Assembly (NCBI RefSeq): GCF_013116745.1
Contig: NZ_JABFOE010000001.1
Location: forward strand, 372,001 to 436,000
Direction: 5' to 3'
Length of the DNA: 64,000 nt
DNA from: Arthrobacter sp. 260
GTDB lineage: Bacteria; Actinomycetota; Actinomycetes; Actinomycetales; Micrococcaceae
The notes below the pieces were generated by a model. That model saw only the letters and a program-made list of their open reading frames with translations. It made no database searches and was not told where the DNA came from. Shown in pieces: positions 1 through 64,000 of the stretch. Position numbers and translations under genes: made by a program. Position 1 is the first letter of the stretch; every line of letters begins with the position of its first letter.

Positions 1-28
1 CGGTAGACGGGTTCGCTAAGCTTCTGAA

Positions 29-520
29 ATGGCCCAATACCGAGATCCCGGCCCCATCGAGTTCGACGCGGTTATCCAGCGCTCTGCTGTCATCGGTTCG
101 GCAGCGTACGTCGAGTTCCCGCACAGCGTGCCGGAAACCTTCGGCGCAAGCGGCCGCGTGCCGGTGATGGCGGCGTTCGACGGCGTCGGCTACCGCGGCT
201 CGCTGGTCACCTACGGCGACGCGCACCTGTTGCTGGTGCGTTCCGATGTGCAGGAAGAAATCGGGAAAGCCGCCGGCGACACGGTGCGGGTGTCCCTCAC
301 TCTCGACACCAGTGAACGGGTAGTGGCCCTGGCCGACGACGTATCGGCGGCCCTCGTCGCGGGCGGCGAAGTGGATGCGTTCAGGGCACTGTCCTACTCC
401 CGCCAGCGCGAGTACGCCCTGTGGATCGCGGCGGCCAAACGGCCAGCGACCAGGGAGGCGCGCATCCAACGGACGGTACAGCGCCTTGCGGAGGGCAAGG
501 CCAACCAGAAGCCGGGTTAG
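29..520 (+). CDS. YdeI/OmpD-associated family protein (DUF1905 type)
   Basis: 163-residue soluble protein. The first ~95 residues look like the DUF1905 beta-barrel domain (FDAVIQRS near the start, later VRVSLTLD), and the C-terminal third has the helical YdeI/OmpD-associated signature (ALSYSRQREYALWIAAAK). Members of this family have no firmly known biochemical role; some are annotated as bacteriocin-protection proteins. It has no signal peptide or membrane segment. The gene converges on the YbdK-type ligase gene and their stop codons overlap within 517-520 (TTAG). The window opens only 28 bases upstream, so its promoter and possible operon partners are not visible. The family call is from recognition of both domains. 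Confidence 0.8.
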   Translation: MAQYRDPGPIEFDAVIQRSAVIGSAAYVEFPHSVPETFGASGRVPVMAAFDGVGYRGSLVTYGDAHLLLVRSDVQEEIGKAAGDTVRVSLTLDTSERVVALADDVSAALVAGGEVDAFRALSYSRQREYALWIAAAKRPATREARIQRTVQRLAEGKANQKPG

Positions 521-1617
521 CGTTCGGCGGTGAGGGTTTCGCTGTACAGGGCCAGCAGCGCAGCCATTCCGCCGCTCTCCATCGCCCTGCGCTGCCGTTC
601 AGCGCCCGTTCCGCGCTCCCAGACCGTCGCCAGGCCAGCGGCGATCCAGTCGGCGTCGCCCTCCTTGTCGACGGCGTCAGAGGTGTAGCCCAGCAACCGG
701 TCCATCTGCTCACGTGCAGGAATGAGATCGCCCGTGGTGAGGTCCACCAGGTCTCCGGCAAGCCCGTGGCGGGCGGCCTGCCACATGGCCGCATCGAGCA
801 ACTCCGGGTCCGGATCCAGGAACGGCAGTCCAGCCTCCGCTTCCCGGATGGCCGTGGATACCAGCCCCCGGACCAGGGCCGCCTGCAACACCGAATCCTG
901 TGCCTCCAGCTGGGCGTCGCCGGCCCGCACCTCGAGGGTGGGATACGTGTCGGAGAGCCGCGCCATCCAGGTCAGCACGCCGCGGTCGATGATGACGCCG
1001 GTGGCCACCAGGCGTTCAATCCGTCGTTCGTAATCGGCGGCATCGGCGAACACCGGGGGGCAGCCCTGCACCGGCCACCGGCGGTAGTGCACCACCCGCC
1101 AGCTGGCGAAGCCGCTGTCCCGGTCCAGCCAGAACGGAGAATTGGTGCTCAGAGCGGTGATGACCGGGAGCCAGGGCCGGATCCGGTTCAGTGCCTGCAC
1201 CCCGGTTTCCTTGTCCGGGATGCCCACGTGCACATGCAGGCCGTTTACGAACTGGTCAGCGACAATCCCGCGGGCGCTCGCGCGGAGCTCGTGGTAGCGC
1301 TGCTTGTCGGTCAGCGTGGGGTATGCGGATTCGATCCGCGGGGCTGTCGCCGACCCGCTGGCGCGCACCCCGGCCTTCCGGGCCGCCGCGGAGATCCGCC
1401 GCCGGAAATGCAGCAAGGATTCCTCGGCCTCGGTGAGGGTGGCGCAGACCGGCGTCGCGGTTTCCAGCTGGCAGCTCAGGAGCTCGCGCTGGATGTCGTC
1501 GGCCTCGATCGTCGACGACTGCTCCAGTAACGCCTGCACCTCGTTGGCCTTATAGACGGGCAATCCCGACGTCGGGTCCAGCAGGAGGTACTCTTCTTCA
1601 ATCCCCAGCGTTGTCAT
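517..1617 (-). CDS. Carboxylate-amine ligase, glutamate-cysteine ligase 2 family (YbdK type)
   Basis: 366-residue cytosolic ATP-grasp-like ligase of the GCS2 family. YbdK relatives have weak glutamate-cysteine ligase activity; the real substrate here is unknown. Visible signatures are GIEEEYLL at residues 5-12, GLHVHVGI at about 126-133 (nucleotide/metal-binding strand) and NSPFW near 159, and the length is typical. An open frame continues upstream to 2304, but it runs over the divergent fluoride operon and has no family similarity; the ATG at 1617 leads directly into the conserved N-terminus. It is divergent from the fluoride operon, sharing its upstream region, and convergent with the YdeI-like gene. 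Confidence 0.9.
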   Translation of the reverse strand: MTTLGIEEEYLLLDPTSGLPVYKANEVQALLEQSSTIEADDIQRELLSCQLETATPVCATLTEAEESLLHFRRRISAAARKAGVRASGSATAPRIESAYPTLTDKQRYHELRASARGIVADQFVNGLHVHVGIPDKETGVQALNRIRPWLPVITALSTNSPFWLDRDSGFASWRVVHYRRWPVQGCPPVFADAADYERRIERLVATGVIIDRGVLTWMARLSDTYPTLEVRAGDAQLEAQDSVLQAALVRGLVSTAIREAEAGLPFLDPDPELLDAAMWQAARHGLAGDLVDLTTGDLIPAREQMDRLLGYTSDAVDKEGDADWIAAGLATVWERGTGAERQRRAMESGGMAALLALYSETLTAER

Positions 1618-1711
1618 GTAGTGATCATTGCATTTGTTGGCCGGTCGATAATACTGTGACGCGCTGCGGCCCCCGGGGATCCGGTGGACCAATCCGATAT
1701 AGTCGAGGCAA

Positions 1712-1768
1712 CGGCGATGGATCCCGCCTGGGCACTGCCCGAACCGCCACCAGGGCTGATGGTTCCTG
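1712..1768 (+). ncRNA. Fluoride riboswitch (crcB motif) aptamer
   Basis: The segment has the hallmark layout of fluoride aptamers: GGCGATG (1713-1719), CCGCC (1724-1728), ACTGCCC (1734-1740) and GGGCTGATGG (1753-1762). Pseudoknot strands GGCG 1713-1716 and CGCC 1725-1728 are complementary. P2 is GCCC 1737-1740 with GGGC 1753-1756. P1 is 1720-1724 with 1761-1765, with one U-U mismatch. The blocks CTGCCC...GGGCTGATGG match the Thermotoga aptamer as I remember it. Two fluoride-channel genes lie downstream, which is the expected regulon. Fluoride binding should turn expression on. Confidence 0.93.
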
Positions 1769-1791
1769 CCTTGACACTCACAAGAGGCAGG
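1765..1791 (+). promoter_or_regulatory. Riboswitch expression platform: RBS-sequestering hairpin
   Basis: CCTGCC (1765-1770) is perfectly complementary to GGCAGG (1786-1791), extended by T1771-A1785. The right arm contains the ribosome-binding site AGAGGCAGG of the GTG start at 1798. The left arm begins inside the 3' strand of aptamer P1 (1761-1765), so aptamer folding and RBS sequestration compete. This points to translational control, with the site exposed when fluoride is bound. The mechanism is inferred from base pairing only. Confidence 0.75.
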
Positions 1792-1797
1792 TGCACC

Positions 1798-2289
1798 GTG
1801 TCCACAGAGAATTCCGTTCGAGGCCCCCTCCTGGTCGGGGTGATGCCGGGGCAGGACCGGGCGGTTCTTGACACCGCCATCACCCTGGCGCAGGCCCTGC
1901 ACACCACTATCGCCTTCGTCTACGTCGATCCCGCCGGGTTCCGGGTGCAGGAGCCCGACGGCGGGGAGCGCTTCGCCTCGATTGACCCCGACGTCGAGGA
2001 CGACGACTCCCGGTCGGCTCACCTCAAATCCCTGATCAGCGCCGGGCTCGCCGACTCCGGGATTGGGTGGAGCTACCGGCTGGTCCGCGGCGAGGCCGCG
2101 GATGAGCTTGCCCAGGCGGCTAAGGCGGCCAGGGCATTCATGATCGTTGTGGGAGCGCGGCGGCAGACCGTGGCACGCCGCATGGAGAATCTCCTCACCG
2201 GGTCGGTGGCCGCCCACCTCGCGCATCATCAGCCGACGCCCGTCCTGGTGGTGCCCGCTGCCTCCTCCCGGGCGCGGGGCGGGCGCTGA
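1798..2289 (+). CDS. Universal stress protein, first gene of the fluoride operon
   Basis: 163-residue single-domain UspA-type protein. It begins with the alpha/beta strand LLVGVMPG and ends with the ATP-binding type signature GARRQTVARRMENLLTGSVA followed by PVLVVP, fitting the G-x2-x-G-x9-G-S/T pattern loosely (GAR...TGS). The frame is open from 1684, but that stretch is the riboswitch; the GTG at 1798 has a good Shine-Dalgarno sequence (AGAGGCAGG, 6-nt spacing) that is itself in the switch hairpin, so I chose it. It overlaps the first crcB gene by one base (TGATG). The role is probably stress protection during fluoride exposure, inferred only from position. Confidence 0.87.
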   Translation: MSTENSVRGPLLVGVMPGQDRAVLDTAITLAQALHTTIAFVYVDPAGFRVQEPDGGERFASIDPDVEDDDSRSAHLKSLISAGLADSGIGWSYRLVRGEAADELAQAAKAARAFMIVVGARRQTVARRMENLLTGSVAAHLAHHQPTPVLVVPAASSRARGGR

Positions 2290-2786
2290 TGGCATCGCAT
2301 CCAACCGTTTCCAGTGCGACGACGCCGACGCCGGCCGAGCGGCGTCCCCACTGGCGGCCGGGCCTCATTCTCCTCGTCTTCGTCGGAGGAATGGCGGGAA
2401 CCCTGTGCAGGTACTGGCTGGAGGGGGTCGTCCCCAGGCCGTTGGGACTCCCGGTGCCCACCCTGGCCATCAACCTTCTCGGGGCCTTCCTGCTGGGCCT
2501 GTTGCTGGAAGCGCTCCTGCGTGCTGGACCGGACCAAGGGAAACTCCGGTCCGCCCGACTGCTCCTCGGCACCGGGCTGCTCGGCGGTTTCACCACCTAC
2601 AGCACGTTCGCGGTCGAGGCGGTCGCTTTGGGGATCGACGGCGATGCCGGGTGGGCGGCCCTGTATGTAGTCATCAGCCTGATCGGCGGGGTCCTGTTGA
2701 GCTTTGCGGGGATCGCCCTGGCGTCAGCCCTGCACCGGCGCGGCGCGGGCCGGCCGCGCTCCGGCGAGGGCGGAGTTACCCGATGA
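2289..2786 (+). CDS. crcB: Fluoride efflux channel subunit CrcB/Fluc (first paralogue)
   Basis: 165-residue membrane protein with four hydrophobic helices, exporting fluoride passively through a dual-topology channel. Signatures are INLLGAFLLG at residues 61-70 (conserved pore Asn) and GGFTTYSTF at 99-107 (Phe box and TTxST sodium-site break). The ~25-residue polar N-terminal extension is longer than in most Fluc proteins. It starts within the stop of the stress-protein gene and overlaps the next gene by 4 bases (ATGA), so it is translated with both. Actinobacteria and many Firmicutes encode two unequal subunits that assemble as a heterodimer; the adjacent second copy fits this. Confidence 0.95.
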   Translation: MASHPTVSSATTPTPAERRPHWRPGLILLVFVGGMAGTLCRYWLEGVVPRPLGLPVPTLAINLLGAFLLGLLLEALLRAGPDQGKLRSARLLLGTGLLGGFTTYSTFAVEAVALGIDGDAGWAALYVVISLIGGVLLSFAGIALASALHRRGAGRPRSGEGGVTR

Positions 2787-3169
2787 GTGTGCTTCTGGTA
2801 CTGCTGGTGGGTGCGGCTGGAGGGTTGGGGGCGGTGACCCGATTCATGCTCGACGGCGTGGTGAGGTCACGGTTCCGGACAGCCATCCCGTGGGGGACCG
2901 TGGCGATCAACGTGGTCGGTTCGGGGCTGCTCGGGCTCCTGGCCGGGCTGGGCCTGGCGGGCGGCATCCCGCCCGCTACCGAGGTGATTGCCGGCGTCGG
3001 ATTCCTGGGCGGGTTCACCACGTTCAGCACCGCCAGCGTGGAAACCGTGAGGCTGCTGCAGAGCGGACGGGTGGGTCGTGGCCTGATTAATGCGGTGGGT
3101 ACCGCCGCCCTGGCGCTTCTCGCCGCCGGGGCCGGGGTCGCCGTCGGAACCCTCCTCGCCGCTGCCTGA
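2783..3169 (+). CDS. crcB: Fluoride efflux channel subunit CrcB/Fluc (second paralogue)
   Basis: 128-residue, four-helix Fluc subunit starting at ATG 2783, which overlaps the previous stop (ATGA). Signatures are AINVVGSGLLG at residues 41-51 and GGFTTFSTAS at 76-85. It lacks the N-terminal extension of its neighbour and the two sequences differ strongly, which is typical of heterodimeric Fluc pairs in which the subunits insert in opposite orientations. The longer open frame upstream of 2783 is a shadow of the first crcB. It ends 18 bases from the stop of the convergent mntR gene. It should be controlled by the fluoride riboswitch through the whole operon. Confidence 0.95.
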   Translation: MSVLLVLLVGAAGGLGAVTRFMLDGVVRSRFRTAIPWGTVAINVVGSGLLGLLAGLGLAGGIPPATEVIAGVGFLGGFTTFSTASVETVRLLQSGRVGRGLINAVGTAALALLAAGAGVAVGTLLAAA

Positions 3170-3187
3170 CGCACTGTCCCTGGGCTA

Positions 3188-3925
3188 CTACCGGGCGGGT
3201 TCTGGAAGCCTGCAGCCGGTGTGGGTTCCGTCCGTCTCGATCCAGAGGGCCTGGGTCAGCTCCTCGCCGAAGTCGTAGGTCCTCGCGTCGGCTGTCCCAC
3301 CCACGGCAACCACCAGGGGGCCACCGAAGGGTTTACGCTCCACCACGCGGACCGGTGTGTCCAGGTCGATGGATTCCGAGGCGAGGAACCGCAGCAGGTC
3401 TGGGTTCGCGTCGCTGATCCGCGTGATCCGTCCGGGGTGGCCGTCGTCGAGATCCTGTAGCAGGTGAGCGGCAGGCAGGGTGATTCTTCCGTCAGCGGTG
3501 GGAATGGGATCCCCATGCGGGTCACGGGTGGGATGGGAGAGTTTCCGGTCCAGCCGTTCGATGAAGGTGTCGGAGACCGTGTGCTCGAGCAGCTCGGCCT
3601 CGTCATGTACCTCGTCCCAGCTGTAGCCCAGCTCGCTGACCAAAAAGGTTTCCAGGAGCCGGTGCCGGCGCACCATCGCCAGGGCCAGCTGCCGCCCGTC
3701 ACCCGTCAGCTCCACCGCGCCGTAGGGCTCGTGGTGGGCAAGGCCCAGATCCCTGAGCTTGCGCACCATCTCCGAGACGGAGGAGTTGGCCACCGACAAT
3801 CGGGCGGCCAGCTGTGAGGCGGTGACTGGGCGATTGTGCCATTCAGTGAACGAGTAGATGACCTTTACATAGTCCTGCACGCTGGAGGACCCGGCGCTCA
3901 GGGTGGCGGCGGTGCGTTTGGCCAT
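3188..3925 (-). CDS. mntR: DtxR/MntR-family metal-dependent transcriptional repressor
   Basis: 245-residue repressor. Residues ~15-75 form the winged helix-turn-helix (TASQLAARLSVANSSVSEMV recognition helix), followed by a metal-binding dimerisation region (MVRRHRLLETFL, then DEVHDEAELLEHTVSD) with the His/Glu/Asp ligands of the DtxR family, and a C-terminal SH3-like FeoA domain (about residues 165-240). It is the last gene of the metal ABC operon, only 3 bases after the permease gene. Location favours a manganese sensor that represses this importer when the cell is replete; iron sensing (IdeR) is less likely but cannot be excluded. Candidate binding sites lie before the operon at 6566-6602. 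Confidence 0.88.
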   Translation of the reverse strand: MAKRTAATLSAGSSSVQDYVKVIYSFTEWHNRPVTASQLAARLSVANSSVSEMVRKLRDLGLAHHEPYGAVELTGDGRQLALAMVRRHRLLETFLVSELGYSWDEVHDEAELLEHTVSDTFIERLDRKLSHPTRDPHGDPIPTADGRITLPAAHLLQDLDDGHPGRITRISDANPDLLRFLASESIDLDTPVRVVERKPFGGPLVVAVGGTADARTYDFGEELTQALWIETDGTHTGCRLPEPAR

Positions 3926-3928
3926 GGG

Positions 3929-4846
3929 TCAGGCCCTTCCTGTCGGTTGCAGACTGGCCGGTTTCCCGACGTCGTCCGGCGGGGTGGTCCGGCGCAGCCG
4001 ACGCCGGGTGACGGCCTGCCAGATGATCCCCGTCCGGCGGGCAAATAGGTAGACGAGCACAAAGACGAGCGACTGGGACAGGACCACTGCCGCGCCCGTC
4101 GAGATATCCAGGTAGTAGCTGGCGTAGATTCCGGCCACCGACGCCACAGTGGTGATGCTCGCGGCGAGGATCAGCATCAGGTCGAAGCTGCGGGTCAGCA
4201 GGAACGCCGTCGCCCCGGGGGTGATGAGCATGGCCACCACCAGGATGATGCCGACCGCCTGCAGCCCGACGACGACGCTGAGCGCCATCAGGCCCAGCAG
4301 GAGTGTGGACAGCGCCCGGGTGTTCAGCCCGATCACGTGGGCGTGGGTGCGGTCAAAGGCGAACAGGGTCAGGTCCCGGCGTTTGTACAACACGACGGCG
4401 AGGGTCAGCGCGCCGAGGATGACCACCTGCCAGAGTTCACCGTCTGTCACACCCAGGACGTTGCCGAAGAGGATATGCATGAGGTCCACCTGGGACGGGG
4501 TCCGGGACACGATCGCCAGCCCGACCGCGAACAATCCGGTGAAGACGACGCCGATCACCGTGTCCGACTTCAGCTTGGTCGTCGATTTCACCACACCGAT
4601 CAGGGCGACGGCTCCCGCACCGAAGACGAACGCGCCGATCGAGAACGGGATCCCGATGATGTAGGCCAGGGCGACCCCCGGCAGGACGGCGTGCGAGACG
4701 GCGTCGCCCATCAGCGACCAGCCCATCAGGATCAGCCAGCAGGAGAGCACCGACGCGACTACCGCCGCGCACACCGTGACCACCAGGGCGCGGGTGAGAA
4801 AGCCATACTGCAACGGCTCGGTCAGGAAGGACAGGAATTCCATCAC
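3929..4846 (-). CDS. mntB: Metal (manganese-type) ABC transporter permease
   Basis: 305-residue integral membrane protein of the ABC-3 family (ZnuB/MntB/SitC-like) with about eight to nine hydrophobic helices. Typical elements are SHAVLPGVALAYIIGIPF near residue 50 and VVGLQAVGIILVVAMLITPG in the conserved cytoplasmic coupling region. It forms the transmembrane channel with the ATPase encoded just upstream; the start overlaps that gene's stop by 4 bases. The polar tail after the last helix (ARRTGIIWQAVTRRR onward) is cytosolic. Manganese rather than zinc specificity is inferred from the mntR neighbour and from the separate zinc system at 25.9-28.6 kb. Confidence 0.88.
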   Translation of the reverse strand: MMEFLSFLTEPLQYGFLTRALVVTVCAAVVASVLSCWLILMGWSLMGDAVSHAVLPGVALAYIIGIPFSIGAFVFGAGAVALIGVVKSTTKLKSDTVIGVVFTGLFAVGLAIVSRTPSQVDLMHILFGNVLGVTDGELWQVVILGALTLAVVLYKRRDLTLFAFDRTHAHVIGLNTRALSTLLLGLMALSVVVGLQAVGIILVVAMLITPGATAFLLTRSFDLMLILAASITTVASVAGIYASYYLDISTGAAVVLSQSLVFVLVYLFARRTGIIWQAVTRRRLRRTTPPDDVGKPASLQPTGRA

Positions 4847-5670
4847 TGCTCCTGGTTTTGCTCGGCGGCCGGGGCGGGACGGCGCGGGTCGGGCCCGGCC
4901 GCGGGAAGCGGCCCGAACGCGAGGGCCAGCTTTTCGTGGGTCAGCACCTCGGCGGGGGGGCCATGGGCAAGGACCCGGTTATGCAGGAGTACCGCCTCGT
5001 CGCAGAGCTCGGGGATCCCCGCGAGGTCGTGGGTGGAGATCAGCGCCGTCCGTCCCTCGTCCCGGAGCTCCTGGAGCAGGCTGATCAACGTGGCTTCGCT
5101 GGACTTGTCCACCCCGGCGAACGGCTCATCCAGGAGGAGCAGCTGGGCGTCCTGGGCGATGCTCCGGGCGACGAACGCACGCTTTTTCTGCCCGCCGGAA
5201 AGCTCACCGATCTGCCGTCCCCGCTGGGCGGTCAGCCCCACCCGGTCCAGTGCCTCGTCGACAGCGTCCCGGTCGGCACGGCTGGCGCGGCGGGACGGCC
5301 CCATCCGCCCGTACCGGCCCATCAGGACCACGTCCTGTACCGAAAGGGGGAAGGTCCAGTCAACATCCTCCGACTGGGGGACATAGGCCACCAGGTTGGT
5401 GCGCCGCGCGGTGCGGTGATCCTTGCCGAACAGAGCCACCGTTCCCACGGAGGGCTGGACCAGGCCCATCAGGCACTTGAAGAGTGTTGACTTGCCTGAG
5501 CCGTTGACACCGATCAGACCGCAGATTCTGGCCCGCTCGACAGTCAGATCGACGTCGATCAGCGCCCGTACCTCGTTGTAGCTCACACTGAGTCCGGACA
5601 CGGAGAGGGCGGCCACCCGGTCATGGTCACCGGGCGCCGGCGCGGGATGTGTGGGGGCGTACCAGCTCAT
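4843..5670 (-). CDS. mntA: Metal (manganese-type) ABC transporter ATP-binding protein
   Basis: 275-residue ABC ATPase. Walker A is GVNGSGKST, the Q-loop is VPQSEDVDWTFP (the DWxFP pattern is common in Mn-type importers), the signature is LSGGQKKR, Walker B is LLLLDEPFAG and the H-loop is STHD. About 20 extra residues precede the first beta strand. It hydrolyses ATP to drive uptake through the permease encoded next. Both ends overlap neighbouring genes by 4 bases (5667-5670 and 4843-4846), so substrate-binding protein, ATPase, permease and repressor form one transcription unit. The C-terminal tail is Ala/Pro-rich and probably unstructured. Confidence 0.88.
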   Translation of the reverse strand: MSWYAPTHPAPAPGDHDRVAALSVSGLSVSYNEVRALIDVDLTVERARICGLIGVNGSGKSTLFKCLMGLVQPSVGTVALFGKDHRTARRTNLVAYVPQSEDVDWTFPLSVQDVVLMGRYGRMGPSRRASRADRDAVDEALDRVGLTAQRGRQIGELSGGQKKRAFVARSIAQDAQLLLLDEPFAGVDKSSEATLISLLQELRDEGRTALISTHDLAGIPELCDEAVLLHNRVLAHGPPAEVLTHEKLALAFGPLPAAGPDPRRPAPAAEQNQEQ

Positions 5671-6575
5671 GGGGCGAGTCCTTCGGTGATCAGGGCAATG
5701 TCGTAGCGCAGGAGGTCGAGGAAGGTGGGTACCGGGCCGTCCGGTCCCGAGAGCGAATCGACATACAGGGGCTCCGACAGGTCCGCCCCGGTGGCCAGCG
5801 CCACCTGTTCCTGCGCTGAGGGGTTCACCGTCGATTCGCAGAACACCGTGGGCACCTCGTTGGCCTCGACGAAACCGATAACCTCCTTGATCTGCCGGGG
5901 AGTGCCCTCGGCGTCGGAGTTGACCGGCCAGATGAACGCCTCGTCGAGACCCGCGTCCCGCGCCAGGTAGGAGAAGGCGCCCTCGCAGGTAACCAGGGCG
6001 GGTGTGCCGCCGTCGGCGAACGCAGCTTCAAGATCGTCGAGCATTCCCTGCAGCTCGGCCTTGATCCGCCCACCGTTCGCCTCGAAGTCCCCGGCGTGGG
6101 CGGGATCGAGGTCGGTGAGCGCCGCAACGATGTTGTCCACATAGGTCTGTGCGGCGCGGGGCGACATCCAGGCGTGCGGGTTGGCCAGCCCACTGTAGTT
6201 GCCGGACCGGATATCGACCGGTTCCACGCCCTCGGACAGCACGGCGTGTGGAGCGTCAACGGAGAGTAGGAACCGCTCGAACCACCGTTCAAGACCGAGG
6301 CCGTTGTCCAGGATCAGGTCGGCATCCTGCGCATTCACGAGGTCCGAAGGGGTGGGATCGTAGCCGTGGATCTCCGCGCCGACCTTGGTGATGGACTCGA
6401 CCCGGACGTGCCCTCCACCGACCTGGTCGGCGAGATCGGCGAGAACGGTAAAGGTGGTCAGCACCATGGGGCGTTCATCGTCGCCGGCCGGCCGCGCCTG
6501 GGCCGCCGGACTGGCGCCACAGCCAGCGACCGCCAGCAGCGTCGCCAGCACCAGCGGAAGACAATATTTCGGCAT
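5667..6575 (-). CDS. mntC: Metal ABC transporter substrate-binding lipoprotein (manganese/zinc family A-1)
   Basis: 302-residue surface lipoprotein. A short signal peptide ends at the lipobox LAVAGC (Cys19). The mature part is a cluster A-1 (ZnuA/PsaA-type) binding protein: IHGYDPTPSD (first ligand His), NPHAWMSPR (second His), a Glu in the FCESTVNPS segment and an Asp near the C-terminus (YVDSLS). It lacks the His-rich loop seen in the zinc-binding protein at 25890, supporting manganese. The ATG sits inside an operator-like palindrome and has no good Shine-Dalgarno sequence; TAGATT lies 5 nt upstream, so a leaderless or nearly leaderless mRNA is possible. First gene of the operon. Confidence 0.88.
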   Translation of the reverse strand: MPKYCLPLVLATLLAVAGCGASPAAQARPAGDDERPMVLTTFTVLADLADQVGGGHVRVESITKVGAEIHGYDPTPSDLVNAQDADLILDNGLGLERWFERFLLSVDAPHAVLSEGVEPVDIRSGNYSGLANPHAWMSPRAAQTYVDNIVAALTDLDPAHAGDFEANGGRIKAELQGMLDDLEAAFADGGTPALVTCEGAFSYLARDAGLDEAFIWPVNSDAEGTPRQIKEVIGFVEANEVPTVFCESTVNPSAQEQVALATGADLSEPLYVDSLSGPDGPVPTFLDLLRYDIALITEGLAP

Positions 6576-6602
6576 ACCTAAATCTAACTCATAGGCATGC
6601 CT
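6566..6602 (-). promoter_or_regulatory. Two palindromic DtxR/MntR-like operator candidates
   Basis: Site 1 (6566-6583) reads ATTTCGGCATACCTAAAT, with 7 of 9 symmetric pairs matched; it covers the start codon of the substrate-binding protein. Site 2 (6593-6602) is the perfect palindrome AGGCATGCCT. Both share the GGCATRCCT core and have A/T flanks, resembling DtxR-family boxes. They precede an operon that encodes its own DtxR-type repressor, so autoregulation by metal is likely. Binding itself is inferred. Confidence 0.6.
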
Positions 6603-6623
6603 TAACAGTAGTAAAAGGTCCGA

Positions 6624-7388
6624 TCAGTTGCGGGCTGCCCGCCAGGAATGGGTGAAGTAGGGCAGGTCCACCGCTGCGTCGGAGTCAAACCCCAGATGCT
6701 CGTGCAGGTACCAGTCCAGATTGGTCTCCACCTTGAGGCGGATGGCAGGGCTGGCGCGACGATAGTAGCTGCGGGACTTTGCCAGTTCAACGATGTCGGA
6801 CGTGCCCAACTGCTGGTTCCACCGGGTTGTCAGGTGCTCGGCCACCCCGAACCCGGGGCCGATCCCCGGCCGGTACTCGGGGGTATACACATCCCCGGCA
6901 TGCATGATGCGGCTGAGCCGGTGTACCCAGGGGACCGACACGTCGAGCTGGTTCCAGAGCAGGGCGATCCGGCCGCCGGGAACCAGGATGCGGGCCACTT
7001 CCGCCGATGCCGCGACCGGATCCAGCCAGTGCCAGGCCTGTGCGATCGTCACAAGGTCGGTGGAGGCGGCGGCGAGGCCGGTCGACTCGGCGGTCCCCAC
7101 CACAGTGGTGACCTGGGGGAGCTTCGCGCTGAGCACCCCCAGCATGTCGCTGGACGGGTCGACGGCGGTCACCCGGAGCCCGCGCTTCACCAGCTCGGCG
7201 GTGAAGAGGCCGGTACCCGCTCCCAGATCGACTGCGGCTCCCGCACCGTCCGGCACCGACCAGTCGACGCTTTCGGACGGATACCCGGGTCTGACCCGGT
7301 CATACTGTTCGCCGCCGGCGAGATAGCCACCCGCGAGATGGACTCGTCGGTTCTGGTGCAGGCGCGGGCCGCCGCGGGGCATGGTCAT
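6624..7388 (-). CDS. Class I SAM-dependent methyltransferase
   Basis: 254-residue cytosolic methyltransferase. Motif I is AVDLGAGTGLFTAEL, followed by the acidic strand end VTAVDPSSDML and motif IV-like VTIAQAWHWLDP; the C-terminal part carries helices typical of the UbiE/Methyltransf_11 group. The substrate cannot be told from sequence. The start at ATG 7388 has AGGA about 7 nt upstream and leaves 7 bases after the stop of hisN; the open frame continues upstream antisense-free but over hisN and lacks family similarity. Translation coupling with hisN is likely. An ATG two codons later (7382) is an alternative. Confidence 0.85.
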   Translation of the reverse strand: MTMPRGGPRLHQNRRVHLAGGYLAGGEQYDRVRPGYPSESVDWSVPDGAGAAVDLGAGTGLFTAELVKRGLRVTAVDPSSDMLGVLSAKLPQVTTVVGTAESTGLAAASTDLVTIAQAWHWLDPVAASAEVARILVPGGRIALLWNQLDVSVPWVHRLSRIMHAGDVYTPEYRPGIGPGFGVAEHLTTRWNQQLGTSDIVELAKSRSYYRRASPAIRLKVETNLDWYLHEHLGFDSDAAVDLPYFTHSWRAARN

Positions 7389-7395
7389 CGGATTC

Positions 7396-8205
7396 CTACA
7401 GGAGGTCATCCACATCGGGGTTGAGGATCTGGAGCACATCGTTGTGGAGCGTGCTGTTGGTGGCGAGGGCGTTGCCACCGAAAGGCCCATCGGTGCCTTC
7501 GAGGGAGGTGAAACGTCCGCCAGCCTCGGTGATGATCGGCACCAGTGCGGCCATGTCATAGAGGTTCAGAACAGGTTCGCAGGCGATGTCGACAGCACCC
7601 TCGGCGACCATGCAGTAGGACCAGAAATCGCCGTACGCCCGGCTACGCCAGACCTTTTCGGTCAGCGACATGAACTCGGGCAGGTTCCCGCGCTCCTTCC
7701 AGCCGGAGAGGCTCGAGTAGGACAGGGAAGCGTCCTCAAGCCGGGAGACGTTCGAGACTTTCAACCGGCTCGCCGCGGCGAGCGATTTGCCCATGTAGGC
7801 GCCGGTTCCGGTGGCCGCCCACCAGCGTTTCCCCAGGGCCGGCGCACTGACCAGGCCCACTACGGGCTGTCCCTCGTCGACGAGGGCGATCAGGGTGGCC
7901 CAGACCGGGACGCCGCGGACAAAGCTTTTGGTGCCGTCAATGGGGTCGATGATCCAGCGTCGCGATCCGGCGCCGGTGCTACCGAATTCCTCGCCCAGCA
8001 CTGCGTCGCGGGGGCGTGCACGGGAGAGCTGGCCGCGGATCGATTCCTCGGCGGCCTTGTCAGCATCGGTCACCGGAGTGAGGTCAGGTTTCGTTTCCAC
8101 CACCAGATCCAAAGCCTTGAATCGCGACATGGTCTGGTCGTCAACAGAATCGGCCATCACGTGGGCAAGGCGCAGATCATCGTTATAACTTTGGCGGTGG
8201 TTCAT
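7396..8205 (-). CDS. hisN: Histidinol-phosphatase, inositol monophosphatase family
   Basis: 269-residue magnesium-dependent phosphatase. Metal-site motifs are GEEFG (near residue 71), WIIDPIDGTKSFVRG (near 83-97) and NLYDMAALVPIITEAGG near the C-terminus. The combination of FWSYCMVAEGAVDIACEP and DGTKSFVRG is that of the actinobacterial HisN that removes phosphate from histidinol phosphate in histidine synthesis; a general inositol-phosphate phosphatase is the alternative. The start codon is preceded by TAGGTT exactly 6 nt upstream, so the mRNA may be leaderless. It is followed 7 bases later by the methyltransferase gene. Confidence 0.88.
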   Translation of the reverse strand: MNHRQSYNDDLRLAHVMADSVDDQTMSRFKALDLVVETKPDLTPVTDADKAAEESIRGQLSRARPRDAVLGEEFGSTGAGSRRWIIDPIDGTKSFVRGVPVWATLIALVDEGQPVVGLVSAPALGKRWWAATGTGAYMGKSLAAASRLKVSNVSRLEDASLSYSSLSGWKERGNLPEFMSLTEKVWRSRAYGDFWSYCMVAEGAVDIACEPVLNLYDMAALVPIITEAGGRFTSLEGTDGPFGGNALATNSTLHNDVLQILNPDVDDLL

Positions 8206-8211
8206 ACCTTC

Positions 8212-8217
8212 AACCTA
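8212..8217 (-). promoter_or_regulatory. Candidate -10 element, leaderless promoter of hisN
   Basis: TAGGTT on the minus strand ends exactly 6 nt before the ATG at 8205, which would place the transcription start on the A of the start codon. No Shine-Dalgarno sequence is at a workable distance (GAAGG directly abuts the ATG). Confidence 0.45.
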
Positions 8218-8259
8218 TCGCCTTCCCTCGCAGAGTGCGGGAGGCCCTGCCGTTAAACA

Positions 8260-8324
8260 CCACAGGACACCGGCGGCATAGTGCCGCGTCAGTGTCCTGT
8301 GGGGGAGCCGCCCAGTGGGGCGGC
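8260..8324 (-). terminator. Tandem hairpins downstream of cspA
   Basis: Arms 8260-8270 (CCACAGGACAC) and 8292-8302 form a perfect 11-bp stem; a second stem, GCCGCCC 8307-8313 with GGGCGGC 8318-8324, lies nearer to the gene. No long T-run follows on the minus strand, so termination strength is uncertain, but the position between the cspA stop and hisN fits a terminator. Confidence 0.65.
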
Positions 8325-8340
8325 CTACGTATCTGGGTTA

Positions 8341-8544
8341 CTAGATAACGGTGATGTTCTCGGCCTGCGGTCCCTTGGGGCCCTGCGTGGTCTCGAAGTT
8401 GACCTTCTGGTTCTCTTCGAGCGCGCGGAACCCGCTGGAGTTGATTGCCGAGAAGTGGGCGAATACATCCGCGCCGCCGTCGTCAGGAGCAATGAATCCA
8501 AAGCCCTTTTCAGCGTTGAACCATTTGACTGTACCTGTTGCCAT
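8341..8544 (-). CDS. cspA: Cold-shock protein, CspA family
   Basis: 67-residue single OB-fold RNA chaperone. RNP1 (KGFGFI) and RNP2 (VFAHFS) are intact and the sequence starts with the standard GTVKWFN strand. It binds single-stranded RNA and melts structure, especially after temperature downshift. I use the ATG at 8544, which gives the usual family length; an in-frame ATG at 8553 would add MKK but has its AAGGA site only 2 nt away, whereas it is about 11 nt from 8544. The gene is monocistronic: a hairpin lies in its 5' leader (8567-8594) and tandem hairpins follow it. Confidence 0.93.
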
Positions 8545-8566
8545 TTTTTTCATATTCCTTGTGTGT

Positions 8567-8594
8567 GAGAATCCCCCCGTGCTTCGGGGTTCTC
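8567..8594 (-). promoter_or_regulatory. 5' leader hairpin of cspA
   Basis: GAGAA...CCCCG (8567-8579) pairs with CGGGGTTCTC (8585-8594), with three bulged bases and a 5-nt loop, 12 bases upstream of the AAGGA ribosome-binding site. It could terminate rsgA transcription, act as a temperature-sensitive leader structure, or both. Confidence 0.45.
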
Positions 8595-8646
8595 GTTGCA
8601 GTGCTACAACGTGCGCAACGCCACAACTGGTTTAAGCCTATCAGGT

Positions 8647-9780
8647 CTACTGTTCGCCCAGCTCTTTGGCTTCCTGAGTATTTCCTTTCGCCTCAGGAAT
8701 ACTGGAGCCAAGCAACCGTCGCAGGGACGCGAGCCGCACCGGCCCCGAGGTGCCAGCCAGCCCATCGCGCACCCAGGGGTCCAACCCGCACTTCACTGCC
8801 GTCCGGTCGTGAAGGCAGCCCTTCGCGCAGTCTGCCGTCCCGGGTTCCAGGTCCGGGAACGCCTGAAGGATCCGGTCGGGGTCCACATGGGCCAGCCCGA
8901 ACGAACGGATCCCGGGGGTGTCGATGATCCAGGTGCCGGGCAGGGAATCCCCGGCTTTCAGCGCGATTGCCGACGACGACGTATGCCTGCCCCGGCCGGT
9001 CACGGCGTTCACGCCGCCGGTTGCCCGGTTTGATCCGGTCAACGCGTTGACCATCGTGGATTTACCCACCCCTGAGTGTCCCAACAGCACGCTGACCTTC
9101 CCATCGAGGTGCGACCGAAGCTGGTTGACCGCGTCACCGAGCAGCCGGGCGGATAACCCGTCGTCGGACGTGCTATCCACCCCGTCGTCGTCGGCCGCGG
9201 TCCGGCTGATGATGACCGGAAGATCAAGATGCCGGTAGTTATCGAGCAGCTCGGATGGGTCCTTCAGGTCTGCTTTGGTCACACAGAGGATGGGCTGAAT
9301 ACCTGAGTCGTATGCTGCCACCAGTGCCCTGTCAATGAACCCGGTGCGCGGCTCCGGGTTGGCGGCGGCAACGACGATCACCAGCTGGTCGGCGTTGGCG
9401 ACAACGGCACGCTCCACCGGATCGGTATCGTCGGCGCTGCGCCGGAGCAGCGTCCGCCGCTCTTCGACCCGAACCAGCCTGGCGAGTGCGTCGGGTCCGC
9501 CGGTGAGGTCACCCACCAGGGCCACCAGGTCCCCGGCAACGACGGGGGTGCGCCGCAGCTCCCGGGCCCGGGCGGCAATAACAATTCGCTCGTCGGCGCC
9601 ATCCTCGTCGACGACGGCGGTGTAGCGTCCGCGGTCGACGGTGACGATCCGTCCGGTGACAGCGTCGTCATAGGCCGGCCGGTCCTTGGTGCGGGGACGG
9701 GTGCCCTTCTTGTTGGGTCGTACCCTGATGTCGGATTCGTCCCAGGACCGTGCGCCGCCGCGATTTCCTCCGGTGGCCAC
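8647..9780 (-). CDS. rsgA: Ribosome small subunit-dependent GTPase A
   Basis: 377-residue circularly permuted GTPase that assists late 30S maturation. Order: N-terminal OB-fold (VTGRIVTVDRGRYTAVV), then permuted G motifs: G4 CVTKADL, G1 GHSGVGKST, G3 DTPGIRSFGL, and a C-terminal zinc knuckle with DCAKGCLHDRTAVKC. The N-terminal SWDESDIRVRPNKKGTRPRTK is the usual actinobacterial basic lead-in. The GTG at 9780 starts one base after the aroA stop; an open frame continues further upstream antisense to nothing but within aroA, with no family similarity. The start lacks a strong Shine-Dalgarno site, so translational coupling to aroA is likely. Confidence 0.9.
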   Translation of the reverse strand: MATGGNRGGARSWDESDIRVRPNKKGTRPRTKDRPAYDDAVTGRIVTVDRGRYTAVVDEDGADERIVIAARARELRRTPVVAGDLVALVGDLTGGPDALARLVRVEERRTLLRRSADDTDPVERAVVANADQLVIVVAAANPEPRTGFIDRALVAAYDSGIQPILCVTKADLKDPSELLDNYRHLDLPVIISRTAADDDGVDSTSDDGLSARLLGDAVNQLRSHLDGKVSVLLGHSGVGKSTMVNALTGSNRATGGVNAVTGRGRHTSSSAIALKAGDSLPGTWIIDTPGIRSFGLAHVDPDRILQAFPDLEPGTADCAKGCLHDRTAVKCGLDPWVRDGLAGTSGPVRLASLRRLLGSSIPEAKGNTQEAKELGEQ

Positions 9781-9781
9781 G

Positions 9782-11122
9782 TCAGCGCCCGCCGCCGGGG
9801 ACGGGTTCGGCTGCAGTGGTGCGCCCGGTCGCCGCGAGGTCCGCCCAGAGTTCGGGGAACTGGGGCATGGTCTTGGCGGTGGTCCCGATGTTCTCCACCT
9901 CGACGCCCTCAGTGGCCAACCCGATGATCGCCCCGGCGGTCGCCATCCGGTGGTCCTCATAGGTCATAAATACGCCGCCGTGCAGTGGTGCCGGGCTGAT
10001 CGACAGCCCGTCGTCTGTCTCAGTCACGTCGCCACCCAGCCGGTTGATCTCAGTCGCCAGTGCCTTGAGCCGGTCGGTCTCGTGGCCACGCAAATGGGCA
10101 ATCCCGCTCAGGGTCGACGGTGAGTCGGCCAGCGCGCAAAGTGCCGCGACGGTGGGGGCGAGTTCACTGGTGTCGGCCAGGTGTGCTCCGCGGATGCGGG
10201 CCCCACCGGTCACCGTGAGGGTCCCCTCGGCCAGATCCACCTTGGCACCGAGCTGTGTCAGGATGTCCCGCCACTGATCGCCGACCTGGGTGGTGCCCAA
10301 GGGCCAGTTGGGAATCCTCACAGTGCCGCCGGTGACCAGGGCTGCCGCGAGGAAGGGGCCAGCATTGGAGAGGTCTTGTTCGATCCGGATGTCGAAGGCG
10401 CTGATGCTGCCGGGGGAGACCCGCCACTGGTTTGGAAGTGAATCGTCGACGTCAACGCCCACCTCGCGCAGCACCCGCACCGTCATGGCGATGTGGTCGA
10501 GGCTCGGAACGGGCGGCCCCACGTGCTCCAGATGCAGTCCATCGGTGAACCGGGCGCCGACCAGGAGCAGCGCGGAAATGAACTGGGACGAGGCGCTGGC
10601 GTCCACCACCAGCTTTCCTCCGGGGACTGAGCCGGTACCGGTGACGGTAAACGGGAGCTGCCCGTCGCCGTCGTCGTCGACAGCGATCCCCAGACCCCTT
10701 AGGGCCTGGATAACAGCACCCATCGGGCGCTGACGGGCATGCGGATCACCGTCGAAGGAGGCGGACCCGGTGCGCAGCGCGGCCAGGGGTGGAACGAACC
10801 GCATGACTGTCCCTGCCAGGCCGCAGTCAATGGACACGTCGCCCGTGGCGGCAGGATCCAGCGGTGTGACGAGAAGATCCGGGCCGAAGGCACCGTCCCC
10901 GGCCACCTCGGTGAACCCTGCGCCCAGAGCGGTGAGAGCCTGCACCATCAGCGCGGAGTCGCGGGAGATCAGCGGGGCGCGCAGCCGTGACGGGCCGTCA
11001 GCCAGTGCGGCAAGGACCAGGAACCGGTTGGTGAGTGATTTGGAGCCGGGAACCTGAACTGTCGCATCGACCGGCGAGGTAGCGAAGGGTGCGGGCCAAT
11101 GCGACAGTTCCACGTGGGTCAC
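9782..11122 (-). CDS. aroA: 3-phosphoshikimate 1-carboxyvinyltransferase (EPSP synthase)
   Basis: 446-residue enzyme joining shikimate 3-phosphate and phosphoenolpyruvate in chorismate synthesis. Two inverse alpha/beta domains are present: PGSKSLTNRFLVLAALADG near residue 25 (phosphate/PEP-binding), CGLAGTVMRF (family form of the LGNAGT site), ASSQFISALLL, then EQDLSNAGPFLAAAL and DHRMATAGAIIGL near the end. It starts with GTG at 11122, 7 bases after the doxX-like gene stops, and is followed by rsgA after one base, so the three form an operon. Start choice is supported by the conserved lead into VQVPGSKS. Confidence 0.94.
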   Translation of the reverse strand: MTHVELSHWPAPFATSPVDATVQVPGSKSLTNRFLVLAALADGPSRLRAPLISRDSALMVQALTALGAGFTEVAGDGAFGPDLLVTPLDPAATGDVSIDCGLAGTVMRFVPPLAALRTGSASFDGDPHARQRPMGAVIQALRGLGIAVDDDGDGQLPFTVTGTGSVPGGKLVVDASASSQFISALLLVGARFTDGLHLEHVGPPVPSLDHIAMTVRVLREVGVDVDDSLPNQWRVSPGSISAFDIRIEQDLSNAGPFLAAALVTGGTVRIPNWPLGTTQVGDQWRDILTQLGAKVDLAEGTLTVTGGARIRGAHLADTSELAPTVAALCALADSPSTLSGIAHLRGHETDRLKALATEINRLGGDVTETDDGLSISPAPLHGGVFMTYEDHRMATAGAIIGLATEGVEVENIGTTAKTMPQFPELWADLAATGRTTAAEPVPGGGR

Positions 11123-11129
11123 GTTTTTG

Positions 11130-11708
11130 CTAGCCCACCAGATCGGTGGCGGTCTTGCGAACAGACTTGTTGGCCTTCTTCAGCTGCTTCTCGGTGTCCT
11201 TGGCAATGGACTTGGCGCTCTTGCGCGTGTCGTGGCTGAGGGCCTTCGCGTTGCGCTTCGCGTCGGACGCGAAGTGCTCGGCGCGCCAGGCGAGGCCCGG
11301 GCGACCGTTCGTGTCAACGGAGGCCAGCAGGACGGCGCCCAGCAGCGAGACATTCTTCAGGAGCTGGTTGCGGCGGGCCTTGCGCGCCTCGGAGGTGGAG
11401 GAGTCGGCCGACTTGTAGTCAACGAGGGTGTTCAGGCCTGCGGTGCCGACGAGTACCAGCGCAGCAACCCGGGAGAACCGTCCGATGCCCAGCAGTGCCG
11501 CAGCACCGACCTGCGCTGCGCCGAGGGCCTGCGCCACTACCTTTTCGTTGGCGGTGACCGACGAAGCTGAAGGGACAGCCTTGGTGATCCGGTCAAGGGT
11601 GGGACGGAGCTGCGTGCCTGCTGCTTCGGCGTTCCGCAGCCGGTCAATACCGGCCACCACGAACGAACTTGCAAGCATTGGGCGGGCTACTACGCGAACA
11701 AGGGTCAT
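11130..11708 (-). CDS. DoxX family membrane protein
   Basis: 192-residue protein with the DoxX signature: MLASSFVVAGIDRLRNAE, a hydrophobic segment with ALGAAQVGAAALLGIGRFSRVAALVLVG, and a third segment VSLLGAVLLASVDTNGRPGL, i.e. four short membrane helices. The last ~45 residues are a highly basic, helix-forming tail (KSAKSIAKDTEKQLKKANKS) not found in short DoxX proteins, likely cytosolic and able to touch membrane lipids or nucleic acid. DoxX proteins are linked to redox/sulfur stress in actinobacteria, but the biochemical role is open. A strong Shine-Dalgarno (AGGAGG) precedes the ATG. First gene of the doxX-aroA-rsgA operon and divergent from sigR. Confidence 0.82.
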   Translation of the reverse strand: MTLVRVVARPMLASSFVVAGIDRLRNAEAAGTQLRPTLDRITKAVPSASSVTANEKVVAQALGAAQVGAAALLGIGRFSRVAALVLVGTAGLNTLVDYKSADSSTSEARKARRNQLLKNVSLLGAVLLASVDTNGRPGLAWRAEHFASDAKRNAKALSHDTRKSAKSIAKDTEKQLKKANKSVRKTATDLVG

Positions 11709-11852
11709 GATTGCCTCCTGGCAGTGGACTGATCGGGCACTTGGGTTCTAGTTTTGCACTTTTAAATTGGTAAGGCGACATGGGTATCGGCAGGTGGCGC
11801 CCAAAGGTGCGACGGCGGCGCCCTGCACCGATCGGGAACGAACGATCAGTGA

Positions 11853-11878
11853 GGAATAACCACCTGGGGGTAGCGGTT
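11853..11878 (+). promoter_or_regulatory. SigR-type promoter of the sigR-rsrA operon
   Basis: GGAAT (11853-11857) is followed by exactly 18 bases and GTT (11876-11878), the consensus of SigR/SigH group sigma factors (GGAAT-N18/19-GTT). It lies 62 bases before the first in-frame start of sigR, so the operon probably drives its own transcription after thiol oxidation. Confidence 0.8.
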
Positions 11879-11939
11879 ATGTCCAGCAGAGACCGAATAG
11901 GTACGGCAGAACTTACTGCAAGCTCACGAGAGGCGGATA

Positions 11940-12716
11940 ATGACGGCACCAGCCGCGACAGTCAGTCAAACGCCCGATTTCCAGCTGACGGTGGATCCCG
12001 TCCGGCCGGCTAGGGCCGGGCGCGTAGACTTTTCATCAATGAATACAACAGCCGCGGCGGGCAGTGTCCCAGCCGAAGACGCCCAACTGGATGTGTCGAC
12101 CGAGTCGGATGCGGATCGGAAGATCCGCTTCGAGCGGGATGCCATGCAGTACGTGGATCAGCTGTACTCAGCTGCGATGCGCATGGCCCGCAATCCCGCT
12201 GATGCTGAGGACCTGGTGCAGGAGGCCTACACGAAGGCTTTTTCGGCGTTCCACCAGTACAAGCCCGGGACCAACCTGAAGGCGTGGCTGTACCGCATTC
12301 TGACGAACACGTACATCAACCTGTACCGGAAGCGTCAGCGCGAACCGTTGCAGTCCCACTCGGACACGATCGAGGACTGGCAGCTGGCGAAGGCCGCCGA
12401 GCACACTCCCACGGGCCTGCGGTCTGCCGAGGTGGAGGCGCTTGACCACCTTCCGGATTCGGACGTGAAACAGGCGCTGCAGGCCATCCCGGAGGAGTTC
12501 CGGCTGGCCGTCTACTTCTCCGATGTGGAGGGGTACGCGTACAAGGAAATTTCAGAAATCATGAACACGCCCATTGGCACCGTAATGTCGCGGCTGCACC
12601 GTGGGCGCAAGCTGTTGCGTGAACTGCTCGCCGAATATGCTCACGAACGCGGCCTGGGGGCCGCGAAGATGGCGGCGGGTAGCGGCACGGCAAAGACACA
12701 GGAGGGTGGAAAATGA
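11940..12716 (+). CDS. sigR: ECF sigma factor, SigR/SigH group (thiol-oxidative stress)
   Basis: 258 residues from ATG 11940, which has a good ribosome site (GAGAGGCGG). Region 2 spans about residues 65-130 ([20 protein letters not shown] binds the -10 element), region 4 about 165-230 ([26 protein letters not shown] binds -35). An in-frame ATG at 12039 would drop 33 residues and give the classical N-terminus; TAGACT lies 8 bases before it, so a short form may be made from an internal promoter, as in the two-form Streptomyces SigR. It is held inactive by the anti-sigma factor encoded in the overlapping next gene. SigR-type promoter upstream suggests positive autoregulation. Confidence 0.92.
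12025..12030 (+). promoter_or_regulatory. Candidate -10 element inside the sigR N-terminal extension
   Basis: TAGACT sits 8 bases before the internal ATG at 12039. No clear -35 hexamer is seen at 17-18 bases upstream, so this is a weak prediction for a promoter of the short SigR form. Confidence 0.35.
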
Positions 12717-12973
12717 GCGATTGTCAGAGCCTTGGCGACTGCGCCGATTCCCGGATCGAGCGCCTGTACGACTACCTCGATGGGGCACTGTCCCACGATG
12801 ATCTGGTGGAAATCAAGAACCACCTTGAAGACTGCCCCGAGTGCGCGGAAGAGCACGACCTGGAGTGCGTCATCCGCTCAGTGGTGAAGAGGTCCTGCAC
12901 CGAGGTGGCACCCACCACTCTCAAGACCAGCATCCTGGACCGGATCAGCCAGATCAAGACTGCTGAGCACTAG
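12713..12973 (+). CDS. rsrA: Zinc-binding anti-sigma factor, RsrA-like
   Basis: 86-residue ZAS-family protein with HLEDCPEC at residues 37-44 (H-x3-C-x2-C). These ligands plus an upstream Cys coordinate zinc; oxidation to a disulfide releases the sigma factor. It is the redox switch for SigR. Extra Cys residues at positions 4, 10, 52 and 62 may take part in disulfide formation. The gene overlaps sigR by 4 bases (ATGA), giving the equal synthesis expected of a sigma/anti-sigma pair. It has no membrane segment, so the complex is cytosolic. Its stop is followed by a very strong bidirectional terminator. Confidence 0.93.
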
Positions 12974-13002
12974 CTCACAGGAGCACAGTCTGCACCAGAC
13001 AA

Positions 13003-13046
13003 AAAGAGAGCCCCCGCAGCCGATGATCGGCGCGGGGGCTCTCTTT
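13003..13046. terminator. Bidirectional intrinsic terminator between rsrA and bL37 gene
   Basis: A perfect 15-bp stem joins 13003-13017 (AAAGAGAGCCCCCGC) with 13032-13046 (GCGGGGGCTCTCTTT). A-rich left and T-rich right flanks make it functional in both directions, ending sigR-rsrA on the plus strand and the bL37 gene on the minus strand. Confidence 0.92.
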
Positions 13047-13065
13047 ATGGTGCTAGCCCGACTGC

Positions 13066-13140
13066 TCAGGCGTTGGGGCGCTTACCGTGGTTAGCGCCGC
13101 CCTTCTTGCGGTCGCGCTTCTTGCGTGCTCGCTTGCTCAT
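13066..13140 (-). CDS. Ribosomal protein bL37 (24-residue actinobacterial protein)
   Basis: A 24-residue, strongly basic peptide: MSKRARKKRDRKKGGANHGK, then RPNA. It matches from memory the bL37 protein found in mycobacterial 50S structures (ends ...KANHGKRPNA). The ATG at 13140 has a strong Shine-Dalgarno sequence (AAGGAGGCAGCC). It is convergent with rsrA, sharing the 13003-13046 terminator. Genes this short are usually missed by gene callers. No extra domain is possible at this length; function in the large subunit near the decoding/peptidyl-transferase area is known for the family only. Confidence 0.88.
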   Translation of the reverse strand: MSKRARKKRDRKKGGANHGKRPNA

Positions 13141-13275
13141 GGCTGCCTCCTTGCTTCTTAAGTATGTGGACTACCATCCAGTCTCCCACACTTCACAGAG
13201 GCCAACCGTCAATTCCGCCATCCCCGGTGCCGGGAGTCCTAGGATGGAAGGACTGTCGATCCAAAGGAGCATCAC

Positions 13276-14244
13276 GTGACCCGCGCCGTATACGTTGAGT
13301 CATTTTCCGCTGACGACCCGCTGGCTGGGCTGGTGATCGGCGACCGGCCGGTCAGCGAGCCCCCCGAGGGGTACCGGCGGGTCACCGTTCGTGCCTCCGC
13401 GCTGAACCACCACGACCTGTGGTCCCTCCGTGGGGTGGGCCTGGGCGAGGACAAGCTACCGATGATTCTCGGCTGTGACGCAGCGGGCGTCGACGACGAC
13501 GGCAACGAGGTCATCGTGCATGGGGTCATTTCCTCGCCAGGCTGGGAGGGCGACGAAACCCTCGATCCCCGCCGGACCCTATTGTCCGAGAAGTTGCCTG
13601 GCGCCATGGCTGATGTGGTGTGGGTCCCGGCACGCAACCTGGTCCCCAAGCCTGCCGAGCTCAGCTTCGAGGAGGCAGCCTGCCTGCCCACGTCATGGCT
13701 CACCGCCTACCGGATGCTGTTCACCGTTTCCCCCGCGGCGCCGGGATCCACCCTTCTGGTGCAGGGGGCCGGAGGCGGGGTCGCGACCGCGCTCATCGCG
13801 ATGGCAAGCGCGGCCGGATTCAGGGTCTGGGCCACCAGCCGGAGCAAGGCCAAGCAGGAGCGCGCGCTCGCGCTCGGTGCAGCGGCAGTGTTCGACGACG
13901 GCGCGCGCCTCCCCGAACGCGTGGACGTCGTCTTCGATTCAGTGGGCGAGGCCACCTGGAGTCACTCGCTCAAGGCCTTGAAGCCCGGTGGTGCTGTGGT
14001 GACCTGCGGCGCCACCAGCGGTCCGGCACCCAGCGCGGACCTGAACCGGGTGTTCTTCCTCCAGCTGAAGGTGCTGGGGTCCACCATGGGCACGCGGGAG
14101 GAACTGCTCCGGCTCACCCGGTTCCTGGTCGCGACCGGCGTCCGTCCGGAAATTGACGAGGTGTTGCCGCTCGATGATGCGGAGAAGGGCTTCCGCAAGA
14201 TGGCCGACGGTGACGTCTTTGGAAAGATCGTTTTCAGGCATTAG
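13276..14244 (+). CDS. Medium-chain dehydrogenase/reductase (zinc-binding dehydrogenase, quinone oxidoreductase-like)
   Basis: 322-residue MDR-superfamily oxidoreductase. The N-terminal GroES-like domain has ALNHHDLWSLRGVG and LGCDAAG; the Rossmann domain has LVQGAGGGVATALIAMASAAGFRV fingerprint (GAGGGVA for NADPH) and SRSKAKQERALALGA. The structural four-Cys zinc lobe of alcohol dehydrogenases is not seen, suggesting a zinc-independent quinone or enone reductase. GTG at 13276 is preceded by AAAGGAGC. TAGGAT at about 13240 may be its -10 element. The substrate is unknown. It stands alone, convergent with the Asp-rich lipoprotein gene. Confidence 0.85.
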   Translation: MTRAVYVESFSADDPLAGLVIGDRPVSEPPEGYRRVTVRASALNHHDLWSLRGVGLGEDKLPMILGCDAAGVDDDGNEVIVHGVISSPGWEGDETLDPRRTLLSEKLPGAMADVVWVPARNLVPKPAELSFEEAACLPTSWLTAYRMLFTVSPAAPGSTLLVQGAGGGVATALIAMASAAGFRVWATSRSKAKQERALALGAAAVFDDGARLPERVDVVFDSVGEATWSHSLKALKPGGAVVTCGATSGPAPSADLNRVFFLQLKVLGSTMGTREELLRLTRFLVATGVRPEIDEVLPLDDAEKGFRKMADGDVFGKIVFRH

Positions 14245-14270
14245 CCGCCCGGACACCGAACGGGAGGCGT

Positions 14271-14286
14271 CGGGGCTGAGTCCCCG
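14271..14286. terminator. Short hairpin between convergent genes
   Basis: CGGGG (14271-14275) pairs with CCCCG (14282-14286), loop CTGAGT, in the 54-base gap between the oxidoreductase and lipoprotein genes. There is no T-run, so it is only a possible transcription end. Confidence 0.35.
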
Positions 14287-14298
14287 CTGTATCGTGCC

Positions 14299-14517
14299 CT
14301 AGTCGTCGTCGCCGTCTGAATCATCGTCGCCGTCGTCGTCAGAATCGTCGTCGGAGTCGCCATCACCTGAATTGTTGTCGTTGTTGTTGAAGTTTGATCC
14401 GCTGTCTTCCTGCTGCTGTTCCTGGTTGTCACCGTTGGTGTCATCACAACCGACGAGGAAGAGTGCGGCGAGGATGAAAGCGGCTGCCGAGGCTTTTTTC
14501 GAAATGGTGGTCTTCAT
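14299..14517 (-). CDS. Small Asp-rich lipoprotein, function unknown
   Basis: 72 residues. A signal peptide (MKTTISKKASAAAFILAALF) ends at the lipobox LVGC (Cys24), after which the mature part is only ~48 residues of Asn, Gln, Ser, Asp and Gly, ending in alternating SDDD/GDD runs. About half of the last 30 residues are Asp. This resembles small surface lipoproteins or a cation-binding acidic tail (calcium or other divalent ions); no domain is recognisable. The GAC/GAT-rich repeat is prone to length change. No clear Shine-Dalgarno sequence is visible. The gene stands alone between the oxidoreductase and padR genes. Confidence 0.7.
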   Translation of the reverse strand: MKTTISKKASAAAFILAALFLVGCDDTNGDNQEQQQEDSGSNFNNNDNNSGDGDSDDDSDDDGDDDSDGDDD

Positions 14518-14625
14518 GGCGGATACGTCCGTTCCCTGATGAATCAGTCGTGCGTGATCGGTCTATTGGTCAGTGCCCCACCGTACACAGGGAACATGAG
14601 AGGACGATGAGCTGGGCCGGGCTGG

Positions 14626-15267
14626 TTATTCGGGGGGCTCGGGCCGTGGTTGCTCGCCGGTCACCAGAGAGGCGCGAATCGAGATGCGCGCCTGGTCCAG
14701 CACCGTTCTGATGGTCTGGGCGGTGAGGTCGCTGACCCCCGGGGCGCCGAGCCGTCCGGCCGCGTGGCGCCTTAGATCCATCCGCACATCGTCGCGGAAC
14801 TCATTGATCAGGTGCTCGAGTTCCTTGACGGCACGTTGTCCGAGGACATCGCCGCGCTGGGGTGCGTGACGGGCGGAACGTTTGGCCGCCTCCGCGGTCG
14901 CCGCCAGCTCGGCGCGGAGCCCGCGCATGTTCTGGCGGATGTCGCCCCGGAGATCGTCCGCCAGGCGGCGTACCGAGGCCGAGATGTCCTCCTCCACATC
15001 GGCGAGGTCATCGGCGCGCCGGGACAGTTCCAGCCTCCCGGCATCGGTGATGCGATAGATCGTCCGGCGCCCGTCGGTCTCAGTGGTCACCAGTCCTTCA
15101 CCCTCAAGCTTGGTGAGCCGGGGATAGACCGTGCCGGCGCTGGGGGAGTAGGTGCCGCCGAAGCGGTCGCTGAGGGCCTTGATGACCTCGTAGCCGTGTT
15201 TGGGGCCGTCCTGCAGGAGTGCCAAGAGGTAGAGCCGAAGCGCTCCGTGGGCAAAGACTGGCGGCAT
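14626..15267 (-). CDS. PadR-family transcriptional regulator
   Basis: 213-residue PadR regulator. The winged helix (LRLYLLALLQDGPKHGYEVI, then SAGTVYPRLTKLEGEGLV and RRTIYRITDAGR) fills residues 8-80 and is followed by a long helical dimerisation part (residues 80-200). Its start overlaps the stop of the DUF4097 gene by one base (TGATG), so the two proteins are co-translated. PadR-DUF4097 pairs are widespread in actinobacteria, and such PadR proteins repress their own operon. The CGATATATCG palindromes at 16176-16208 are the natural operator candidates. The effector is unknown. Confidence 0.88.
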   Translation of the reverse strand: MPPVFAHGALRLYLLALLQDGPKHGYEVIKALSDRFGGTYSPSAGTVYPRLTKLEGEGLVTTETDGRRTIYRITDAGRLELSRRADDLADVEEDISASVRRLADDLRGDIRQNMRGLRAELAATAEAAKRSARHAPQRGDVLGQRAVKELEHLINEFRDDVRMDLRRHAAGRLGAPGVSDLTAQTIRTVLDQARISIRASLVTGEQPRPEPPE

Positions 15268-16127
15268 CAGTGAGCCTCATCATTCAGGCCGTTGGCCTGC
15301 GGTGAGCGCAACCGCCCGGTATCCGGTGTGCGGTGGAAGATTGCTACTGAACCGGACACCGAGCGGGTGCGCATGACCATGCGCTGCCCGGTGGTGCCGG
15401 GCTCACCGTGGAAGGTCTTTCCCTTGCCCTTCAGGGACTGGTCGTTGACGGTGACCCCGCCGGAGACCGAGCTGAAGGTGAGGTCAATCCCCACTTCCTC
15501 CGGCACCCTGACCGTGAGTTCGCCGGACACGGTCTTTGCGTTCAGTTCCCGCGGCGTGCCGAGGAGGTCAAGGCTCATTCCACCGCTGACCGTGTTGGCT
15601 GTAGCTGACTCAAGGTAGCCGGAGATAGTGACCTCACCCGACACGCTCTTTGCCGCGAGCGTGCCCGTGTGATGGCGGACGATTGCCTCACCGGAGACGG
15701 TGCTGACCGCGAGGGTGCCGGTGGTGTCGTCGGCGAGAATCGAGCCGGAGACGGTGTCCAGTCTGGTGTCCTGGGTGCCGCAGGCCATGCCATCCCCGGT
15801 CACTGTGTGAAGTACCACCTGGGTGCCGGCGGGCACCGCGATACTGATGACAGCGGTTTCCCTGGTGCGCCCGGTCATAATCTGGCCCTGGAAGCCCAGC
15901 CATCCCAGGCCGCGGCCCGCGGCACTCTGGTGCCGCAGTTCAAGGAGCCCATTCGTCAGCGTCAGTTCCAGGGGTTGTCCGTCCACCTCCGACACCTCCA
16001 CCAGGGTGCTGGGTTCGTCGTGCACCAGGATGTCCACCCTCCCGGCGACGATTCCGGCGCGAAGCCGCTGTACCCCGTCGATTTCGATGGTTTGCGGGGA
16101 GTTAACGCTCCACTGTTGGTTTTCCAT
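15267..16127 (-). CDS. DUF4097 beta-repeat protein
   Basis: 286-residue protein made largely of short beta-strand repeats of the pattern T-V-S-G (TVSGSILADD, TVSGEAIVRH, SVSGEVTISG, TVSGGMSLDL, TVSGELTVRV, SVSGGVTVND, SVSGSVAIFH), spaced about 20 residues, which is a DUF4097 right-handed beta-helix. It has no signal peptide or membrane helix, so it is likely cytosolic or membrane-peripheral. ATG 16127 leads into the conserved MENQQWSV start; the frame upstream is open to 16565 but overlaps the operator region. It is co-transcribed with padR; family members are commonly tied to cell-envelope stress regulators, though no activity is established. Confidence 0.88.
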   Translation of the reverse strand: MENQQWSVNSPQTIEIDGVQRLRAGIVAGRVDILVHDEPSTLVEVSEVDGQPLELTLTNGLLELRHQSAAGRGLGWLGFQGQIMTGRTRETAVISIAVPAGTQVVLHTVTGDGMACGTQDTRLDTVSGSILADDTTGTLAVSTVSGEAIVRHHTGTLAAKSVSGEVTISGYLESATANTVSGGMSLDLLGTPRELNAKTVSGELTVRVPEEVGIDLTFSSVSGGVTVNDQSLKGKGKTFHGEPGTTGQRMVMRTRSVSGSVAIFHRTPDTGRLRSPQANGLNDEAH

Positions 16128-16175
16128 CTTCCTGTCCTTTCCCGGTCCTGCTCCAGCTGATGCGATTATCCGGAT

Positions 16176-16208
16176 GCGATATATCGCGTTGAGGAACACG
16201 ATATATCG
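16176..16208 (-). promoter_or_regulatory. Paired PadR operator candidates
   Basis: GCGATATATCGC (16176-16187) is a perfect 12-bp palindrome; a second CGATATATCG core (16199-16208) lies in an 18-bp near-palindrome AACACGATATATCGCGTT. The centres are 22 bp apart, two helical turns, so two dimers could bind the same face. They lie 49-81 bases before the DUF4097-padR start codon. Confidence 0.65.
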
Positions 16209-16289
16209 CGTTATGAAAGAGCGCAATAGACTGGGTCCGCAACCCTCAGTCGATGTGAAGGTTCCAGGTACCGAGCAGGGAGATGTCCG

Positions 16290-16712
16290 ATGACCACTGG
16301 TGAGCTGCAACGTTTCGTCTCGGCCCAGGACAGCGAGGGAATCTACGAGCGGGCGATGGAGGAACTGGCTGCGGGGCGCAAAGAGTCCCACTGGATGTGG
16401 TTTGTCTTCCCCCAGCTTGCCGGACTGGGCAGGAGCCCGACGGCGCAGCGGTACGCGGTGATGTCTATTGCCGAGGCCAGGGCCTACCTGGGGCACCCCG
16501 TCCTGGGTCCGAGGCTGGTGGCTGCCGCCCAGCGACAGCTGTCGCTCAGCGGGACCAGCGCGCAACGGATTTTCGGCTCGGTGGACGCGCAGAAGCTACG
16601 ATCCTCAATGACACTGTTTTCGCGGGCGGATCCCGAGCAGCGGGTCTTTGACCAGGTGCTGGAGCGGTACTTCGACGGCGAGCCGGACCCGCTGACGGAT
16701 CGGCTCCTTTAG
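16290..16712 (+). CDS. DUF1810 family protein
   Basis: 140-residue soluble protein of the DUF1810 (calpastatin-like) family. Hallmarks are RFVSAQD near the start, KESHWMWFVFPQLAGLGRSP at residues 31-50, the YAVMSIAEARAYLGHPVLGPRL helix and KLRSSMTLF. All-helical, no known enzymatic activity. The ATG has AGGGAG upstream. It is divergent from the DUF4097-padR operon, with the operator pair in the shared region, so it might also be under PadR control (inference). It is convergent with the SGNH-like gene. Confidence 0.88.
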   Translation: MTTGELQRFVSAQDSEGIYERAMEELAAGRKESHWMWFVFPQLAGLGRSPTAQRYAVMSIAEARAYLGHPVLGPRLVAAAQRQLSLSGTSAQRIFGSVDAQKLRSSMTLFSRADPEQRVFDQVLERYFDGEPDPLTDRLL

Positions 16713-16734
16713 GAGTCAGTGCCGGCCACGGGCG

Positions 16735-17334
16735 CTACTCAGGCGCAGGTACATCCAGCCACTGGAACCAGCCACGGTGGAGGACAAGCCAGGCCATCAG
16801 GCCGTAGCCAGCCTGCCCGGGTCCGCCGCCGTTCGCTGCCAGATCGCTGCGCCATTGCTCATGGGCCTGCAACGGGGTGAAGGTATCCACGTAGACGTGT
16901 TTCCGGCGTGTGGTCACATCCGCGTAGGCAGCCGACAGGTCTGCGAGCCGGCGGTTCCGTTCGGGGTCGAGACCGGGGGGAGGGCCGACCACGAGCACCT
17001 TGATGCTCATCTGGGCTGCGCCATCCAGGATGTTGGCAAGATTGAGGCGGCTGCGTGCAGTGGACAGGTCCAGGTCAAGGTCCCGGTCGGAGAGGCCAAT
17101 CACCAGCCGGTTCTCGAACCCGTTGTCGAACCTCCGCCCGGTTTCCTGCTGCCAGCGGTTGGCCAGTGCCTCGGTACCCTCCTGGGGTGCGGCAAGAGTA
17201 AAGGCCTGGAGCGAGACGCCGTCGGGAGAGGTCCGGGCCAGAACGCGGCCGAACCAGCCAAGCGCACGAGGGTCGCCCAGGCCTGCGAGCAGTTCGTCAC
17301 CTACGGCTGCGAGCCGGATTCTGCGTTGTTCCAC
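16735..17334 (-). CDS. SGNH/GDSL hydrolase-like protein with degenerate catalytic residues
   Basis: 199 residues with the overall SGNH-hydrolase layout: block I RLAAVGDELLAGLGD at the N-terminus, block III-like region LVIGLSDRDLDLDLS, VLVVGPPPG, and a block V-like NGGGPGQAGYGLMAWLVLH near the C-terminus. The nucleophile Ser of GDSL is Glu (GDELL), and the catalytic D-x-x-H of block V (usually DGxHP) reads NGGGP, so both Asp and His are missing. It is therefore probably a non-hydrolytic pseudoenzyme or has a different activity. No signal peptide. GTG start at 17334; no strong Shine-Dalgarno sequence is visible. Confidence 0.75.
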   Translation of the reverse strand: MEQRRIRLAAVGDELLAGLGDPRALGWFGRVLARTSPDGVSLQAFTLAAPQEGTEALANRWQQETGRRFDNGFENRLVIGLSDRDLDLDLSTARSRLNLANILDGAAQMSIKVLVVGPPPGLDPERNRRLADLSAAYADVTTRRKHVYVDTFTPLQAHEQWRSDLAANGGGPGQAGYGLMAWLVLHRGWFQWLDVPAPE

Positions 17335-17415
17335 TGGTTGGTTACCTTTGTCCGCTCATCGATTGCACTACTGCGGTCCGCGTTTCGAACCCAGTATAAA
17401 AATCCAGTCTGAAAC

Positions 17416-17454
17416 TGGTGTTGGGTGGGGTGCCTGGCACCCCACCCAACATCA
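17416..17454 (-). terminator. Intrinsic terminator of kgd
   Basis: The sequence 17420-17434 (GTTGGGTGGGGTGCC) is perfectly complementary to 17436-17450; with flanking pairs the stem reaches 19 bp with one G-T. On the minus strand a smaller CCAGT/ACTGG hairpin and an ATTTTTAT run follow (about 17394-17420), giving a second termination point. Confidence 0.88.
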
Positions 17455-17479
17455 TACGTACCCGGCAGTTGGTTACCTG

Positions 17480-20400
17480 CTAGTTGCGTTCGAACGCCTT
17501 CTTGACCAGGATCTCCTGCTCCACGGCGTGACGCTTGGCCGAGCCTGTCGCGGTGGAGGCCGAAGCCGGACGGGATGCCAGCCGCAGGGGGCGGTCCAGG
17601 TGCTCGGGCAGGTTCAGGCCAATGAACGGCCACGGACCCTGGTTTGCTGGTTCATCCTGTGCCCAGACCAGGTCGGCGTTCGGGTACTTGCCGATGGCGG
17701 CGAGGATGTCATCCACCGGGAGCGGCGCCAGCTGCTCCACCCGGATGATCGCTGTCTTCTGGTCACCGGTCTTCTGGCGGGCGGCCAGCAGATCGTAGTA
17801 CAGGCGTCCGGAGACGAGGATGACGTGGTCGACGTCGTTCGCGGTGAGTTCCTGCTTGTCCGGGATGACGGGCAGGAAGCTGCCGGTGGTGAAGTCCTCC
17901 ACCGAGCTTGCGGCGGCCTTCAGCCGAAGCAGCTGCTTCGGGGTGAAGATGATCAGCGGCTTGCGCGGCCGGGTGTAGGCCTGACGGCGGAGCAGGTGGA
18001 AGTGCGACGCGGCGGTGGTGGGGTTGGCCACCACCATGTTGTCCTCGGCACACATCTGCAGGAACCGTTCAATGCGGGCCGACGAGTGGTCGGGGCCCTG
18101 GCCCTCGTACCCGTGCGGCAGCATCAGGACCAGGGAAGAGCGCTGTCCCCACTTCTGCTCAGCGGAGCTGATGAACTCGTCAATTATCGTCTGGGCGCCG
18201 TTGACGAAGTCGCCGAACTGGGCCTCCCACAGGACGAGCGCATCGGGGCGCTCGACCGAGTAGCCGTACTCGAAGCCCATTGCCGCGTATTCGGACAACA
18301 GCGAATCGTAGATCCAGAACTTGGCCTGGCCCTCACTGAGATCATCGAGCGGCAGCCATTCCTCGCCGGTAGCCCGGTCGTGGAACACCGCGTGCCGCTG
18401 CACAAACGTGCCACGGCGGGAGTCCTGGCCTGCCAGGCGGACGGGGACACCCTCCATCAGCAACGACCCGAACGCGGCGAGCTCGCCGAATCCCCAGTCG
18501 ATGCCACCCTCGCGGGACATCTGCTCCCGCTTGTCCAGCAGCGCCTTCAGCTTCGGGTGCACAGTGAAGTTCTCGGGAATTGCGGTATGCACCTTGCCAA
18601 TGTGGGCAAGGGTCTCAGCGGTGATGGCGGTGCTGGCGGGTACCCCGACGCCGGTATCGGACTGCTGCGCAATCGGCCGCTCGATGTCCGACACGGCTGC
18701 AGCATCCTTGGTCACGATCGGGATCGGTGACGTCTGGGCTGCGTGTGTCTCGGCGAACACCCGTTCCAGGCGCTCCTGGTAGTCCTTCAGCGCCTGCTCG
18801 GCCTCGTCCTGGCTGATGTCGCCGCGGCCGATCAGGGCCTCGGTGTACAGCTTGCGGACGGACCGCTTCGCTTCGATCAGGTTGTACATCATGGGCTGGG
18901 TCATCGACGGGTCGTCGCCCTCGTTGTGGCCACGGCGGCGGTAGCACACCATGTCGATTACAACATCCTTGTTGAACTTCTGGCGGAACTGGTACGCCAG
19001 CTGTCCGACCCGGACCACGGCTTCGGGGTCATCACCGTTGACGTGGAAGATCGGCGCCTGCACCATTTTCGCGACGTCGGTCGAGTAGACCGAGGAGCGC
19101 GACGAGGTGGGGGAGGTGGTGAAGCCGACCTGGTTGTTCACGATGATGTGGATGGTGCCACCCGTGCGGTACCCGCGGAGCTGGGACAGGTTCAGTGTCT
19201 CAGCAACGACGCCCTGGCCAGCGAAGGCCGCGTCGCCGTGGATCTGGATGGGCAGCACGGGGAACGCGTTGCCCATGTCGAGCCGGTCCTGCTTGGCCCG
19301 GACGATGCCCTCGAGGACCGAGTCCACCGCTTCAAGGTGTGACGGGTTCGCTGCGAGGTAGATCTTCGTCTCGTTGCCGCTGTCCGAGGTGAAGGTGCCC
19401 TCGGTGCCCAGGTGGTACTTCACGTCTCCGGAGCCCTGCACCGACCGCGGATCCTGGGTGCCCTCGAACTCGCGGAAGACCTGGCCGTAGGTCTTGCCGG
19501 CAATGTTGGTCAGGACGTTCAGCCGGCCACGGTGTGCCATGCCGATCGCTACCTCGTCGAGGCCGTCGTCGGCGGCGTTGGAAATGATCGAGTCCAGCAG
19601 CGGAATCAGTGATTCGCCACCCTCAAGAGAGAACCGCTTCTGGCCGACGAACTTCGTCTGCAGGAAGGTCTCGAAAGCCTCGGCTGCGTTGAGCTGATGC
19701 AGCACCCGCATCTGCTCTTCGCGGCTGGGCTTGGAGTAAGAGTGCTCCAGCTCATCCTGGAACCACTGACGCTCCTCGGGATCCTGGATGTGCATGTACT
19801 CGATGCCGGTGGTGCGGCAGTAGGCGTCACGCAGCACTCCGAGAATGGTCCGGAACTTGAGCATCGGCTTGCCACCGAAGCCCCCGGTGGGCCACTCGCG
19901 GTCCAGGTCCCACAGGGTCAGTCCGTGGGTGCGCACGTCGAGGTCGGCGTGCTTGCGCTGCACGTACTCCAGCGGGTTGGTGTCGGCCATCAGGTGGCCG
20001 CGTACCCGGTAGGCGTGAATCAGCTGCTGGATGCGGGCAACCTTGTTGATCTCATCCATCGGATCAACCTGGATGTCGGCGCTCCACCGGACCGGCTCGT
20101 AGGGGATCCGCAGGGCCTCGAAGATCTCGTCGTAGAAGTTCTGTTCACCGAGCAGGAGCTGGTGGATGATCCGCAGGAACTCGCCACTTCCTGCGCCCTG
20201 GATCACGCGGTGATCGTAGGTGGACGTCAGGGTGATGGTCTTGCTGATGGCGTGCTGGGCGAGGGTTTTCTCGCTGGAACCCTGGAACTCGGCAGGGTAC
20301 TCCAGGGCACCGGCGCCGATGATGCAAGCCTGGCCCTTGGACAGGCGGGGCACCGAGTGGACGGTACCGATCCCGCCGGGGTTGGTCAGGGAAACAGTCG

Positions 20401-21385
20401 TCCCCGCGTAGTCGTCCGCACCCAGCTTGCCGCCGCGGGCCTTCTTGACCAGGTCCTCGTAGGCGTGCCAGAAGTCCGAGAAGTTCATCTGCTCGGCCTT
20501 CTTGATGTTCGGAACCACCAGCAGGCGGGTGCCGTCCGGCTTCGGCATGTCGATGGCCAGGCCGAAGTTCACGTGTGCGGGCTGCACCGCTGAGGGCTTG
20601 CCGTCGACGACGTCGTAGTACACGTTCTGGGAAGGGAACTGGGCCAGCGCGCGGATGATGGCGTAGCCGATGAGGTGGGTGAAGGACACCTTCCCGCCGC
20701 GGGCGCGGGCCAGATGGTTGTTGATCACAACCCGGTTGTCGATGAGTAGCTTCGCCGGGATGGCGCGGACGCTTGTCGCGGTGGGGACGGTCAGGCTGGC
20801 ATCCATGTTCGTCGCGATGGCCTTGGCCGGGCCCCGGAGAACCTTGACCGTGTCCTCGTCCATGTCGGTGCTGCGATCAGACTTGGGCAACTGGGCGGGA
20901 ATGGGCGTCGTCGCCGGCTTCTCTGCCTTGGCGCTCTCGGACTGCTTGGACACAGGCTTCTCGGCTCTTTCCTTGGCTGCCTTCTCCATGGCCTTATCAG
21001 CGTTATCCTCGGCCTTGATCTCTGCTTTGGTGTGCGTCTCCTTGGGAACCGGCGGCTTTGTCGACTCCTCGAAGCTCGCGGGGGACTCGCCAGATGCTTT
21101 GGGGGTGCTGCTTTCCGCGTTCACCACGGGCAGTTCGCGCGTGGCCGGGTTGTGGCCGAGTTCGCCACTGCTGTTATTGACGCCGCTGTCCTTCGAGCCG
21201 CTGTTGCTCGGTGCGGGGCGCCCGTTTCCGGACTTGGAGTCATCGGCGGCAAAGGAGTCGAACAATGTCCACCACTTCTTGTCCACCGAGTTCCGGTCCT
21301 TCTGGAACTGCTCGTATAACTCGTCGACAAGCCACTCGTTTCCGCCGAATTCTTCAGGTAGACGGTGGTTGGGTTGTTCTGGCAC
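17480..21385 (-). CDS. kgd: Multifunctional 2-oxoglutarate metabolism enzyme (2-oxoglutarate dehydrogenase E1/decarboxylase with E2-like domain)
   Basis: 1301 residues. Order: N-terminal helix (residues 10-45, EEFGGNEWLVDELYEQFQKD), a long charged Ala/Glu/Lys linker (~46-178), an E2-like succinyltransferase domain (~180-420, STYDHRVIQGAGSG), then the thiamine-diphosphate E1 part (MAHRGRLNVL, GDAAFAGQGVVAETLNLSQL, NNQVGFTT) and a transketolase-like C-terminal half (GQDSRRGTFVQRHAV). It decarboxylates 2-oxoglutarate and passes succinyl groups in the TCA cycle; in actinobacteria its activity is set by the FHA protein GarA/OdhI (not in this window). GTG start at 21385 has AGAGG upstream. Monocistronic, divergent from guaB1. 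The linker seems longer than in mycobacteria (inference). Confidence 0.95.
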   Translation of the reverse strand: MPEQPNHRLPEEFGGNEWLVDELYEQFQKDRNSVDKKWWTLFDSFAADDSKSGNGRPAPSNSGSKDSGVNNSSGELGHNPATRELPVVNAESSTPKASGESPASFEESTKPPVPKETHTKAEIKAEDNADKAMEKAAKERAEKPVSKQSESAKAEKPATTPIPAQLPKSDRSTDMDEDTVKVLRGPAKAIATNMDASLTVPTATSVRAIPAKLLIDNRVVINNHLARARGGKVSFTHLIGYAIIRALAQFPSQNVYYDVVDGKPSAVQPAHVNFGLAIDMPKPDGTRLLVVPNIKKAEQMNFSDFWHAYEDLVKKARGGKLGADDYAGTTVSLTNPGGIGTVHSVPRLSKGQACIIGAGALEYPAEFQGSSEKTLAQHAISKTITLTSTYDHRVIQGAGSGEFLRIIHQLLLGEQNFYDEIFEALRIPYEPVRWSADIQVDPMDEINKVARIQQLIHAYRVRGHLMADTNPLEYVQRKHADLDVRTHGLTLWDLDREWPTGGFGGKPMLKFRTILGVLRDAYCRTTGIEYMHIQDPEERQWFQDELEHSYSKPSREEQMRVLHQLNAAEAFETFLQTKFVGQKRFSLEGGESLIPLLDSIISNAADDGLDEVAIGMAHRGRLNVLTNIAGKTYGQVFREFEGTQDPRSVQGSGDVKYHLGTEGTFTSDSGNETKIYLAANPSHLEAVDSVLEGIVRAKQDRLDMGNAFPVLPIQIHGDAAFAGQGVVAETLNLSQLRGYRTGGTIHIIVNNQVGFTTSPTSSRSSVYSTDVAKMVQAPIFHVNGDDPEAVVRVGQLAYQFRQKFNKDVVIDMVCYRRRGHNEGDDPSMTQPMMYNLIEAKRSVRKLYTEALIGRGDISQDEAEQALKDYQERLERVFAETHAAQTSPIPIVTKDAAAVSDIERPIAQQSDTGVGVPASTAITAETLAHIGKVHTAIPENFTVHPKLKALLDKREQMSREGGIDWGFGELAAFGSLLMEGVPVRLAGQDSRRGTFVQRHAVFHDRATGEEWLPLDDLSEGQAKFWIYDSLLSEYAAMGFEYGYSVERPDALVLWEAQFGDFVNGAQTIIDEFISSAEQKWGQRSSLVLMLPHGYEGQGPDHSSARIERFLQMCAEDNMVVANPTTAASHFHLLRRQAYTRPRKPLIIFTPKQLLRLKAAASSVEDFTTGSFLPVIPDKQELTANDVDHVILVSGRLYYDLLAARQKTGDQKTAIIRVEQLAPLPVDDILAAIGKYPNADLVWAQDEPANQGPWPFIGLNLPEHLDRPLRLASRPASASTATGSAKRHAVEQEILVKKAFERN

Positions 21386-21548
21386 TAGTAATACGCCTCT
21401 TCCGTAAGTTTGCCCTGAGCCCGGTGGGAACAGCCTGCAGCTTTTTCGTCGCTAGATAAAACTGTATACAGACCCGCTGCCAGTCTAATGACAGTCTGAG
21501 GTAACAAGCCAATCACCGGGGCAATCACGCGCCGACGCGTGAACCGCC

Positions 21549-23048
<1,500 letters not shown>

Positions 23049-23358
23049 CAGGGACTGGTGCGGTCCGGTCCCTGATGTAAACTGAAGCTCTTATGGACAG
23101 TTCCTCTAGGGGCCGGCCCGCGATGCGTGCGCAGCGAATCTCCGCAGCACGATCGACTTGCGCCGGCAGCCCCCGCACTTACGCCCATCACCTACCGGCA
23201 CCTCTGAGTCCCACTGAGCCCGACCCCAATGGGTCCGGCATCGCGGCAGCACGTTCCACCGAGCCGCTTTCGGAGCCTTCTAGACCGGGGTCACCCGGCT
23301 ATTTACTGTGTTCCCCTAGCGATCAGGGCCATACCGCCCGGGCGGCGGTGACGGCACC
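23049..23358 (+). promoter_or_regulatory. 310-base untranslated leader of the CNNM operon
   Basis: No gene fits in this stretch. A -10-like TAAACT is at 23078-23083, which would give a ~270-nt leader. Small hairpins are CCGGG/CCCGG (23285-23289 with 23294-23298) and ACCGCC/GGCGGT (23333-23338 with 23344-23349), the latter only 9 bases before the ATG and covering the only G-rich patch that could bind ribosomes. The region may be a cis-regulatory RNA; it does not clearly match the M-box, ykoY-type or ydaO riboswitches as I remember them. Confidence 0.4.
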
Positions 23359-24705
23359 ATGGAGATCTATTTCCTGATAGCTGGCATGCTGCTCATCCTG
23401 GGCACCGGGTTCTTCGTTGCCGTGGAATTCTCCCTGGTCGCCCTGGATCAAACGTATGTTCAGCGCGCTGTGGACAACGGAGACAAGGGTGCAGTGCCCC
23501 TGCTCAAGTGCCTGAAGTCCCTTTCGACCCAGCTGTCCAGCTGCCAGCTGGGCATCACCCTCACCACCCTGTTAACCGGGTACGTGATGGAACCCTCGGT
23601 CGGGCGACTGATTCAGGGTCCGCTCACCTCGATCGGCGTCCCCGACGCCGTTCTGGGCACCGTTTCCCTGGTGATCGCGATGACCCTCGCCACCTTGTTG
23701 TCGATGCTGATCGGCGAGCTGGTCCCGAAGAATCTCGCGATCGCACTCCCTTTCAAGATCGGCAAACTGCTGGCACGGCCGCAGCTGATCTTCACCGGTG
23801 TGTTCAAACCCGCGATCATTGTCCTCAACGGCTTCTCGAACCGCGTCCTGAACCTCTTTGGACTGGAGGCGAAGGAGGAGATCTCCGGCGCCCGCACCCC
23901 TTCGGAACTGTCCTCGCTGGTCCGCCGGTCTGCCGAGATGGGGACCCTCGACGCCGGTACCGCAAACTTCCTGGCGCGGACCTTCAGTTTCTCTGAACGC
24001 ACCGCGGCAGACGTCATGACCCCACGGATCCGGATGGAAACCATCGACTCCGATCAGAGCGTTGCCGATGTCGTCGACCTCGCCCGTCGGACCGGGTTCT
24101 CGCGGTTTCCGCTGATTGCCGACTCACCCGACGACATCAGGGGTGTGGTGCACGTCAAGAAGGCAGTTGCCGTCCCCCGCAACAAACGGGCAGGGCTCCC
24201 GGCCGGAACCATCATGACCGAGGTGCTGCGGGTGCCGGAGACAGTCCACCTGGATTCGCTTCTCGCCGAGCTGCGCGAGGCGAACCTCCAGCTTGCGGTG
24301 GTGCTGGATGAATACGGTGGAACCGCTGGCGTGGTCACCCTGGAGGACCTGGTCGAGGAAATTGTCGGCGAGGTCGCCGACGAACACGACAAGCTGAAGC
24401 CAGGAGTGCTGCAAAGCGCGTCGGGCAACTGGTTCTTCCCCGGACTCATGCGTCCCGACGAGGTTACCGACCAGATCCCGAACCTCGCGGTGCCGGACGA
24501 GGCAGGGTACGAGACTGTCGCCGGATACATCATGGCCGAGCTGGGACGGATAGCGGTTCCAGGCGACCGGGTCGACGTCCCCGGTGGGCTCCTCGAAGTG
24601 GAGCGCATGGATGGCCGCCGGATCGACCGGGTCAGTTTCATCCCCCTGCAACCAGCAGATGACACAGGCGTTGCAAACGCCGCAGCAACGGAAGGCCAAC
24701 GATGA
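23359..24705 (+). CDS. CNNM/CorC-type hemolysin family protein (DUF21, CBS pair, CorC_HlyC domain), first copy
   Basis: 448 residues. The N-terminal DUF21 domain has four membrane helices (start ~1-25; CQLGITLTTLLTGYVMEP; VPDAVLGTVSLVIAMTLATL; IGELVPKNLAIALP), then a CBS pair (~200-330; [32 protein letters not shown]) and a C-terminal CorC_HlyC domain. The family transports or regulates Mg2+ and other divalent ions across the membrane. It follows a 310-base leader and overlaps the next family member by 4 bases (ATGA), so the two may form a heteromer. The Shine-Dalgarno sequence is weak. Annotations as hemolysin are historical and not supported by sequence. Confidence 0.88.
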   Translation: MEIYFLIAGMLLILGTGFFVAVEFSLVALDQTYVQRAVDNGDKGAVPLLKCLKSLSTQLSSCQLGITLTTLLTGYVMEPSVGRLIQGPLTSIGVPDAVLGTVSLVIAMTLATLLSMLIGELVPKNLAIALPFKIGKLLARPQLIFTGVFKPAIIVLNGFSNRVLNLFGLEAKEEISGARTPSELSSLVRRSAEMGTLDAGTANFLARTFSFSERTAADVMTPRIRMETIDSDQSVADVVDLARRTGFSRFPLIADSPDDIRGVVHVKKAVAVPRNKRAGLPAGTIMTEVLRVPETVHLDSLLAELREANLQLAVVLDEYGGTAGVVTLEDLVEEIVGEVADEHDKLKPGVLQSASGNWFFPGLMRPDEVTDQIPNLAVPDEAGYETVAGYIMAELGRIAVPGDRVDVPGGLLEVERMDGRRIDRVSFIPLQPADDTGVANAAATEGQR

Positions 24706-25796
24706 GCGACTGGGCCGGAATCATATGGCTGGTTGTCCTGCTGATCGGCAACGCCTTTTTTGTCGGCGCCGAATTCGCTGTGATGTCTGCCCGCCGCAGC
24801 CAGATCGAACCGCTGGCCGATGCGGGCTCCAAGCGGGCGAAAACCACGCTGTGGGCAATGGAACACGTCTCCCTGATGCTGGCGTGCGCGCAGCTCGGTA
24901 TCACCGTCTGCTCGCTGCTCATCCTCCAGGTAGCTGAACCTGCCATTCATCATCTTCTGGTGGTTCCCCTGGAGACGGTGGGAATCCCTGCGGGCCCGGC
25001 TGACATCATCGCGTTTGCGATTGCCCTGCTCGTCGTGACCTTCCTGCACGTGACGTTCGGCGAGATGGTTCCGAAGAACATTTCGGTGTCGGTCGCCGAC
25101 AAGGCAGCTTTGCTGCTGGCCCCGCCACTGGTCATGATCGCACGCATCGTGAACCCGATCATCGGCTCGCTGAACTGGCTGGCCAACCACATCCTGCGCG
25201 CCATGAGGGTGGAGCCGAAGGACGAGGTGACCTCGTCCTTCACCCTGGAGGAGGTGCAGTCAATCGTCCAGGAGTCCACCCGGCACGGGTTGGTCGACGA
25301 CGGCTCAGGGCTGATCTCCGGTGCGCTCGAGTTCTCTGGCCAGACAGCAGGCACCGTCATGGTGCCACTGGATGAACTGGTCAGTGTGCGGACCGATTCC
25401 ACGCCCGCCGAGTTTGAGAAGACGGTCGGCAGGACAGGGTTCTCCCGGTTCGTGCTGATGGACGAGAACGATGTCCTCACCGGTTACATGCACCTCAAGG
25501 ACATCATGTCGATCTCGGAGGAGATGTACTCCAAGCCGATCACTGAGAACAAGGTCCGGACTCTTGCAAACCTGTTCCTGGACGACGAAATCGAGACCGC
25601 GTTGAGCACCATGCAGCGTACCGGGTCACACCTCGCTCGGGTGCTCGGTCCCGACGGCGAGACCCACGGAGTGCTGTTCCTCGAGGATGTGATTGAGCAG
25701 CTGATCGGTGAGATCCGCGATGCCACCCAGAACCAGGGACATCGCCGAACGGGGGAGGGCGTCGTCGAGCTGACGGTGGACCGAGGTCTCAGGTAG
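24702..25796 (+). CDS. CNNM/CorC-type hemolysin family protein, second copy
   Basis: 364 residues: DUF21 membrane domain (WAGIIWLVVLLIGNAFFVGA start; CAQLGITVCSLLILQVAEP; VVTFLHVTFGEMVPKNISV), then a CBS pair (~200-320; GTVMVPLDELVSV, LFLEDVIEQLIGEI), but no C-terminal CorC_HlyC domain, so it is shorter than its neighbour. Start at ATG 24702 overlaps the previous stop (ATGA). This split of one long and one short paralogue in tandem is common in actinobacteria and suggests heterodimeric ion transport. The substrate is probably Mg2+ or another divalent cation. The next gene is the zinc-binding lipoprotein after a promoter region. Confidence 0.88.
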   Translation: MSDWAGIIWLVVLLIGNAFFVGAEFAVMSARRSQIEPLADAGSKRAKTTLWAMEHVSLMLACAQLGITVCSLLILQVAEPAIHHLLVVPLETVGIPAGPADIIAFAIALLVVTFLHVTFGEMVPKNISVSVADKAALLLAPPLVMIARIVNPIIGSLNWLANHILRAMRVEPKDEVTSSFTLEEVQSIVQESTRHGLVDDGSGLISGALEFSGQTAGTVMVPLDELVSVRTDSTPAEFEKTVGRTGFSRFVLMDENDVLTGYMHLKDIMSISEEMYSKPITENKVRTLANLFLDDEIETALSTMQRTGSHLARVLGPDGETHGVLFLEDVIEQLIGEIRDATQNQGHRRTGEGVVELTVDRGLR

Positions 25797-25810
25797 CCCC
25801 ATCAGAATAT

Positions 25811-25823
25811 GCGAATGATTCGC
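25811..25823 (+). promoter_or_regulatory. Zur-like operator upstream of znuA
   Basis: GCGAATGATTCGC is a perfect 13-base palindrome around a single central G, in the form expected of Fur/Zur boxes (GAATnATTC core). It lies 8 bases before the likely -10 element TAGACT (25832-25837) and covers the -35 region, so zinc-bound Zur would block transcription of znuACB. Confidence 0.7.
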
Positions 25824-25831
25824 GTTTGCGT

Positions 25832-25837
25832 TAGACT
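25832..25837 (+). promoter_or_regulatory. Candidate -10 element of znuACB
   Basis: TAGACT lies 53 bases before the znuA start; the -35 position falls inside the Zur-like palindrome, which is why no separate -35 hexamer is obvious. Confidence 0.45.
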
Positions 25838-25889
25838 CGAATTCACCGGGTAGTCATCCGAGGCCCCACCCCCTGAAGATCGAGGAACA

Positions 25890-26876
25890 ATGCGACGTCT
25901 TTCCACATCGACAGCTTTCGTCGGAGTAGCAGCGGCGGCACTTGCCCTGACCGGGTGCGGCCAGTCAGGTGACCCGGCCGCTGCTGACTCGTCCGCCGAA
26001 GGCATCCAGGTAGTGTCCTCCACCAACGTCTACGGAGACATTGCCGAGACCATTGGCGGGGAGTTCGTCACGGTGACCTCGATCGTGAACTCGCTCTCAC
26101 AGGACCCGCACTCCTACGAGGCAACGGTGCAGGACAAACTGGCCGTGTCCGAGGCGGAGCTGCTGATCGAGAATGGTGGAGGGTATGACCCGTTCCTCCA
26201 CCAGCTGGCAGACGAAGTGGAAATGGACCACGACTACATTGTCTCGGCGGTCGCCGTTTCCGGTTACGAAGAGTCCGAGGAGGAACATGCCGACCATGCT
26301 GATGAGTCCGGCGACCACGCCGAGGATGACCACTCGGATCACTCCCACGGATCCGTAAACGAGCACGTCTGGTACGACCTTGCGGCGATGGCAACAGTCG
26401 CTGAGGACATCGGGTCGAAGCTGTCCAGCCTCGACCCGGACAACGCCGAAACGTACCAGAGCAACGTCGAGGACTTCACCACCGGGATCAGCGCGCTGAC
26501 CGACCGGCTGGCTGACCTCAGCAGCACCGCCGACGGGCAGACCGTCGCGATTACCGAACCCGTCCCGGTCTACCTCCTGGAGGCGGCAGGACTTCAGAAC
26601 GTCACCCCCGAAGGCTATAGCGAGGCCATCGAAGAAGGCTCCGATGTGTCAGTGGCCGTCCTGAACGACATGATGAACCTGATGGAGGACGAGTCGCTGG
26701 CCTTCCTTGCCTATAATGAGCAGACGGAAAGCCCCCAGACCCAGACCGTCCGCGACGCGGCGGACGCGGCAGGGGTGCCTATTGTGAACTTCACCGAAAC
26801 GGTGCCTGACGGGGAGGACTTCCTGAGCTGGATGACCGCCAACGTGGACGGCATCGAAAGCATCCTCGCCCCCTGA
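25890..26876 (+). CDS. znuA: Zinc ABC transporter substrate-binding lipoprotein
   Basis: 328-residue cluster A-1 binding protein. The signal peptide ends at the lipobox LTGC near residue 23. Zinc ligands are His in LSQDPHSYEA and NEHVWYD, and a Glu/Asp set near the C-terminus. Between residues ~115 and 152 lies a His/Asp/Glu-rich loop (EEHADHADESGDHAEDDHSD, then HSHG) typical of zinc-specific ZnuA, absent from the manganese-type protein encoded at 5667. RBS GAGGA precedes the ATG. First gene of znuACB, under a Zur-like box. The loop probably collects zinc outside the membrane and passes it to the permease. Confidence 0.9.
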   Translation: MRRLSTSTAFVGVAAAALALTGCGQSGDPAAADSSAEGIQVVSSTNVYGDIAETIGGEFVTVTSIVNSLSQDPHSYEATVQDKLAVSEAELLIENGGGYDPFLHQLADEVEMDHDYIVSAVAVSGYEESEEEHADHADESGDHAEDDHSDHSHGSVNEHVWYDLAAMATVAEDIGSKLSSLDPDNAETYQSNVEDFTTGISALTDRLADLSSTADGQTVAITEPVPVYLLEAAGLQNVTPEGYSEAIEEGSDVSVAVLNDMMNLMEDESLAFLAYNEQTESPQTQTVRDAADAAGVPIVNFTETVPDGEDFLSWMTANVDGIESILAP

Positions 26877-26919
26877 TCTGGTGCCACCTACCTTCTGCTG
26901 GAGCTGAACCCCACTGGCC

Positions 26920-27750
26920 TTGACCCATGAACACCGAACGACTGATCACCGCACCGCTGAACCGATGGTTCAACTGCGGTCGGCGTCCCTGTCGTTTGGC
27001 GACCGCGTGCTCTGGCGGGACCTCGATCTCGACATCCACCCCGGTGAGTTTTTCGCCGTCCTCGGGCCGAACGGGTCAGGCAAGACCAGCCTCCTGAAGG
27101 TCCTCCTGGGTCTGCAGCAACTCGACTCTGGATCAGCCACGGTGAACGGGTCCGGGGTGCGGCGGGGAAGCCGGGACATCGGGTATATCCCACAGCAGAA
27201 ATCGTTCCCTCCCGAGACCCCGTTGCGGGCACGGGACCTGGTGGGCCTGGGCGTGGATGGGCACCGCTGGGGACTGCGCTGGCGGGGCAAGGAGTACAAC
27301 GCGACAGTCGAGGCGCTGTTGGACAAGGTGGGGGCCTCGGACTACGCCGACGCCCCGGTCGGTCGGCTGTCCGGCGGCGAGCAGCAGCGGCTCCGCGCGG
27401 CGCAGGCACTGGCCAGCAATCCCCAGGTGTTGCTCTGCGACGAGCCGCTCCTGTCACTGGACCTGCACCACCAGCAGGCAGTCAGCGGCCTGATCAATTC
27501 CCAGTGCCGGGACAACGACTCAGCGGTCGTCTTCGTCACCCACGAGATCAACCCCATCATCGACTATGTGGACCGGGTGCTTTACCTGGCTGGCGGACAG
27601 TTCAGGGTGGGACCGCCGCACGAGGTGATGACCAGCGAGGTGCTCTCGGAGCTCTACAACAGCAACGTCGAGGTTCTGCATAGCAAGGGGCGGATCATCG
27701 TCGTCGGGCTCCCCGATGACACCACCCATCACCATGCGGAAGGACACTGA
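26920..27750 (+). CDS. znuC: Zinc ABC transporter ATP-binding protein
   Basis: 276 residues from a TTG at 26920; Walker A is GPNGSGKTS, Q-loop IPQQKSFP, signature RLSGGEQQR, Walker B LLCDEPLLSLDLHH, H-loop VTHE. The start is uncertain: no good Shine-Dalgarno sequence precedes either 26920 or the ATG at 26965 (which would remove a His-rich THEHRTTDH lead). The C-terminal end is also His-rich (THHHAEGH). These tails could hold zinc near the transporter. The gene lies 43 bases after znuA and 2 bases before znuB, so it is part of the zinc operon. Confidence 0.87.
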   Translation: MTHEHRTTDHRTAEPMVQLRSASLSFGDRVLWRDLDLDIHPGEFFAVLGPNGSGKTSLLKVLLGLQQLDSGSATVNGSGVRRGSRDIGYIPQQKSFPPETPLRARDLVGLGVDGHRWGLRWRGKEYNATVEALLDKVGASDYADAPVGRLSGGEQQRLRAAQALASNPQVLLCDEPLLSLDLHHQQAVSGLINSQCRDNDSAVVFVTHEINPIIDYVDRVLYLAGGQFRVGPPHEVMTSEVLSELYNSNVEVLHSKGRIIVVGLPDDTTHHHAEGH

Positions 27751-27752
27751 CA

Positions 27753-28640
27753 GTGGACCTGCAGGAGATCTTCACCGCCATCTTCAATTTTGAGAACTAC
27801 GCCGACCTGTTGCCCCTGGTGCAGAATTCGCTGTGGGCGGGGGCAGTACTCGGGCTGCTGGGTGGACTGATCGGCACCTTCGTGATGATGAGGGACCTGG
27901 CGTTCGCCGTACACGGCATCGCCGAACTGTCCTTTGCCGGCGCCGCGTTCGCCCTGCTCATCGGCGCCAACGTCATCTACGGCTCACTCGTCGGTTCGGT
28001 GATGGCTGCCGTGTTGCTCGGGGTGATGGGCATCAGGGCCCGGGACCGCAACTCGATCATTGGCGTGATCATGCCGTTCGGCCTCGGCCTCGGCATCCTC
28101 TTCCTGGCACTCTACGAGGGCCGGGCGGCCAACAAGTTCGGTCTGCTGACCGGTCAGATCGTCTCGGTGGACGACGTGCAGCTGTCCCTTCTGGTCGGCT
28201 GCGCCCTTGCCGTGATGGTGGCGCTGCTGGCGATCTGGCGTCCGCTGACCTTCGCCAGCGCCGACGCCGACCTCGCCGAGGCGCGGGGGGTACCCGTGCG
28301 CGGACTGTCGATCATGTTCATGTTCCTGCTCGGCGTCTCGGTGGCCCTGTCCATCCAGGTGGTGGGGGCCCTGCTGGTGCTCGCCCTGCTCATCACACCG
28401 GCGGCGGCAGCGCTGAAGGTGACCTCATCGCCACGGCTGGTGGTGCTTCTCAGCGTGGTGTTCGCCTGCCTCTCGGTGGTCGGCGGCATCCTGCTGGCGC
28501 TCGGCGGGCGGATTCCGATCAGCCCCTACGTGACGACCATTTCCTTTGTCATCTATTTGATCTGCCGCACCATCAGCTGGCAGCGGGGGCGGCGAACCAG
28601 CTCCAGTACCCGCCAGCCAACGCAGGTACGCTCAGCCTAG
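27753..28640 (+). CDS. znuB: Zinc ABC transporter permease
   Basis: 295-residue ABC-3 family permease with about eight membrane helices. Typical parts are FVMMRDLAFAVHGIAELSFAGAAFALLIG near residue 50 and VVGALLVLALLITPAAAA near 205-225. It forms the channel with ZnuC. GTG at 27753, two bases after the ATPase stop, has GGAAGGACA as RBS. The C-terminal polar tail (RTSSSTRQP) is cytosolic. Its stop overlaps the stop of the convergent zur gene in CTAG (28637-28640). Zinc specificity is inferred from the ZnuA loop, the Zur box and the neighbouring zur gene. Confidence 0.9.
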   Translation: MDLQEIFTAIFNFENYADLLPLVQNSLWAGAVLGLLGGLIGTFVMMRDLAFAVHGIAELSFAGAAFALLIGANVIYGSLVGSVMAAVLLGVMGIRARDRNSIIGVIMPFGLGLGILFLALYEGRAANKFGLLTGQIVSVDDVQLSLLVGCALAVMVALLAIWRPLTFASADADLAEARGVPVRGLSIMFMFLLGVSVALSIQVVGALLVLALLITPAAAALKVTSSPRLVVLLSVVFACLSVVGGILLALGGRIPISPYVTTISFVIYLICRTISWQRGRRTSSSTRQPTQVRSA

Positions 28641-29074
28641 CCCGGCGCCTGACCGGTCGAGCACAGCGGGCACAGGCCGTAGATCTCCACGGTGTGCGCC
28701 ACCTCGGTGTAGCCGTGCTCCTCGGCAATCCTTGCGGCCCACTTCTCGACGGCGGGCGCTTCGATTTCCACCGCTCGGCCGCAGTTGCGGCACAGCAGAT
28801 GGTGATGATGATGGGGGGCTGCGCACCTGCGGTAGACGGCTTCGTTTTCGCCGTTCCTCAGCACATCGACCAGACCGTCCTCGGACATCGACTGCAGAAT
28901 GCGGTACGTGGTGGCGAGGGACACCGCATGACCCGCCTCGTGCAACAGCCGGTGCAGCTCCTGGGTACTGACAAAATCGTCCAGGTCATCGAGCGCTGCG
29001 CTCACTGCCAGTCGCTGCTTGGTGACCCGCTGTTCAGTCCCTTTACGGGCTGCCGGTTCTGCTGTTGGTGGCAC
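28637..29074 (-). CDS. zur: Fur-family zinc uptake regulator
   Basis: 145-residue Fur-family repressor. The winged helix (TKQRLAVSAALDDLDDFVST, then SLATTYRILQSMSEDGLVDV) is at about residues 15-80, and the regulatory zinc site and structural site follow (HHHHHLLCRNCGRAVEIE and ...YGLCPLC near the C-terminus, with two CxxC pairs). The HHHHH motif is typical of Zur. GTG at 29074 has AGGAGG 9 nt upstream; the frame upstream is open but overlaps the divergent MBL gene's promoter. Convergent with znuB, with the stop codons overlapping. It presumably represses znuACB through the box at 25811. Confidence 0.9.
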   Translation of the reverse strand: MPPTAEPAARKGTEQRVTKQRLAVSAALDDLDDFVSTQELHRLLHEAGHAVSLATTYRILQSMSEDGLVDVLRNGENEAVYRRCAAPHHHHHLLCRNCGRAVEIEAPAVEKWAARIAEEHGYTEVAHTVEIYGLCPLCSTGQAPG

Positions 29075-29171
29075 TGTGAATCGCCTCCTGACGGCTCGGA
29101 CATTACTGACCCCGCGAACAAGATTACCAGCGCTGCGCGGGTCGCCCTGTTGGCGGGCAGGGCCCTGACGG

Positions 29172-29177
29172 TAGGCT
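29172..29177 (+). promoter_or_regulatory. Candidate leaderless promoter of the MBL-fold gene
   Basis: TAGGCT ends 6 bases before ATG 29184, and TTGGCG (29150-29155) lies 16 bases upstream, a usual -35/-10 spacing. No Shine-Dalgarno sequence follows, so transcription should begin at the start codon. Confidence 0.6.
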
Positions 29178-29183
29178 GACGCG

Positions 29184-29843
29184 ATGAAGCTCACCAAATT
29201 CACCCACTCCTGTGTCCGGCTGGAAAAAGAGGGTGCGGTGCTGGTCATCGATCCGGGATCGTTCTCCGAGGTGGAGACCGCCCTCGCCGGTGCGCACGCC
29301 CTCCTGATCACCCACCAGCATCCCGACCACATCGACGAGGACCGGGTGGTGGCCGCGCTCCAGGACGACCCGTCCCTGGTGGTGTACGCGCCGGAGGTGG
29401 TGGCGGGTGTGCTGGCCGAACGGCTCGACGAGGACGCCTCCGGAAGAGTCCACACAGCGGCGCCGGAGCAGCGCTACAGCGTTGCCGGGTTCGAGGTGCA
29501 GACGTTCGGCGGCCAGCACGCGATGATCCACCCGCAGATCCCGGTGGTCGCGAATATCGGCTACGTGATTGACGGCAACCTCTACCATCCGGGAGATTCT
29601 TTCATCGTTCCCCACGGTATCGACATCACCACGCTGCTGGTCCCGGTGCATGCCCCGTGGTCGAAGATCGCTGAGGTCATCGACTTTGTCACTTCGGTGC
29701 GCGCGCCGCGGGCCCATCAGATCCACGATGCACTGCTCAATGACACGGGACTGCAGATGGTCGAGGGCCACGTTGCCCGGCTCGGCGGACTGTACGGTAC
29801 CGACTTCCGCCATCTGGCCCCGGGTGACAGCGTGACCATCTAG
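29184..29843 (+). CDS. MBL-fold metallo-hydrolase (UlaG-like)
   Basis: 219-residue protein of the metallo-beta-lactamase superfamily, single domain. The zinc motif THQHPDHID is at residues 43-51 (H44, H46, D48, H49), the lead-in is FTHSCVRLEKEGAVLVIDPG, and later ligands are in FGGQHAMIH, YHPGDS and HAPWS. The pattern is closest to the UlaG/UPF0173 branch that hydrolyses or isomerises small molecules; substrate unknown. Start codon has a 6-base spacing from a TAGGCT hexamer (leaderless). The stop overlaps that of the convergent phoD-like gene within CTAG (29840-29843). Confidence 0.85.
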   Translation: MKLTKFTHSCVRLEKEGAVLVIDPGSFSEVETALAGAHALLITHQHPDHIDEDRVVAALQDDPSLVVYAPEVVAGVLAERLDEDASGRVHTAAPEQRYSVAGFEVQTFGGQHAMIHPQIPVVANIGYVIDGNLYHPGDSFIVPHGIDITTLLVPVHAPWSKIAEVIDFVTSVRAPRAHQIHDALLNDTGLQMVEGHVARLGGLYGTDFRHLAPGDSVTI

Positions 29844-31528
29844 TGCTGGGAGGACCCCGTAACGGCGGGTGAGATCCTGGGGGAGACGGTCACTGTCGAC
29901 ACCTGCTCAAGCTGGGGTGAGAGGTGGTCTCCGTCGACAACGACGCCGCGCTCCCACCAGAACCGGAGCCCGTCCGGGCCGTCCTGGAGGCCCGCGAGGT
30001 TGTTGTCGAACCAGGGCCCCTTGAGGCCTGACCATCGGAACGGCGGGTTCGGGACCTTGGCGGATCGGGCCACCAGTGCGCCCACCGGGCTCGCGACGCC
30101 GTAGGACAGGATTGCCGTCGCAAACCGCATGGCGCGAGGGAGCGGGTTGCGGATCGGCGAGCACACCGCCTGGATAATCCGGCTGCCCGAGGTGCGCTCC
30201 ACCTCGGAAACGTAGGAAAAGTGCACGTCTCCGGACAGGAAGGTGACCGTCTCCGGCGCCGGGCCTCGCAGCCCGTCGGCCACCTCGACCGCCATCCGTG
30301 CGACAGTCCTGAAGCTCCGCTGGAACGCCCCCCAGTGTTCCAGATCAACGGTGCGCCGCATTTTCTCGCCGATTTTCGCGCCAACCTTTCCCCAGGCGCC
30401 GTCGGCCAGCGCCTCGTTCCAGGCCTCGATGTGGTGCAGGCCGGCGGGGAGCAGGAAGGGCAGCGAAGTGGCGATCAGCAGATGACGGAAGCCGCCCTGC
30501 ATCTGGCCGTCCAGCCAGTCCATCTCCTGCTCATCGAGGATCGAGCGCCTGGCGGGGTCGAGAACCCTTCCCGCGCGCGAGTCGACGACCACCAGGCGCA
30601 CGTCGCCGATTTCCCGGGCATAGCTCCAGCGGTAGGTGGAGGGTTGCTGATTCGCCCGGTCGGCGAACCGGTCCAGCACGTCGCTGATATCCAACTCGTC
30701 CTCGCCCTGATGGCCGGCAATGACCTGCCAGATTTCGTCCCCGGCCCGGTGCTCGGGGGAGAGGTTGCCCAGATGCTGGTGGACCCAGTAGGACCCAAGT
30801 CCCGAGACGATGCGTCCCTGCCACCAGGATGTCTCCTCCATTGACTGTTTCCACTTCAGGGACGTGTTCCAGTCGTCCCGGATGTCGTGGTCGTCGAAAA
30901 TCATGGCGCTGGGCAGGGTGGAGAGCAGCCACCGGTTGGCGTCGTCCGACCATGCAAGGTTGTACAGGTGCGCGTACTCCTCGTAGTCCTTCAGTTCCTC
31001 GCCGGGTTCCTCGCTGATGTCCCTCCGGGCCTTGATGAACTCCTGCATCGCGTCGGAAGTCACGTCCGCGTACACCTGGTCGCCAAGGAAGACCACCAGG
31101 TCTGGCCACGCCACGTCGTCGACGCCGTTCGCCATGTTGAGGGCATAGGCCCGCATTGAATCGACGCCGTGCTTGCCGTTGCCGGCCTCGTTGTGGGGGA
31201 CACTGGTCCGGCAGGAGCCGAAAGCCATCTTGATGGGCTTGCCGGGGGCCAGGGTGGCGATCTTCGAGGGCGGATACTGGGACCCTTCTTCCGGCCACAC
31301 CAGTTCCCCGTCGATCGACACCGTGTATTCGGAGACGGAACCGGGTTCCAGGCCATCGACTTCGACGAGGGCGTAGTGGTGGCCGTGGACGCCGAAGGTC
31401 CGGGCAGTCCAGGAACGCTGCCCGGCAGTGACCGTCACCAGCGCCGCGCGGCGGGTTTCCACCCAGATGCTTGCCGACGTGAGGTCGACATACCGCATCA
31501 TGGGGCCAAGCACCAGGGAATCAGTCAT
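29840..31528 (-). CDS. phoD: Alkaline phosphatase D family protein (PhoD-like)
   Basis: 562-residue PhoD-type metallophosphatase. An N-terminal fibronectin-like beta domain (to ~residue 95) precedes the catalytic part: AFGSCRTSVPHNEAG, VVFLGDQVYADVTSDAM, IFDDHDIRDDWNTS and SGDVHFSYV bind calcium/iron in relatives. There is no visible Tat or Sec signal peptide, unlike the secreted Bacillus PhoD, so it is probably cytosolic or membrane-associated. It likely acts on phosphate mono- or diesters, possibly teichoic acid or phospholipids. TAGAAC ends 6 bases before the ATG, a leaderless geometry. Convergent with the MBL-fold gene. Confidence 0.86.
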   Translation of the reverse strand: MTDSLVLGPMMRYVDLTSASIWVETRRAALVTVTAGQRSWTARTFGVHGHHYALVEVDGLEPGSVSEYTVSIDGELVWPEEGSQYPPSKIATLAPGKPIKMAFGSCRTSVPHNEAGNGKHGVDSMRAYALNMANGVDDVAWPDLVVFLGDQVYADVTSDAMQEFIKARRDISEEPGEELKDYEEYAHLYNLAWSDDANRWLLSTLPSAMIFDDHDIRDDWNTSLKWKQSMEETSWWQGRIVSGLGSYWVHQHLGNLSPEHRAGDEIWQVIAGHQGEDELDISDVLDRFADRANQQPSTYRWSYAREIGDVRLVVVDSRAGRVLDPARRSILDEQEMDWLDGQMQGGFRHLLIATSLPFLLPAGLHHIEAWNEALADGAWGKVGAKIGEKMRRTVDLEHWGAFQRSFRTVARMAVEVADGLRGPAPETVTFLSGDVHFSYVSEVERTSGSRIIQAVCSPIRNPLPRAMRFATAILSYGVASPVGALVARSAKVPNPPFRWSGLKGPWFDNNLAGLQDGPDGLRFWWERGVVVDGDHLSPQLEQVSTVTVSPRISPAVTGSSQH

Positions 31529-31534
31529 GCCTCA

Positions 31535-31540
31535 GTTCTA
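31535..31540 (-). promoter_or_regulatory. Candidate leaderless -10 element of phoD-like gene
   Basis: TAGAAC on the minus strand ends exactly 6 nt before ATG 31528, with no Shine-Dalgarno sequence between. Confidence 0.45.
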
Positions 31541-31574
31541 CCCGGTTCACGCGGCCGCCGCTATCTGGGGTCGC

Positions 31575-32657
31575 TCAGTCGTGCCACGTTCCAGTGGAGA
31601 AGAACCGCTCCAGCTGGGCCGCCGCGGGTGCCGGATCCAAGCCGCGGGCGGCCAGCCAGGCGTCGTCGTCGTACGACCCGGCGTACCGGGTGCCGGCGTC
31701 ACACATCAATGAGACCACGCTGCCCCGCCGTCCCTCGGCGATCATTCCGGCGATCAGGCGCCAGACGCCCCACAGGTTGGTCCCGGTGGACGGCCCGGCA
31801 TGAAGGCCGGTGAGGTCCCTCAGGTGCCGCATAGCGGCGACGGAGGCGGCATCGGGCACCTGGATCATGTGGTCGATCACTCCCGGCACAAAACTGGGTT
31901 CCAGCCGGGGCCGTCCGATGCCCTCGATGCGGGAGGGGCTGCCCGCCGCGGAGGTGCCGCGGTTGAGCCAGGCCGGGTAGAACGCCGAGTTCTCCGGGTC
32001 GACCACGGCCAGCCGGGTTGGGTGACGCTGGTACCTGATATACCGGCCGATGGTGGCGCTGGTGCCGCCGGTTCCGGCGCCCACCACGATCCAGTCGGGG
32101 ATGGGGTGCTGTTCCAGGGCGAGCTGGCCGAAGATCGATTCGGCAATGTTGTTGTTGCCGCGCCAGTCGGTGGCCCGCTCCGCGTACGTGAACTGGTCCA
32201 TGTAGTGGCCACCGGCGGTGGCAGCGAGCTCGGCGGCAGCGTCATACACGTCGGAAGCGTGCTCCACGAAGTGGCAGGCTCCGCCGTACTGTTCGATCAG
32301 GTCGATCTTTTCCTTGCTGGTGGTCCGGGTCATCACGGCAATGAACGGCAGGTCGAGGAGTTGAGCGAAATAGGCCTCCGAGACCGCCGTCGAACCACTG
32401 GATGCCTCCACGATGGTGGTGTTCTCGGTGATCCAGCCGTTGACCAGGCCGAAGAGGAACAGGGACCGTGCCAACCGATGCTTGAGGCTGCCGGTGCGGT
32501 GCGTCGACTCGTCCTTGAGGAACAGGTCGACACCCCAGTGCTCCGGCAATGGAACCGCATACAGGTGCGTATCGGCCGACCGGTTGTTCTCGGCTTCGAT
32601 GCGGCGGATCGCCTCCGCCGCCCAGGACCGTTCGGAGAGGGGCGTCAGGATAGTCAC
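31575..32657 (-). CDS. cds1: PLP-dependent cysteine desulfhydrase/synthase-family protein (Cds1-like)
   Basis: 360-residue fold-type II PLP enzyme. PLP Lys59 is in TGSLKHRLA; the substrate loop [14 protein letters not shown] follows at ~85-100, and the phosphate-binding [15 protein letters not shown] at ~190-205. The overall sequence resembles the actinobacterial cysteine desulfhydrase Cds1, which releases H2S, pyruvate and ammonia from cysteine; O-acetylserine sulfhydrylase activity is the alternative. The GTG at 32657 is preceded by TAGGCT exactly 6 bases away, so it is probably leaderless. It stands between phoD and the rhodanese-type sulfurtransferase, which would both fit a cysteine/sulfur theme. 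Confidence 0.85.
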
Positions 32658-32663
32658 GGGTTC

Positions 32664-32669
32664 AGCCTA
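32664..32669 (-). promoter_or_regulatory. Candidate leaderless -10 element of cds1-like gene
   Basis: TAGGCT ends 6 bases before GTG 32657 on the minus strand, in the same GGTAGGCTGA context seen before the MBL-fold gene. Confidence 0.5.
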
Positions 32670-32791
32670 CCGGCCACTTCCCAGCCCGCAGATGAGTCTG
32701 AGGTGCCGGATTACAAAACCAGCACCGGCTGTGGTGGACTGGTGCACATAGGCCCGGCAGTGTTGCCGGTCACATTCAAAAGGAGATCTTG

Positions 32792-33622
32792 ATGAAGACT
32801 CTGATGGACGTGCAGGCCCTGCGGGACCGGATGACCTCCGGTCTGCAGACGGTCCTGCTGGATGTCCGCTGGACGCTGGGCGATCCCCACGGCCACGGCC
32901 ATTACCAATCAGCCCACATCCCCGGCGCCGTCTACGTTGACCTGGAGTCCACGCTCAGTGCCGAACCATCAGCCCGCGAGGGCAGGCACCCACTCCCGAG
33001 CCTTGACCGCTTGCAGGAAGCCGCCCGGCAGTGGGGGATCAACGACGGCGACGTCGTCGTCGCCTACGACAACTCGGGCAACACCTCGGCTGCACGGCTC
33101 TGGTGGCTGCTGCGCTGGGCCGGGCTTGAGACGGTGCACCTGCTCGACGGCGGGCTCACCGCCTGGACAGCAGCCGGCTTCGAGACCGAGGGCGGCGAGG
33201 AGCAGCACTGTCTCGGCGAGGTCGACCTGACGCAGGGGGCCATGCCGGTGACCGGCCTCGATGCCGTAGCTGACCTCGCCCGGGATGGAGTCCTGCTGGA
33301 CGCCCGCGCCGGTGAACGGTTCCGCGGCGAAGTGGAACCACTGGATCCGAAGGCAGGCCACATTCCCGGGGCGATCAGTGCACCCACCACCGAGAACCTC
33401 GCCGCCGACCTGCGGTTCAAGACGCCGCAGGACCTCAGGGAACGATTCGAGGCCCTCGGGGTCAGCGACACGGTCGACGTCGCCGTGTACTGCGGGTCGG
33501 GGATTACCGCCGCCCACCAGATCGCCGCCTTGGAGATTGCCGGCTACCGTGCCGCGCTGTATCCGGGATCCTGGTCCCAGTGGTCGTCGCGGTCCGAGTT
33601 GCCGGTGGCAACCGGAGCCTAG
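32792..33622 (+). CDS. sseA: Sulfurtransferase, two rhodanese domains (SseA-like)
   Basis: 276 residues with two tandem rhodanese folds. The first (~1-130) has VLLDVRWTLGDPHG, the second (~150-270) carries the active-site loop CGSGITA near residue 234 with catalytic Cys. The CGSG(I/V)TA loop fits 3-mercaptopyruvate sulfurtransferase better than thiosulfate sulfurtransferase. It moves sulfane sulfur to cyanide or thiol acceptors. Start ATG 32792 (an in-frame TTG is one codon earlier) has AAAGGAGATCTTG as RBS. Divergent from cds1, 133 bases away; followed by the HIT protein 43 bases later. Confidence 0.88.
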   Translation: MKTLMDVQALRDRMTSGLQTVLLDVRWTLGDPHGHGHYQSAHIPGAVYVDLESTLSAEPSAREGRHPLPSLDRLQEAARQWGINDGDVVVAYDNSGNTSAARLWWLLRWAGLETVHLLDGGLTAWTAAGFETEGGEEQHCLGEVDLTQGAMPVTGLDAVADLARDGVLLDARAGERFRGEVEPLDPKAGHIPGAISAPTTENLAADLRFKTPQDLRERFEALGVSDTVDVAVYCGSGITAAHQIAALEIAGYRAALYPGSWSQWSSRSELPVATGA

Positions 33623-33665
33623 ACGGACACCCACCCATCCCTACCTTGAAGCTGAGGAGTTTCGC

Positions 33666-34097
33666 ATGAGTACCCTGTTCACCAAGATCATCGACGGCGA
33701 GATTCCGGGGCGCTTCGTCTGGAAGGACGACGACGTCGTGGCTTTCCTCACGATCGCGCCCCTGACCGACGGGCACACCCTGGTGCTGCCCCGGCAGGAG
33801 GTGGCGCACTGGGTGGATGCTGAACCCGAGCTCCTGGGCAAGGTGATGGCCGTGGCGCAGACCATCGGCAAGGCACAGGCGGCCGCTTTCGCCCCGAAGC
33901 GGGTAGGCGTACTCGTGGAGGGGTTCGAGGTGCCGCACCTGCACGTCCACGTCTGGCCGACGCAGAGCTCCAAGGACTTCGACGTTCATGCGGTGGACCA
34001 CAACCCGGATCCGGAGAGGCTTGACGCCAACGCAGCGGCCCTGCGGGCTGCGCTCCGGGACGCGGGTCACGGCTCGCGCGTGCCCGAGGCCAGCTAG
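33666..34097 (+). CDS. HIT family protein
   Basis: 143-residue histidine-triad hydrolase/transferase. The triad HLHVHVWP is at residues 92-99 (family H-x-H-x-H-x-x), preceded by the nucleotide-binding elements FLTIAPLTDGHTLVLPRQEV. Such proteins split adenosine phosphoramidates or dinucleoside polyphosphates. Start ATG 33666 fits a complete HIT fold; upstream the frame is open across the sulfurtransferase end but has no HIT features. RBS GAGGAG lies 8 nt upstream. Probably co-transcribed with sseA. Convergent with hrpA. Confidence 0.88.
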   Translation: MSTLFTKIIDGEIPGRFVWKDDDVVAFLTIAPLTDGHTLVLPRQEVAHWVDAEPELLGKVMAVAQTIGKAQAAAFAPKRVGVLVEGFEVPHLHVHVWPTQSSKDFDVHAVDHNPDPERLDANAAALRAALRDAGHGSRVPEAS

Positions 34098-34119
34098 CGG
34101 CTGGCCGCCCACCGGGTGC

Positions 34120-37100
34120 TTACCCGGCGGACCCTACCCCGGTCCGCTGCGCTGCCATCGCCTCGCCGATCGCAGCGCGGATCCGTTTCTCTGAGACGGT
34201 GTAGGCGGTGCCGAGTTCCTGAGCGAACAGGCTGATCCTCAGTTCCTCGAGCATCCAGCGCACCCGCAACAGGGCGGGCGGAGTCTTCCGTCCGCCCGGA
34301 ACGAGGGCGGCGACGGCGTCGTCGTACTCGTCTTCCAGCCGCTGGACCACCGCCGTTCCGAGGGAATCGCGCTGGACGTTGCCCGCCAGCTTGGCGATCC
34401 GCGTCTCGATGCCGGTCAAATACCGGGGTAGCTGGCTGAGCTGGGTGTAGCCGGTTTTCGCGACAAAGCCCGGGTACACCAGCTGCTCCAGCTGGCTCCG
34501 CACGTCGTTCAACGCTGTGATCAGGGCGAGGCTGGTGGTCCCCTTGAGCTGCTTCTCGATCCGCCGGGTGCTGGACAGGATCTTCTCCACTGTGGCCGTC
34601 ACGGTGAACACGGTGTCGATGAGCTCGGCCCTGACGGTCTCGTAAAGGGCAGTGAATTCGGCCTCGGTCCAGGGCAAGGCCTCCGGGGTGAGCTTGTCGA
34701 CTGCCGCCAGGGTGCAGTCCTGGATCAGTCCCGCCACGCTGCCGTGGGGGTTCTGCGTAAACGTGAGCTTTTCCGCATTGCTGAGATGCTCCAGCACGTA
34801 CTTGGCAGGGCTCGGCACGCGGACCGCGAGGAGGCGGATGACGCCGTCGCGCATTGACGCTTCCTGCTCGGCGGTGTTGGGGAAGACCGCCAGCCCGACG
34901 GCGGTGCCCTCGTCGGTCAGAGCCGGATACCCGGTCACGGTGTGGCCATTCACCAACCGAGTGACCTGCCGGGGCAGGTCACCGAGGGTCCAGGCGGTGA
35001 GTCCGGACCGCTCGGTGATCCCAATGTCTGTCGGTGAGCCGGTCGCGGCGGCCCGCGACTGCACCCTCGCGGGAGCCTTGGCCGGCCGGGTGGTCGCCGG
35101 GGTGGCACCCAGGGACTCCGCGATCGCGCGGCGTGTCTGCGGCGCCAACCGCTCCTGCAGGGCGGCCAGGTCGGTGCCCTCGTCGAGGATCTTGCCCTGG
35201 CCGTCCACCACCTGGAAGGTCATCAGGAGGTGTTCAGGCAGGACGGCGCGGTTCCAGGAACCGGGCGCGATGATGTGCCCCTTCAACCGCCGCAACGCCA
35301 GTTCCAGCGACTGCTCCAGGTCGTCCCGGTCGGGATCGAAGTCGGTGTTCAGGGCAGCAACGGCGCTCCTGGCCACATCGGGGGCGGGAATGAAGTTCTT
35401 GCGCACCTGTTTTGGCAGGGACTTGATCAGCGCGGTGACCAGTTCCACCCGCAGTCCAGGGATCTGCCAGTGGAACGGCCGCGCCTCGAGCTGGTTCAGG
35501 AACACCACGGGGATCTGGACCGTGACGCCGTCCGAGGCGCCCTGCACGCCAGGGGAGAACTCGTAGCTCAGCGGCAGGTCGAACCCGCCCTGATGCCAGG
35601 TCTTGGGGAAGGCGGACTCGTCGAGGTCATCGTCGGCGAGCACATCGCCGGGAAGGAAGTCCAGGAGTTCCGGCTGACGATGGCGGGTGTCCTTCCACCA
35701 GGAGTCGAAGTGCCGTTCGGAGACCACGTCGGGTCCCACCCGGGAGTCGTAGAACTCGAACAGGGTCTCGTCGTCGACCATCAGGTCACGACGGCGCAGC
35801 CTGTTCTCCAGCTCCTCGATTTCCGCGAGGCGTGCCTTGTTGCGGTGGAAGAACTTGTGGTGGGTCTTCCAATCACCCTCCACGAGGGCATGCCTGATAA
35901 ACATTTCGCGGGCAACTTCGCGGTCGATCCGCCCGTAGTTGACGCGGCGCTGCGGGACGATCGGAACGCCGTACAGGGTGACCTTTTCATGGGCCATCAC
36001 CGCGCCCATCTTGCGGGACCAGTGGGGTTCGCTGTAACTGCGTTTGACCAGGTGCGGCGCCACCTCTTCCGCCCACAGCGGGTCGAACTTCGCAGCGACC
36101 CGGGCCCAGAGCCGGGAGGTTTCGACCAGTTCGGCGGCCATCACCCAGTCCGGCGATTTCTTGAAGAGTGCGCTGCCGGGGAAGATCGCGAACCGGGTCC
36201 CCCGCGCACCGGCGTACTCCCGTTTGCGCTGGTCATAAAGCCCGATGTGGCTGAGCAGCCCGGAGAGCAGGCTGATGTGAATCGGGGTGTCGTTGCCCAC
36301 CGGGTCCACTGGGTCAGGGGACAGCGTGATGCCCAGCGGTTTCGCCAGCTGCCGGAGCTGGGCAAACAGGTCCTGCCACTCGCGCACCCGCAGGTAGTTG
36401 ATGAACTCGTTGCGGCACAGCTTGCGGAACTGGGTCGAGGAAAGTTCCTTCTGCTGCTCCTGCAGGTACCGCCAGAGGTTCAGGTAGCCGGTGAAGTCGG
36501 AGTTCTCATCCAGGAACCGCTTGTGCATCGCCGTGGCGGTCTGCAGTTTCGCGCCCTGGTCTGCCTGCGGGCGCTCCCGCGGGTCCTGGATGGTCAGGGC
36601 CGCCGCGAGCACCATCACTTCCTTGGCGCATCCCCGCTCGCCGGCCTCAACGATCATCCGGCCCAGGCGCGGATCCACGGGAAGCTGTGCGAGCTTCCGG
36701 CCGACCTTCGAAATGCTGCCCGACGGGTCGAGGGCGCCGAGCTCCTTGAGCAGGGTGACGCCATCGTTGATGGCCTTGGAATCAGGTGGTTCGACGAAGG
36801 GGAAGTCAGCGACGTCCTTGGGGCCGCGGGTGACGCCCATCGCGCTCATCTGCAGGATGACCGCCGCCAGGTTGGTGCGCAGGATCTCGGGGTCGGTGAA
36901 TGGACGGCGGGCGTCGAAGTCCTCCTGGGAGTACAACCGGATGGCGATGCCATCCGACACCCGGCCGCAGCGCCCGGAGCGCTGGTTCGCGGAGGCCTGC
37001 GAGACGCGCTCGATTGGGAGCCGCTGCACCTTGGTGCGGTGTGAATACCGGGAGATCCGGGCGGTACCGGTGTCGATCACATACTTGATGCCGGGGACGG

Positions 37101-38046
37101 TCAGCGAGGTCTCCGCGACGTTCGTGGCCAGGATGATGCGGCGGCCCGGGCCTGAGGGGCGGAAGACCCGATGCTGTTCCTGCAGCGACAACCTGGCGAA
37201 CAACGGCAGGATGTCAGTGCCCTTGAGCCGGGGGTTGACCTGCACCCGGGCGCGGAGGGCGTCGGCAGCGTCGCGAATCTCGCGCTCGCCGGAGAAGAAC
37301 ACCAGGATGTCCCCGGGAGCTTCGGTGGCGAGTTCGTCGACGGCGTCACACACCGCGTCGAGCGGGTCGCGGTCCTCCTCCTGGTCCCCGGGATCGGCGC
37401 TGTCATCAGCCGCGCCCGCCGGCTGGCTGAGCGGACGGTACCTGATCTCCACCGGGTAGGTGCGGCCGGAGACCTCGATGATCGGTGCCGGCTGCTTGAC
37501 GCTTACGGCTTCATCGGCGGCGAAGTGCGCGGCGAAGCGTTCCGGATCGATGGTGGCGGAGGTGATGATGAGCTTCAGATCGGGGCGCTGGGGCAGGATC
37601 CGCTTCAGATACCCGAGGATGAAGTCGATGTTGAGGCTCCGCTCGTGGGCCTCATCGATGATGATGGTGCTGTATTTCTTCAGCAGCCGGTCGTGCTGGA
37701 TCTCCGCGAGCAGGATGCCGTCAGTCATCAGCTTGATCTTTGTGCTGCGGCTGACCTCGCCGGTGAACCGCACCTGGAAACCGACCTCGGCTCCCACCTT
37801 GACATCCAGTTCCTCGGCGATCCGTTCGGCGACGGTGCGGGCCGCCAGCCGGCGGGGCTGGGTGTGGCCAATCAATCCATGCTCCGCGAGCCCCAATTCC
37901 ACGCACATCTTGGGGATCTGGGTGGTCTTGCCGGAGCCGGTCTCGCCAGCGATGATCGTCACCTGGTTGGCAGCGATAGCGGCCATGATGTCGGCGCGGC
38001 GCTCGGAAACCGGGAGTTCGGGGGGATAGGAGATAGTCAGTGCCAT
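34120..38046 (-). CDS. hrpA: ATP-dependent RNA helicase HrpA (DEAH box)
   Basis: 1308-residue DEAH-box helicase. Walker A GETGSGKTTQ (34-43), DEAH (~128-133, IIIDEAHERS), SATID, FFSGEREI, TNVAETSLTVPGI and QRSGRCGR form the helicase core (to ~residue 420), followed by HA2/OB-fold domains and a long DUF3418-type C-terminal part. It remodels RNA or RNA-protein complexes, probably rescuing stalled ribosomes in HrpA's case. ATG 38046 is used; an in-frame TTG at 38058 adds MVPT. TAGAAT lies about 11 bases before the ATG, so the transcript leader is short. Convergent with the HIT gene. Confidence 0.93.
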   Translation of the reverse strand: MALTISYPPELPVSERRADIMAAIAANQVTIIAGETGSGKTTQIPKMCVELGLAEHGLIGHTQPRRLAARTVAERIAEELDVKVGAEVGFQVRFTGEVSRSTKIKLMTDGILLAEIQHDRLLKKYSTIIIDEAHERSLNIDFILGYLKRILPQRPDLKLIITSATIDPERFAAHFAADEAVSVKQPAPIIEVSGRTYPVEIRYRPLSQPAGAADDSADPGDQEEDRDPLDAVCDAVDELATEAPGDILVFFSGEREIRDAADALRARVQVNPRLKGTDILPLFARLSLQEQHRVFRPSGPGRRIILATNVAETSLTVPGIKYVIDTGTARISRYSHRTKVQRLPIERVSQASANQRSGRCGRVSDGIAIRLYSQEDFDARRPFTDPEILRTNLAAVILQMSAMGVTRGPKDVADFPFVEPPDSKAINDGVTLLKELGALDPSGSISKVGRKLAQLPVDPRLGRMIVEAGERGCAKEVMVLAAALTIQDPRERPQADQGAKLQTATAMHKRFLDENSDFTGYLNLWRYLQEQQKELSSTQFRKLCRNEFINYLRVREWQDLFAQLRQLAKPLGITLSPDPVDPVGNDTPIHISLLSGLLSHIGLYDQRKREYAGARGTRFAIFPGSALFKKSPDWVMAAELVETSRLWARVAAKFDPLWAEEVAPHLVKRSYSEPHWSRKMGAVMAHEKVTLYGVPIVPQRRVNYGRIDREVAREMFIRHALVEGDWKTHHKFFHRNKARLAEIEELENRLRRRDLMVDDETLFEFYDSRVGPDVVSERHFDSWWKDTRHRQPELLDFLPGDVLADDDLDESAFPKTWHQGGFDLPLSYEFSPGVQGASDGVTVQIPVVFLNQLEARPFHWQIPGLRVELVTALIKSLPKQVRKNFIPAPDVARSAVAALNTDFDPDRDDLEQSLELALRRLKGHIIAPGSWNRAVLPEHLLMTFQVVDGQGKILDEGTDLAALQERLAPQTRRAIAESLGATPATTRPAKAPARVQSRAAATGSPTDIGITERSGLTAWTLGDLPRQVTRLVNGHTVTGYPALTDEGTAVGLAVFPNTAEQEASMRDGVIRLLAVRVPSPAKYVLEHLSNAEKLTFTQNPHGSVAGLIQDCTLAAVDKLTPEALPWTEAEFTALYETVRAELIDTVFTVTATVEKILSSTRRIEKQLKGTTSLALITALNDVRSQLEQLVYPGFVAKTGYTQLSQLPRYLTGIETRIAKLAGNVQRDSLGTAVVQRLEDEYDDAVAALVPGGRKTPPALLRVRWMLEELRISLFAQELGTAYTVSEKRIRAAIGEAMAAQRTGVGSAG

Positions 38047-38081
38047 GGTTGGTACCAATTCTAGGCCTTGGGAGAACCGGA

Positions 38082-39038
38082 TCAGTCCCCGGCTGCCCCG
38101 CTCAGGCGGGCCGCCGCCAGCCGGGCACGCTCACGCATCTGCGGCGGGTCCAGGATCTCGAAGTCCAGTTCCAGCGCCACCAGGTGCATCAGGGGCCAAT
38201 CGAGCGAATCGAACCCGGCGCGCATGATCGTGTGGCCGTCGCCGTCGCTCTGGAGCTCAGCCGTATCCGGTGAAATCTTTTGCGAGACATCGGCGATGTT
38301 CCCAGTGAGCCGGACCACGACGTCGTACTTGTAGGGGGACCGGGTAATTGACTGCTGGACGTACAGGGCGAGGTCCCGGGCAGGCAGCGGCCGGGGAGTG
38401 AAGCGGTCCCGCTGGGCGGGTACTGACTGGCAGCGGTCCACCCGGAACGTCCGCCAGTCCTCGCGGGTGGCATCCCACGCCACCAGGTACCAGCGGCGAC
38501 CGGTGTCGACCAGCCGGTAAGGCTCGACGATCCGGCGTGATGATTCACCGTCTTGACGGGCATACCTGAAGACGACTGTGCGACGCTCGGTGATCGCTGC
38601 GGAGAGCGCGGTGAGAATTTCGGGCCGCACCGGTGTGCTGACCGCCGCCATCCGGGTGACGGCGTTGCGCAGGCCGGCAAACCGGGGGCGTAGCCGGCCC
38701 GGCAGGACCTGTTCCAGTTTGGTGAGCGCCCGTACGGAGGCCTCGCCGATGCCCGCCACGGGGCTCGCCGTGACGGCGCTGAGGCCGAGCGCGACAGCGA
38801 GGGCTTCGTCGTCGTCGAGTAGCAGCGGGGGCAGCTGGGCGCCTGCCCCGAGCTGGTACCCGCCAGCGATCCCCGGGGAAGCGTGGATGGGGTAGCCCAG
38901 AGTGCGGAGCTTGCCGATGTCGCGGCGCACCGTGCGCTCAGTGACATCCATCCTGTCGGCCAGGGCGGAGCCGGTCCATTCACGGCGCAGCTGAAGCAGC
39001 GACAGTAATTGCAGCAGCCGGGCCGAGGTTTCCAACAT
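38082..39038 (-). CDS. WYL-domain transcriptional regulator (HTH/YafY family)
   Basis: 318-residue regulator. N-terminal HTH_11 (LLQLLSLLQLRREWTGSALA, then VTERTVRRDIGKLRTLGY; residues 5-60), then a WYL domain (~140-230; VVFRYARQDGESSRRIVEPYRLV, RRWYLVAWDATREDWRTFRVDR) that binds nucleotide or nucleic-acid ligands in relatives, and a C-terminal WCX extension. Start ATG 39038 has no Shine-Dalgarno but TATTTT exactly 6 bases upstream, so it is probably leaderless. The 61 bases to the divergent DinB-fold gene hold both promoters, so the regulator may control both. Ligand unknown. Confidence 0.86.
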   Translation of the reverse strand: MLETSARLLQLLSLLQLRREWTGSALADRMDVTERTVRRDIGKLRTLGYPIHASPGIAGGYQLGAGAQLPPLLLDDDEALAVALGLSAVTASPVAGIGEASVRALTKLEQVLPGRLRPRFAGLRNAVTRMAAVSTPVRPEILTALSAAITERRTVVFRYARQDGESSRRIVEPYRLVDTGRRWYLVAWDATREDWRTFRVDRCQSVPAQRDRFTPRPLPARDLALYVQQSITRSPYKYDVVVRLTGNIADVSQKISPDTAELQSDGDGHTIMRAGFDSLDWPLMHLVALELDFEILDPPQMRERARLAAARLSGAAGD

Positions 39039-39044
39039 GTACCC

Positions 39045-39093
39045 AAAATACTCTCCAACCAGGTCAGAAGCTGTCCTCAATCGCTCCTACCCT
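39045..39093. promoter_or_regulatory. Divergent leaderless promoters of the WYL regulator and dinB-like gene
   Basis: TATTTT (39050-39045 on the minus strand) ends 6 bases before ATG 39038; TACCCT (39088-39093 on the plus strand) ends 6 bases before ATG 39100. The two start codons are only 61 bases apart. Confidence 0.5.
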
Positions 39094-39099
39094 GAGTCC

Positions 39100-39675
39100 A
39101 TGGACATCACTAAGGAACTGACAGACCAGCTGCGGTGGCATTGGGAGCACCAGGCCCGCCCCCGGCTGGACGGTTTGAGCGATGAGGAGTACTTCTGGGA
39201 GCCGGTGGACGGCTGCTGGAGTGTGCGGCCCCGGGGGACGGGGACAGCCGCCCTCCAGGTGGGAAGTGGTGCGTTCACCATTGATTTCGAGATTCCCGAA
39301 CCAAGCCCAGCGCCGGTCACCACGATTGCCTGGCGGATGGGGCATCTGATGGTGGGGGTGCTGGGGTCGCGGGTAGCCTCGCACTTCGGCGGGGAGCCCA
39401 TCGACTACCCGTCCTTCGACTACCCGGGATCCGCTCAGCAGGCGCTGGAGCAGCTGGACAGCCTCTATGAGCAGTGGATAGCCGGGGTATCGCAGCTCGA
39501 CGCAGCAGGAATCGACCGGCCGGTGGGACCAGCTGAACACGAGTTCGCCGCCTGGCCGATGGGGTCGCTCGTCCTCCACATCAACCGTGAAATGATCCAC
39601 CACCTGGCGGAGATTGCCCTGCTGAGGGATCTGTACGCGGCCCCCTTAAAGCAGTCAACCCCCGGATTTCAGTGA
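39100..39675 (+). CDS. DinB-superfamily protein
   Basis: 191-residue four-helix-bundle protein. The N-terminal LTDQLRWHWEHQARPRLDGL and W-rich middle (TTIAWRMGHLMVGVLGSRVA) plus a late histidine segment (VLHINREMIHHLAEIALLRD) give the three-His metal site of the DinB/YfiT fold. Some family members are mycothiol- or bacillithiol-dependent S-transferases, so a thiol transfer or detoxification role is plausible, not shown. ATG 39100 is six bases after TACCCT (leaderless). The stop codon lies in the loop of the terminator at 39657-39687. Confidence 0.83.
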   Translation: MDITKELTDQLRWHWEHQARPRLDGLSDEEYFWEPVDGCWSVRPRGTGTAALQVGSGAFTIDFEIPEPSPAPVTTIAWRMGHLMVGVLGSRVASHFGGEPIDYPSFDYPGSAQQALEQLDSLYEQWIAGVSQLDAAGIDRPVGPAEHEFAAWPMGSLVLHINREMIHHLAEIALLRDLYAAPLKQSTPGFQ

Positions 39676-39687
39676 GATCCGGGGGTT
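39657..39687. terminator. Terminator overlapping the end of the DinB-like gene
   Basis: AACCCCCGGAT (39657-39667) pairs perfectly with ATCCGGGGGTT (39677-39687), an 11-bp stem; the gene's TGA (39673-39675) is in the loop. It also lies just after the 3' end of the minus-strand tRNA-Arg, so it can terminate both. Confidence 0.88.
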
Positions 39688-39693
39688 GTTCTG

Positions 39694-39766
39694 TGCCCTC
39701 GATAGGATTCGAACCTACGACCTTCTGCGCCGGAGGCAGACGCTCTATCCCCTGAGCTACGAAGGC
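39694..39766 (-). tRNA. tRNA-Arg (anticodon CCG)
   Basis: 73-nt cloverleaf on the minus strand. The acceptor pairs GCCTTCG with CGAGGGC; D-arm GTAGCTCAGGGGATAGAGC; anticodon arm TCTGC-CTCCGGC-GCAGA with CCG at the centre; T-arm GTAGGTTCGAATCCTAT; discriminator A. The CCA end is not encoded. It decodes CGG, a frequent arginine codon in this GC-rich genome. It lies 163 bases before argS, whose product charges it. Confidence 0.96.
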
Positions 39767-39917
39767 GTGGAACCGGTCATACCGGCCCCGTAATTGGGAC
39801 TCATTGAGCTTAGCAGGGAAGCACCCCCTGACGAAAACCCCCTGTTCCCGGTCCCCCCGGGTGAGGGGGACCGGGCCGGGGAGGCGTCACAGAAATGGCC
39901 CCAGCGGTGAGCCCCGT

Positions 39918-39923
39918 TATGCT
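39918..39923 (+). promoter_or_regulatory. Candidate leaderless -10 element of argS
   Basis: TATGCT ends exactly 6 bases before the GTG start at 39930, and no Shine-Dalgarno sequence is seen, so argS and the genes after it may begin with a leaderless mRNA. Confidence 0.5.
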
Positions 39924-39929
39924 GGACGG

Positions 39930-41579
39930 GTGACTCCTGAAGAACTATCTGCTGCCATCTCCTCATGCCTCAAAGACGCCGTCGCCGCTGGCGAATTCGA
40001 CGTCGAGCTTCCCTCTGAGGTGCGGGTGGAGCGACCCCGGAGCCGGGAGCACGGGGACTGGGCCACCAACATCGCCCTCCAGCTGTCCAAGCAGGCGGGA
40101 ATGAACCCCCGGGAGTTCGCCCAGATCCTCAGCAGTCGCCTGGAGCAGATCGACGGCGTCAAGACCGTCGCGATCGCCGGTCCCGGCTTCCTCAACATCA
40201 CCCTCGACGCCGCAGCCGCTGGCGAACTTGCCCGGTCCATTGTCGAAGCGGGCGCCACTTACGGCAACAGCGGGTTGATGGCGGGCACCAAGATCAACCT
40301 GGAATTTGTCTCGGCGAACCCCACAGGCCCCATCCACCTGGGCGGCACCCGGTGGGCCGCCGTCGGCGACGCACTGGCCCGGCTGTTCCAGTCCCAGGGC
40401 GCGGCAGTGACCCGGGAGTACTACTTCAATGACCACGGCGCGCAGGTGGAGCGGTTCGCCCGCTCGCTGTGGGCCAGTGCCAAGGGCGAGCCGTCCCCGG
40501 AGGACGGCTACGGCGGAGCCTACATTGACGACATCGCCGCCCGCGTCCTGGTCCTCGACCCTGCCATCCTGGACCTGCCGCAGGACGAATCGGTCGAGCG
40601 GTTCCGCGAACTGGGTGTGGATCTGATGTTCTCTGACATCAAGAAGTCCTTGCATGACTTCGGCGTCGACTTCGACGTGTACTTCCACGAGCACTCGCTC
40701 TTCCAGGACGGGTTCGTCGAGGGGCTGCTGGAGAAGCTGAAGACCTCGGGGAACCTGTACCTCGAAGACGGCGCGTGGTGGCTGCGGTCCACCGAGTTCG
40801 GCGACGACAAGGACCGCGTGGTCATCAAGTCCGACGGCGCCCCCGCTTACATCGCTGGCGACATCGGCTACTTCGTCAACAAGCGCCAGCGGGGCTTCGA
40901 CCTGAACATCATCATGCTCGGTGCCGACCACCACGGCTATGTGGCCCGGCTCAAGGCCGCAGCGGCCGCGCTCGGCGATGACCCCGACACTGTCGAGGTG
41001 CTGATCGGCCAGATGGTCAACCTGATGAAGGACGGTGCCCCGGTCCGGATGTCCAAGCGGAACGGCACCGTCGTCACCCTTGAGGACCTGGTCGACGCCG
41101 TCGGTGTGGACGCCGCCCGGTACACCCTGGCGCGCTTCTCCGCGGACTCGAACATCGACATCGACCTTGACCTGCTCACCCGGCGGACCAACGACAACCC
41201 GGTGTTCTACGTGCAGTACGCCCATGCCCGGACCCACGCGGTGGGGCGCAATGCCGTAGCCGCCGGAGTGGACACCAGCGCGTTCGACGCCTCCGAACTC
41301 AGCCACCCCACCGAGGGTGAACTGCTCGCGGCGCTCGGCCAGTTCCCTGGCATGGTGGCGCAGGCCGCGGCGTTCCGGGAACCGCACCGGGTGGCCCGCC
41401 ACATCGAGGTCATCGCCGGCACCTACCACCGCTGGTACGACGCCTGCCGGATCGCGCCGCTGGGCGACGAACCGGTCACCGATCTGCACCGCACCCGGCT
41501 CTGGCTGAACAACGCCACGCAGCAGGTTCTCGCCAACGGCCTGGGGCTGCTCGGCGTCTCCGCGCCGGAGCGGATGTGA
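39930..41579 (+). CDS. argS: Arginyl-tRNA synthetase
   Basis: 549-residue class I enzyme that charges tRNA-Arg. N-terminal Add-1 domain (residues 1-90, [20 protein letters not shown]), Rossmann catalytic part with [18 protein letters not shown] (HIGH-type, residue ~134), the KMSKS-like loop RMSKRNG (~374), and a C-terminal anticodon-binding helical domain. Start GTG 39930 gives the standard length; an open frame extends upstream to 39804 but would overlap the promoter and has no synthetase features. It overlaps lysA by 4 bases (GTGA), so translation is coupled. The neighbouring tRNA-Arg(CCG) is one of its substrates. Confidence 0.95.
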
Positions 41580-43051
41580 GCATGGGAACCGAAGCGGTCA
41601 GCCTGTCCACACCCTCGCCGCTGGCCCCCGCCTGGCTGAGTTATCCCGACGACGTCAACCGGCTCGACCCTGCCCTCTGGGCGAAGGACGTGAGCCGAAC
41701 CGGTGAGGAACTCTCCATCGGCGGGATCGCGGTGAGCGCGCTCGCCGCCGAGTTCGGCACCCCGCTGTTCGTCGTGTCCGAGGATGATTTCCGGTCGAGG
41801 GCCCGCAGCTTCAAGGACGCGTTCGACGCCGCCTTCGCTGACCTCGGCGGGGGAGTGGACGTCTACTACGCCGGCAAGTCGTTCCTCTGCACCGAGATTG
41901 CGCACTGGGCGGCGGAGGAGGGCCTGCGCCTGGATACCTGCTCGGCCGGGGAACTGGCGATCGCCATGCGGGCCGGCATCCCCGGTGAGCACCTGAGCCT
42001 GCATGGGAACAACAAGTCCGATGCCGCCCTCCGCCGCGCGCTGGACCTGAACCTGGGCCGCATCGTCGTGGACAGCCTGCCCGAGCTGGAGCAGGTCGCC
42101 GCCCTCGCCGCCTCCCTCAACACCACAGCGAACGTGATGCTCCGGCTCACCCCGGGCGTGCACGCCTCCACCCACGAGTTCATTGCCACCGCCCACGAGG
42201 ACCAGAAGTTCGGTCTGTCACTCGCCGGTGGACCCGCAGGACAGGGCACAGACGAGGCGGGCACCTCCCCGGCAGCGCAGGCAGTCGCGGCGGCGCTGGG
42301 GCACGAGTCGATCAACCTGCTGGGCGTCCACTGTCACATCGGCTCGCAGATCTTCGAGCCCGAGGGCTTCGAGCTCGCCGCCCGCAGGCTGCTTGCCTTC
42401 CTTGGCCAGGTCCGAGACCTCCATGGGCGGGAACTGCCCGAACTGGACCTGGGCGGCGGCTACGGCATCGCCTATACCGAGGTCGACGCCCCCCGCCCGC
42501 CAGCCGAGATCGCGACGGCGATGGCCGACGTCGTACGCGCCACCTGCGCGGAACTCGGTCTGGCCGTGCCCCGGATCTCGATCGAACCGGGCCGGGCCAT
42601 CGTCGGGTCAACCACTTTCACCCTGTACACGGCCGGTATTACCAAAACGGTCAGGGTCGACGTCGACGGCGACACCCAGCCACGGCGTTACGTATCGGTG
42701 GATGGAGGGATGAGCGATAACCCCCGCCCAGTCCTCTACGACGCCAACTACTCGGCGGCCCTCGCGTCGCGGACATCCGTCGCGGACCCCGTGCTGTCAC
42801 GCGTGGTCGGGATGCACTGCGAAAGCGGCGACATCGTGGTCAGGGACGTCTATCTGCCTGAGGACACCGGTGCGGGCGACCTGCTGGCGGTCCCCGGGAC
42901 GGGCGCCTACTGCTGGGCGCTGTCGAGTAACTACAACTGGGTCGGCAGGCCTCCCGTCGTGGCGGTCCGGGATGGGCAGGCACGGCTGATCGTGCGCGGC
43001 GAAACCGAGGATGACATCCTGGCCCGGGATATCACTCGCACCACCAACTGA
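41576..43051 (+). CDS. lysA: Diaminopimelate decarboxylase
   Basis: 491-residue fold-type III PLP enzyme making lysine from meso-diaminopimelate. PLP Lys101 is in YYAGKSFLC, with [42 protein letters not shown] and the C-terminal [10 protein letters not shown](Cys)/[11 protein letters not shown] motifs. About 30 N-terminal residues precede the barrel, as in other actinobacteria. Start GTG 41576 overlaps argS (GTGA); ATG 41582 is an alternative. The cluster lysA-hom-thrC-thrB serves the aspartate pathway. RBS for the next gene, AGGAG, lies after the stop. Confidence 0.93.
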
Positions 43052-43067
43052 TTGCAGGAGCGACACA

Positions 43068-44420
43068 ATTTCACCTGATACAGACTTGTTCTCACCAGCC
43101 CTTTCGACGCTGAAGATCGCCCTGCTGGGCTGCGGCAACGTCGGCTCGCAGGTGGCGCGGATCCTCCTCGAAGATGCCGACGCGCTGGCCGCGCGGACCG
43201 GTGCACGGCTGGAACTGACCGGTATTGCGGTCCGGAACCTCGACGCCCCGCGTGACGTCGACCTGCCGCGCGAACTCTTCACCACCGACGCCGAGTCGCT
43301 GGTGGAGGGCGCCGACATTGTGATCGAACTGATGGGCGGCATCGAGCCCGCGCGGTCATTGATCCTGCGCTCCATTGACCACGGCGCCACGGTGGTCAGC
43401 GGCAACAAGGCGCTACTGGCGCTCGACGGGCCCACCCTCTACGAGAAGGCCGACGCCGCCAGGGTCCAGCTGTCCTATGAGGCAGCGGTGGCCGGCGCTA
43501 TCCCGATCCTGCGCCCCATCCGGGACAGCCTCTCCGGCGACCGCATCACCCGGGTGCTCGGAATCGTCAACGGCACCACCAACTTCATTCTCGACCAGAT
43601 GGACACCACCGGCGCACAGTTCGACGACGCCCTGGCCGAAGCCCAGCGCCTCGGTTACGCCGAAGCCGACCCTACTGCGGACGTGGAGGGGCACGACGCC
43701 GCGGCGAAGGGCGCCATCCTGGCGTCCCTGTCCTTCCACACCCGGTTTGCCCTGGAGGATGTCTACTGCGAGGGCATTACCAAGGTGACAGCCGACGATA
43801 TTGCCGCAGCCAAGGATGCCGGGTTTGTCATCAAGTTGCTGGCCATTGCCGAACTCCTGCCCCGCGACGACGTTGACGGCGCCGGTTCCCAGGGCGTCAG
43901 CGTCCGGGTGCACCCCACCCTGCTGCCCCGTGACCACCCGCTGGCAGCTGTCCACGGTGCGTTCAACGCGGTCTTCATCGAAGCTGAGAACGCCGGCGAA
44001 CTGATGTTCTACGGCCAGGGCGCCGGAGGCACCCCCACCGCCTCGGCCGTGCTGGGCGACGTCGTCAGCGCGGCACGCCGGATGGTGCTCGGGGGCCCCG
44101 GGCGCACTGAAACCACCACCGGGCACGTGCCCTCGATGAGTATCGACTCAGTCAAAACCAGCTACTCGATCGGCCTCGAGGTGGCGGACCAGCCGGGTGT
44201 GCTGGCCCGGATCGCCCAGCTGTTCGCCGAGCAGGGCGTCTCGATCGAGACCATGCGGCAGAATATTCATCCAGCCGGCACGCCGGGGGACGCCACCGCT
44301 GAACTGCGCATCGTCACCCACCGCGCCACCGAGGCCGCACTGGCCACTACCGTCCAACATATCCAGGACCTCGCCGTGATCAATTCGGTGACGAGCGTCC
44401 TTCGAGTGGAAGGAGCCTAA
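43068..44420 (+). CDS. hom: Homoserine dehydrogenase
   Basis: ~450-residue NAD(P)H-dependent enzyme converting aspartate semialdehyde to homoserine. The Rossmann fold starts at KIALLGCGNVGSQVARIL; the catalytic part has GNKALLA, RPIRDSLSGDRITRVLGIVNGTTNFIL; the C-terminal ACT domain (about 360-445) binds threonine for feedback control. The start is unclear: AGGAG (43056-43060) is 7 bases before an ATT codon at 43068; the next usual start is TTG 43086, 25 bases from the AGGAG; ATG 43011 is inside lysA. I give 43068 for its ribosome site, with 43086 as the alternative. Followed directly by thrC (0 bases). Confidence 0.9.
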   Translation: MSPDTDLFSPALSTLKIALLGCGNVGSQVARILLEDADALAARTGARLELTGIAVRNLDAPRDVDLPRELFTTDAESLVEGADIVIELMGGIEPARSLILRSIDHGATVVSGNKALLALDGPTLYEKADAARVQLSYEAAVAGAIPILRPIRDSLSGDRITRVLGIVNGTTNFILDQMDTTGAQFDDALAEAQRLGYAEADPTADVEGHDAAAKGAILASLSFHTRFALEDVYCEGITKVTADDIAAAKDAGFVIKLLAIAELLPRDDVDGAGSQGVSVRVHPTLLPRDHPLAAVHGAFNAVFIEAENAGELMFYGQGAGGTPTASAVLGDVVSAARRMVLGGPGRTETTTGHVPSMSIDSVKTSYSIGLEVADQPGVLARIAQLFAEQGVSIETMRQNIHPAGTPGDATAELRIVTHRATEAALATTVQHIQDLAVINSVTSVLRVEGA

Positions 44421-45548
44421 GTGGCTCACCAATGGCGCGGCGTTATCCGCGAGTACGCCGACCGTCTGCCAGTCACCGAGTCCACCGAGGTCATCACCCT
44501 GGGTGAAGGCGGGACCCCCCTGGTTCCCGCCAAGGCACTCTCCGAACTGACCGGTTCCCAGGTCTTCCTCAAGGTTGAGGGGATGAATCCGACCGGGTCC
44601 TTCAAGGACCGGGGGATGACGATGGCGATCACCGCAGCGATCGAGGCCGGGGCCAAGGCAGTGGTGTGCGCCTCGACTGGGAACACCTCTGCCTCAGCGG
44701 CAGCCTATGCCACCCAGGCGGGCATCACCTGCGCTGTTCTGGTGCCGGACGGCAAGATCTCGATGGGCAAGCTGAGTCAGGCCATCGCTCATGGAGCAGA
44801 ACTGCTTCAGGTGAACGGCAACTTCGACAACTGCCTCGACGTCGCCCGCAAACTCGCCGAGGCGTACCCGGTGTTCCTGGTCAACTCAGTCAATCCAGCG
44901 CGGATCGAAGGCCAGAAGACTGGAGCCTTCGAGGTGGTGGATGTCCTGGGCGACGCCCCCGACTATCACCTGCTTCCGGTCGGCAACGCCGGCAATATCA
45001 CTGCGTACTGGAAGGGCTACAAGGAATACGCGGAGCCCTACTCCAACCCCCACCTCATCGGCGACAGCACTGTGCTCCCACCCGTCTCCACCAAACGGCC
45101 CATCATGTGGGGCTTCCAGGCCGAGGGCGCCTCGCCCCTGGTGAAGGGACACCCGGTAACCGAGCCCGACACCATCGCCACGGCCATCAGGATCGGCAAC
45201 CCCGCCTCCTGGGACCAGGCGATTGCCGCCCGGGATGAATCCGGTGGCTTGATCGAAGCAGTCACCGACGAGGAAATCCTCGACGCACACCGCTGGCTGT
45301 CCGCACGCGAGGGTGTCTTCGTGGAACCAGCCTCCGCGGCCGGAGTCGCCGGGCTGCTGAAGAAGCATGCCGCGGGAGAGGCGCCCGTCGGCAAGACCAT
45401 TGTCATCACCGTGACCGGCCACGGACTCAAGGACCCCCAGTGGGCGCTGAAAGCCGCCGACGGATCCGACGTCGAGCCCACGAAGGTGGATTTCGACGTC
45501 GTCAGCGTCGCGACCGCTCTGGGACTCGAGGGCACAGCGGGTGAGTGA
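44421..45548 (+). CDS. thrC: Threonine synthase
   Basis: 375-residue fold-type II PLP enzyme converting homoserine phosphate to threonine. PLP Lys62 is in [13 protein letters not shown]; the phosphate-binding [16 protein letters not shown] is near 190, and [14 protein letters not shown] near 90. Length and layout fit the short bacterial type. The GTG at 44421 follows the hom stop directly. The stop overlaps the thrB start by 8 bases. The operon order hom-thrC-thrB is usual in actinobacteria. Confidence 0.95.
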
Positions 45549-46557
45549 CCGGGTTCCCGTGTACTCCACCGAGATCGACCCCTCGCCGGTGCCCGCCCGC
45601 CTCGTTGCTGCTGGTCAGGACGTTACCATCCGGGTGCCAGCGACCAGCGCAAACCTCGGCCCCGGGTTCGACACGCTGGGACTGGCCGTATCGCTTTTTG
45701 ACACGGTCAGGGTACGAACCAACACCAGCGGCATTGTGTCGGTCAGGGTTACCGGCGAGGGGGCGGACAGCCTCCCCACCGATGGCAACCACCTCGTGGC
45801 GCGGACCCTGCTGGAAACCCTCGATCGCGCAGGATACGGCTGCCCGGGTCTTGAGCTGGAAACCGAAAACCTGATCCCTCACGGACGGGGGCTGGGCTCC
45901 TCGGCGGCAGCGATCGTCACCGCCGTGCTGGGAGCCAACTTCCTGCTCCCGGACGCCGCACGGATGGCACCACCTGCCCTCCTCCAGCTGTGTTCCACCC
46001 TGGAGGGTCACCCCGACAACGTAGCGCCGGCACTGGTGGGTGCACTCGCCATCTCCTGGGAAACCGGGAGGGTCTTTCACAGCACCCGCGTCCCCGTGCA
46101 TCCGTCAATCATTCCGATAGCTGCGGTCCCGTCGACCAGCCTGTCGACGGAAAGCGCGAGGGCGTTGCTGCCGACCTCGGTGTCCCACGCCAGTGCCGCA
46201 GCCAATGCCGGCCGTGCGGCGCTCCTGATTGACGCGCTGTCCCGTGAGCCTGAGTTCATCCTGGATGCCACCCAGGACGAACTGCACCAGGACTACCGGG
46301 CGCAGGCGATGCTTCCCAGCGCCACCCTGATGCGCCAGCTCAGGGCCCAGGGATTCCCGGCAGTCATTTCCGGTGCCGGGCCAACGGTGATGACTCTCGC
46401 CGTCGGCGAGGCGCAAGCGACGGCCGCCGAGCAGGCGATCAGGTCACTGACGGCGGACCCAGACAATGCAGATTCAGGCGCCCAATGGCGCGTCCTTAGG
46501 CTGACCGTTGCCCCTGAGGGTGCTAAACTGGTGGTGCACCAACGGAATGAATCGTGA
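45541..46557 (+). CDS. thrB: Homoserine kinase
   Basis: 338-residue GHMP kinase phosphorylating homoserine. Motif 1 [20 protein letters not shown] is at residues ~32-51, motif 2 [17 protein letters not shown] near 115 binds ATP phosphates, and motif 3 [14 protein letters not shown] near the C-terminus. GTG 45541 overlaps thrC by 8 bases; a GTG at 45545 is out of frame. The N-terminal ~28 residues before the first strand are unusual in bacteria but common in actinobacteria. Followed by a 309-base gap before rho. Confidence 0.93.
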
Positions 46558-46866
46558 CCTATTGGTTCGCTGTTCAACTGAGTGCTTCTGCTGATCTGGC
46601 CGTCATTTTCTTTTGACCGCCGCAAAACTGCATGGTTTTCAGCAGTCGCATCACCTCCGGTGTAACCTCCCAGGAACGTATGAGCATCACCGGTTTGAAC
46701 TTAAACCGAAAGCCTACTTACTTCCGAAGGTTCCTAGCACGCACGGCCAGGCCGGACTCTACCGGCAGGACCGAACCCGATCCGCCAGTTCTTCTAACGG
46801 TGGCAGGGCTAACCAAACGCGGTCCACATCAGAGTTGGACCGCCCGACGAGGGGGAAGGATCCTTC
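46558..46866 (+). promoter_or_regulatory. 309-base leader before rho
   Basis: No gene is seen here. The sequence is C-rich and G-poor in parts, which fits Rho loading sites and autoregulation by premature termination. TTGACC (46613-46618) could be a -35 element but its -10 partner is poor. Hairpins are GGTTT/AAACC near 46690 and a good 8-bp stem GCGGTCCA/TGGACCGC (46819-46826 with 46836-46843), which lies 15 bases before the GAGGGGGAAGGA ribosome site and the GTG start. Confidence 0.4.
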
Positions 46867-49116
46867 GTGACTGAAACCACTGACCTGATATCAGGTGTGG
46901 ACACATCAAACGCCGGCGCAGCCGACGCTCCCGCTTCCAAAAGCTCCGGCCTTGCCGGGCTGAAGCTCGCCCAGCTCCAGGCGCTTGCCGGCCAGTTGGG
47001 CATCACTGGCGGTTCCAGGATGCGCAAGGGCGACCTGGTCTCGGCTATCTCCGATCATCAGCGTGGCTCCGCGGTCGCAGACCGCCCCAAGGACGCAGCT
47101 CCCAGCGATGCCAGCGCATCCGAGTCGGAGGCCAGCCAGTCAAATGGCTCGACCCGCTCGTCGCGCCGTGCATCCAGCAGGACCGCGAGCACCGACATCG
47201 AGAGCCAGGACAGCGACGGTGCTGCACAGGAGCAGACCGAGCGTCCATCGCGCACCCGGAACCGCAACCGACGCGCCGGATCCGATGGCGTCGTCAGCCT
47301 GCCCACCTCCGAGGCTCCCCAGCCGGAAGCTGCTGAAGCATCTGCCGACGATGCCCAGAACGGCAGCAGCGACACGAACGGCCGCGAGAACACTGGCCGG
47401 GACAATGGCGGCGAACGTGGCCGTGGCCGCGCTCCCCGCGAGAACCGCCGTGGACGCCGCGGCGAAGAGCGTGCCGACAACTCAGTGAACGAGTCCTCGG
47501 AGACGGCGTCGCAAGACGATTCGTCGCGCTCGGACCGTAACAACGCCGACCGGAACACCTCGGACCGGAACAATCAGGGCGCGGGCGAGTCGAACGAGAC
47601 CTCCGAGCAGAATGATGCGAACGGCCGCAATGACCGTGGCGGACGGAACCGGAACGACAACCGGACTGATTCCAGCGACAACCGGAACAACGGCAACGAC
47701 AACCGGAGCAACGGCAACGAGACCCGGGGCAACGACAACCGGGACGACGACAGCCGTGGCCGTGGCCGGAACCGCCGCAACCGCAACTCCCGCGACGACA
47801 ACGGAAGCGGCAACGACCGCGGAAATGATCGCGGCAACGACCGTGGGAATGACCGGGGCAACGACCGCAGCAGCCGGTTCCGCGACCGCAACGACCGGAA
47901 TGACCGTCGTCGGAACCGCAACCAGAACCCCGAGGTCGACGACGTCGAGGTCACTGACGACGACGTCCTGCTGCCCGTAGCGGGCATCCTGGACGTCCTG
48001 GAAAACTACGCGTTCGTGCGGACTTCCGGCTACCTTCCCGGCCCCAACGACGTCTACGTTTCCCTGGCACAGGTCAAGAAGCACAACCTGCGCAAGGGCG
48101 ACGCAGTGGTGGGCGCCATTCGTGCCCCCCGCGACGGCGAGAACCAGAACAACACCCGCCAGAAGTTCAACGCGCTGATCCGCGTCACCTCGGTGAACGG
48201 CAAGCCAGCCGAGGACCTCAAGGACCGGGTCGAGTTCGCCAAGCTGGTTCCGCTGTACCCAACCGAGCGCCTGCGCCTTGAGACGGAGGCCAAGAAAATT
48301 GGCCCTCGCGTCATCGACCTTGTGGCGCCGATCGGCAAGGGCCAGCGTGGCCTGATCGTCTCGCCACCCAAAGCTGGCAAGACGCTCATCCTGCAGGCAA
48401 TCGCCAACGCGATCACCATCAACAATCCTGAGGTCCACCTCATGATGGTGCTGGTTGACGAACGTCCCGAGGAAGTCACCGACATGCAGCGCACTGTCAA
48501 GGGTGAGGTTATTGCCTCCACCTTCGACCGTCCGGCTGATGACCACACCACTGTCGCCGAACTGTCCATCGAGCGCGCCAAGCGTCTCGTGGAAATGGGG
48601 ATGGATGTGGTGGTCCTGCTCGACTCGATGACCCGACTGGGCCGCGCCTATAACCTCGCAGCCCCAGCATCCGGACGCATCCTCTCCGGCGGCGTCGACT
48701 CGGCAGCGCTCTACCCGCCGAAGCGCTTCTTCGGTGCGGCACGCAACATCGAGAACGGTGGCTCGCTCACCATTCTCGCCACCGCGCTCGTCGAGACCGG
48801 GTCCAAGATGGACGAGGTCATCTTCGAGGAGTTCAAGGGCACCGGCAACATGGAGCTGCGCCTGTCCCGGAACCTCGCTGACAAGCGGATCTTCCCGGCC
48901 GTCGACGTCAACGCGTCGGGTACCCGTCGTGAAGAGAAGCTGCTGTCCCCGGACGAGGTCAAGATCATGTGGAAGCTGCGCCGTGTCCTTTCCGGACTGG
49001 GCGAACAGCAGTCACTTGAACTGCTGACCAACAAGATCCGGGAAACCCAGTCGAACGTCGAGTTCCTGATGCAGGTCCAGAAGACCACCTTGGGTTCCAA
49101 GAACGACGACGACTAG
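46867..49116 (+). CDS. rho: Transcription termination factor Rho with long Asn/Arg-rich insertion
   Basis: 749 residues. Rho_N helical domain (SGLAGLKLAQLQALAGQLGI, residues 27-46), then a ~285-residue low-complexity insertion (~68-353) rich in Arg, Asn, Asp, Ser and Gly including (GNDR) repeats, the cold-shock RNA-binding domain (residues ~360-430, VSLAQVKKHNLRKGD), and the RecA-like ATPase (P-loop PPKAGKTLI ~500, Walker B VVVLLDSMTR, Q/R loop). It terminates transcription by ATP-driven RNA translocation. Actinobacterial Rho typically has such an insertion, which binds RNA strongly. Strong RBS (GGGGGAAGGATCC) before GTG. A hairpin terminator follows. Confidence 0.95.
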   Translation: MTETTDLISGVDTSNAGAADAPASKSSGLAGLKLAQLQALAGQLGITGGSRMRKGDLVSAISDHQRGSAVADRPKDAAPSDASASESEASQSNGSTRSSRRASSRTASTDIESQDSDGAAQEQTERPSRTRNRNRRAGSDGVVSLPTSEAPQPEAAEASADDAQNGSSDTNGRENTGRDNGGERGRGRAPRENRRGRRGEERADNSVNESSETASQDDSSRSDRNNADRNTSDRNNQGAGESNETSEQNDANGRNDRGGRNRNDNRTDSSDNRNNGNDNRSNGNETRGNDNRDDDSRGRGRNRRNRNSRDDNGSGNDRGNDRGNDRGNDRGNDRSSRFRDRNDRNDRRRNRNQNPEVDDVEVTDDDVLLPVAGILDVLENYAFVRTSGYLPGPNDVYVSLAQVKKHNLRKGDAVVGAIRAPRDGENQNNTRQKFNALIRVTSVNGKPAEDLKDRVEFAKLVPLYPTERLRLETEAKKIGPRVIDLVAPIGKGQRGLIVSPPKAGKTLILQAIANAITINNPEVHLMMVLVDERPEEVTDMQRTVKGEVIASTFDRPADDHTTVAELSIERAKRLVEMGMDVVVLLDSMTRLGRAYNLAAPASGRILSGGVDSAALYPPKRFFGAARNIENGGSLTILATALVETGSKMDEVIFEEFKGTGNMELRLSRNLADKRIFPAVDVNASGTRREEKLLSPDEVKIMWKLRRVLSGLGEQQSLELLTNKIRETQSNVEFLMQVQKTTLGSKNDDD
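47806..47868 (+). repeat. GNDR tetrapeptide repeat within rho
   Basis: Five consecutive Gly-Asn-Asp-Arg units, encoded with alternating codons, e.g. GGCAACGACCGC and GGAAATGATCGC. The codon variation keeps the repeat from being perfect at DNA level, which should limit slippage. Confidence 0.8.
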
Positions 49117-49128
49117 CAAGCCACCCGT

Positions 49129-49167
49129 CGCCCACGCTCCTCCGGTCCGCCGGATGGAGCGTGGGCG
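49129..49167 (+). terminator. Hairpin after rho
   Basis: CGCCCACGCTCC (49129-49140) pairs with GGAGCGTGGGCG (49156-49167), and inside it TCCGG/CCGGA add 5 more pairs, giving a 17-bp stem with one bulge. There is no T-run afterwards, so it might act with Rho or serve as an RNA 3' end protector. Confidence 0.7.
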
Positions 49168-49267
49168 GCTCTGGTTAACCAAACGAGTCGACAGAAGTGA
49201 CAGGTTTTCGGGCCGGTTTCGGTTATAGCTGTTGAAATAGAAATTGTTCGAAAGAGGTATTTCCCAA

Positions 49268-50344
49268 ATGTTTGAGTCGATCCAGAACCTGCTCGACGAG
49301 CACGCCGAGCTGCAGCTCAGGCTCTCCGACCCGGCAGTGCACTCTGACCAGGTGCTGGCCCGCAAGCTCGGCCGCAGGTACGCCGAGCTGAGCAGTATTG
49401 TCGACGCGCACACCAAGTGGGAAGCGCTGAAGGACGATCTCGAAGCAGCCCAGGAAATGGCCGACGATCCGGAGTTCGCTGCCGAGGTTCCGGTCCTTGA
49501 GGAACAGCTCGCTGCCGCGCAGGAGCGGCTGCGCCGGTTGCTCATCCCGCGCGACCCCAACGACAGCCGGGACGTCATCATCGAGGTCAAGGGTGGCGAA
49601 GGCGGCGACGAGGCGGCACTGTTCGCCGGCGACCTGCTCCGCATGTACACCCGGTATGCGGAGACCCGCGGCTGGAAGACCGAGATCATCTCGGCCAACG
49701 AGTCCGACCTGGGCGGCTACAAAGACGTCCAGATGGCCATCAAGGGATCCTCCAACGACCCGGGCGAGGGCGTCTACGCCCGCCTGAAGTTCGAGGGCGG
49801 GGTGCATCGCGTGCAGCGCGTCCCGGTGACGGAGTCGCAGGGCCGAATCCACACCTCCGCTGCGGGCGTGCTGATCCTGCCCGAGGTGGATGAGCCTGAG
49901 GAAGTGGAGATCAGCCAGAACGACCTCAAGATCGATGTCTACCGGTCGTCCGGTCCGGGCGGCCAGTCGGTGAACACCACCGACTCTGCGGTCCGTATTA
50001 CCCACCTTCCCACCGGAATTGTCGTGGCGATGCAGAACGAGAAATCCCAGCTGCAGAACCGCGAGGCGGGCATGCGGGTGCTCAGGTCCCGGATCCTGGC
50101 ACACCAGCAGGCACAGATCGATGCGGCGAACTCGGATATCCGGAAGTCGCAGATCCGTACCATGGACCGCTCCGAGCGGATCCGTACCTACAACTATCCC
50201 GAAAACCGCATCGCCGATCACCGTACCGGGTACAAGGCCTACAACCTTGACGCAGTCATGAACGGTGACCTTGAAGCAGTGATCCAGGCGGGCATCGAGA
50301 TGGATGAACAGTCACGGCTTGACGCAATCGGCGAGGACGACTGA
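49268..50344 (+). CDS. prfA: Peptide chain release factor 1
   Basis: 358-residue RF1. Helical domain 1 (residues 1-100), the codon-recognition region with [16 protein letters not shown] (tripeptide anticodon region near 185-190, PxT type), the GGQ catalytic motif at residues 231-233 ([15 protein letters not shown]), and the C-terminal helical domain. It reads UAA and UAG and releases the peptide. ATG 49268 leads to the standard [17 protein letters not shown] is ~11 nt upstream. prmC, which methylates the GGQ glutamine, begins 14 bases after the stop, so the modification enzyme is co-produced. Confidence 0.95.
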
Positions 50345-50358
50345 ACACCCACCGCCCC

Positions 50359-51252
50359 ATGACCGATCGGACCTCCGTCGAAGAGACGCTAGAGGATGCA
50401 CTGGCGCGAGCCACTGACCTACTGGCCGACGCAGGGGTGCCCAGCCCGAGGGCGGATGCCCATCTGCTGGCAGCACACCTGTTGGGCGAGCCGGTGGGGC
50501 GAGTCAAGACCATGGCGCTCCTCGGTGCGCCAGCCCCGGCAGGCTACTTTGAGCTGGTGGCGGAGCGTGCGCTGAGGGTGCCGCTCCAGCACATCACCGG
50601 CATTGCCTACTTCCGGCGGCTGGAGCTGGCGGTCGGCCCGGGGGCCTTCATTCCCCGCCCGGAGACGGAGTCAGTGGCGCAGTTGGCGATCGATCACGCG
50701 CTCACGCTGCGCCGACCCCGGGTGGTTGACCTGGGGACCGGCAGCGGCGCCATCGCCGCAGCCATCGCCGACGAGGTGCCCGGCGCGGACGTCTACGCGG
50801 TCGAGTACAGCCCGCTGGCCCACGCGTGGGCCGAACGAAATCTTCTCCCACGGTCAGTGACATTGATTCTTGGCGACCTGCGGGACGCTCTGGGGGAGGA
50901 GGACGGGACGTTCGACGTCGTCGTGTCTAACCCGCCCTACATTCCCTCCGAAGCAGTACCCCGGGAGCCTGAGGTGGCTGACCACGACCCGCATATCGCG
51001 CTTTACGGCGGTGGCAGGGACGGACTCGAACTACCCTGGGCTGCGGCGCTCAGCGCGGCACGGCTGCTGGTGCCCGGTGGCTATTTCGTGATGGAACATG
51101 CTGAGGTTCAGGCCCCGGCGATCGCGGCGCTGTTGCGGGCCGACCCCCGCTGGGACACAGTCCTCACCCATCAAGACCTCACCGGACGGGACCGCTCCAC
51201 CTCGGCCGTCCGCACCGAATACGCCAATCCTGGCGCACCAGTGAAAGAATAA
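50359..51252 (+). CDS. prmC: Release factor glutamine methyltransferase
   Basis: 297-residue class I SAM methyltransferase that N5-methylates the GGQ glutamine of RF1 and RF2. N-terminal helical domain (residues 1-85) binds the factor; motif I VDLGTGSGAIAAAIAD (~122-137), and the catalytic NPPY at ~191-194 (VVSNPPYIPSEAVP). Follows prfA directly (14 bases), a standard neighbour. The downstream tsaC gene starts 4 bases after its stop. Start ATG 50359 gives the usual length. Translation-linked cluster rho/prfA/prmC/tsaC is typical for actinobacteria. Confidence 0.93.
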   Translation: MTDRTSVEETLEDALARATDLLADAGVPSPRADAHLLAAHLLGEPVGRVKTMALLGAPAPAGYFELVAERALRVPLQHITGIAYFRRLELAVGPGAFIPRPETESVAQLAIDHALTLRRPRVVDLGTGSGAIAAAIADEVPGADVYAVEYSPLAHAWAERNLLPRSVTLILGDLRDALGEEDGTFDVVVSNPPYIPSEAVPREPEVADHDPHIALYGGGRDGLELPWAAALSAARLLVPGGYFVMEHAEVQAPAIAALLRADPRWDTVLTHQDLTGRDRSTSAVRTEYANPGAPVKE

Positions 51253-51256
51253 ATTA

Positions 51257-51973
51257 GTGACCACCAGCTACGACTGTTCCGACCCAGCCCAGCGAAGCGA
51301 GGGGTTGGCCCATGCCCAGCGCGCCGTCGCTGCCAATCAGTGCGTGGTGGTCCCCACCGACACGGTGTACGGGATCGCCGCCGATGCGTTCTCACCCCAG
51401 GCCGTGGCCACCCTGCTGGCATCCAAGGGGCGGGGGCGGAGCATGCCGCCACCTGTTCTGATCCCTCGCATCCAGACCGTGGACGGCTTGGCCACCGACG
51501 TCCACCCCGACGCACGGAAGCTCGCCGAGGCGTTCTGGCCTGGGGGATTGACCCTCATCTTCCGTGCGCAGCCGTCACTGACCTGGGACCTTGGGGACAC
51601 GATGGGCACCGTTGCCCTGCGCATGCCTGATGACCGGTTGGCGCTTGACCTATTGACCCTGACCGGGCCGTTGGCGGTTTCATCAGCCAACCGGACGGGT
51701 TCGCCGGCCGCAACTACCGGCGCGGAGGCCTATGCCCAGTTGGCCGACTCGGTTGAGGTGTACCTTGAGGGCGGGCCACGGAGTGGCACCGCTTCAACAA
51801 TCGTCGACGCAACGGGAGAGGACCTGCTGGTGGTGCGCTCCGGCAGCATCAGCCTTGCCCAGCTGCAGGAGGTTGTCCCGGGGGTCAGGGAACCTGGCGC
51901 GCCTGACGGTCCCGGCGCTTCCTCGGACGGCCCTGACGTTGCCGGGACCCAGCAGCCTCCAGCACCCCGCTGA
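51257..51973 (+). CDS. tsaC: L-threonylcarbamoyladenylate synthase (Sua5/YrdC/YwlC family)
   Basis: 238-residue YrdC-domain enzyme making threonylcarbamoyl-AMP for the t6A modification of tRNAs that read ANN codons. Fold features are VVVPTDTVYGIAADAF, KGRGRSMPPPVLI, PGGLTLIFRA, VALRMPDDRLAL and PLAVSSANRTGSPA. The YrdC domain ends by residue ~205; the last ~30 residues are Gly/Pro-rich and its tail is antisense to the epimerase-like gene for 89 bases. GTG at 51257; it lies 4 bases after prmC and likely shares its mRNA. Confidence 0.92.
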   Translation: MTTSYDCSDPAQRSEGLAHAQRAVAANQCVVVPTDTVYGIAADAFSPQAVATLLASKGRGRSMPPPVLIPRIQTVDGLATDVHPDARKLAEAFWPGGLTLIFRAQPSLTWDLGDTMGTVALRMPDDRLALDLLTLTGPLAVSSANRTGSPAATTGAEAYAQLADSVEVYLEGGPRSGTASTIVDATGEDLLVVRSGSISLAQLQEVVPGVREPGAPDGPGASSDGPDVAGTQQPPAPR

Positions 51974-52877
51974 CCCGGTGTTCCACCCGGATGTCGTGGG
52001 CTTCGGCCCACCCCGGGGCTTGCGCCTGACCGAACCACATCAGCTCTACCCGACGCAGACTGCCATGCAGCCGTTCACCGAGCAGCGCTGAGACCCGGTA
52101 GCCCACCCGAAGGATGAAACGGCACAGGGACCGCGGCAATACGATCGGGGTGCCTCCCACCGCCTCCAGTACAGAGCGGACAGTCATTCCTTCGCCGGGC
52201 TGGAGGATGACCGCCGGAAGTGGTCCGGCAAAAGTGCCCGCCTGAACCACATAGTCGGCAAGGGACTCCACCGACGTGACCGGGGTGCTTGCGGTTCCGG
52301 GTGCGGCCACCGAGGCGAAGGGTGATGCCGCCAACCTGGCGAGTGCAGCGGTCGTCGGCCGGCCTGCGCCCTGCACGGAGGTGGCGCGGATCACCACCGG
52401 GTGCATTCCTTCGAACCTACCCTGGCTAGCTGTGAGACGAAGTGCTTCCTCGCCGAGCGCCTTGCTCCGGGAGTAGGCCGAAAACGGCGCCAGATCGGAG
52501 GACTCGTCGAGAATCTCCCGGTGACCCTGGACCGCTGCACTGCTGAGGTGGATCAACCGCTCCACCTGAGCCTCCGAGCAGGCGTAGGCAAGGACGGCGG
52601 GGAGGAGTGCGTTGGCTCCGCGGAGTTCAGCCGTGTCAGCACCCCGTGGAGCGGCGACGCCGGCGGCATTGACCACTACCGACGCGCCAGCCAGCGCAGC
52701 GGCGAGATCGGTTACCGCCGGGTGGCGTGCTGCCTCATCGATGATCTGCACGGCGGATATGGCATCGCTGGTCAGGCGGGGCGCTGGGAGAGCCGTCACG
52801 TCCAGCCCCGCATCCTGCGCGGCGCGGAGCACGGCCGAGCCCACAAACCCGGTGGCGCCGACAATCACCCACTGCAT
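51885..52877 (-). CDS. NAD(P)-dependent epimerase/dehydratase-like protein
   Basis: 330-residue short-chain-type Rossmann protein. Cofactor motif GATGFVGSAV at residues 7-16, LSSAAVQGHREI, and the YxxxK-like active site AYSRSKALGEEAL. Sequence is of the extended SDR group that acts on nucleotide sugars. The last ~50 residues are Arg/Gln-rich (QRQGRPRKRRDRQARQVP) and overlap tsaC in antisense for 89 bases; such a basic tail is not usual for the fold. ATG 52877 begins MQWVIVGATG. It is the last gene of the GT2-GT2-epimerase operon, so it probably supplies or alters an activated sugar for the envelope glycan. Confidence 0.8.
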   Translation of the reverse strand: MQWVIVGATGFVGSAVLRAAQDAGLDVTALPAPRLTSDAISAVQIIDEAARHPAVTDLAAALAGASVVVNAAGVAAPRGADTAELRGANALLPAVLAYACSEAQVERLIHLSSAAVQGHREILDESSDLAPFSAYSRSKALGEEALRLTASQGRFEGMHPVVIRATSVQGAGRPTTAALARLAASPFASVAAPGTASTPVTSVESLADYVVQAGTFAGPLPAVILQPGEGMTVRSVLEAVGGTPIVLPRSLCRFILRVGYRVSALLGERLHGSLRRVELMWFGQAQAPGWAEAHDIRVEHRVSGVLEAAGSRQRQGRPRKRRDRQARQVP

Positions 52878-52879
52878 CG

Positions 52880-53866
52880 TCAGTTCTTCTCCCTCAGCAA
52901 CTCGGACCTCTCCGGGCGCCCGGCAAGGGGTGTCAGTGGCGGCATAGGCTGCCAGGCCGGATCCGTGAGGATGTCCCGCGACTCCCGCCATCCCCGCCAG
53001 AGCGGTGCCAGCCCCGTGAGAGAGTGCTCGACGGCCACCAGCCGGAGCACTTCCTTGGCGGCGGTCAGGAGGGTGCCCAGACCAAACCCCCACCGGTTGA
53101 ACCTGCCGTTGACCCTGAGGTAGCGCGCCAGGTGTCCCCGGTTTCGCATGCCGCAGTAGCGGCCCAGATCATTGGAGTCATTAAGGTGCCTGACGCCGAG
53201 GTCAATCTGTTTCTGGGGCCGTGCCTTTTTCAGCACGTACTCGTTGATGTACACCACCGGCTCTGACTGGGCGATCAACCAGCCGTAGGTGGTGTCATCA
53301 CCGTTAAGGAAGAACCGGGGATCGGGGAGACCCACGCGGCGCACCACATCGGCGTGGACCAGCATTCCTTCGAAGCACCCTACGTTGGTGTGAAATACGC
53401 GGCTGTGGCGGAACACGTTGCCGTGGACCGGGAAGTGCACGCCGAGAAAGGCGTTGAACTGGTGCTGCCAGAAGAACGGCTTGCCCAGGTGGTCGTATCG
53501 GCGCCCGTGAAGGCAGCGGTAGGTCTCCATCTGCGGCTGGAATGCTGCGAGTGCGCCGGGGAGCACCTCGACGTCGTCGTCCATCAGCCAGAGCCATTCG
53601 GCACCCTCGGCGAGTGCCCGCTCCGCCCCGGCCGAGAAACCGCCGGATCCTCCAACGTTCTTCTGTAGCCGATGGTGAATCAGCGGCACCGGGAGGTTCG
53701 CCTGGGCAATGACCTCTTCCGTGTCGTCGGTACTCGCATTATTGACCACAATGACGTTCTCCGGTGCCGGATCCATCTGCGCGATGGTTTCGAGCAGGAC
53801 CCGCAGATAGCCCGCGCGATTGAAGGTGGTGACCACCACTGTCACTGCTGATTCTGGGACTGTCAT
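52880..53866 (-). CDS. GT2 family glycosyltransferase (rhamnosyl/galactofuranosyl-transferase-like)
   Basis: 328-residue GT-A glycosyltransferase. VVVTTFNRAGYLRVLLETI starts the fold, the DxD-type motif is LMDDDVEV, the acceptor side has FFLNGDDTTYGWL, and the C-terminus has amphipathic helices. It resembles bacterial GT2 enzymes that add galactofuranose or rhamnose to lipid-linked sugars (GlfT1-like). It starts 1 base after the previous GT2 gene, and 2 bases before the epimerase gene, so all three belong to one operon. Soluble or membrane-peripheral; no signal peptide. Confidence 0.83.
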   Translation of the reverse strand: MTVPESAVTVVVTTFNRAGYLRVLLETIAQMDPAPENVIVVNNASTDDTEEVIAQANLPVPLIHHRLQKNVGGSGGFSAGAERALAEGAEWLWLMDDDVEVLPGALAAFQPQMETYRCLHGRRYDHLGKPFFWQHQFNAFLGVHFPVHGNVFRHSRVFHTNVGCFEGMLVHADVVRRVGLPDPRFFLNGDDTTYGWLIAQSEPVVYINEYVLKKARPQKQIDLGVRHLNDSNDLGRYCGMRNRGHLARYLRVNGRFNRWGFGLGTLLTAAKEVLRLVAVEHSLTGLAPLWRGWRESRDILTDPAWQPMPPLTPLAGRPERSELLREKN

Positions 53867-53867
53867 C

Positions 53868-54767
53868 TCAGAATCCCTGGTCCGATGGGGGCCCGAAACC
53901 GCGTCCGCGTACCCCGGTGGCGTAGGCCCTGAACCAGTCGGCGAACCCGCGCGGATCGCGATGCTTCAGGAAGTACAGCGGGTAGCCCACGCCGTCGGCG
54001 ATCAGGGACTTCACCCGGCCATACCGGCGCGTCAGATAACCACGGTTGCGGAAGTAGTAGAAACGCTTGAACGCCGTCTCGGGGACAAGCACGTGCAGCC
54101 GGTCGCCGAGCACCTGGTGCGTTTCCGCCCACCCCGGAGGGTGGCTTAGCGCAACGGTGGTCACCGTACCGAACGGAATGCCGGCTCGTCGCAGCCGCAG
54201 CATGAAATCCGTCTCATCCCCGCGGATGAACAGGCGCAGATCGGGAAGCCCCACCCGGAAGAACACCTCGGTGCGGATCAAGGCGCCGTTGAAGAACTGG
54301 CCCACGTCCCTGATGATCCCGAGCTTTTCGACCTCTGCACGGTCGTGGACCGAACGGCCCGCCAGCCGGAAGGGAAAGGACAGCCGGGTCGGCTCGCCGG
54401 GGGCGACAATCAGGGGTACGACGACGTCGAGGCCCTCCGCCTTCGCGGCTGCCAGCAGGGTAGCGAGGGCTTCCGGGTCCTCGGGGTGGGCGTCGTCGTC
54501 CATGATCCAGACCCACTCTGCGCCGCTGGCCATCGCGGACAGGATGGCCAGGGAGAACCCGCCAGCACCGCCAAGGTTACTCAGGGAGCGGATGTAGTTC
54601 ACCGGTGCGTCGGAGGCGATGGCGATGGACTCGATATCCTTGGTTCCCGAGTCAACCAGCGCCACCGAGGTGAGCGGCACGCTCTGTTGGGACAGTGCCA
54701 GCAGGAGGGTACGCAGGTCGTCGGGGCGGTCAAATGTTACTGCCGCAACGGCCACGGTATCCTGCAA
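53868..54767 (-). CDS. GT2 family glycosyltransferase (GlfT1-like)
   Basis: 299-residue GT-A enzyme. VAAVTFDRPDDLRTLLLAL opens the fold, WIMDDDAHPEDPEAL is the DxD region, FNGALIRTEVF and FIRGDETDFMLRL follow, then a positively charged helical tail. Sequence features are those of mycobacterial GlfT1/rhamnosyl-transferase-like proteins. TTG 54767 is chosen as start: AAAGGA lies 6 bases before it; a TTG 36 bases further upstream (54803) is possible but has no RBS. First gene of the operon, divergent from the FlaA1/CapD-like gene. Sugar and acceptor cannot be told from sequence. Confidence 0.83.
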   Translation of the reverse strand: MQDTVAVAAVTFDRPDDLRTLLLALSQQSVPLTSVALVDSGTKDIESIAIASDAPVNYIRSLSNLGGAGGFSLAILSAMASGAEWVWIMDDDAHPEDPEALATLLAAAKAEGLDVVVPLIVAPGEPTRLSFPFRLAGRSVHDRAEVEKLGIIRDVGQFFNGALIRTEVFFRVGLPDLRLFIRGDETDFMLRLRRAGIPFGTVTTVALSHPPGWAETHQVLGDRLHVLVPETAFKRFYYFRNRGYLTRRYGRVKSLIADGVGYPLYFLKHRDPRGFADWFRAYATGVRGRGFGPPSDQGF

Positions 54768-54955
54768 AACAGTCCTTTCCGGTCCACTCACAACACGCCT
54801 CAAAAGCGGTCAGGGCCGGGTAGTGCGGTTAGTATTCTCGGGTAGGGAGAGTCTATTACACCAGCACGAGCTGATATTTTGCCGTGAGGACTCACCGCTT
54901 GCAGTGAGGACTCCTCTGCACGATTGCCATGACCGCCGAGCCGTTGTTAGGAACC

Positions 54956-56785
54956 ATGAAACTCGCTGACAGCGCGGATCCAGCCCGGGAAGGGCCGGAT
55001 GACCGCAGCACGACGCGGTCGGAGAAGCCGACGCTCTGGCTCTGGTCGCAGTACATTTTCGATTCGGTGGCCTGGGTGGTCGCGATTCTGCTGGCCCTGG
55101 TACTCCGGTACGAGCTGCTGATCAACCAGATCAACATCACCGGGGTGGTGGTGTTCTGTGCGGTGGCCCTCGCTGCCCAGCTGGCAGTTGGTCTGAGCTT
55201 CGCCCTCTATCGCGGCCGGTATAGCTTCGGCAGCTTCCACGAGGCGCGACTCCTGGTGATCGTCACAGTCATCGTCTCGGTGATTCTGCTCCTGGTCAGT
55301 GTCGCCTTCTTCTCGATCATCGAGATTCCACGCAGCATCGGCATTATTGCCTTCCCGTTCGCTTGCATGTTCATGGCCTCCACCCGGTATCTCAAACGCA
55401 TGTTCGTTGAGAGCAAGGCCAAACCCGGTGAGGATGCGCAACGGACCCTCATCTATGGAGCCGGGTTCTTGGGCAGTTCGCTGGTGGGACGGATGATCCA
55501 GGACCGTGACTCGCCGTATTTCCCGGTGGGCCTGATCGACGACGATCCCGCCAAGAAGCACCTCCGCCTTGCCACGGTCCCTGTGTTGGGCCGGATCGAG
55601 GACCTCCCCAGCATCATCGCCCGCACCCGGGCATCGGTGCTGGTGATCGCGTTCGCCGACGTCGAAGCCTCCCAGGTGCGCCGGGTGTCCGATCTGGTGG
55701 CCGGAATGAACATCAGGGTCCTGGTCCTGCCGCCTCTCCGGGACATGCTCGCGACCGAAGGGTCCGGGGCAGGGTTCTCCGATTTTCGGGAGGTAGCGGT
55801 TGAGGACCTCATCGGGCGCCGACCCGTGGACATCCACGCCGACGAGGTCGCCGGGTACATCACCGGCAAGAAGGTGCTGGTCACCGGCGCCGGCGGATCG
55901 ATCGGATCCGAGCTGTGCCGTCAGCTCGCGCAGTTCAACCCCGCCGAGCTCATCATGCTGGATCGCGACGAAACCGGACTGCAGTCCACCCAGCTCTCCA
56001 TGACGGGGCGCGGACTGTTGACCGGCAAGGACACCGTGTTGGCAGACATTCGCGACGCCGACACGCTCCGGGCCATCTTCGAGGAACGCAAACCCGAGGT
56101 AGTGTTCCACGCGGCCGCCCTCAAGCATGTGTCGCTGCTTGAGCAGTACCCGGAGGAAGCCTGGAAGACCAACGTCCTGGGCACCCAGAACGTGCTCAAC
56201 GCGGCCAAGGCCGCTGGCGTGACCCATTTCGTGAACATCTCCACCGACAAGGCGGCGAACCCCACCAGCGTGCTGGGACACTCGAAGCGGGTTGCCGAGA
56301 AGCTCACCGCCTGGCAAGCCACCCAGACCTCCAACAGCTACGTCTCGGTCCGGTTCGGCAACGTGATCGGCAGCCGGGGCTCGATGCTTCCCCTCTTTAC
56401 CGAGCAGATCAGGGTGGGCGGACCCATCACCGTGACCGACCCCGAGGTCACCCGGTACTTCATGACCATCCCCGAGGCCTGCCAGCTGGTGATCCAGGCC
56501 GGAGCCATCGGCCGCCCCGGAGAGGTACTGATCCTGGATATGGGCGAGGCCGTCAAGATCCTCGACGTCGCGCAGCGGATGATCGCGATGTCGGGCAAGG
56601 ACATCGAAATAGTCTTCACCGGGCTGCGGCCTGGGGAGAAGATGCATGAGGAACTGGTCGGTTTCGGGGAGGACGGCTCCCGTCCGCTGCATCCGAAGAT
56701 CTCGCACACCAACGTATCGATTCTCGACCCCGGACAGCTGAACCTGCTCGACTGGAAACGCAAGGGCGGGATCCTCGATGCTTGA
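54956..56785 (+). CDS. Polysaccharide biosynthesis nucleoside-diphosphate sugar dehydratase/epimerase (FlaA1/CapD-like)
   Basis: 609-residue membrane protein. Four N-terminal helices (residues ~30-140) are followed by a CoA-binding-like Rossmann domain (YGAGFLGSSLVGRM) and an SDR catalytic domain (LVTGAGGSIGSELCRQLAQF; STDKAANPTSVLGHSKRVAE, where the active Tyr of classical SDRs is replaced by Leu as in FlaA1-type 4,6-dehydratases). It likely makes UDP-4-keto-6-deoxy sugars. ATG 54956 has AGGA 3 bases away; ATG 54929 in frame is an alternative. Overlaps the WecA-like gene by 8 bases. Confidence 0.88.
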   Translation: MKLADSADPAREGPDDRSTTRSEKPTLWLWSQYIFDSVAWVVAILLALVLRYELLINQINITGVVVFCAVALAAQLAVGLSFALYRGRYSFGSFHEARLLVIVTVIVSVILLLVSVAFFSIIEIPRSIGIIAFPFACMFMASTRYLKRMFVESKAKPGEDAQRTLIYGAGFLGSSLVGRMIQDRDSPYFPVGLIDDDPAKKHLRLATVPVLGRIEDLPSIIARTRASVLVIAFADVEASQVRRVSDLVAGMNIRVLVLPPLRDMLATEGSGAGFSDFREVAVEDLIGRRPVDIHADEVAGYITGKKVLVTGAGGSIGSELCRQLAQFNPAELIMLDRDETGLQSTQLSMTGRGLLTGKDTVLADIRDADTLRAIFEERKPEVVFHAAALKHVSLLEQYPEEAWKTNVLGTQNVLNAAKAAGVTHFVNISTDKAANPTSVLGHSKRVAEKLTAWQATQTSNSYVSVRFGNVIGSRGSMLPLFTEQIRVGGPITVTDPEVTRYFMTIPEACQLVIQAGAIGRPGEVLILDMGEAVKILDVAQRMIAMSGKDIEIVFTGLRPGEKMHEELVGFGEDGSRPLHPKISHTNVSILDPGQLNLLDWKRKGGILDA

Positions 56786-57800
56786 GTTGCAGCTGGCCCT
56801 GGTGGTCGGCGCTTCGCTGGTCCTCAGTGCCGTCCTACCCTTCGTCCTCAAACCGGTCCTGGCGAAGCTCGGGGTGCTGGACATCCCCAATGAGCGGTCC
56901 TCACATACAACGGTGGTGATCCGCGGAGTGGGGATCACCGTAGCGGTCGGTATTGCCGCAGGGTTGGCGCTCTCCCTCGCCGTCGGGCTGGTGGCCGTGG
57001 ACCGCTCGCTGATCGTGATCATCCTGGCGATGCTTTCCGCTGCCGCGTTGCTCGGCTGGATCGAGGATTACCGGGGGATCTCGATCAAGGTGCGGGCAGT
57101 GTTGCAACTGATGATCGGTGCGGTGGGGACCGCAGCGTTGGCGTGGACCATCGGCCAGAGCTTCTGGTGGGTTCCGGTGGGCGCGCTGGCGGTGGCCGCG
57201 TACATCAATGCGGCAAACTTCATGGATGGCATCAACGGCATCTCCGGTCTACACGGAGTCGCGGTTGGCGCCTTCTACGCGGTCGCCGGGATGCTCAGCG
57301 ACCAGCTCTGGCTAGTGGTTGCCGGCCTGGTGGTGGCGGCCGCCTTTGCCGGGTTCCTGCCCTGGAACCTGGGCAGGGGGTTCGTGTTCCTCGGCGACGT
57401 GGGCAGTTACCTGCTGGGCGCCTCGATCGCGGCGATAGCTGTCACCGGCCTGCTGGCGGGGGTGTATCTGGAGTATCTACTCTCGCCGGTACTGATCTAC
57501 CTCGCCGACACCTTCACCACCTTCCTGCGTCGTCTCCGCGCCGGGGATCGCTGGTACGTCTCCCATCGGGAGCACGTGTACCAGCGTCTGACCGACGTCG
57601 GCCTGACCCACATCCAGTCGGCCCTCGTGGTTACCGGCTGTTCGGTGCTCACCGGTGCTGCCGGATTCGCTGCGGCGACCTCTCCGCCACTGATGGCCGT
57701 CGCGTTCTCCCTTCTGGCCGCCGGGGTGGTAGTGCTTTACCTCTACTCACCACGTCTGCTGGCCGGCCGTGTCCGGGCCTCCGGTAGGTTGCCTGGGTAA
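56778..57800 (+). CDS. Polyprenyl-phosphate glycosyl-phosphotransferase, MraY/WecA-like
   Basis: 340-residue membrane protein with ~10 hydrophobic helices. Family signatures are DIPNERSSHTTVVIRGVG (near the N-terminus), NAANFMDGINGISGLHG (Asp/Asn-rich, Mg2+), FVFLGDVGSYLLGA and HREHVYQRL (the HIH-like site). It transfers a sugar-1-phosphate from a UDP-sugar to undecaprenyl phosphate, the first lipid-linked step in wall-glycan assembly. It overlaps the upstream FlaA1-like gene by 8 bases, so the product of that enzyme may be its UDP-sugar donor (inference). A terminator follows at 57802-57820. Confidence 0.87.
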   Translation: MLELQLALVVGASLVLSAVLPFVLKPVLAKLGVLDIPNERSSHTTVVIRGVGITVAVGIAAGLALSLAVGLVAVDRSLIVIILAMLSAAALLGWIEDYRGISIKVRAVLQLMIGAVGTAALAWTIGQSFWWVPVGALAVAAYINAANFMDGINGISGLHGVAVGAFYAVAGMLSDQLWLVVAGLVVAAAFAGFLPWNLGRGFVFLGDVGSYLLGASIAAIAVTGLLAGVYLEYLLSPVLIYLADTFTTFLRRLRAGDRWYVSHREHVYQRLTDVGLTHIQSALVVTGCSVLTGAAGFAAATSPPLMAVAFSLLAAGVVVLYLYSPRLLAGRVRASGRLPG

Positions 57801-57801
57801 G

Positions 57802-57825
57802 CGGGGTGAACCCCGATTTCTATTT
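57802..57825 (+). terminator. Intrinsic terminator of the FlaA1/WecA-like operon
   Basis: CGGGGT/ACCCCG (57802-57807 with 57810-57815) forms a 5-6 bp GC stem with a TGAA loop, followed by ATTTCTATTT. This separates the glycan operon from the atp operon. Confidence 0.8.
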
Positions 57826-57829
57826 ACTG

Positions 57830-57835
57830 TAGAAT
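57830..57835 (+). promoter_or_regulatory. Candidate -10 element of the atp operon
   Basis: TAGAAT lies 79 bases before the first atp-operon start codon, right after the upstream terminator; the -35 region is not convincing. Confidence 0.4.
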
Positions 57836-57913
57836 TGATACGCAGTCCGCGGCAGATGAAGCGCGGCTTGAGTCGGGGACTTCCCTCACATCGAATCTAC
57901 GGACGGATTCCCT

Positions 57914-58423
57914 ATGAGCACACCTGACGCCCCGCGCGTCGGAGCCCCCCGCGGCACTGCCCACCCCGCGGCCGACCCATCGGGGTCACTCTGGCTCGGC
58001 ATATTGAAGAAGTGCACCCTCGTCGCCACAGGGGCCATCGTGCTCGCCGCTGGTGTCGCCGCGATTTTTTCTGGCTCCAACGCAGCTTTCAGTGCCGTCT
58101 TCGGTTACGCGCTAGTCGTAGCCTTCTTTGGAATCAGCCTGGCGATCGGCCACTTCGCCGGCCGCAGCAACCCCTCGGGAGCTATGGGCCTATTCGTTGT
58201 CACCTATGCGATCAAGGTGGTGGGCTTCGCCGTCGCCCTCTTCGTCCTCGGTACCCCACCCTGGCTCGACCGGAACTGGTTCTTTGGTGCCGCCGTCGGA
58301 ACGGTGATCTTGTGGCAGGTGGTTGAGGTCTACGCATTCTCGAAGGCGCGCCACCAGTTGTACAACGACCCGGTTCCCACCCAGCCAGCAACCAGCCCGT
58401 CTGCCGGTGACGACCGTGGCTGA
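57914..58423 (+). CDS. AtpI-like membrane protein, first gene of the atp operon
   Basis: 169 residues with a proline-rich N-terminal ~30 residues, four membrane helices (ILKKCTLVATGAIVLAAGVA; FSAVFGYALVVAFFGISLAI; AMGLFVVTYAIKVVGFAVAL; FFGAAVGTVILWQVVEVYAF) and a Pro/Ser-rich tail. It has the size and topology of the AtpI-like proteins that precede actinobacterial ATP synthase genes and may help assemble the c-ring; the sequence is too divergent to name it. Overlaps the next gene by 8 bases. Confidence 0.72.
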   Translation: MSTPDAPRVGAPRGTAHPAADPSGSLWLGILKKCTLVATGAIVLAAGVAAIFSGSNAAFSAVFGYALVVAFFGISLAIGHFAGRSNPSGAMGLFVVTYAIKVVGFAVALFVLGTPPWLDRNWFFGAAVGTVILWQVVEVYAFSKARHQLYNDPVPTQPATSPSAGDDRG

Positions 58424-58742
58424 GAATTCAGTGAACGGCCCCCAGCAGGATCCCTCATCGAGCAACGACGACGACGTGCGCGGCCCCTACGGCGAGGGCG
58501 GCTATAACGCCGGAATAGCTGTCTTCAGCTACATAATTGGCGGGATCATCGTCTGGAGTTTGATAGGCTGGGGCCTGGACAACCTCCTGGGAACGCAATG
58601 GATCGTGCTCGCAGGAGGTCTCTTGGGTGCAGCCGGGGGTTTCTACCTCTCCCACATGCATAACCTCACCCGCCAAGGTACAACTGATCCCGGTTCGACG
58701 CCGAGGGACAGCAGCGGGAAGGCTGGGGATAGCCCGAAGTGA
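58416..58742 (+). CDS. AtpZ/AtpI-like two-helix membrane protein
   Basis: 108 residues: an acidic N-terminus (NDDDVRGPYGEGGYNAG), two membrane helices (YIIGGIIVWSLIGWGLDNLL and WIVLAGGLLGAAGGFYLSHM), and a short polar tail. This is the AtpZ/F0F1-ATPase assembly protein type commonly upstream of atpB. GTG 58416 overlaps the previous gene by 8 bases. It may work with the preceding AtpI-like protein in F0 assembly or Mg2+ handling. Confidence 0.75.
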   Translation: MAENSVNGPQQDPSSSNDDDVRGPYGEGGYNAGIAVFSYIIGGIIVWSLIGWGLDNLLGTQWIVLAGGLLGAAGGFYLSHMHNLTRQGTTDPGSTPRDSSGKAGDSPK

Positions 58743-58827
58743 TGTCGGAAAACTTAACGAGTCGGAGCAGTGATTCTATGCCCGATCAGAATATGCCCAA
58801 TGATGGACACTGCAGAGAGGAAACGCG

Positions 58828-59649
58828 TTGATCGCGCTTGCGCTCCCGGCCACTACGACGGACGAGGGTTTCGTACCCCCTACTATCAGCGACACCCACT
58901 ATCCGAACATCCTCCCTTGGGGCGGTGAATACGGCATTTGGTTCGAGGCTGGCTTCGGCAAGCAAATGCTGATGATCATCCTCTCGGTGGTCTTGATCTC
59001 GACGTTCTTCCTGATCGCTTCCCGCAAGGGCAAGATGGTCCCCGGCAAGATGCAGTTCCTGGGCGAAATGTCCTATGGCTTCGTCCGCAACTCGGTCGGC
59101 AAGGACATTATCGGCGGCAAAGACTTCATGAAGTATGTGCCGTGGCTGTTCACTGCATTCTTCTTCATCATCGTCAACAACCTCTTCGGAGCGATTCCGG
59201 GCCTGCAGCTCCCAAGCTTCTCCCACCCGGGTAGCGCCTATGCCATTGCGGCAATCTTCTACATCCTCTGGGTAGGAATCGGCATCCAGAAGCACGGGTT
59301 GCGCTACTTCAAGCTCGCAGTCGTCCCTTCCGGTGTCCCCTGGTACATCCTGCCGATCGTGGTTCCCATCGAGATCATCTCGAACTTCCTGGTCCGCCCG
59401 GTTACCCACTCCCTCCGACTCTTCGCCACCATGCTTGCCGGTCACCTGATCGTGATGCTCGCTGGAAGCGCGATTGAGTTCATGGCAACGAGCGGAAGCA
59501 TCCTGCTTGCAGGAACTTCGGTCCTCGTCCTGGGTGGCGCACTGGCCATGTACATGCTTGAAATCCTCATCATGGTGCTCCAGGCGTACGTATTCACGCT
59601 TCTGGCAGCCATCTACATCGAAGGCGCTCTCAACGCCGACGCCCACTAA
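58828..59649 (+). CDS. atpB: ATP synthase F0 subunit a
   Basis: 273-residue membrane protein forming the proton half-channels. About six helices; the essential Arg197 is in PVTHSLRLFATMLAGHL. The N-terminal residues up to ~45 face outside; no signal peptide. The start is TTG at 58828, with AGAGG 7 bases upstream; no better start exists. It is followed by atpE after 82 bases. Sequence conservation around Arg197 and LAAIYIEGAL at the end is normal for the family. Confidence 0.93.
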   Translation: MIALALPATTTDEGFVPPTISDTHYPNILPWGGEYGIWFEAGFGKQMLMIILSVVLISTFFLIASRKGKMVPGKMQFLGEMSYGFVRNSVGKDIIGGKDFMKYVPWLFTAFFFIIVNNLFGAIPGLQLPSFSHPGSAYAIAAIFYILWVGIGIQKHGLRYFKLAVVPSGVPWYILPIVVPIEIISNFLVRPVTHSLRLFATMLAGHLIVMLAGSAIEFMATSGSILLAGTSVLVLGGALAMYMLEILIMVLQAYVFTLLAAIYIEGALNADAH

Positions 59650-59731
59650 TTCACCACATAGATAAAGACTTCCCCGTTGGGGATGATCCCAAACAACCTG
59701 CCGCAGGAAGCGGCATCTTGAAAGGAACAAA

Positions 59732-59935
59732 ATGGACGGCAATCTCAACCTCGTAGGTTACGGTCTCTCCGCAATTGGCGGCGGTATCGGTGTAGGACTC
59801 GTCTTCGCGGCGTACATCAACGGCGTCGCCCGTCAGCCTGAGGCACAGCGCGTTCTCCAGCCCATCGCATTCCTGGGTCTGGCTCTGACCGAAGCACTCG
59901 CCATCCTTGGTCTGGTCTTCGCCTTCGTTCTCTAG
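59732..59935 (+). CDS. atpE: ATP synthase F0 subunit c
   Basis: 67-residue hairpin of two helices joined by a polar loop (RQPEAQRV). The ion-binding carboxylate is Glu54 in [11 protein letters not shown]; the first helix is Gly-rich (GGGIGVGL). It forms the rotor ring; the Glu (not Asp) is usual in actinobacteria. RBS GAAAGGAAC precedes the ATG. It is the shortest gene of the operon and generally the most translated, fitting its high stoichiometry. Confidence 0.96.
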
Positions 59936-59979
59936 TAGAACGCAAGGTGTTGGTCCTAAGTATTTAGAAAGACGGGTGA

Positions 59980-60527
<548 letters not shown>

Positions 60528-60528
<1 letters not shown>

Positions 60529-61343
60529 TGGCAGGCGTATCCAGCCAGTCCCTGGCAACGGCACTGAAAGATCTAGAAACCCGTCTGCCCGGCGCAACGC
60601 TGTCCCTGGCCGAGGAACTCTTTGGAGTCCTCGACATGATTGACAGCAACGCCGGCCTGCGCCGCGCACTGACCGATCCTTCCCGTGAAGGCAAGGACAA
60701 GGCCGCACTGGTCTCTAACCTGCTTGCGGGCAAGGTTTCGGATCAAACAGCGACTGTGGTCGGGGAACTGGTTTCCATGCGGTGGGCCGCGGCCCGTGAC
60801 CTTGGAGACGCGCTGGAAACCCTTGGTGCCACTGCAGCGATTGCGGTGGCCGAAAATCGGGGCAACGGTGCAGCGAGTCTGGAGAGTCTTGAAAACGATC
60901 TCTTCGACTTCATCAGGACCGTTGACTCGAGCCATGAATTGCAGCGCGCTCTGTCCGAGCGGCAAGCCAGCACCGACGCCCGGGTTGCCCTGGCGCTGAA
61001 GCTGGTACCCAACGCCGGACCAGAAGCGCAGCTGTTGGTGCGTCAGGCAGTACAGGCACCCCGCGGCATCAAGCCCACTCACTTGGTGAAGCGGTTCGTT
61101 GAACTCGTGGCCAAACGGCATGACCGCTGGATTGCCAACGTCAGCGTTACCCGTCCGTTGACTGATGAGCAGTACGAGCGGTTGCAGCAGGGCCTCAACT
61201 CCCTGTTTGGACGCGAGCTCAGAACCGATGTCACCGTGGAGCCGTCACTTATTGGCGGGGTCCGCGTCCAGGTTGGCGACGAAGTGGTTGACTCCACAGT
61301 TATCGCCAAACTGTCTGAACTGCGGCGAAAGCTTGCGGTGTAG
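60528..61343 (+). CDS. atpH: ATP synthase F1 subunit delta
   Basis: 271 residues: an N-terminal helical bundle typical of OSCP/delta (ALKDLETRLPGATLSLAEEL onward) and a C-terminal half (RPLTDEQYERLQQGLNSLFG; VEPSLIGGVRVQVGDEVVD) that links the stator to the F1 head. It is longer than in E. coli (177), which is normal in actinobacteria. ATG 60528 overlaps the atpF stop (TAATG). A 100-base gap with the RBS CAGGAGAGCAGG separates it from atpA. Confidence 0.93.
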
Positions 61344-61443
61344 GACGGTACGCCGTCCTGGAGCCAGACACACAACAGACTGAATTACACACCGGTCGCC
61401 GCGAAGCAGTGGTGATCACAACACAGGAGAGCAGGGACTGCAG

Positions 61444-63078
61444 ATGGCCGAATTGACCATCAACGCCGAAGACGTCCGTAATGCGTTGAACGAGTTTGCG
61501 GCATCCTACGAGCCCGGCAACGCAGAACGCGTTGAAGTCGGCCGCGTGAGCACTGCCAGCGATGGCATCGCCAAGGTAGAAGGATTGCCTTCGGTGATGG
61601 CCAATGAATTGCTGCGTTTTGAAGATGGCACCCTGGGCCTCGCCCAGAACCTCGACACCCGTGAAATCGGCGTCGTCGTGCTCGGTGACTTCACCGGCAT
61701 CGAAGAAGGCCAGGAAGTTCACCGCACCGGAGAGATCCTCTCCGTGCCAGTGGGCGACGCCTTCCTCGGCCGCGTAGTTGACCCTCTGGGCCAGCCCATC
61801 GATGACCTTGGTGAGATCAAGGCAGAAGCGCGGCGCGCACTGGAGCTTCAGGCACCGGGCGTTACCGAACGCAAGTCGGTCCACGAGCCCATGCAGACCG
61901 GGCTCAAGGCAATCGACGCGATGATCCCGATCGGCCGTGGCCAGCGCCAGCTGATCATTGGTGACCGTCAGACCGGCAAGACGGCCATCGCCGTCGACAC
62001 CATCATCAACCAGAAGGCCAACTGGGAATCCGGCGATGTGAAGAAGCAGGTTCGCTGCATCTACGTCGCTATCGGACAGAAGGCTTCGACCATCGCTGCG
62101 GTACGCCAGACCCTTGAGGACAAGGGCGCCCTGGAGTACACCACGATCGTTGCATCGCCTGCATCCGACCCCGCGGGCTTCAAGTACCTGGCACCCTACG
62201 CCGGTTCGGCCATCGGGCAGCACTGGATGTACGCAGGCAAGCATGTTTTGGTGATCTTTGATGATCTCTCCAAGCAGGCCGAGGCCTACCGTGCGGTATC
62301 GCTGCTGCTGCGGCGCCCGCCGGGACGTGAAGCCTACCCGGGCGACGTTTTCTACTTGCACTCCCGTCTGCTTGAGCGTTGTGCCAAGCTCTCCGACGAG
62401 CTGGGTGCTGGTTCGATGACCGGTCTTCCGATCGTCGAGACCAAGGCAAATGACGTATCGGCCTATATCCCGACCAACGTCATCTCGATCACTGACGGCC
62501 AGATCTTCCTTCAGTCGGACCTCTTCAACGCCAACCAGCGTCCAGCTGTGGACGTCGGCGTGTCGGTGTCCCGCGTGGGTGGTTCGGCGCAGGTCAAGTC
62601 GATGAAGAAGGTTTCGGGCACGTTGAAGCTCGACCTCGCACAGTACCGCGACATGCAGGCCTTCGCGATGTTCGCCTCCGACCTGGATGCCGCGTCACGC
62701 CAGCAGCTCACCCGTGGTGCACGGCTCATGGAACTGCTCAAGCAGGGTCAGTACGCGCCGTTCCCCGTCGAGGAGCAGGTTGTCTCCATCTGGGCCGGCA
62801 CCAACGGCTACCTGGATGACGTACCGGTCGAAGATATCCGGAAGTTCGAAGGCCAGTTCCTTGAGCACCTGCGGCACAAGTCGTCAGTGCTCACCACTCT
62901 GGCCGAGACCAACCTCCTTGAGGACTCCACCGTTGACGAGCTGAAGAAGCAGATCGACGACTTCAAGCAGGGATTCTTCGGCGAAGGCCATGATGGTCTG
63001 GTTGCCGGTCACGAAGAGTACAGCGCCCTCTCCGAGGACGAGGTCGACCAGGAGAAGATCGTCAAGCAGAAGCGCTAG
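61444..63078 (+). CDS. atpA: ATP synthase F1 subunit alpha
   Basis: 544 residues, non-catalytic nucleotide-binding subunit. N-terminal beta barrel, P-loop [11 protein letters not shown] (~173), [20 protein letters not shown], Walker [21 protein letters not shown], and the visit/arginine finger region [19 protein letters not shown]. The C-terminal helical domain ends with a charged tail ([15 protein letters not shown]). RBS CAGGAGAGCAGGGACTGCAG. Followed by a hairpin and atpG, 89 bases later. Confidence 0.96.
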
Positions 63079-63088
63079 GGAATTAGGT

Positions 63089-63113
63089 ACCGGGATGGCT
63101 AAGCCATCCCGGT
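63089..63113 (+). repeat. Inverted repeat between atpA and atpG
   Basis: ACCGGGATGGC (63089-63099) pairs perfectly with GCCATCCCGGT (63103-63113), with a 3-base loop. No T-run follows, so it is probably not a strong terminator within this operon but may set mRNA stability or partial readthrough between subunits. Confidence 0.75.
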
Positions 63114-63167
63114 GCCATCCCGGCCTTAGCCGTAATCCCCAGGTGGACTACGAAGGAAAGGACAAGT

Positions 63168-64000
63168 ATGGGAGCCCAGATCCGGGTCTACCGCCAGAAG
63201 ATCACTTCGACGACGTCGATGAGGAAGATCTTCAAGGCGATGGAGCTGATCGCGACTTCTCGCATCGGCAAGGCAAGGGCACGAGTATCGTCGTCGCTGC
63301 CTTACGCCAATGCGATCACCCGTGCCGTCTCAGCAGTGGCATCGCAGTCAGAAATCGACCATCCGCTGACCACCGAGCCAGAACAGATCCGCCGGTCGGC
63401 GGTTCTGGTGATGACCTCGGACCGCGGCCTCGCAGGTTCATACTCAGCGAGTGTGTTGAAGCAGGCCGAGTCGCTGATTGAGCTGCTGCGAGAAGAGGGC
63501 AAGGAAGTCAAAACCTACCTTGTCGGTCGGAAGGCCCAGGCCTACTTCGACTTCCGCAACCGTGCGTTCGAGAACGTATGGACCGGCGGAACTGACGCTC
63601 CGGAGTTCGAAACTGCACGTGACATCGGCAAGGCACTCCTGGCCGAGTTCAACACGGATTTCGAAGACGGCGGCGTTGACGAAATCCATGTGGTTTACAC
63701 CCGCTTCAGGTCAATGGTGTTGCAGGAACCAACGGTAATCCGCCTGCTTCCACTCGAGGTCGTCGAAGAGGAAGCAGCATCCGAATCGGATCTGCTGCCG
63801 TTGTATGAGTACGAACCGGAGCCGGAAATGGTTCTGGACGCACTGCTTCCCCGCTACATCGAGTCGCGGATCTTCGCGGCTCTGTTGCAGGCGGCCGCCA
63901 GCGAGCTTGCTGCCCGTCAGCGGGCAATGAAGTCCGCAGGCGACAACGCATCGGACCTCATCAAGAAGTACACCCGGCTCCGCAACACTGCGCGCCAGGC
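63168..64000 (+). CDS. atpG: ATP synthase F1 subunit gamma, partial (3' end cut by window)
   Basis: 277 visible residues from ATG 63168, running off the window end. N-terminal helix [20 protein letters not shown], central alpha/beta domain ([20 protein letters not shown]), and the C-terminal rotor helix ([35 protein letters not shown]). It is the central rotor shaft of F1. RBS GAAGGAAAGG precedes the ATG. Only about 20 residues should be missing. The atpD and atpC genes are expected just downstream. Confidence 0.94.

Follow-up and report, generated by a model that had tools for sequence, protein, structure and literature searches.

A fluoride riboswitch with a predicted translational platform precedes a universal stress protein gene and two fluoride channel genes in Arthrobacter sp. 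260

Universal stress proteins (Usp) are reportedly among the fluoride-riboswitch genes listed by Baker et al. in 2012. In Enterobacter cloacae FRM, a 2017 report places a fluoride riboswitch before ppaC-uspA-eno-gpmA-crcB-orf5249, with uspA transcripts up 120-fold in response to fluoride; even with uspA, crcB, or both missing, strains grew at 1,000 mg/L and had a MIC of 3,000 mg/L (PMC5533749). Other genes reported with the motif include mutS and those for ion transport and formate hydrogen lyase (PMC2864571), and enolase and pyrophosphatase are described as fluoride-sensitive enzymes (PMC5971314, PMC5533749). In the Bacillus cereus riboswitch, an A40-U48 linchpin pair (PMC8752731; this type of pair is also described in PMC11586693) accompanies an intrinsic terminator (PMC8752731), and a translational fluoride riboswitch is mentioned for archaeal hyperthermophiles (PMC11077080). 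Given PMC5533749 and PMC11077080, the coupling of a Usp to fluoride and a translational fluoride switch are both ideas with precedents. Weinberg et al. 2010 do not use the phrase "universal stress" in their main text. Without claiming absence from print, we found no paper in our literature search on an actinobacterial USP-crcB fluoride operon, nor did the search return the protein group that we name USP-F in the present analysis, its recurrent first place, or a linchpin strand acting as anti-Shine-Dalgarno (anti-SD) sequence.

Here we analyze a locus within a window of 64,000 nucleotides (the whole stretch of DNA under study) from Arthrobacter sp. 260. Like the E. cloacae operon, in which induction was measured, the locus has a fluoride riboswitch at the head of an operon containing a Usp gene and crcB. 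However, the E. cloacae operon is gammaproteobacterial, with ppaC first, uspA second, and a single crcB, whereas the window carries a USP gene and two crcB genes in place of the ppaC, uspA, eno, gpmA, crcB series. The riboswitch resembles those of B. cereus and Thermotoga petrophila in aptamer sequence, P1, pseudoknot, A40-U48-type linchpin, and an expression platform that overlaps a pseudoknot strand, but the platform in the window buries a Shine-Dalgarno (SD) sequence where the B. cereus and T. petrophila types form a terminator. We put at roughly four in five the probability that a fluoride riboswitch with a translational ON platform here heads a three-gene, translationally coupled operon.

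Aptamer and operon genes

A cmscan search with the Rfam fluoride model RF01734 matched the forward strand at 45.2 bits (E = 2.6e-9 over 64 kb), above the gathering cut-off of 34 bits, bearing out the view taken from the letters alone in an earlier note that the aptamer closely matches the crcB motif. This was the sole RF01734 match reported in the assembly at E ≤ 0.001. The individual elements (Table 1) lie where, we assume, the T. petrophila numbering puts them when mapped onto the window: P1 at 1713-1716/1725-1728, the pseudoknot at 1719-1724/1761-1766, and the linchpin at A1759-U1767. Across 70 leaders (11 of 81 were left out of this count), the six pseudoknot pairs form in 70, 70, 66, 15, 69, and 63 cases. 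The window forms five of the six, its mismatch (U1722/U1763) falling at the position that is paired in just 15 leaders, and both linchpin bases are present.

Table 1. Coordinates of the riboswitch and operon features in the window
Feature	Position	Strand	Remarks
-10-like hexamer TATAGT	1698-1703	+	Predicted transcript start about 1709-1711
Fluoride riboswitch aptamer core (RF01734)	1711-1767	+	Full model match 1704-1775
Aptamer hairpin P1	1713-1728	+	GGCG 1713-1716 / CGCC 1725-1728; Rfam alignment
Pseudoknot 5' strand GGAUCC in P1 loop	1719-1724	+	Rfam alignment; pairs checked across leaders
Pseudoknot 3' strand GGUUCC (1761-1766) and linchpin U1767	1761-1767	+	Linchpin partner A1759; common to OFF hairpin
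Anti-SD arm CCUGCCUU	1765-1772	+	Swap test, pair counts
SD region AGAGGCAGG	1783-1791	+	1784-1791 is 3' arm of OFF hairpin; sequence, fold
ACC, outer 3' arm of OFF hairpin	1795-1797	+	Abuts start codon; pairs with GGU 1761-1763
USP-F, universal stress protein, 163 aa	1798-2289	+	GTG start, TGA 2287-2289
crcB/fluc subunit 1	2289-2786	+	PF02537 92.8 bits; TIGR00494 82.5 bits (cut-off 80.45)
crcB/fluc subunit 2	2783-3169	+	PF02537 83.5 bits

The operon had been read as a stress protein gene followed by two Fluc channels, and profile searches agreed. PF00582 matched 1798-2286 at 60.3 bits against a curated cut-off of 24, and the product has the Usp fold, with structural matches to 4wny, 5ahw, 3qtb, and 1mjh. 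PF02537 matched 2289-2783 and 2783-3166, both above its cut-off of 32.9. These are the sole CrcB matches in the assembly and, as two adjacent CrcB genes, show nothing unusual relative to known dual-subunit CrcB/Fluc channels. The reading frames interlock: the USP stop and the ATG of subunit 1 have one base in common (TGATG, 2287-2291), and the two subunits overlap at ATGA (2783-2786). Of 69 crcB-linked rows, 57 were resolved and 12 were not; in 34 of the 57, the USP stop and the closest crcB start in frame overlap by 1 or 4 nt. The operon is flanked upstream by a divergent GCS2-family ligase gene (520-1617, reverse strand) and downstream by a convergent gene for a DtxR/MntR-type repressor (3188-3925, reverse strand; Pfam). 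In a reverse-strand stretch (3188-6575), the repressor gene is followed by an apparent ABC metal-uptake operon of permease, ATPase, and binding protein, as read from ORF translations alone.

An expression platform that overlaps the pseudoknot

The USP start codon is preceded by GCAGG (1787-1791) at a spacing of 6 nt. As the earlier note had proposed, the SD of the stress gene lies inside a hairpin: the structure spanning 1761-1797 buries AGAGGCAGG, with GGU 1761-1763 paired to ACC 1795-1797 and CCUGCCUU to GAGGCAGG at 1784-1791. The strand 1761-1772 serves both folds; this OFF state and the ligand-bound state are mutually exclusive. The OFF hairpin has a computed energy of -16.1 kcal/mol with its outer pairs and -12.6 for the inner 8 pairs, and withholding the bases of the pseudoknot and linchpin leaves a 5-pair stub of -5.9 kcal/mol. 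Folding 1710-1803 with a plain nested model yields the OFF hairpin. With the pseudoknot strands alone blocked, part of the SD re-pairs with aptamer bases, so in this fold the SD opens at most in part. We regard the mispairing as a limit of the nested model and a reason for caution.

The pairing was examined comparatively with a swap test on the 8-nt arm, which begins at the last two bases of the pseudoknot strand. From 81 leaders, the weak RF01734 hits L057 and L059-L063 and the duplicate L031 were left out, giving 74, of which 69 are distinct. The arm paired with its own region at a mean of 7.11 of 8 positions, compared with 6.09 for the regions of other leaders and 5.51 for base-shuffled ones, and 0 of 20,000 permutations of the 69 distinct leaders reached the observed mean by a statistic that ignores relatedness. 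Arm pairs include CCUGCCUU/AAGGUAGG, CCUACCUU/AAGGUAGG, CCUGUGAC/GUCACAGG, CCUGCACC/GGUGCAGG, and CCUGUCUC/GAGACAGG. Exceptions are L006, with a C/A mismatch in the helix, L009, whose own score is 6, and L021, L045, L070, L080, and L088, which score 5.5 or less with their own regions. Counted over 26 family-type leaders, 94.6% of the 12-pair OFF helix is paired, versus 33.3 to 59.0% when one strand is slid by 1 to 3 columns; two of the four pairs at its outer end are broken, in 9 and 5 leaders respectively (alignment A2). Within the family set, a single base pair shows two-sided changes (6 cells, matched by 17 of 500 shuffles); the covariation score was reached by 8 of 500 shuffles and the number of two-sided pairs by 262 of 500. 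With just one two-sided pair in the family, the strong pairing signal therefore comes from the wider order. An SD helix that excludes the ligand-bound fold and has this comparative backing points to a translational platform, the mechanism originally suggested, with the swap test and the conservation of the 12-pair helix both in its favor.

The anti-SD arm had further been said to overlap P1. The overlap holds, but with the 3' strand of the pseudoknot and U1767; if by P1 was meant an outer stem pairing GAGGCA (1705-1710) with UGCCUU (1767-1772), that part fell. The outer stem was rejected on a swap test, in which its arms paired with their own partners at a mean of 3.73 versus 3.86 for permuted ones (4,909 of 5,000 permutations as good; 63 distinct leaders among 70), and on the position of the -10-like hexamer. 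Since its 5' arm starts just after the hexamer, which places the transcript start near the end of that arm, the arm is probably not transcribed whole. TANNNT sequences occur 64 times 12 to 16 nt before P1, over five positions in 71 leaders, of which any one may count twice; the upstream background is about 0.37 per position. A simple scan of 1500-3400 found no full sigma-70 promoter. The outer stem appears to be a coincidence of the window sequence.

Platforms of other kinds were seen among the leaders. In L067, L071, L082, L084, L085, and L029, the hairpin CCUGUGAC-GAGAGGA-GUCACAGG, its last arm variable, holds the SD-like GAGAGGA in its loop, and the first G of the GUG closes the 3' arm; in this group the start codon may be the buried element. 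In L039, L041, L043-L046, and L066, a GGGCAG arm has two possible partners, the preceding strand and a following CUGCCC, an arrangement suggestive of alternative, mutually exclusive hairpins upstream of an SD that lies further away. Together the leaders offer a natural series of putative translational fluoride switches whose anti-SD would be the linchpin strand itself.

Gene order, linkage, and the USP-F clade

We searched for RF01734 at three levels: the genus (38 genomes, 6 matching), the family (395 genomes, 36 matching, 28 of them above the cut-off), and the order (396 genomes, 38 matching, 20 above the cut-off). For the 30 over-threshold riboswitches of the family sample, the first recognized gene is USP in 19, CrcB in 2, and something else in 9, where the 19 include the truncated L005 as well as L003 and L026, whose USP frames start about 220 nt past the aptamer, and the 9 include L018, which runs into a contig end. 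The order sample adds 18 over-threshold riboswitches, excluding two already counted in the family set; of these, 8 are USP-first, 9 CrcB-first, and 1 other. By Pfam, in a check that takes in some sub-threshold hits, the other first genes are of histidine-phosphatase type (L007, L083), carry MutS domain V (L052, L053, L084, L029), or encode MFS proteins (L049, L051), with L048 and L050 falling in no Pfam family. The stress-gene-first order, which the earlier note had put forward for the window, is present there and recurs in other Micrococcaceae, but it is common in both samples and not special to this stretch. Within the genus the USP occurs in three states: full in the window, G012, and G028; a short remnant in G015 (locus L005); and none in G024 and G016, where riboswitch and crcB stand without it (L002, L004). 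In L005 (about 1596-1781), the USP, read from the equivalent GTG, is cut to about 61 aa with the overlap onto the crcB start kept, apparently a natural loss of the protein that preserves the stop/start overlap.

Linkage was scored over 111 tree rows, a set biased in that many loci were fetched by riboswitch and some rows stop at the locus edge (e.g., L050): by label, 33 carry both riboswitch and crcB, 36 only crcB ("crcB alone"), 3 only a riboswitch, and 39 neither of the two, with 12 of these 39 falling outside USP-F. Riboswitch labels here come from a text pattern within 600 bases upstream, not from a covariance model, and miss more distant riboswitches, so "crcB alone" includes operons under a more distant one. 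In L048, for example, the aptamer is followed by a phosphatase-type gene and then by USP-crcB about 2 kb downstream, and G160 and G199 are arranged likewise, by position. Loci drawn by protein numbered 77 (mostly stretches of 3.5 to 5.5 kb, a few shorter at contig ends), and 47 of them also contain a CrcB match. Among the family hits, these are 26 of the best 30 and 13 of 20 with middling scores that were picked by hand; among class loci, 8 of 27. In the class sample, 20 of 30 loci have neither crcB nor riboswitch; a single genus accounts for ten of these 20, and seven have scores below 90 bits. An Rfam recheck of twenty loci found RF01734 above the cut-off in none. These counts indicate a strong linkage among close relatives of the window that loosens with distance, and exclusive linkage of USP-F to fluoride genes was rejected.

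The two associations also come apart. In G098 (L160), G218 (L163), and G371 (L158), USP-F stands beside crcB with no RF01734 above the cut-off in 5.5 kb, and these genomes are absent from the 36 matching family genomes; they best show true absence of the riboswitch. In two Luteimicrobium loci, USP-F lies behind an aptamer and has no adjacent crcB (L033, 30.3 bits; L035, 34.0 bits); the scores are at or just under the cut-off, and neither aptamer was listed in the run at the gathering threshold. In G181, USP-F follows an aptamer above the cut-off (37.9 bits), and the 1.5 kb after it contain no crcB. The two Luteimicrobium loci appear to be the most telling, and such candidate aptamer-USP-F units weaken the idea of the USP as a mere passenger of crcB regulation. 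Pfam scans around six unlinked copies (L032, L034, L130, L159, L168, L176) revealed no common theme among nearby genes, which encode FMN oxidoreductase, histidine kinase, FUSC-like, short-chain dehydrogenase, ABC transporter, DUF6766, LssY_C, and Lon_C/PDZ proteins.

USP-F appears to be a distinct clade within Usp, a little-described subfamily often found beside fluoride-channel genes. On the tree, 99 of 111 rows form one starred clade, separate from the six other Usp rows of the assembly. A USP-F profile gave the window protein 198.7 bits, a score partly by construction because the profile includes it; the next-best Usp in that assembly scored 30.8. Relative to known Usp (PF00582), the clade has its own conserved residues: P17 in a (V/M)PGQ loop, D44, D65, Q145, and P148, in an alignment reduced from 37 to 34 sequences by leaving out two duplicates and the truncated L005. 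The ATP-binding class of Usp carries the motif G-2x-G-9x-G(S/T). At the aligned column, its second glycine is present in 1 of 34 USP-F sequences, and in the window protein the first and third glycines are 16 apart; the protein does not have the class motif but may still bind nucleotides. No NCBIfam family matched it at E ≤ 0.01, and tblastn against plasmids gave 19 matching records, all from actinobacterial genera. A separate Usp clade found next to crcB, in some genomes even where no riboswitch was detected, looks new.

Proposed mechanism and alternatives

Without fluoride, 1761-1772 would pair with the SD region and with the ACC before the start codon and so bury the ribosome site of the USP. 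Fluoride-Mg would lock the pseudoknot (1719-1724 with 1761-1766) and the A1759-U1767 pair, removing the outer pairs and the three SD-proximal pairs; a weak 5-bp stub would remain, and the freed SD would let ribosomes start at GTG 1798. Very probably, then, fluoride binding opens a ribosome site common to the USP and the two channel genes: given the overlaps of the USP stop with the crcB start and of crcB with crcB, opening of the USP site should raise both channel subunits. We infer the fluoride response, the direction of switching, and the strength of the coupling from sequence.

The switch could instead act at transcription, as the B. cereus riboswitch does, with the hairpin forming a terminator or Rho site, or working together with one, and burial of the SD being secondary; untranslated actinobacterial mRNA can be open to Rho. 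However, a consensus scan of 1500-3400 detected no terminator-like site, on which ground an intrinsic terminator was rejected, no U run follows the hairpin, and the 3' arm of the family-type hairpin is a purine-rich, SD-like stretch a few bases before the start codon, all of which make control at transcription unlikely. Far less probable still is that the USP starts upstream at ATG 1717, in frame with GTG 1798, so that the "aptamer" is partly coding and the SD hairpin coincidental. The frame is indeed open from 1684, but relatives carry the same aptamer before unrelated first genes (histidine-phosphatase, MutS-like, MFS, CrcB), and the predicted transcript start leaves no room for an SD before ATG 1717. 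Translational control at GTG 1798 remains our preferred reading. A separate alternative concerns the protein: USP-F might be no more than an inexpensive leading cistron through which translation of the crcB pair is coupled to the riboswitch, with no role in fluoride defense. Such a role would suit the overlapping stop and start codons and the losses within the genus, but we find it doubtful, since the subfamily residues are conserved across 34 sequences, aptamers precede USP-F without an adjacent crcB in Luteimicrobium and G181, and the E. cloacae fluoride operon likewise includes uspA.

USP-F is instead probably a working part of the fluoride response and more than a leader cistron. What that part might be we can only guess, one candidate being an effector whose remodeled Usp pocket would hold a nucleotide or a phosphate ligand. 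Put more fully, and tentatively, it is possible that USP-F is a dedicated fluoride-response protein of Actinomycetota, its nucleotide pocket remodeled (PGQ loop, second glycine lost), which senses or buffers a fluoride-specific lesion and has been recruited under fluoride riboswitches and beside crcB pairs with no detected riboswitch. On this tentative reading, the lesion could be, for example, a fluoro-metal-nucleotide complex or a build-up of phosphate esters after inhibition of enolase or pyrophosphatase. Why stress proteins occur in fluoride regulons becomes a question testable in benign soil bacteria with a Usp subfamily that recurs with crcB, the more so as the Luteimicrobium USP-F appears to have an aptamer to itself.

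Several individual loci differ in their aptamers or first genes. In L133 (1407-1454), at the same place as in L080, an aptamer lies between USP-F and crcB and not before USP-F. Contigs C37 and C16 of G111 (L018, L048, L049) hold four aptamer matches with different gene types downstream. The first genes after the aptamer in L048 (2054-2926, 291 aa) and L050 (3062-3991, 310 aa) encode proteins that start alike (SAEEV and SVEEV) and have no Pfam match at E ≤ 0.001. In L035 (Luteimicrobium xylanilyticum), where enolase and inorganic pyrophosphatase genes are close by, two further weak matches accompany the one before USP-F, so that three lie within 3 kb: at 2827-2900 (forward, 34.0 bits) before USP-F, at 5272-5372 (reverse, 26.1 bits) towards the enolase gene, and at 5557-5664 (forward, 31.1 bits) before an ORF at 5670.
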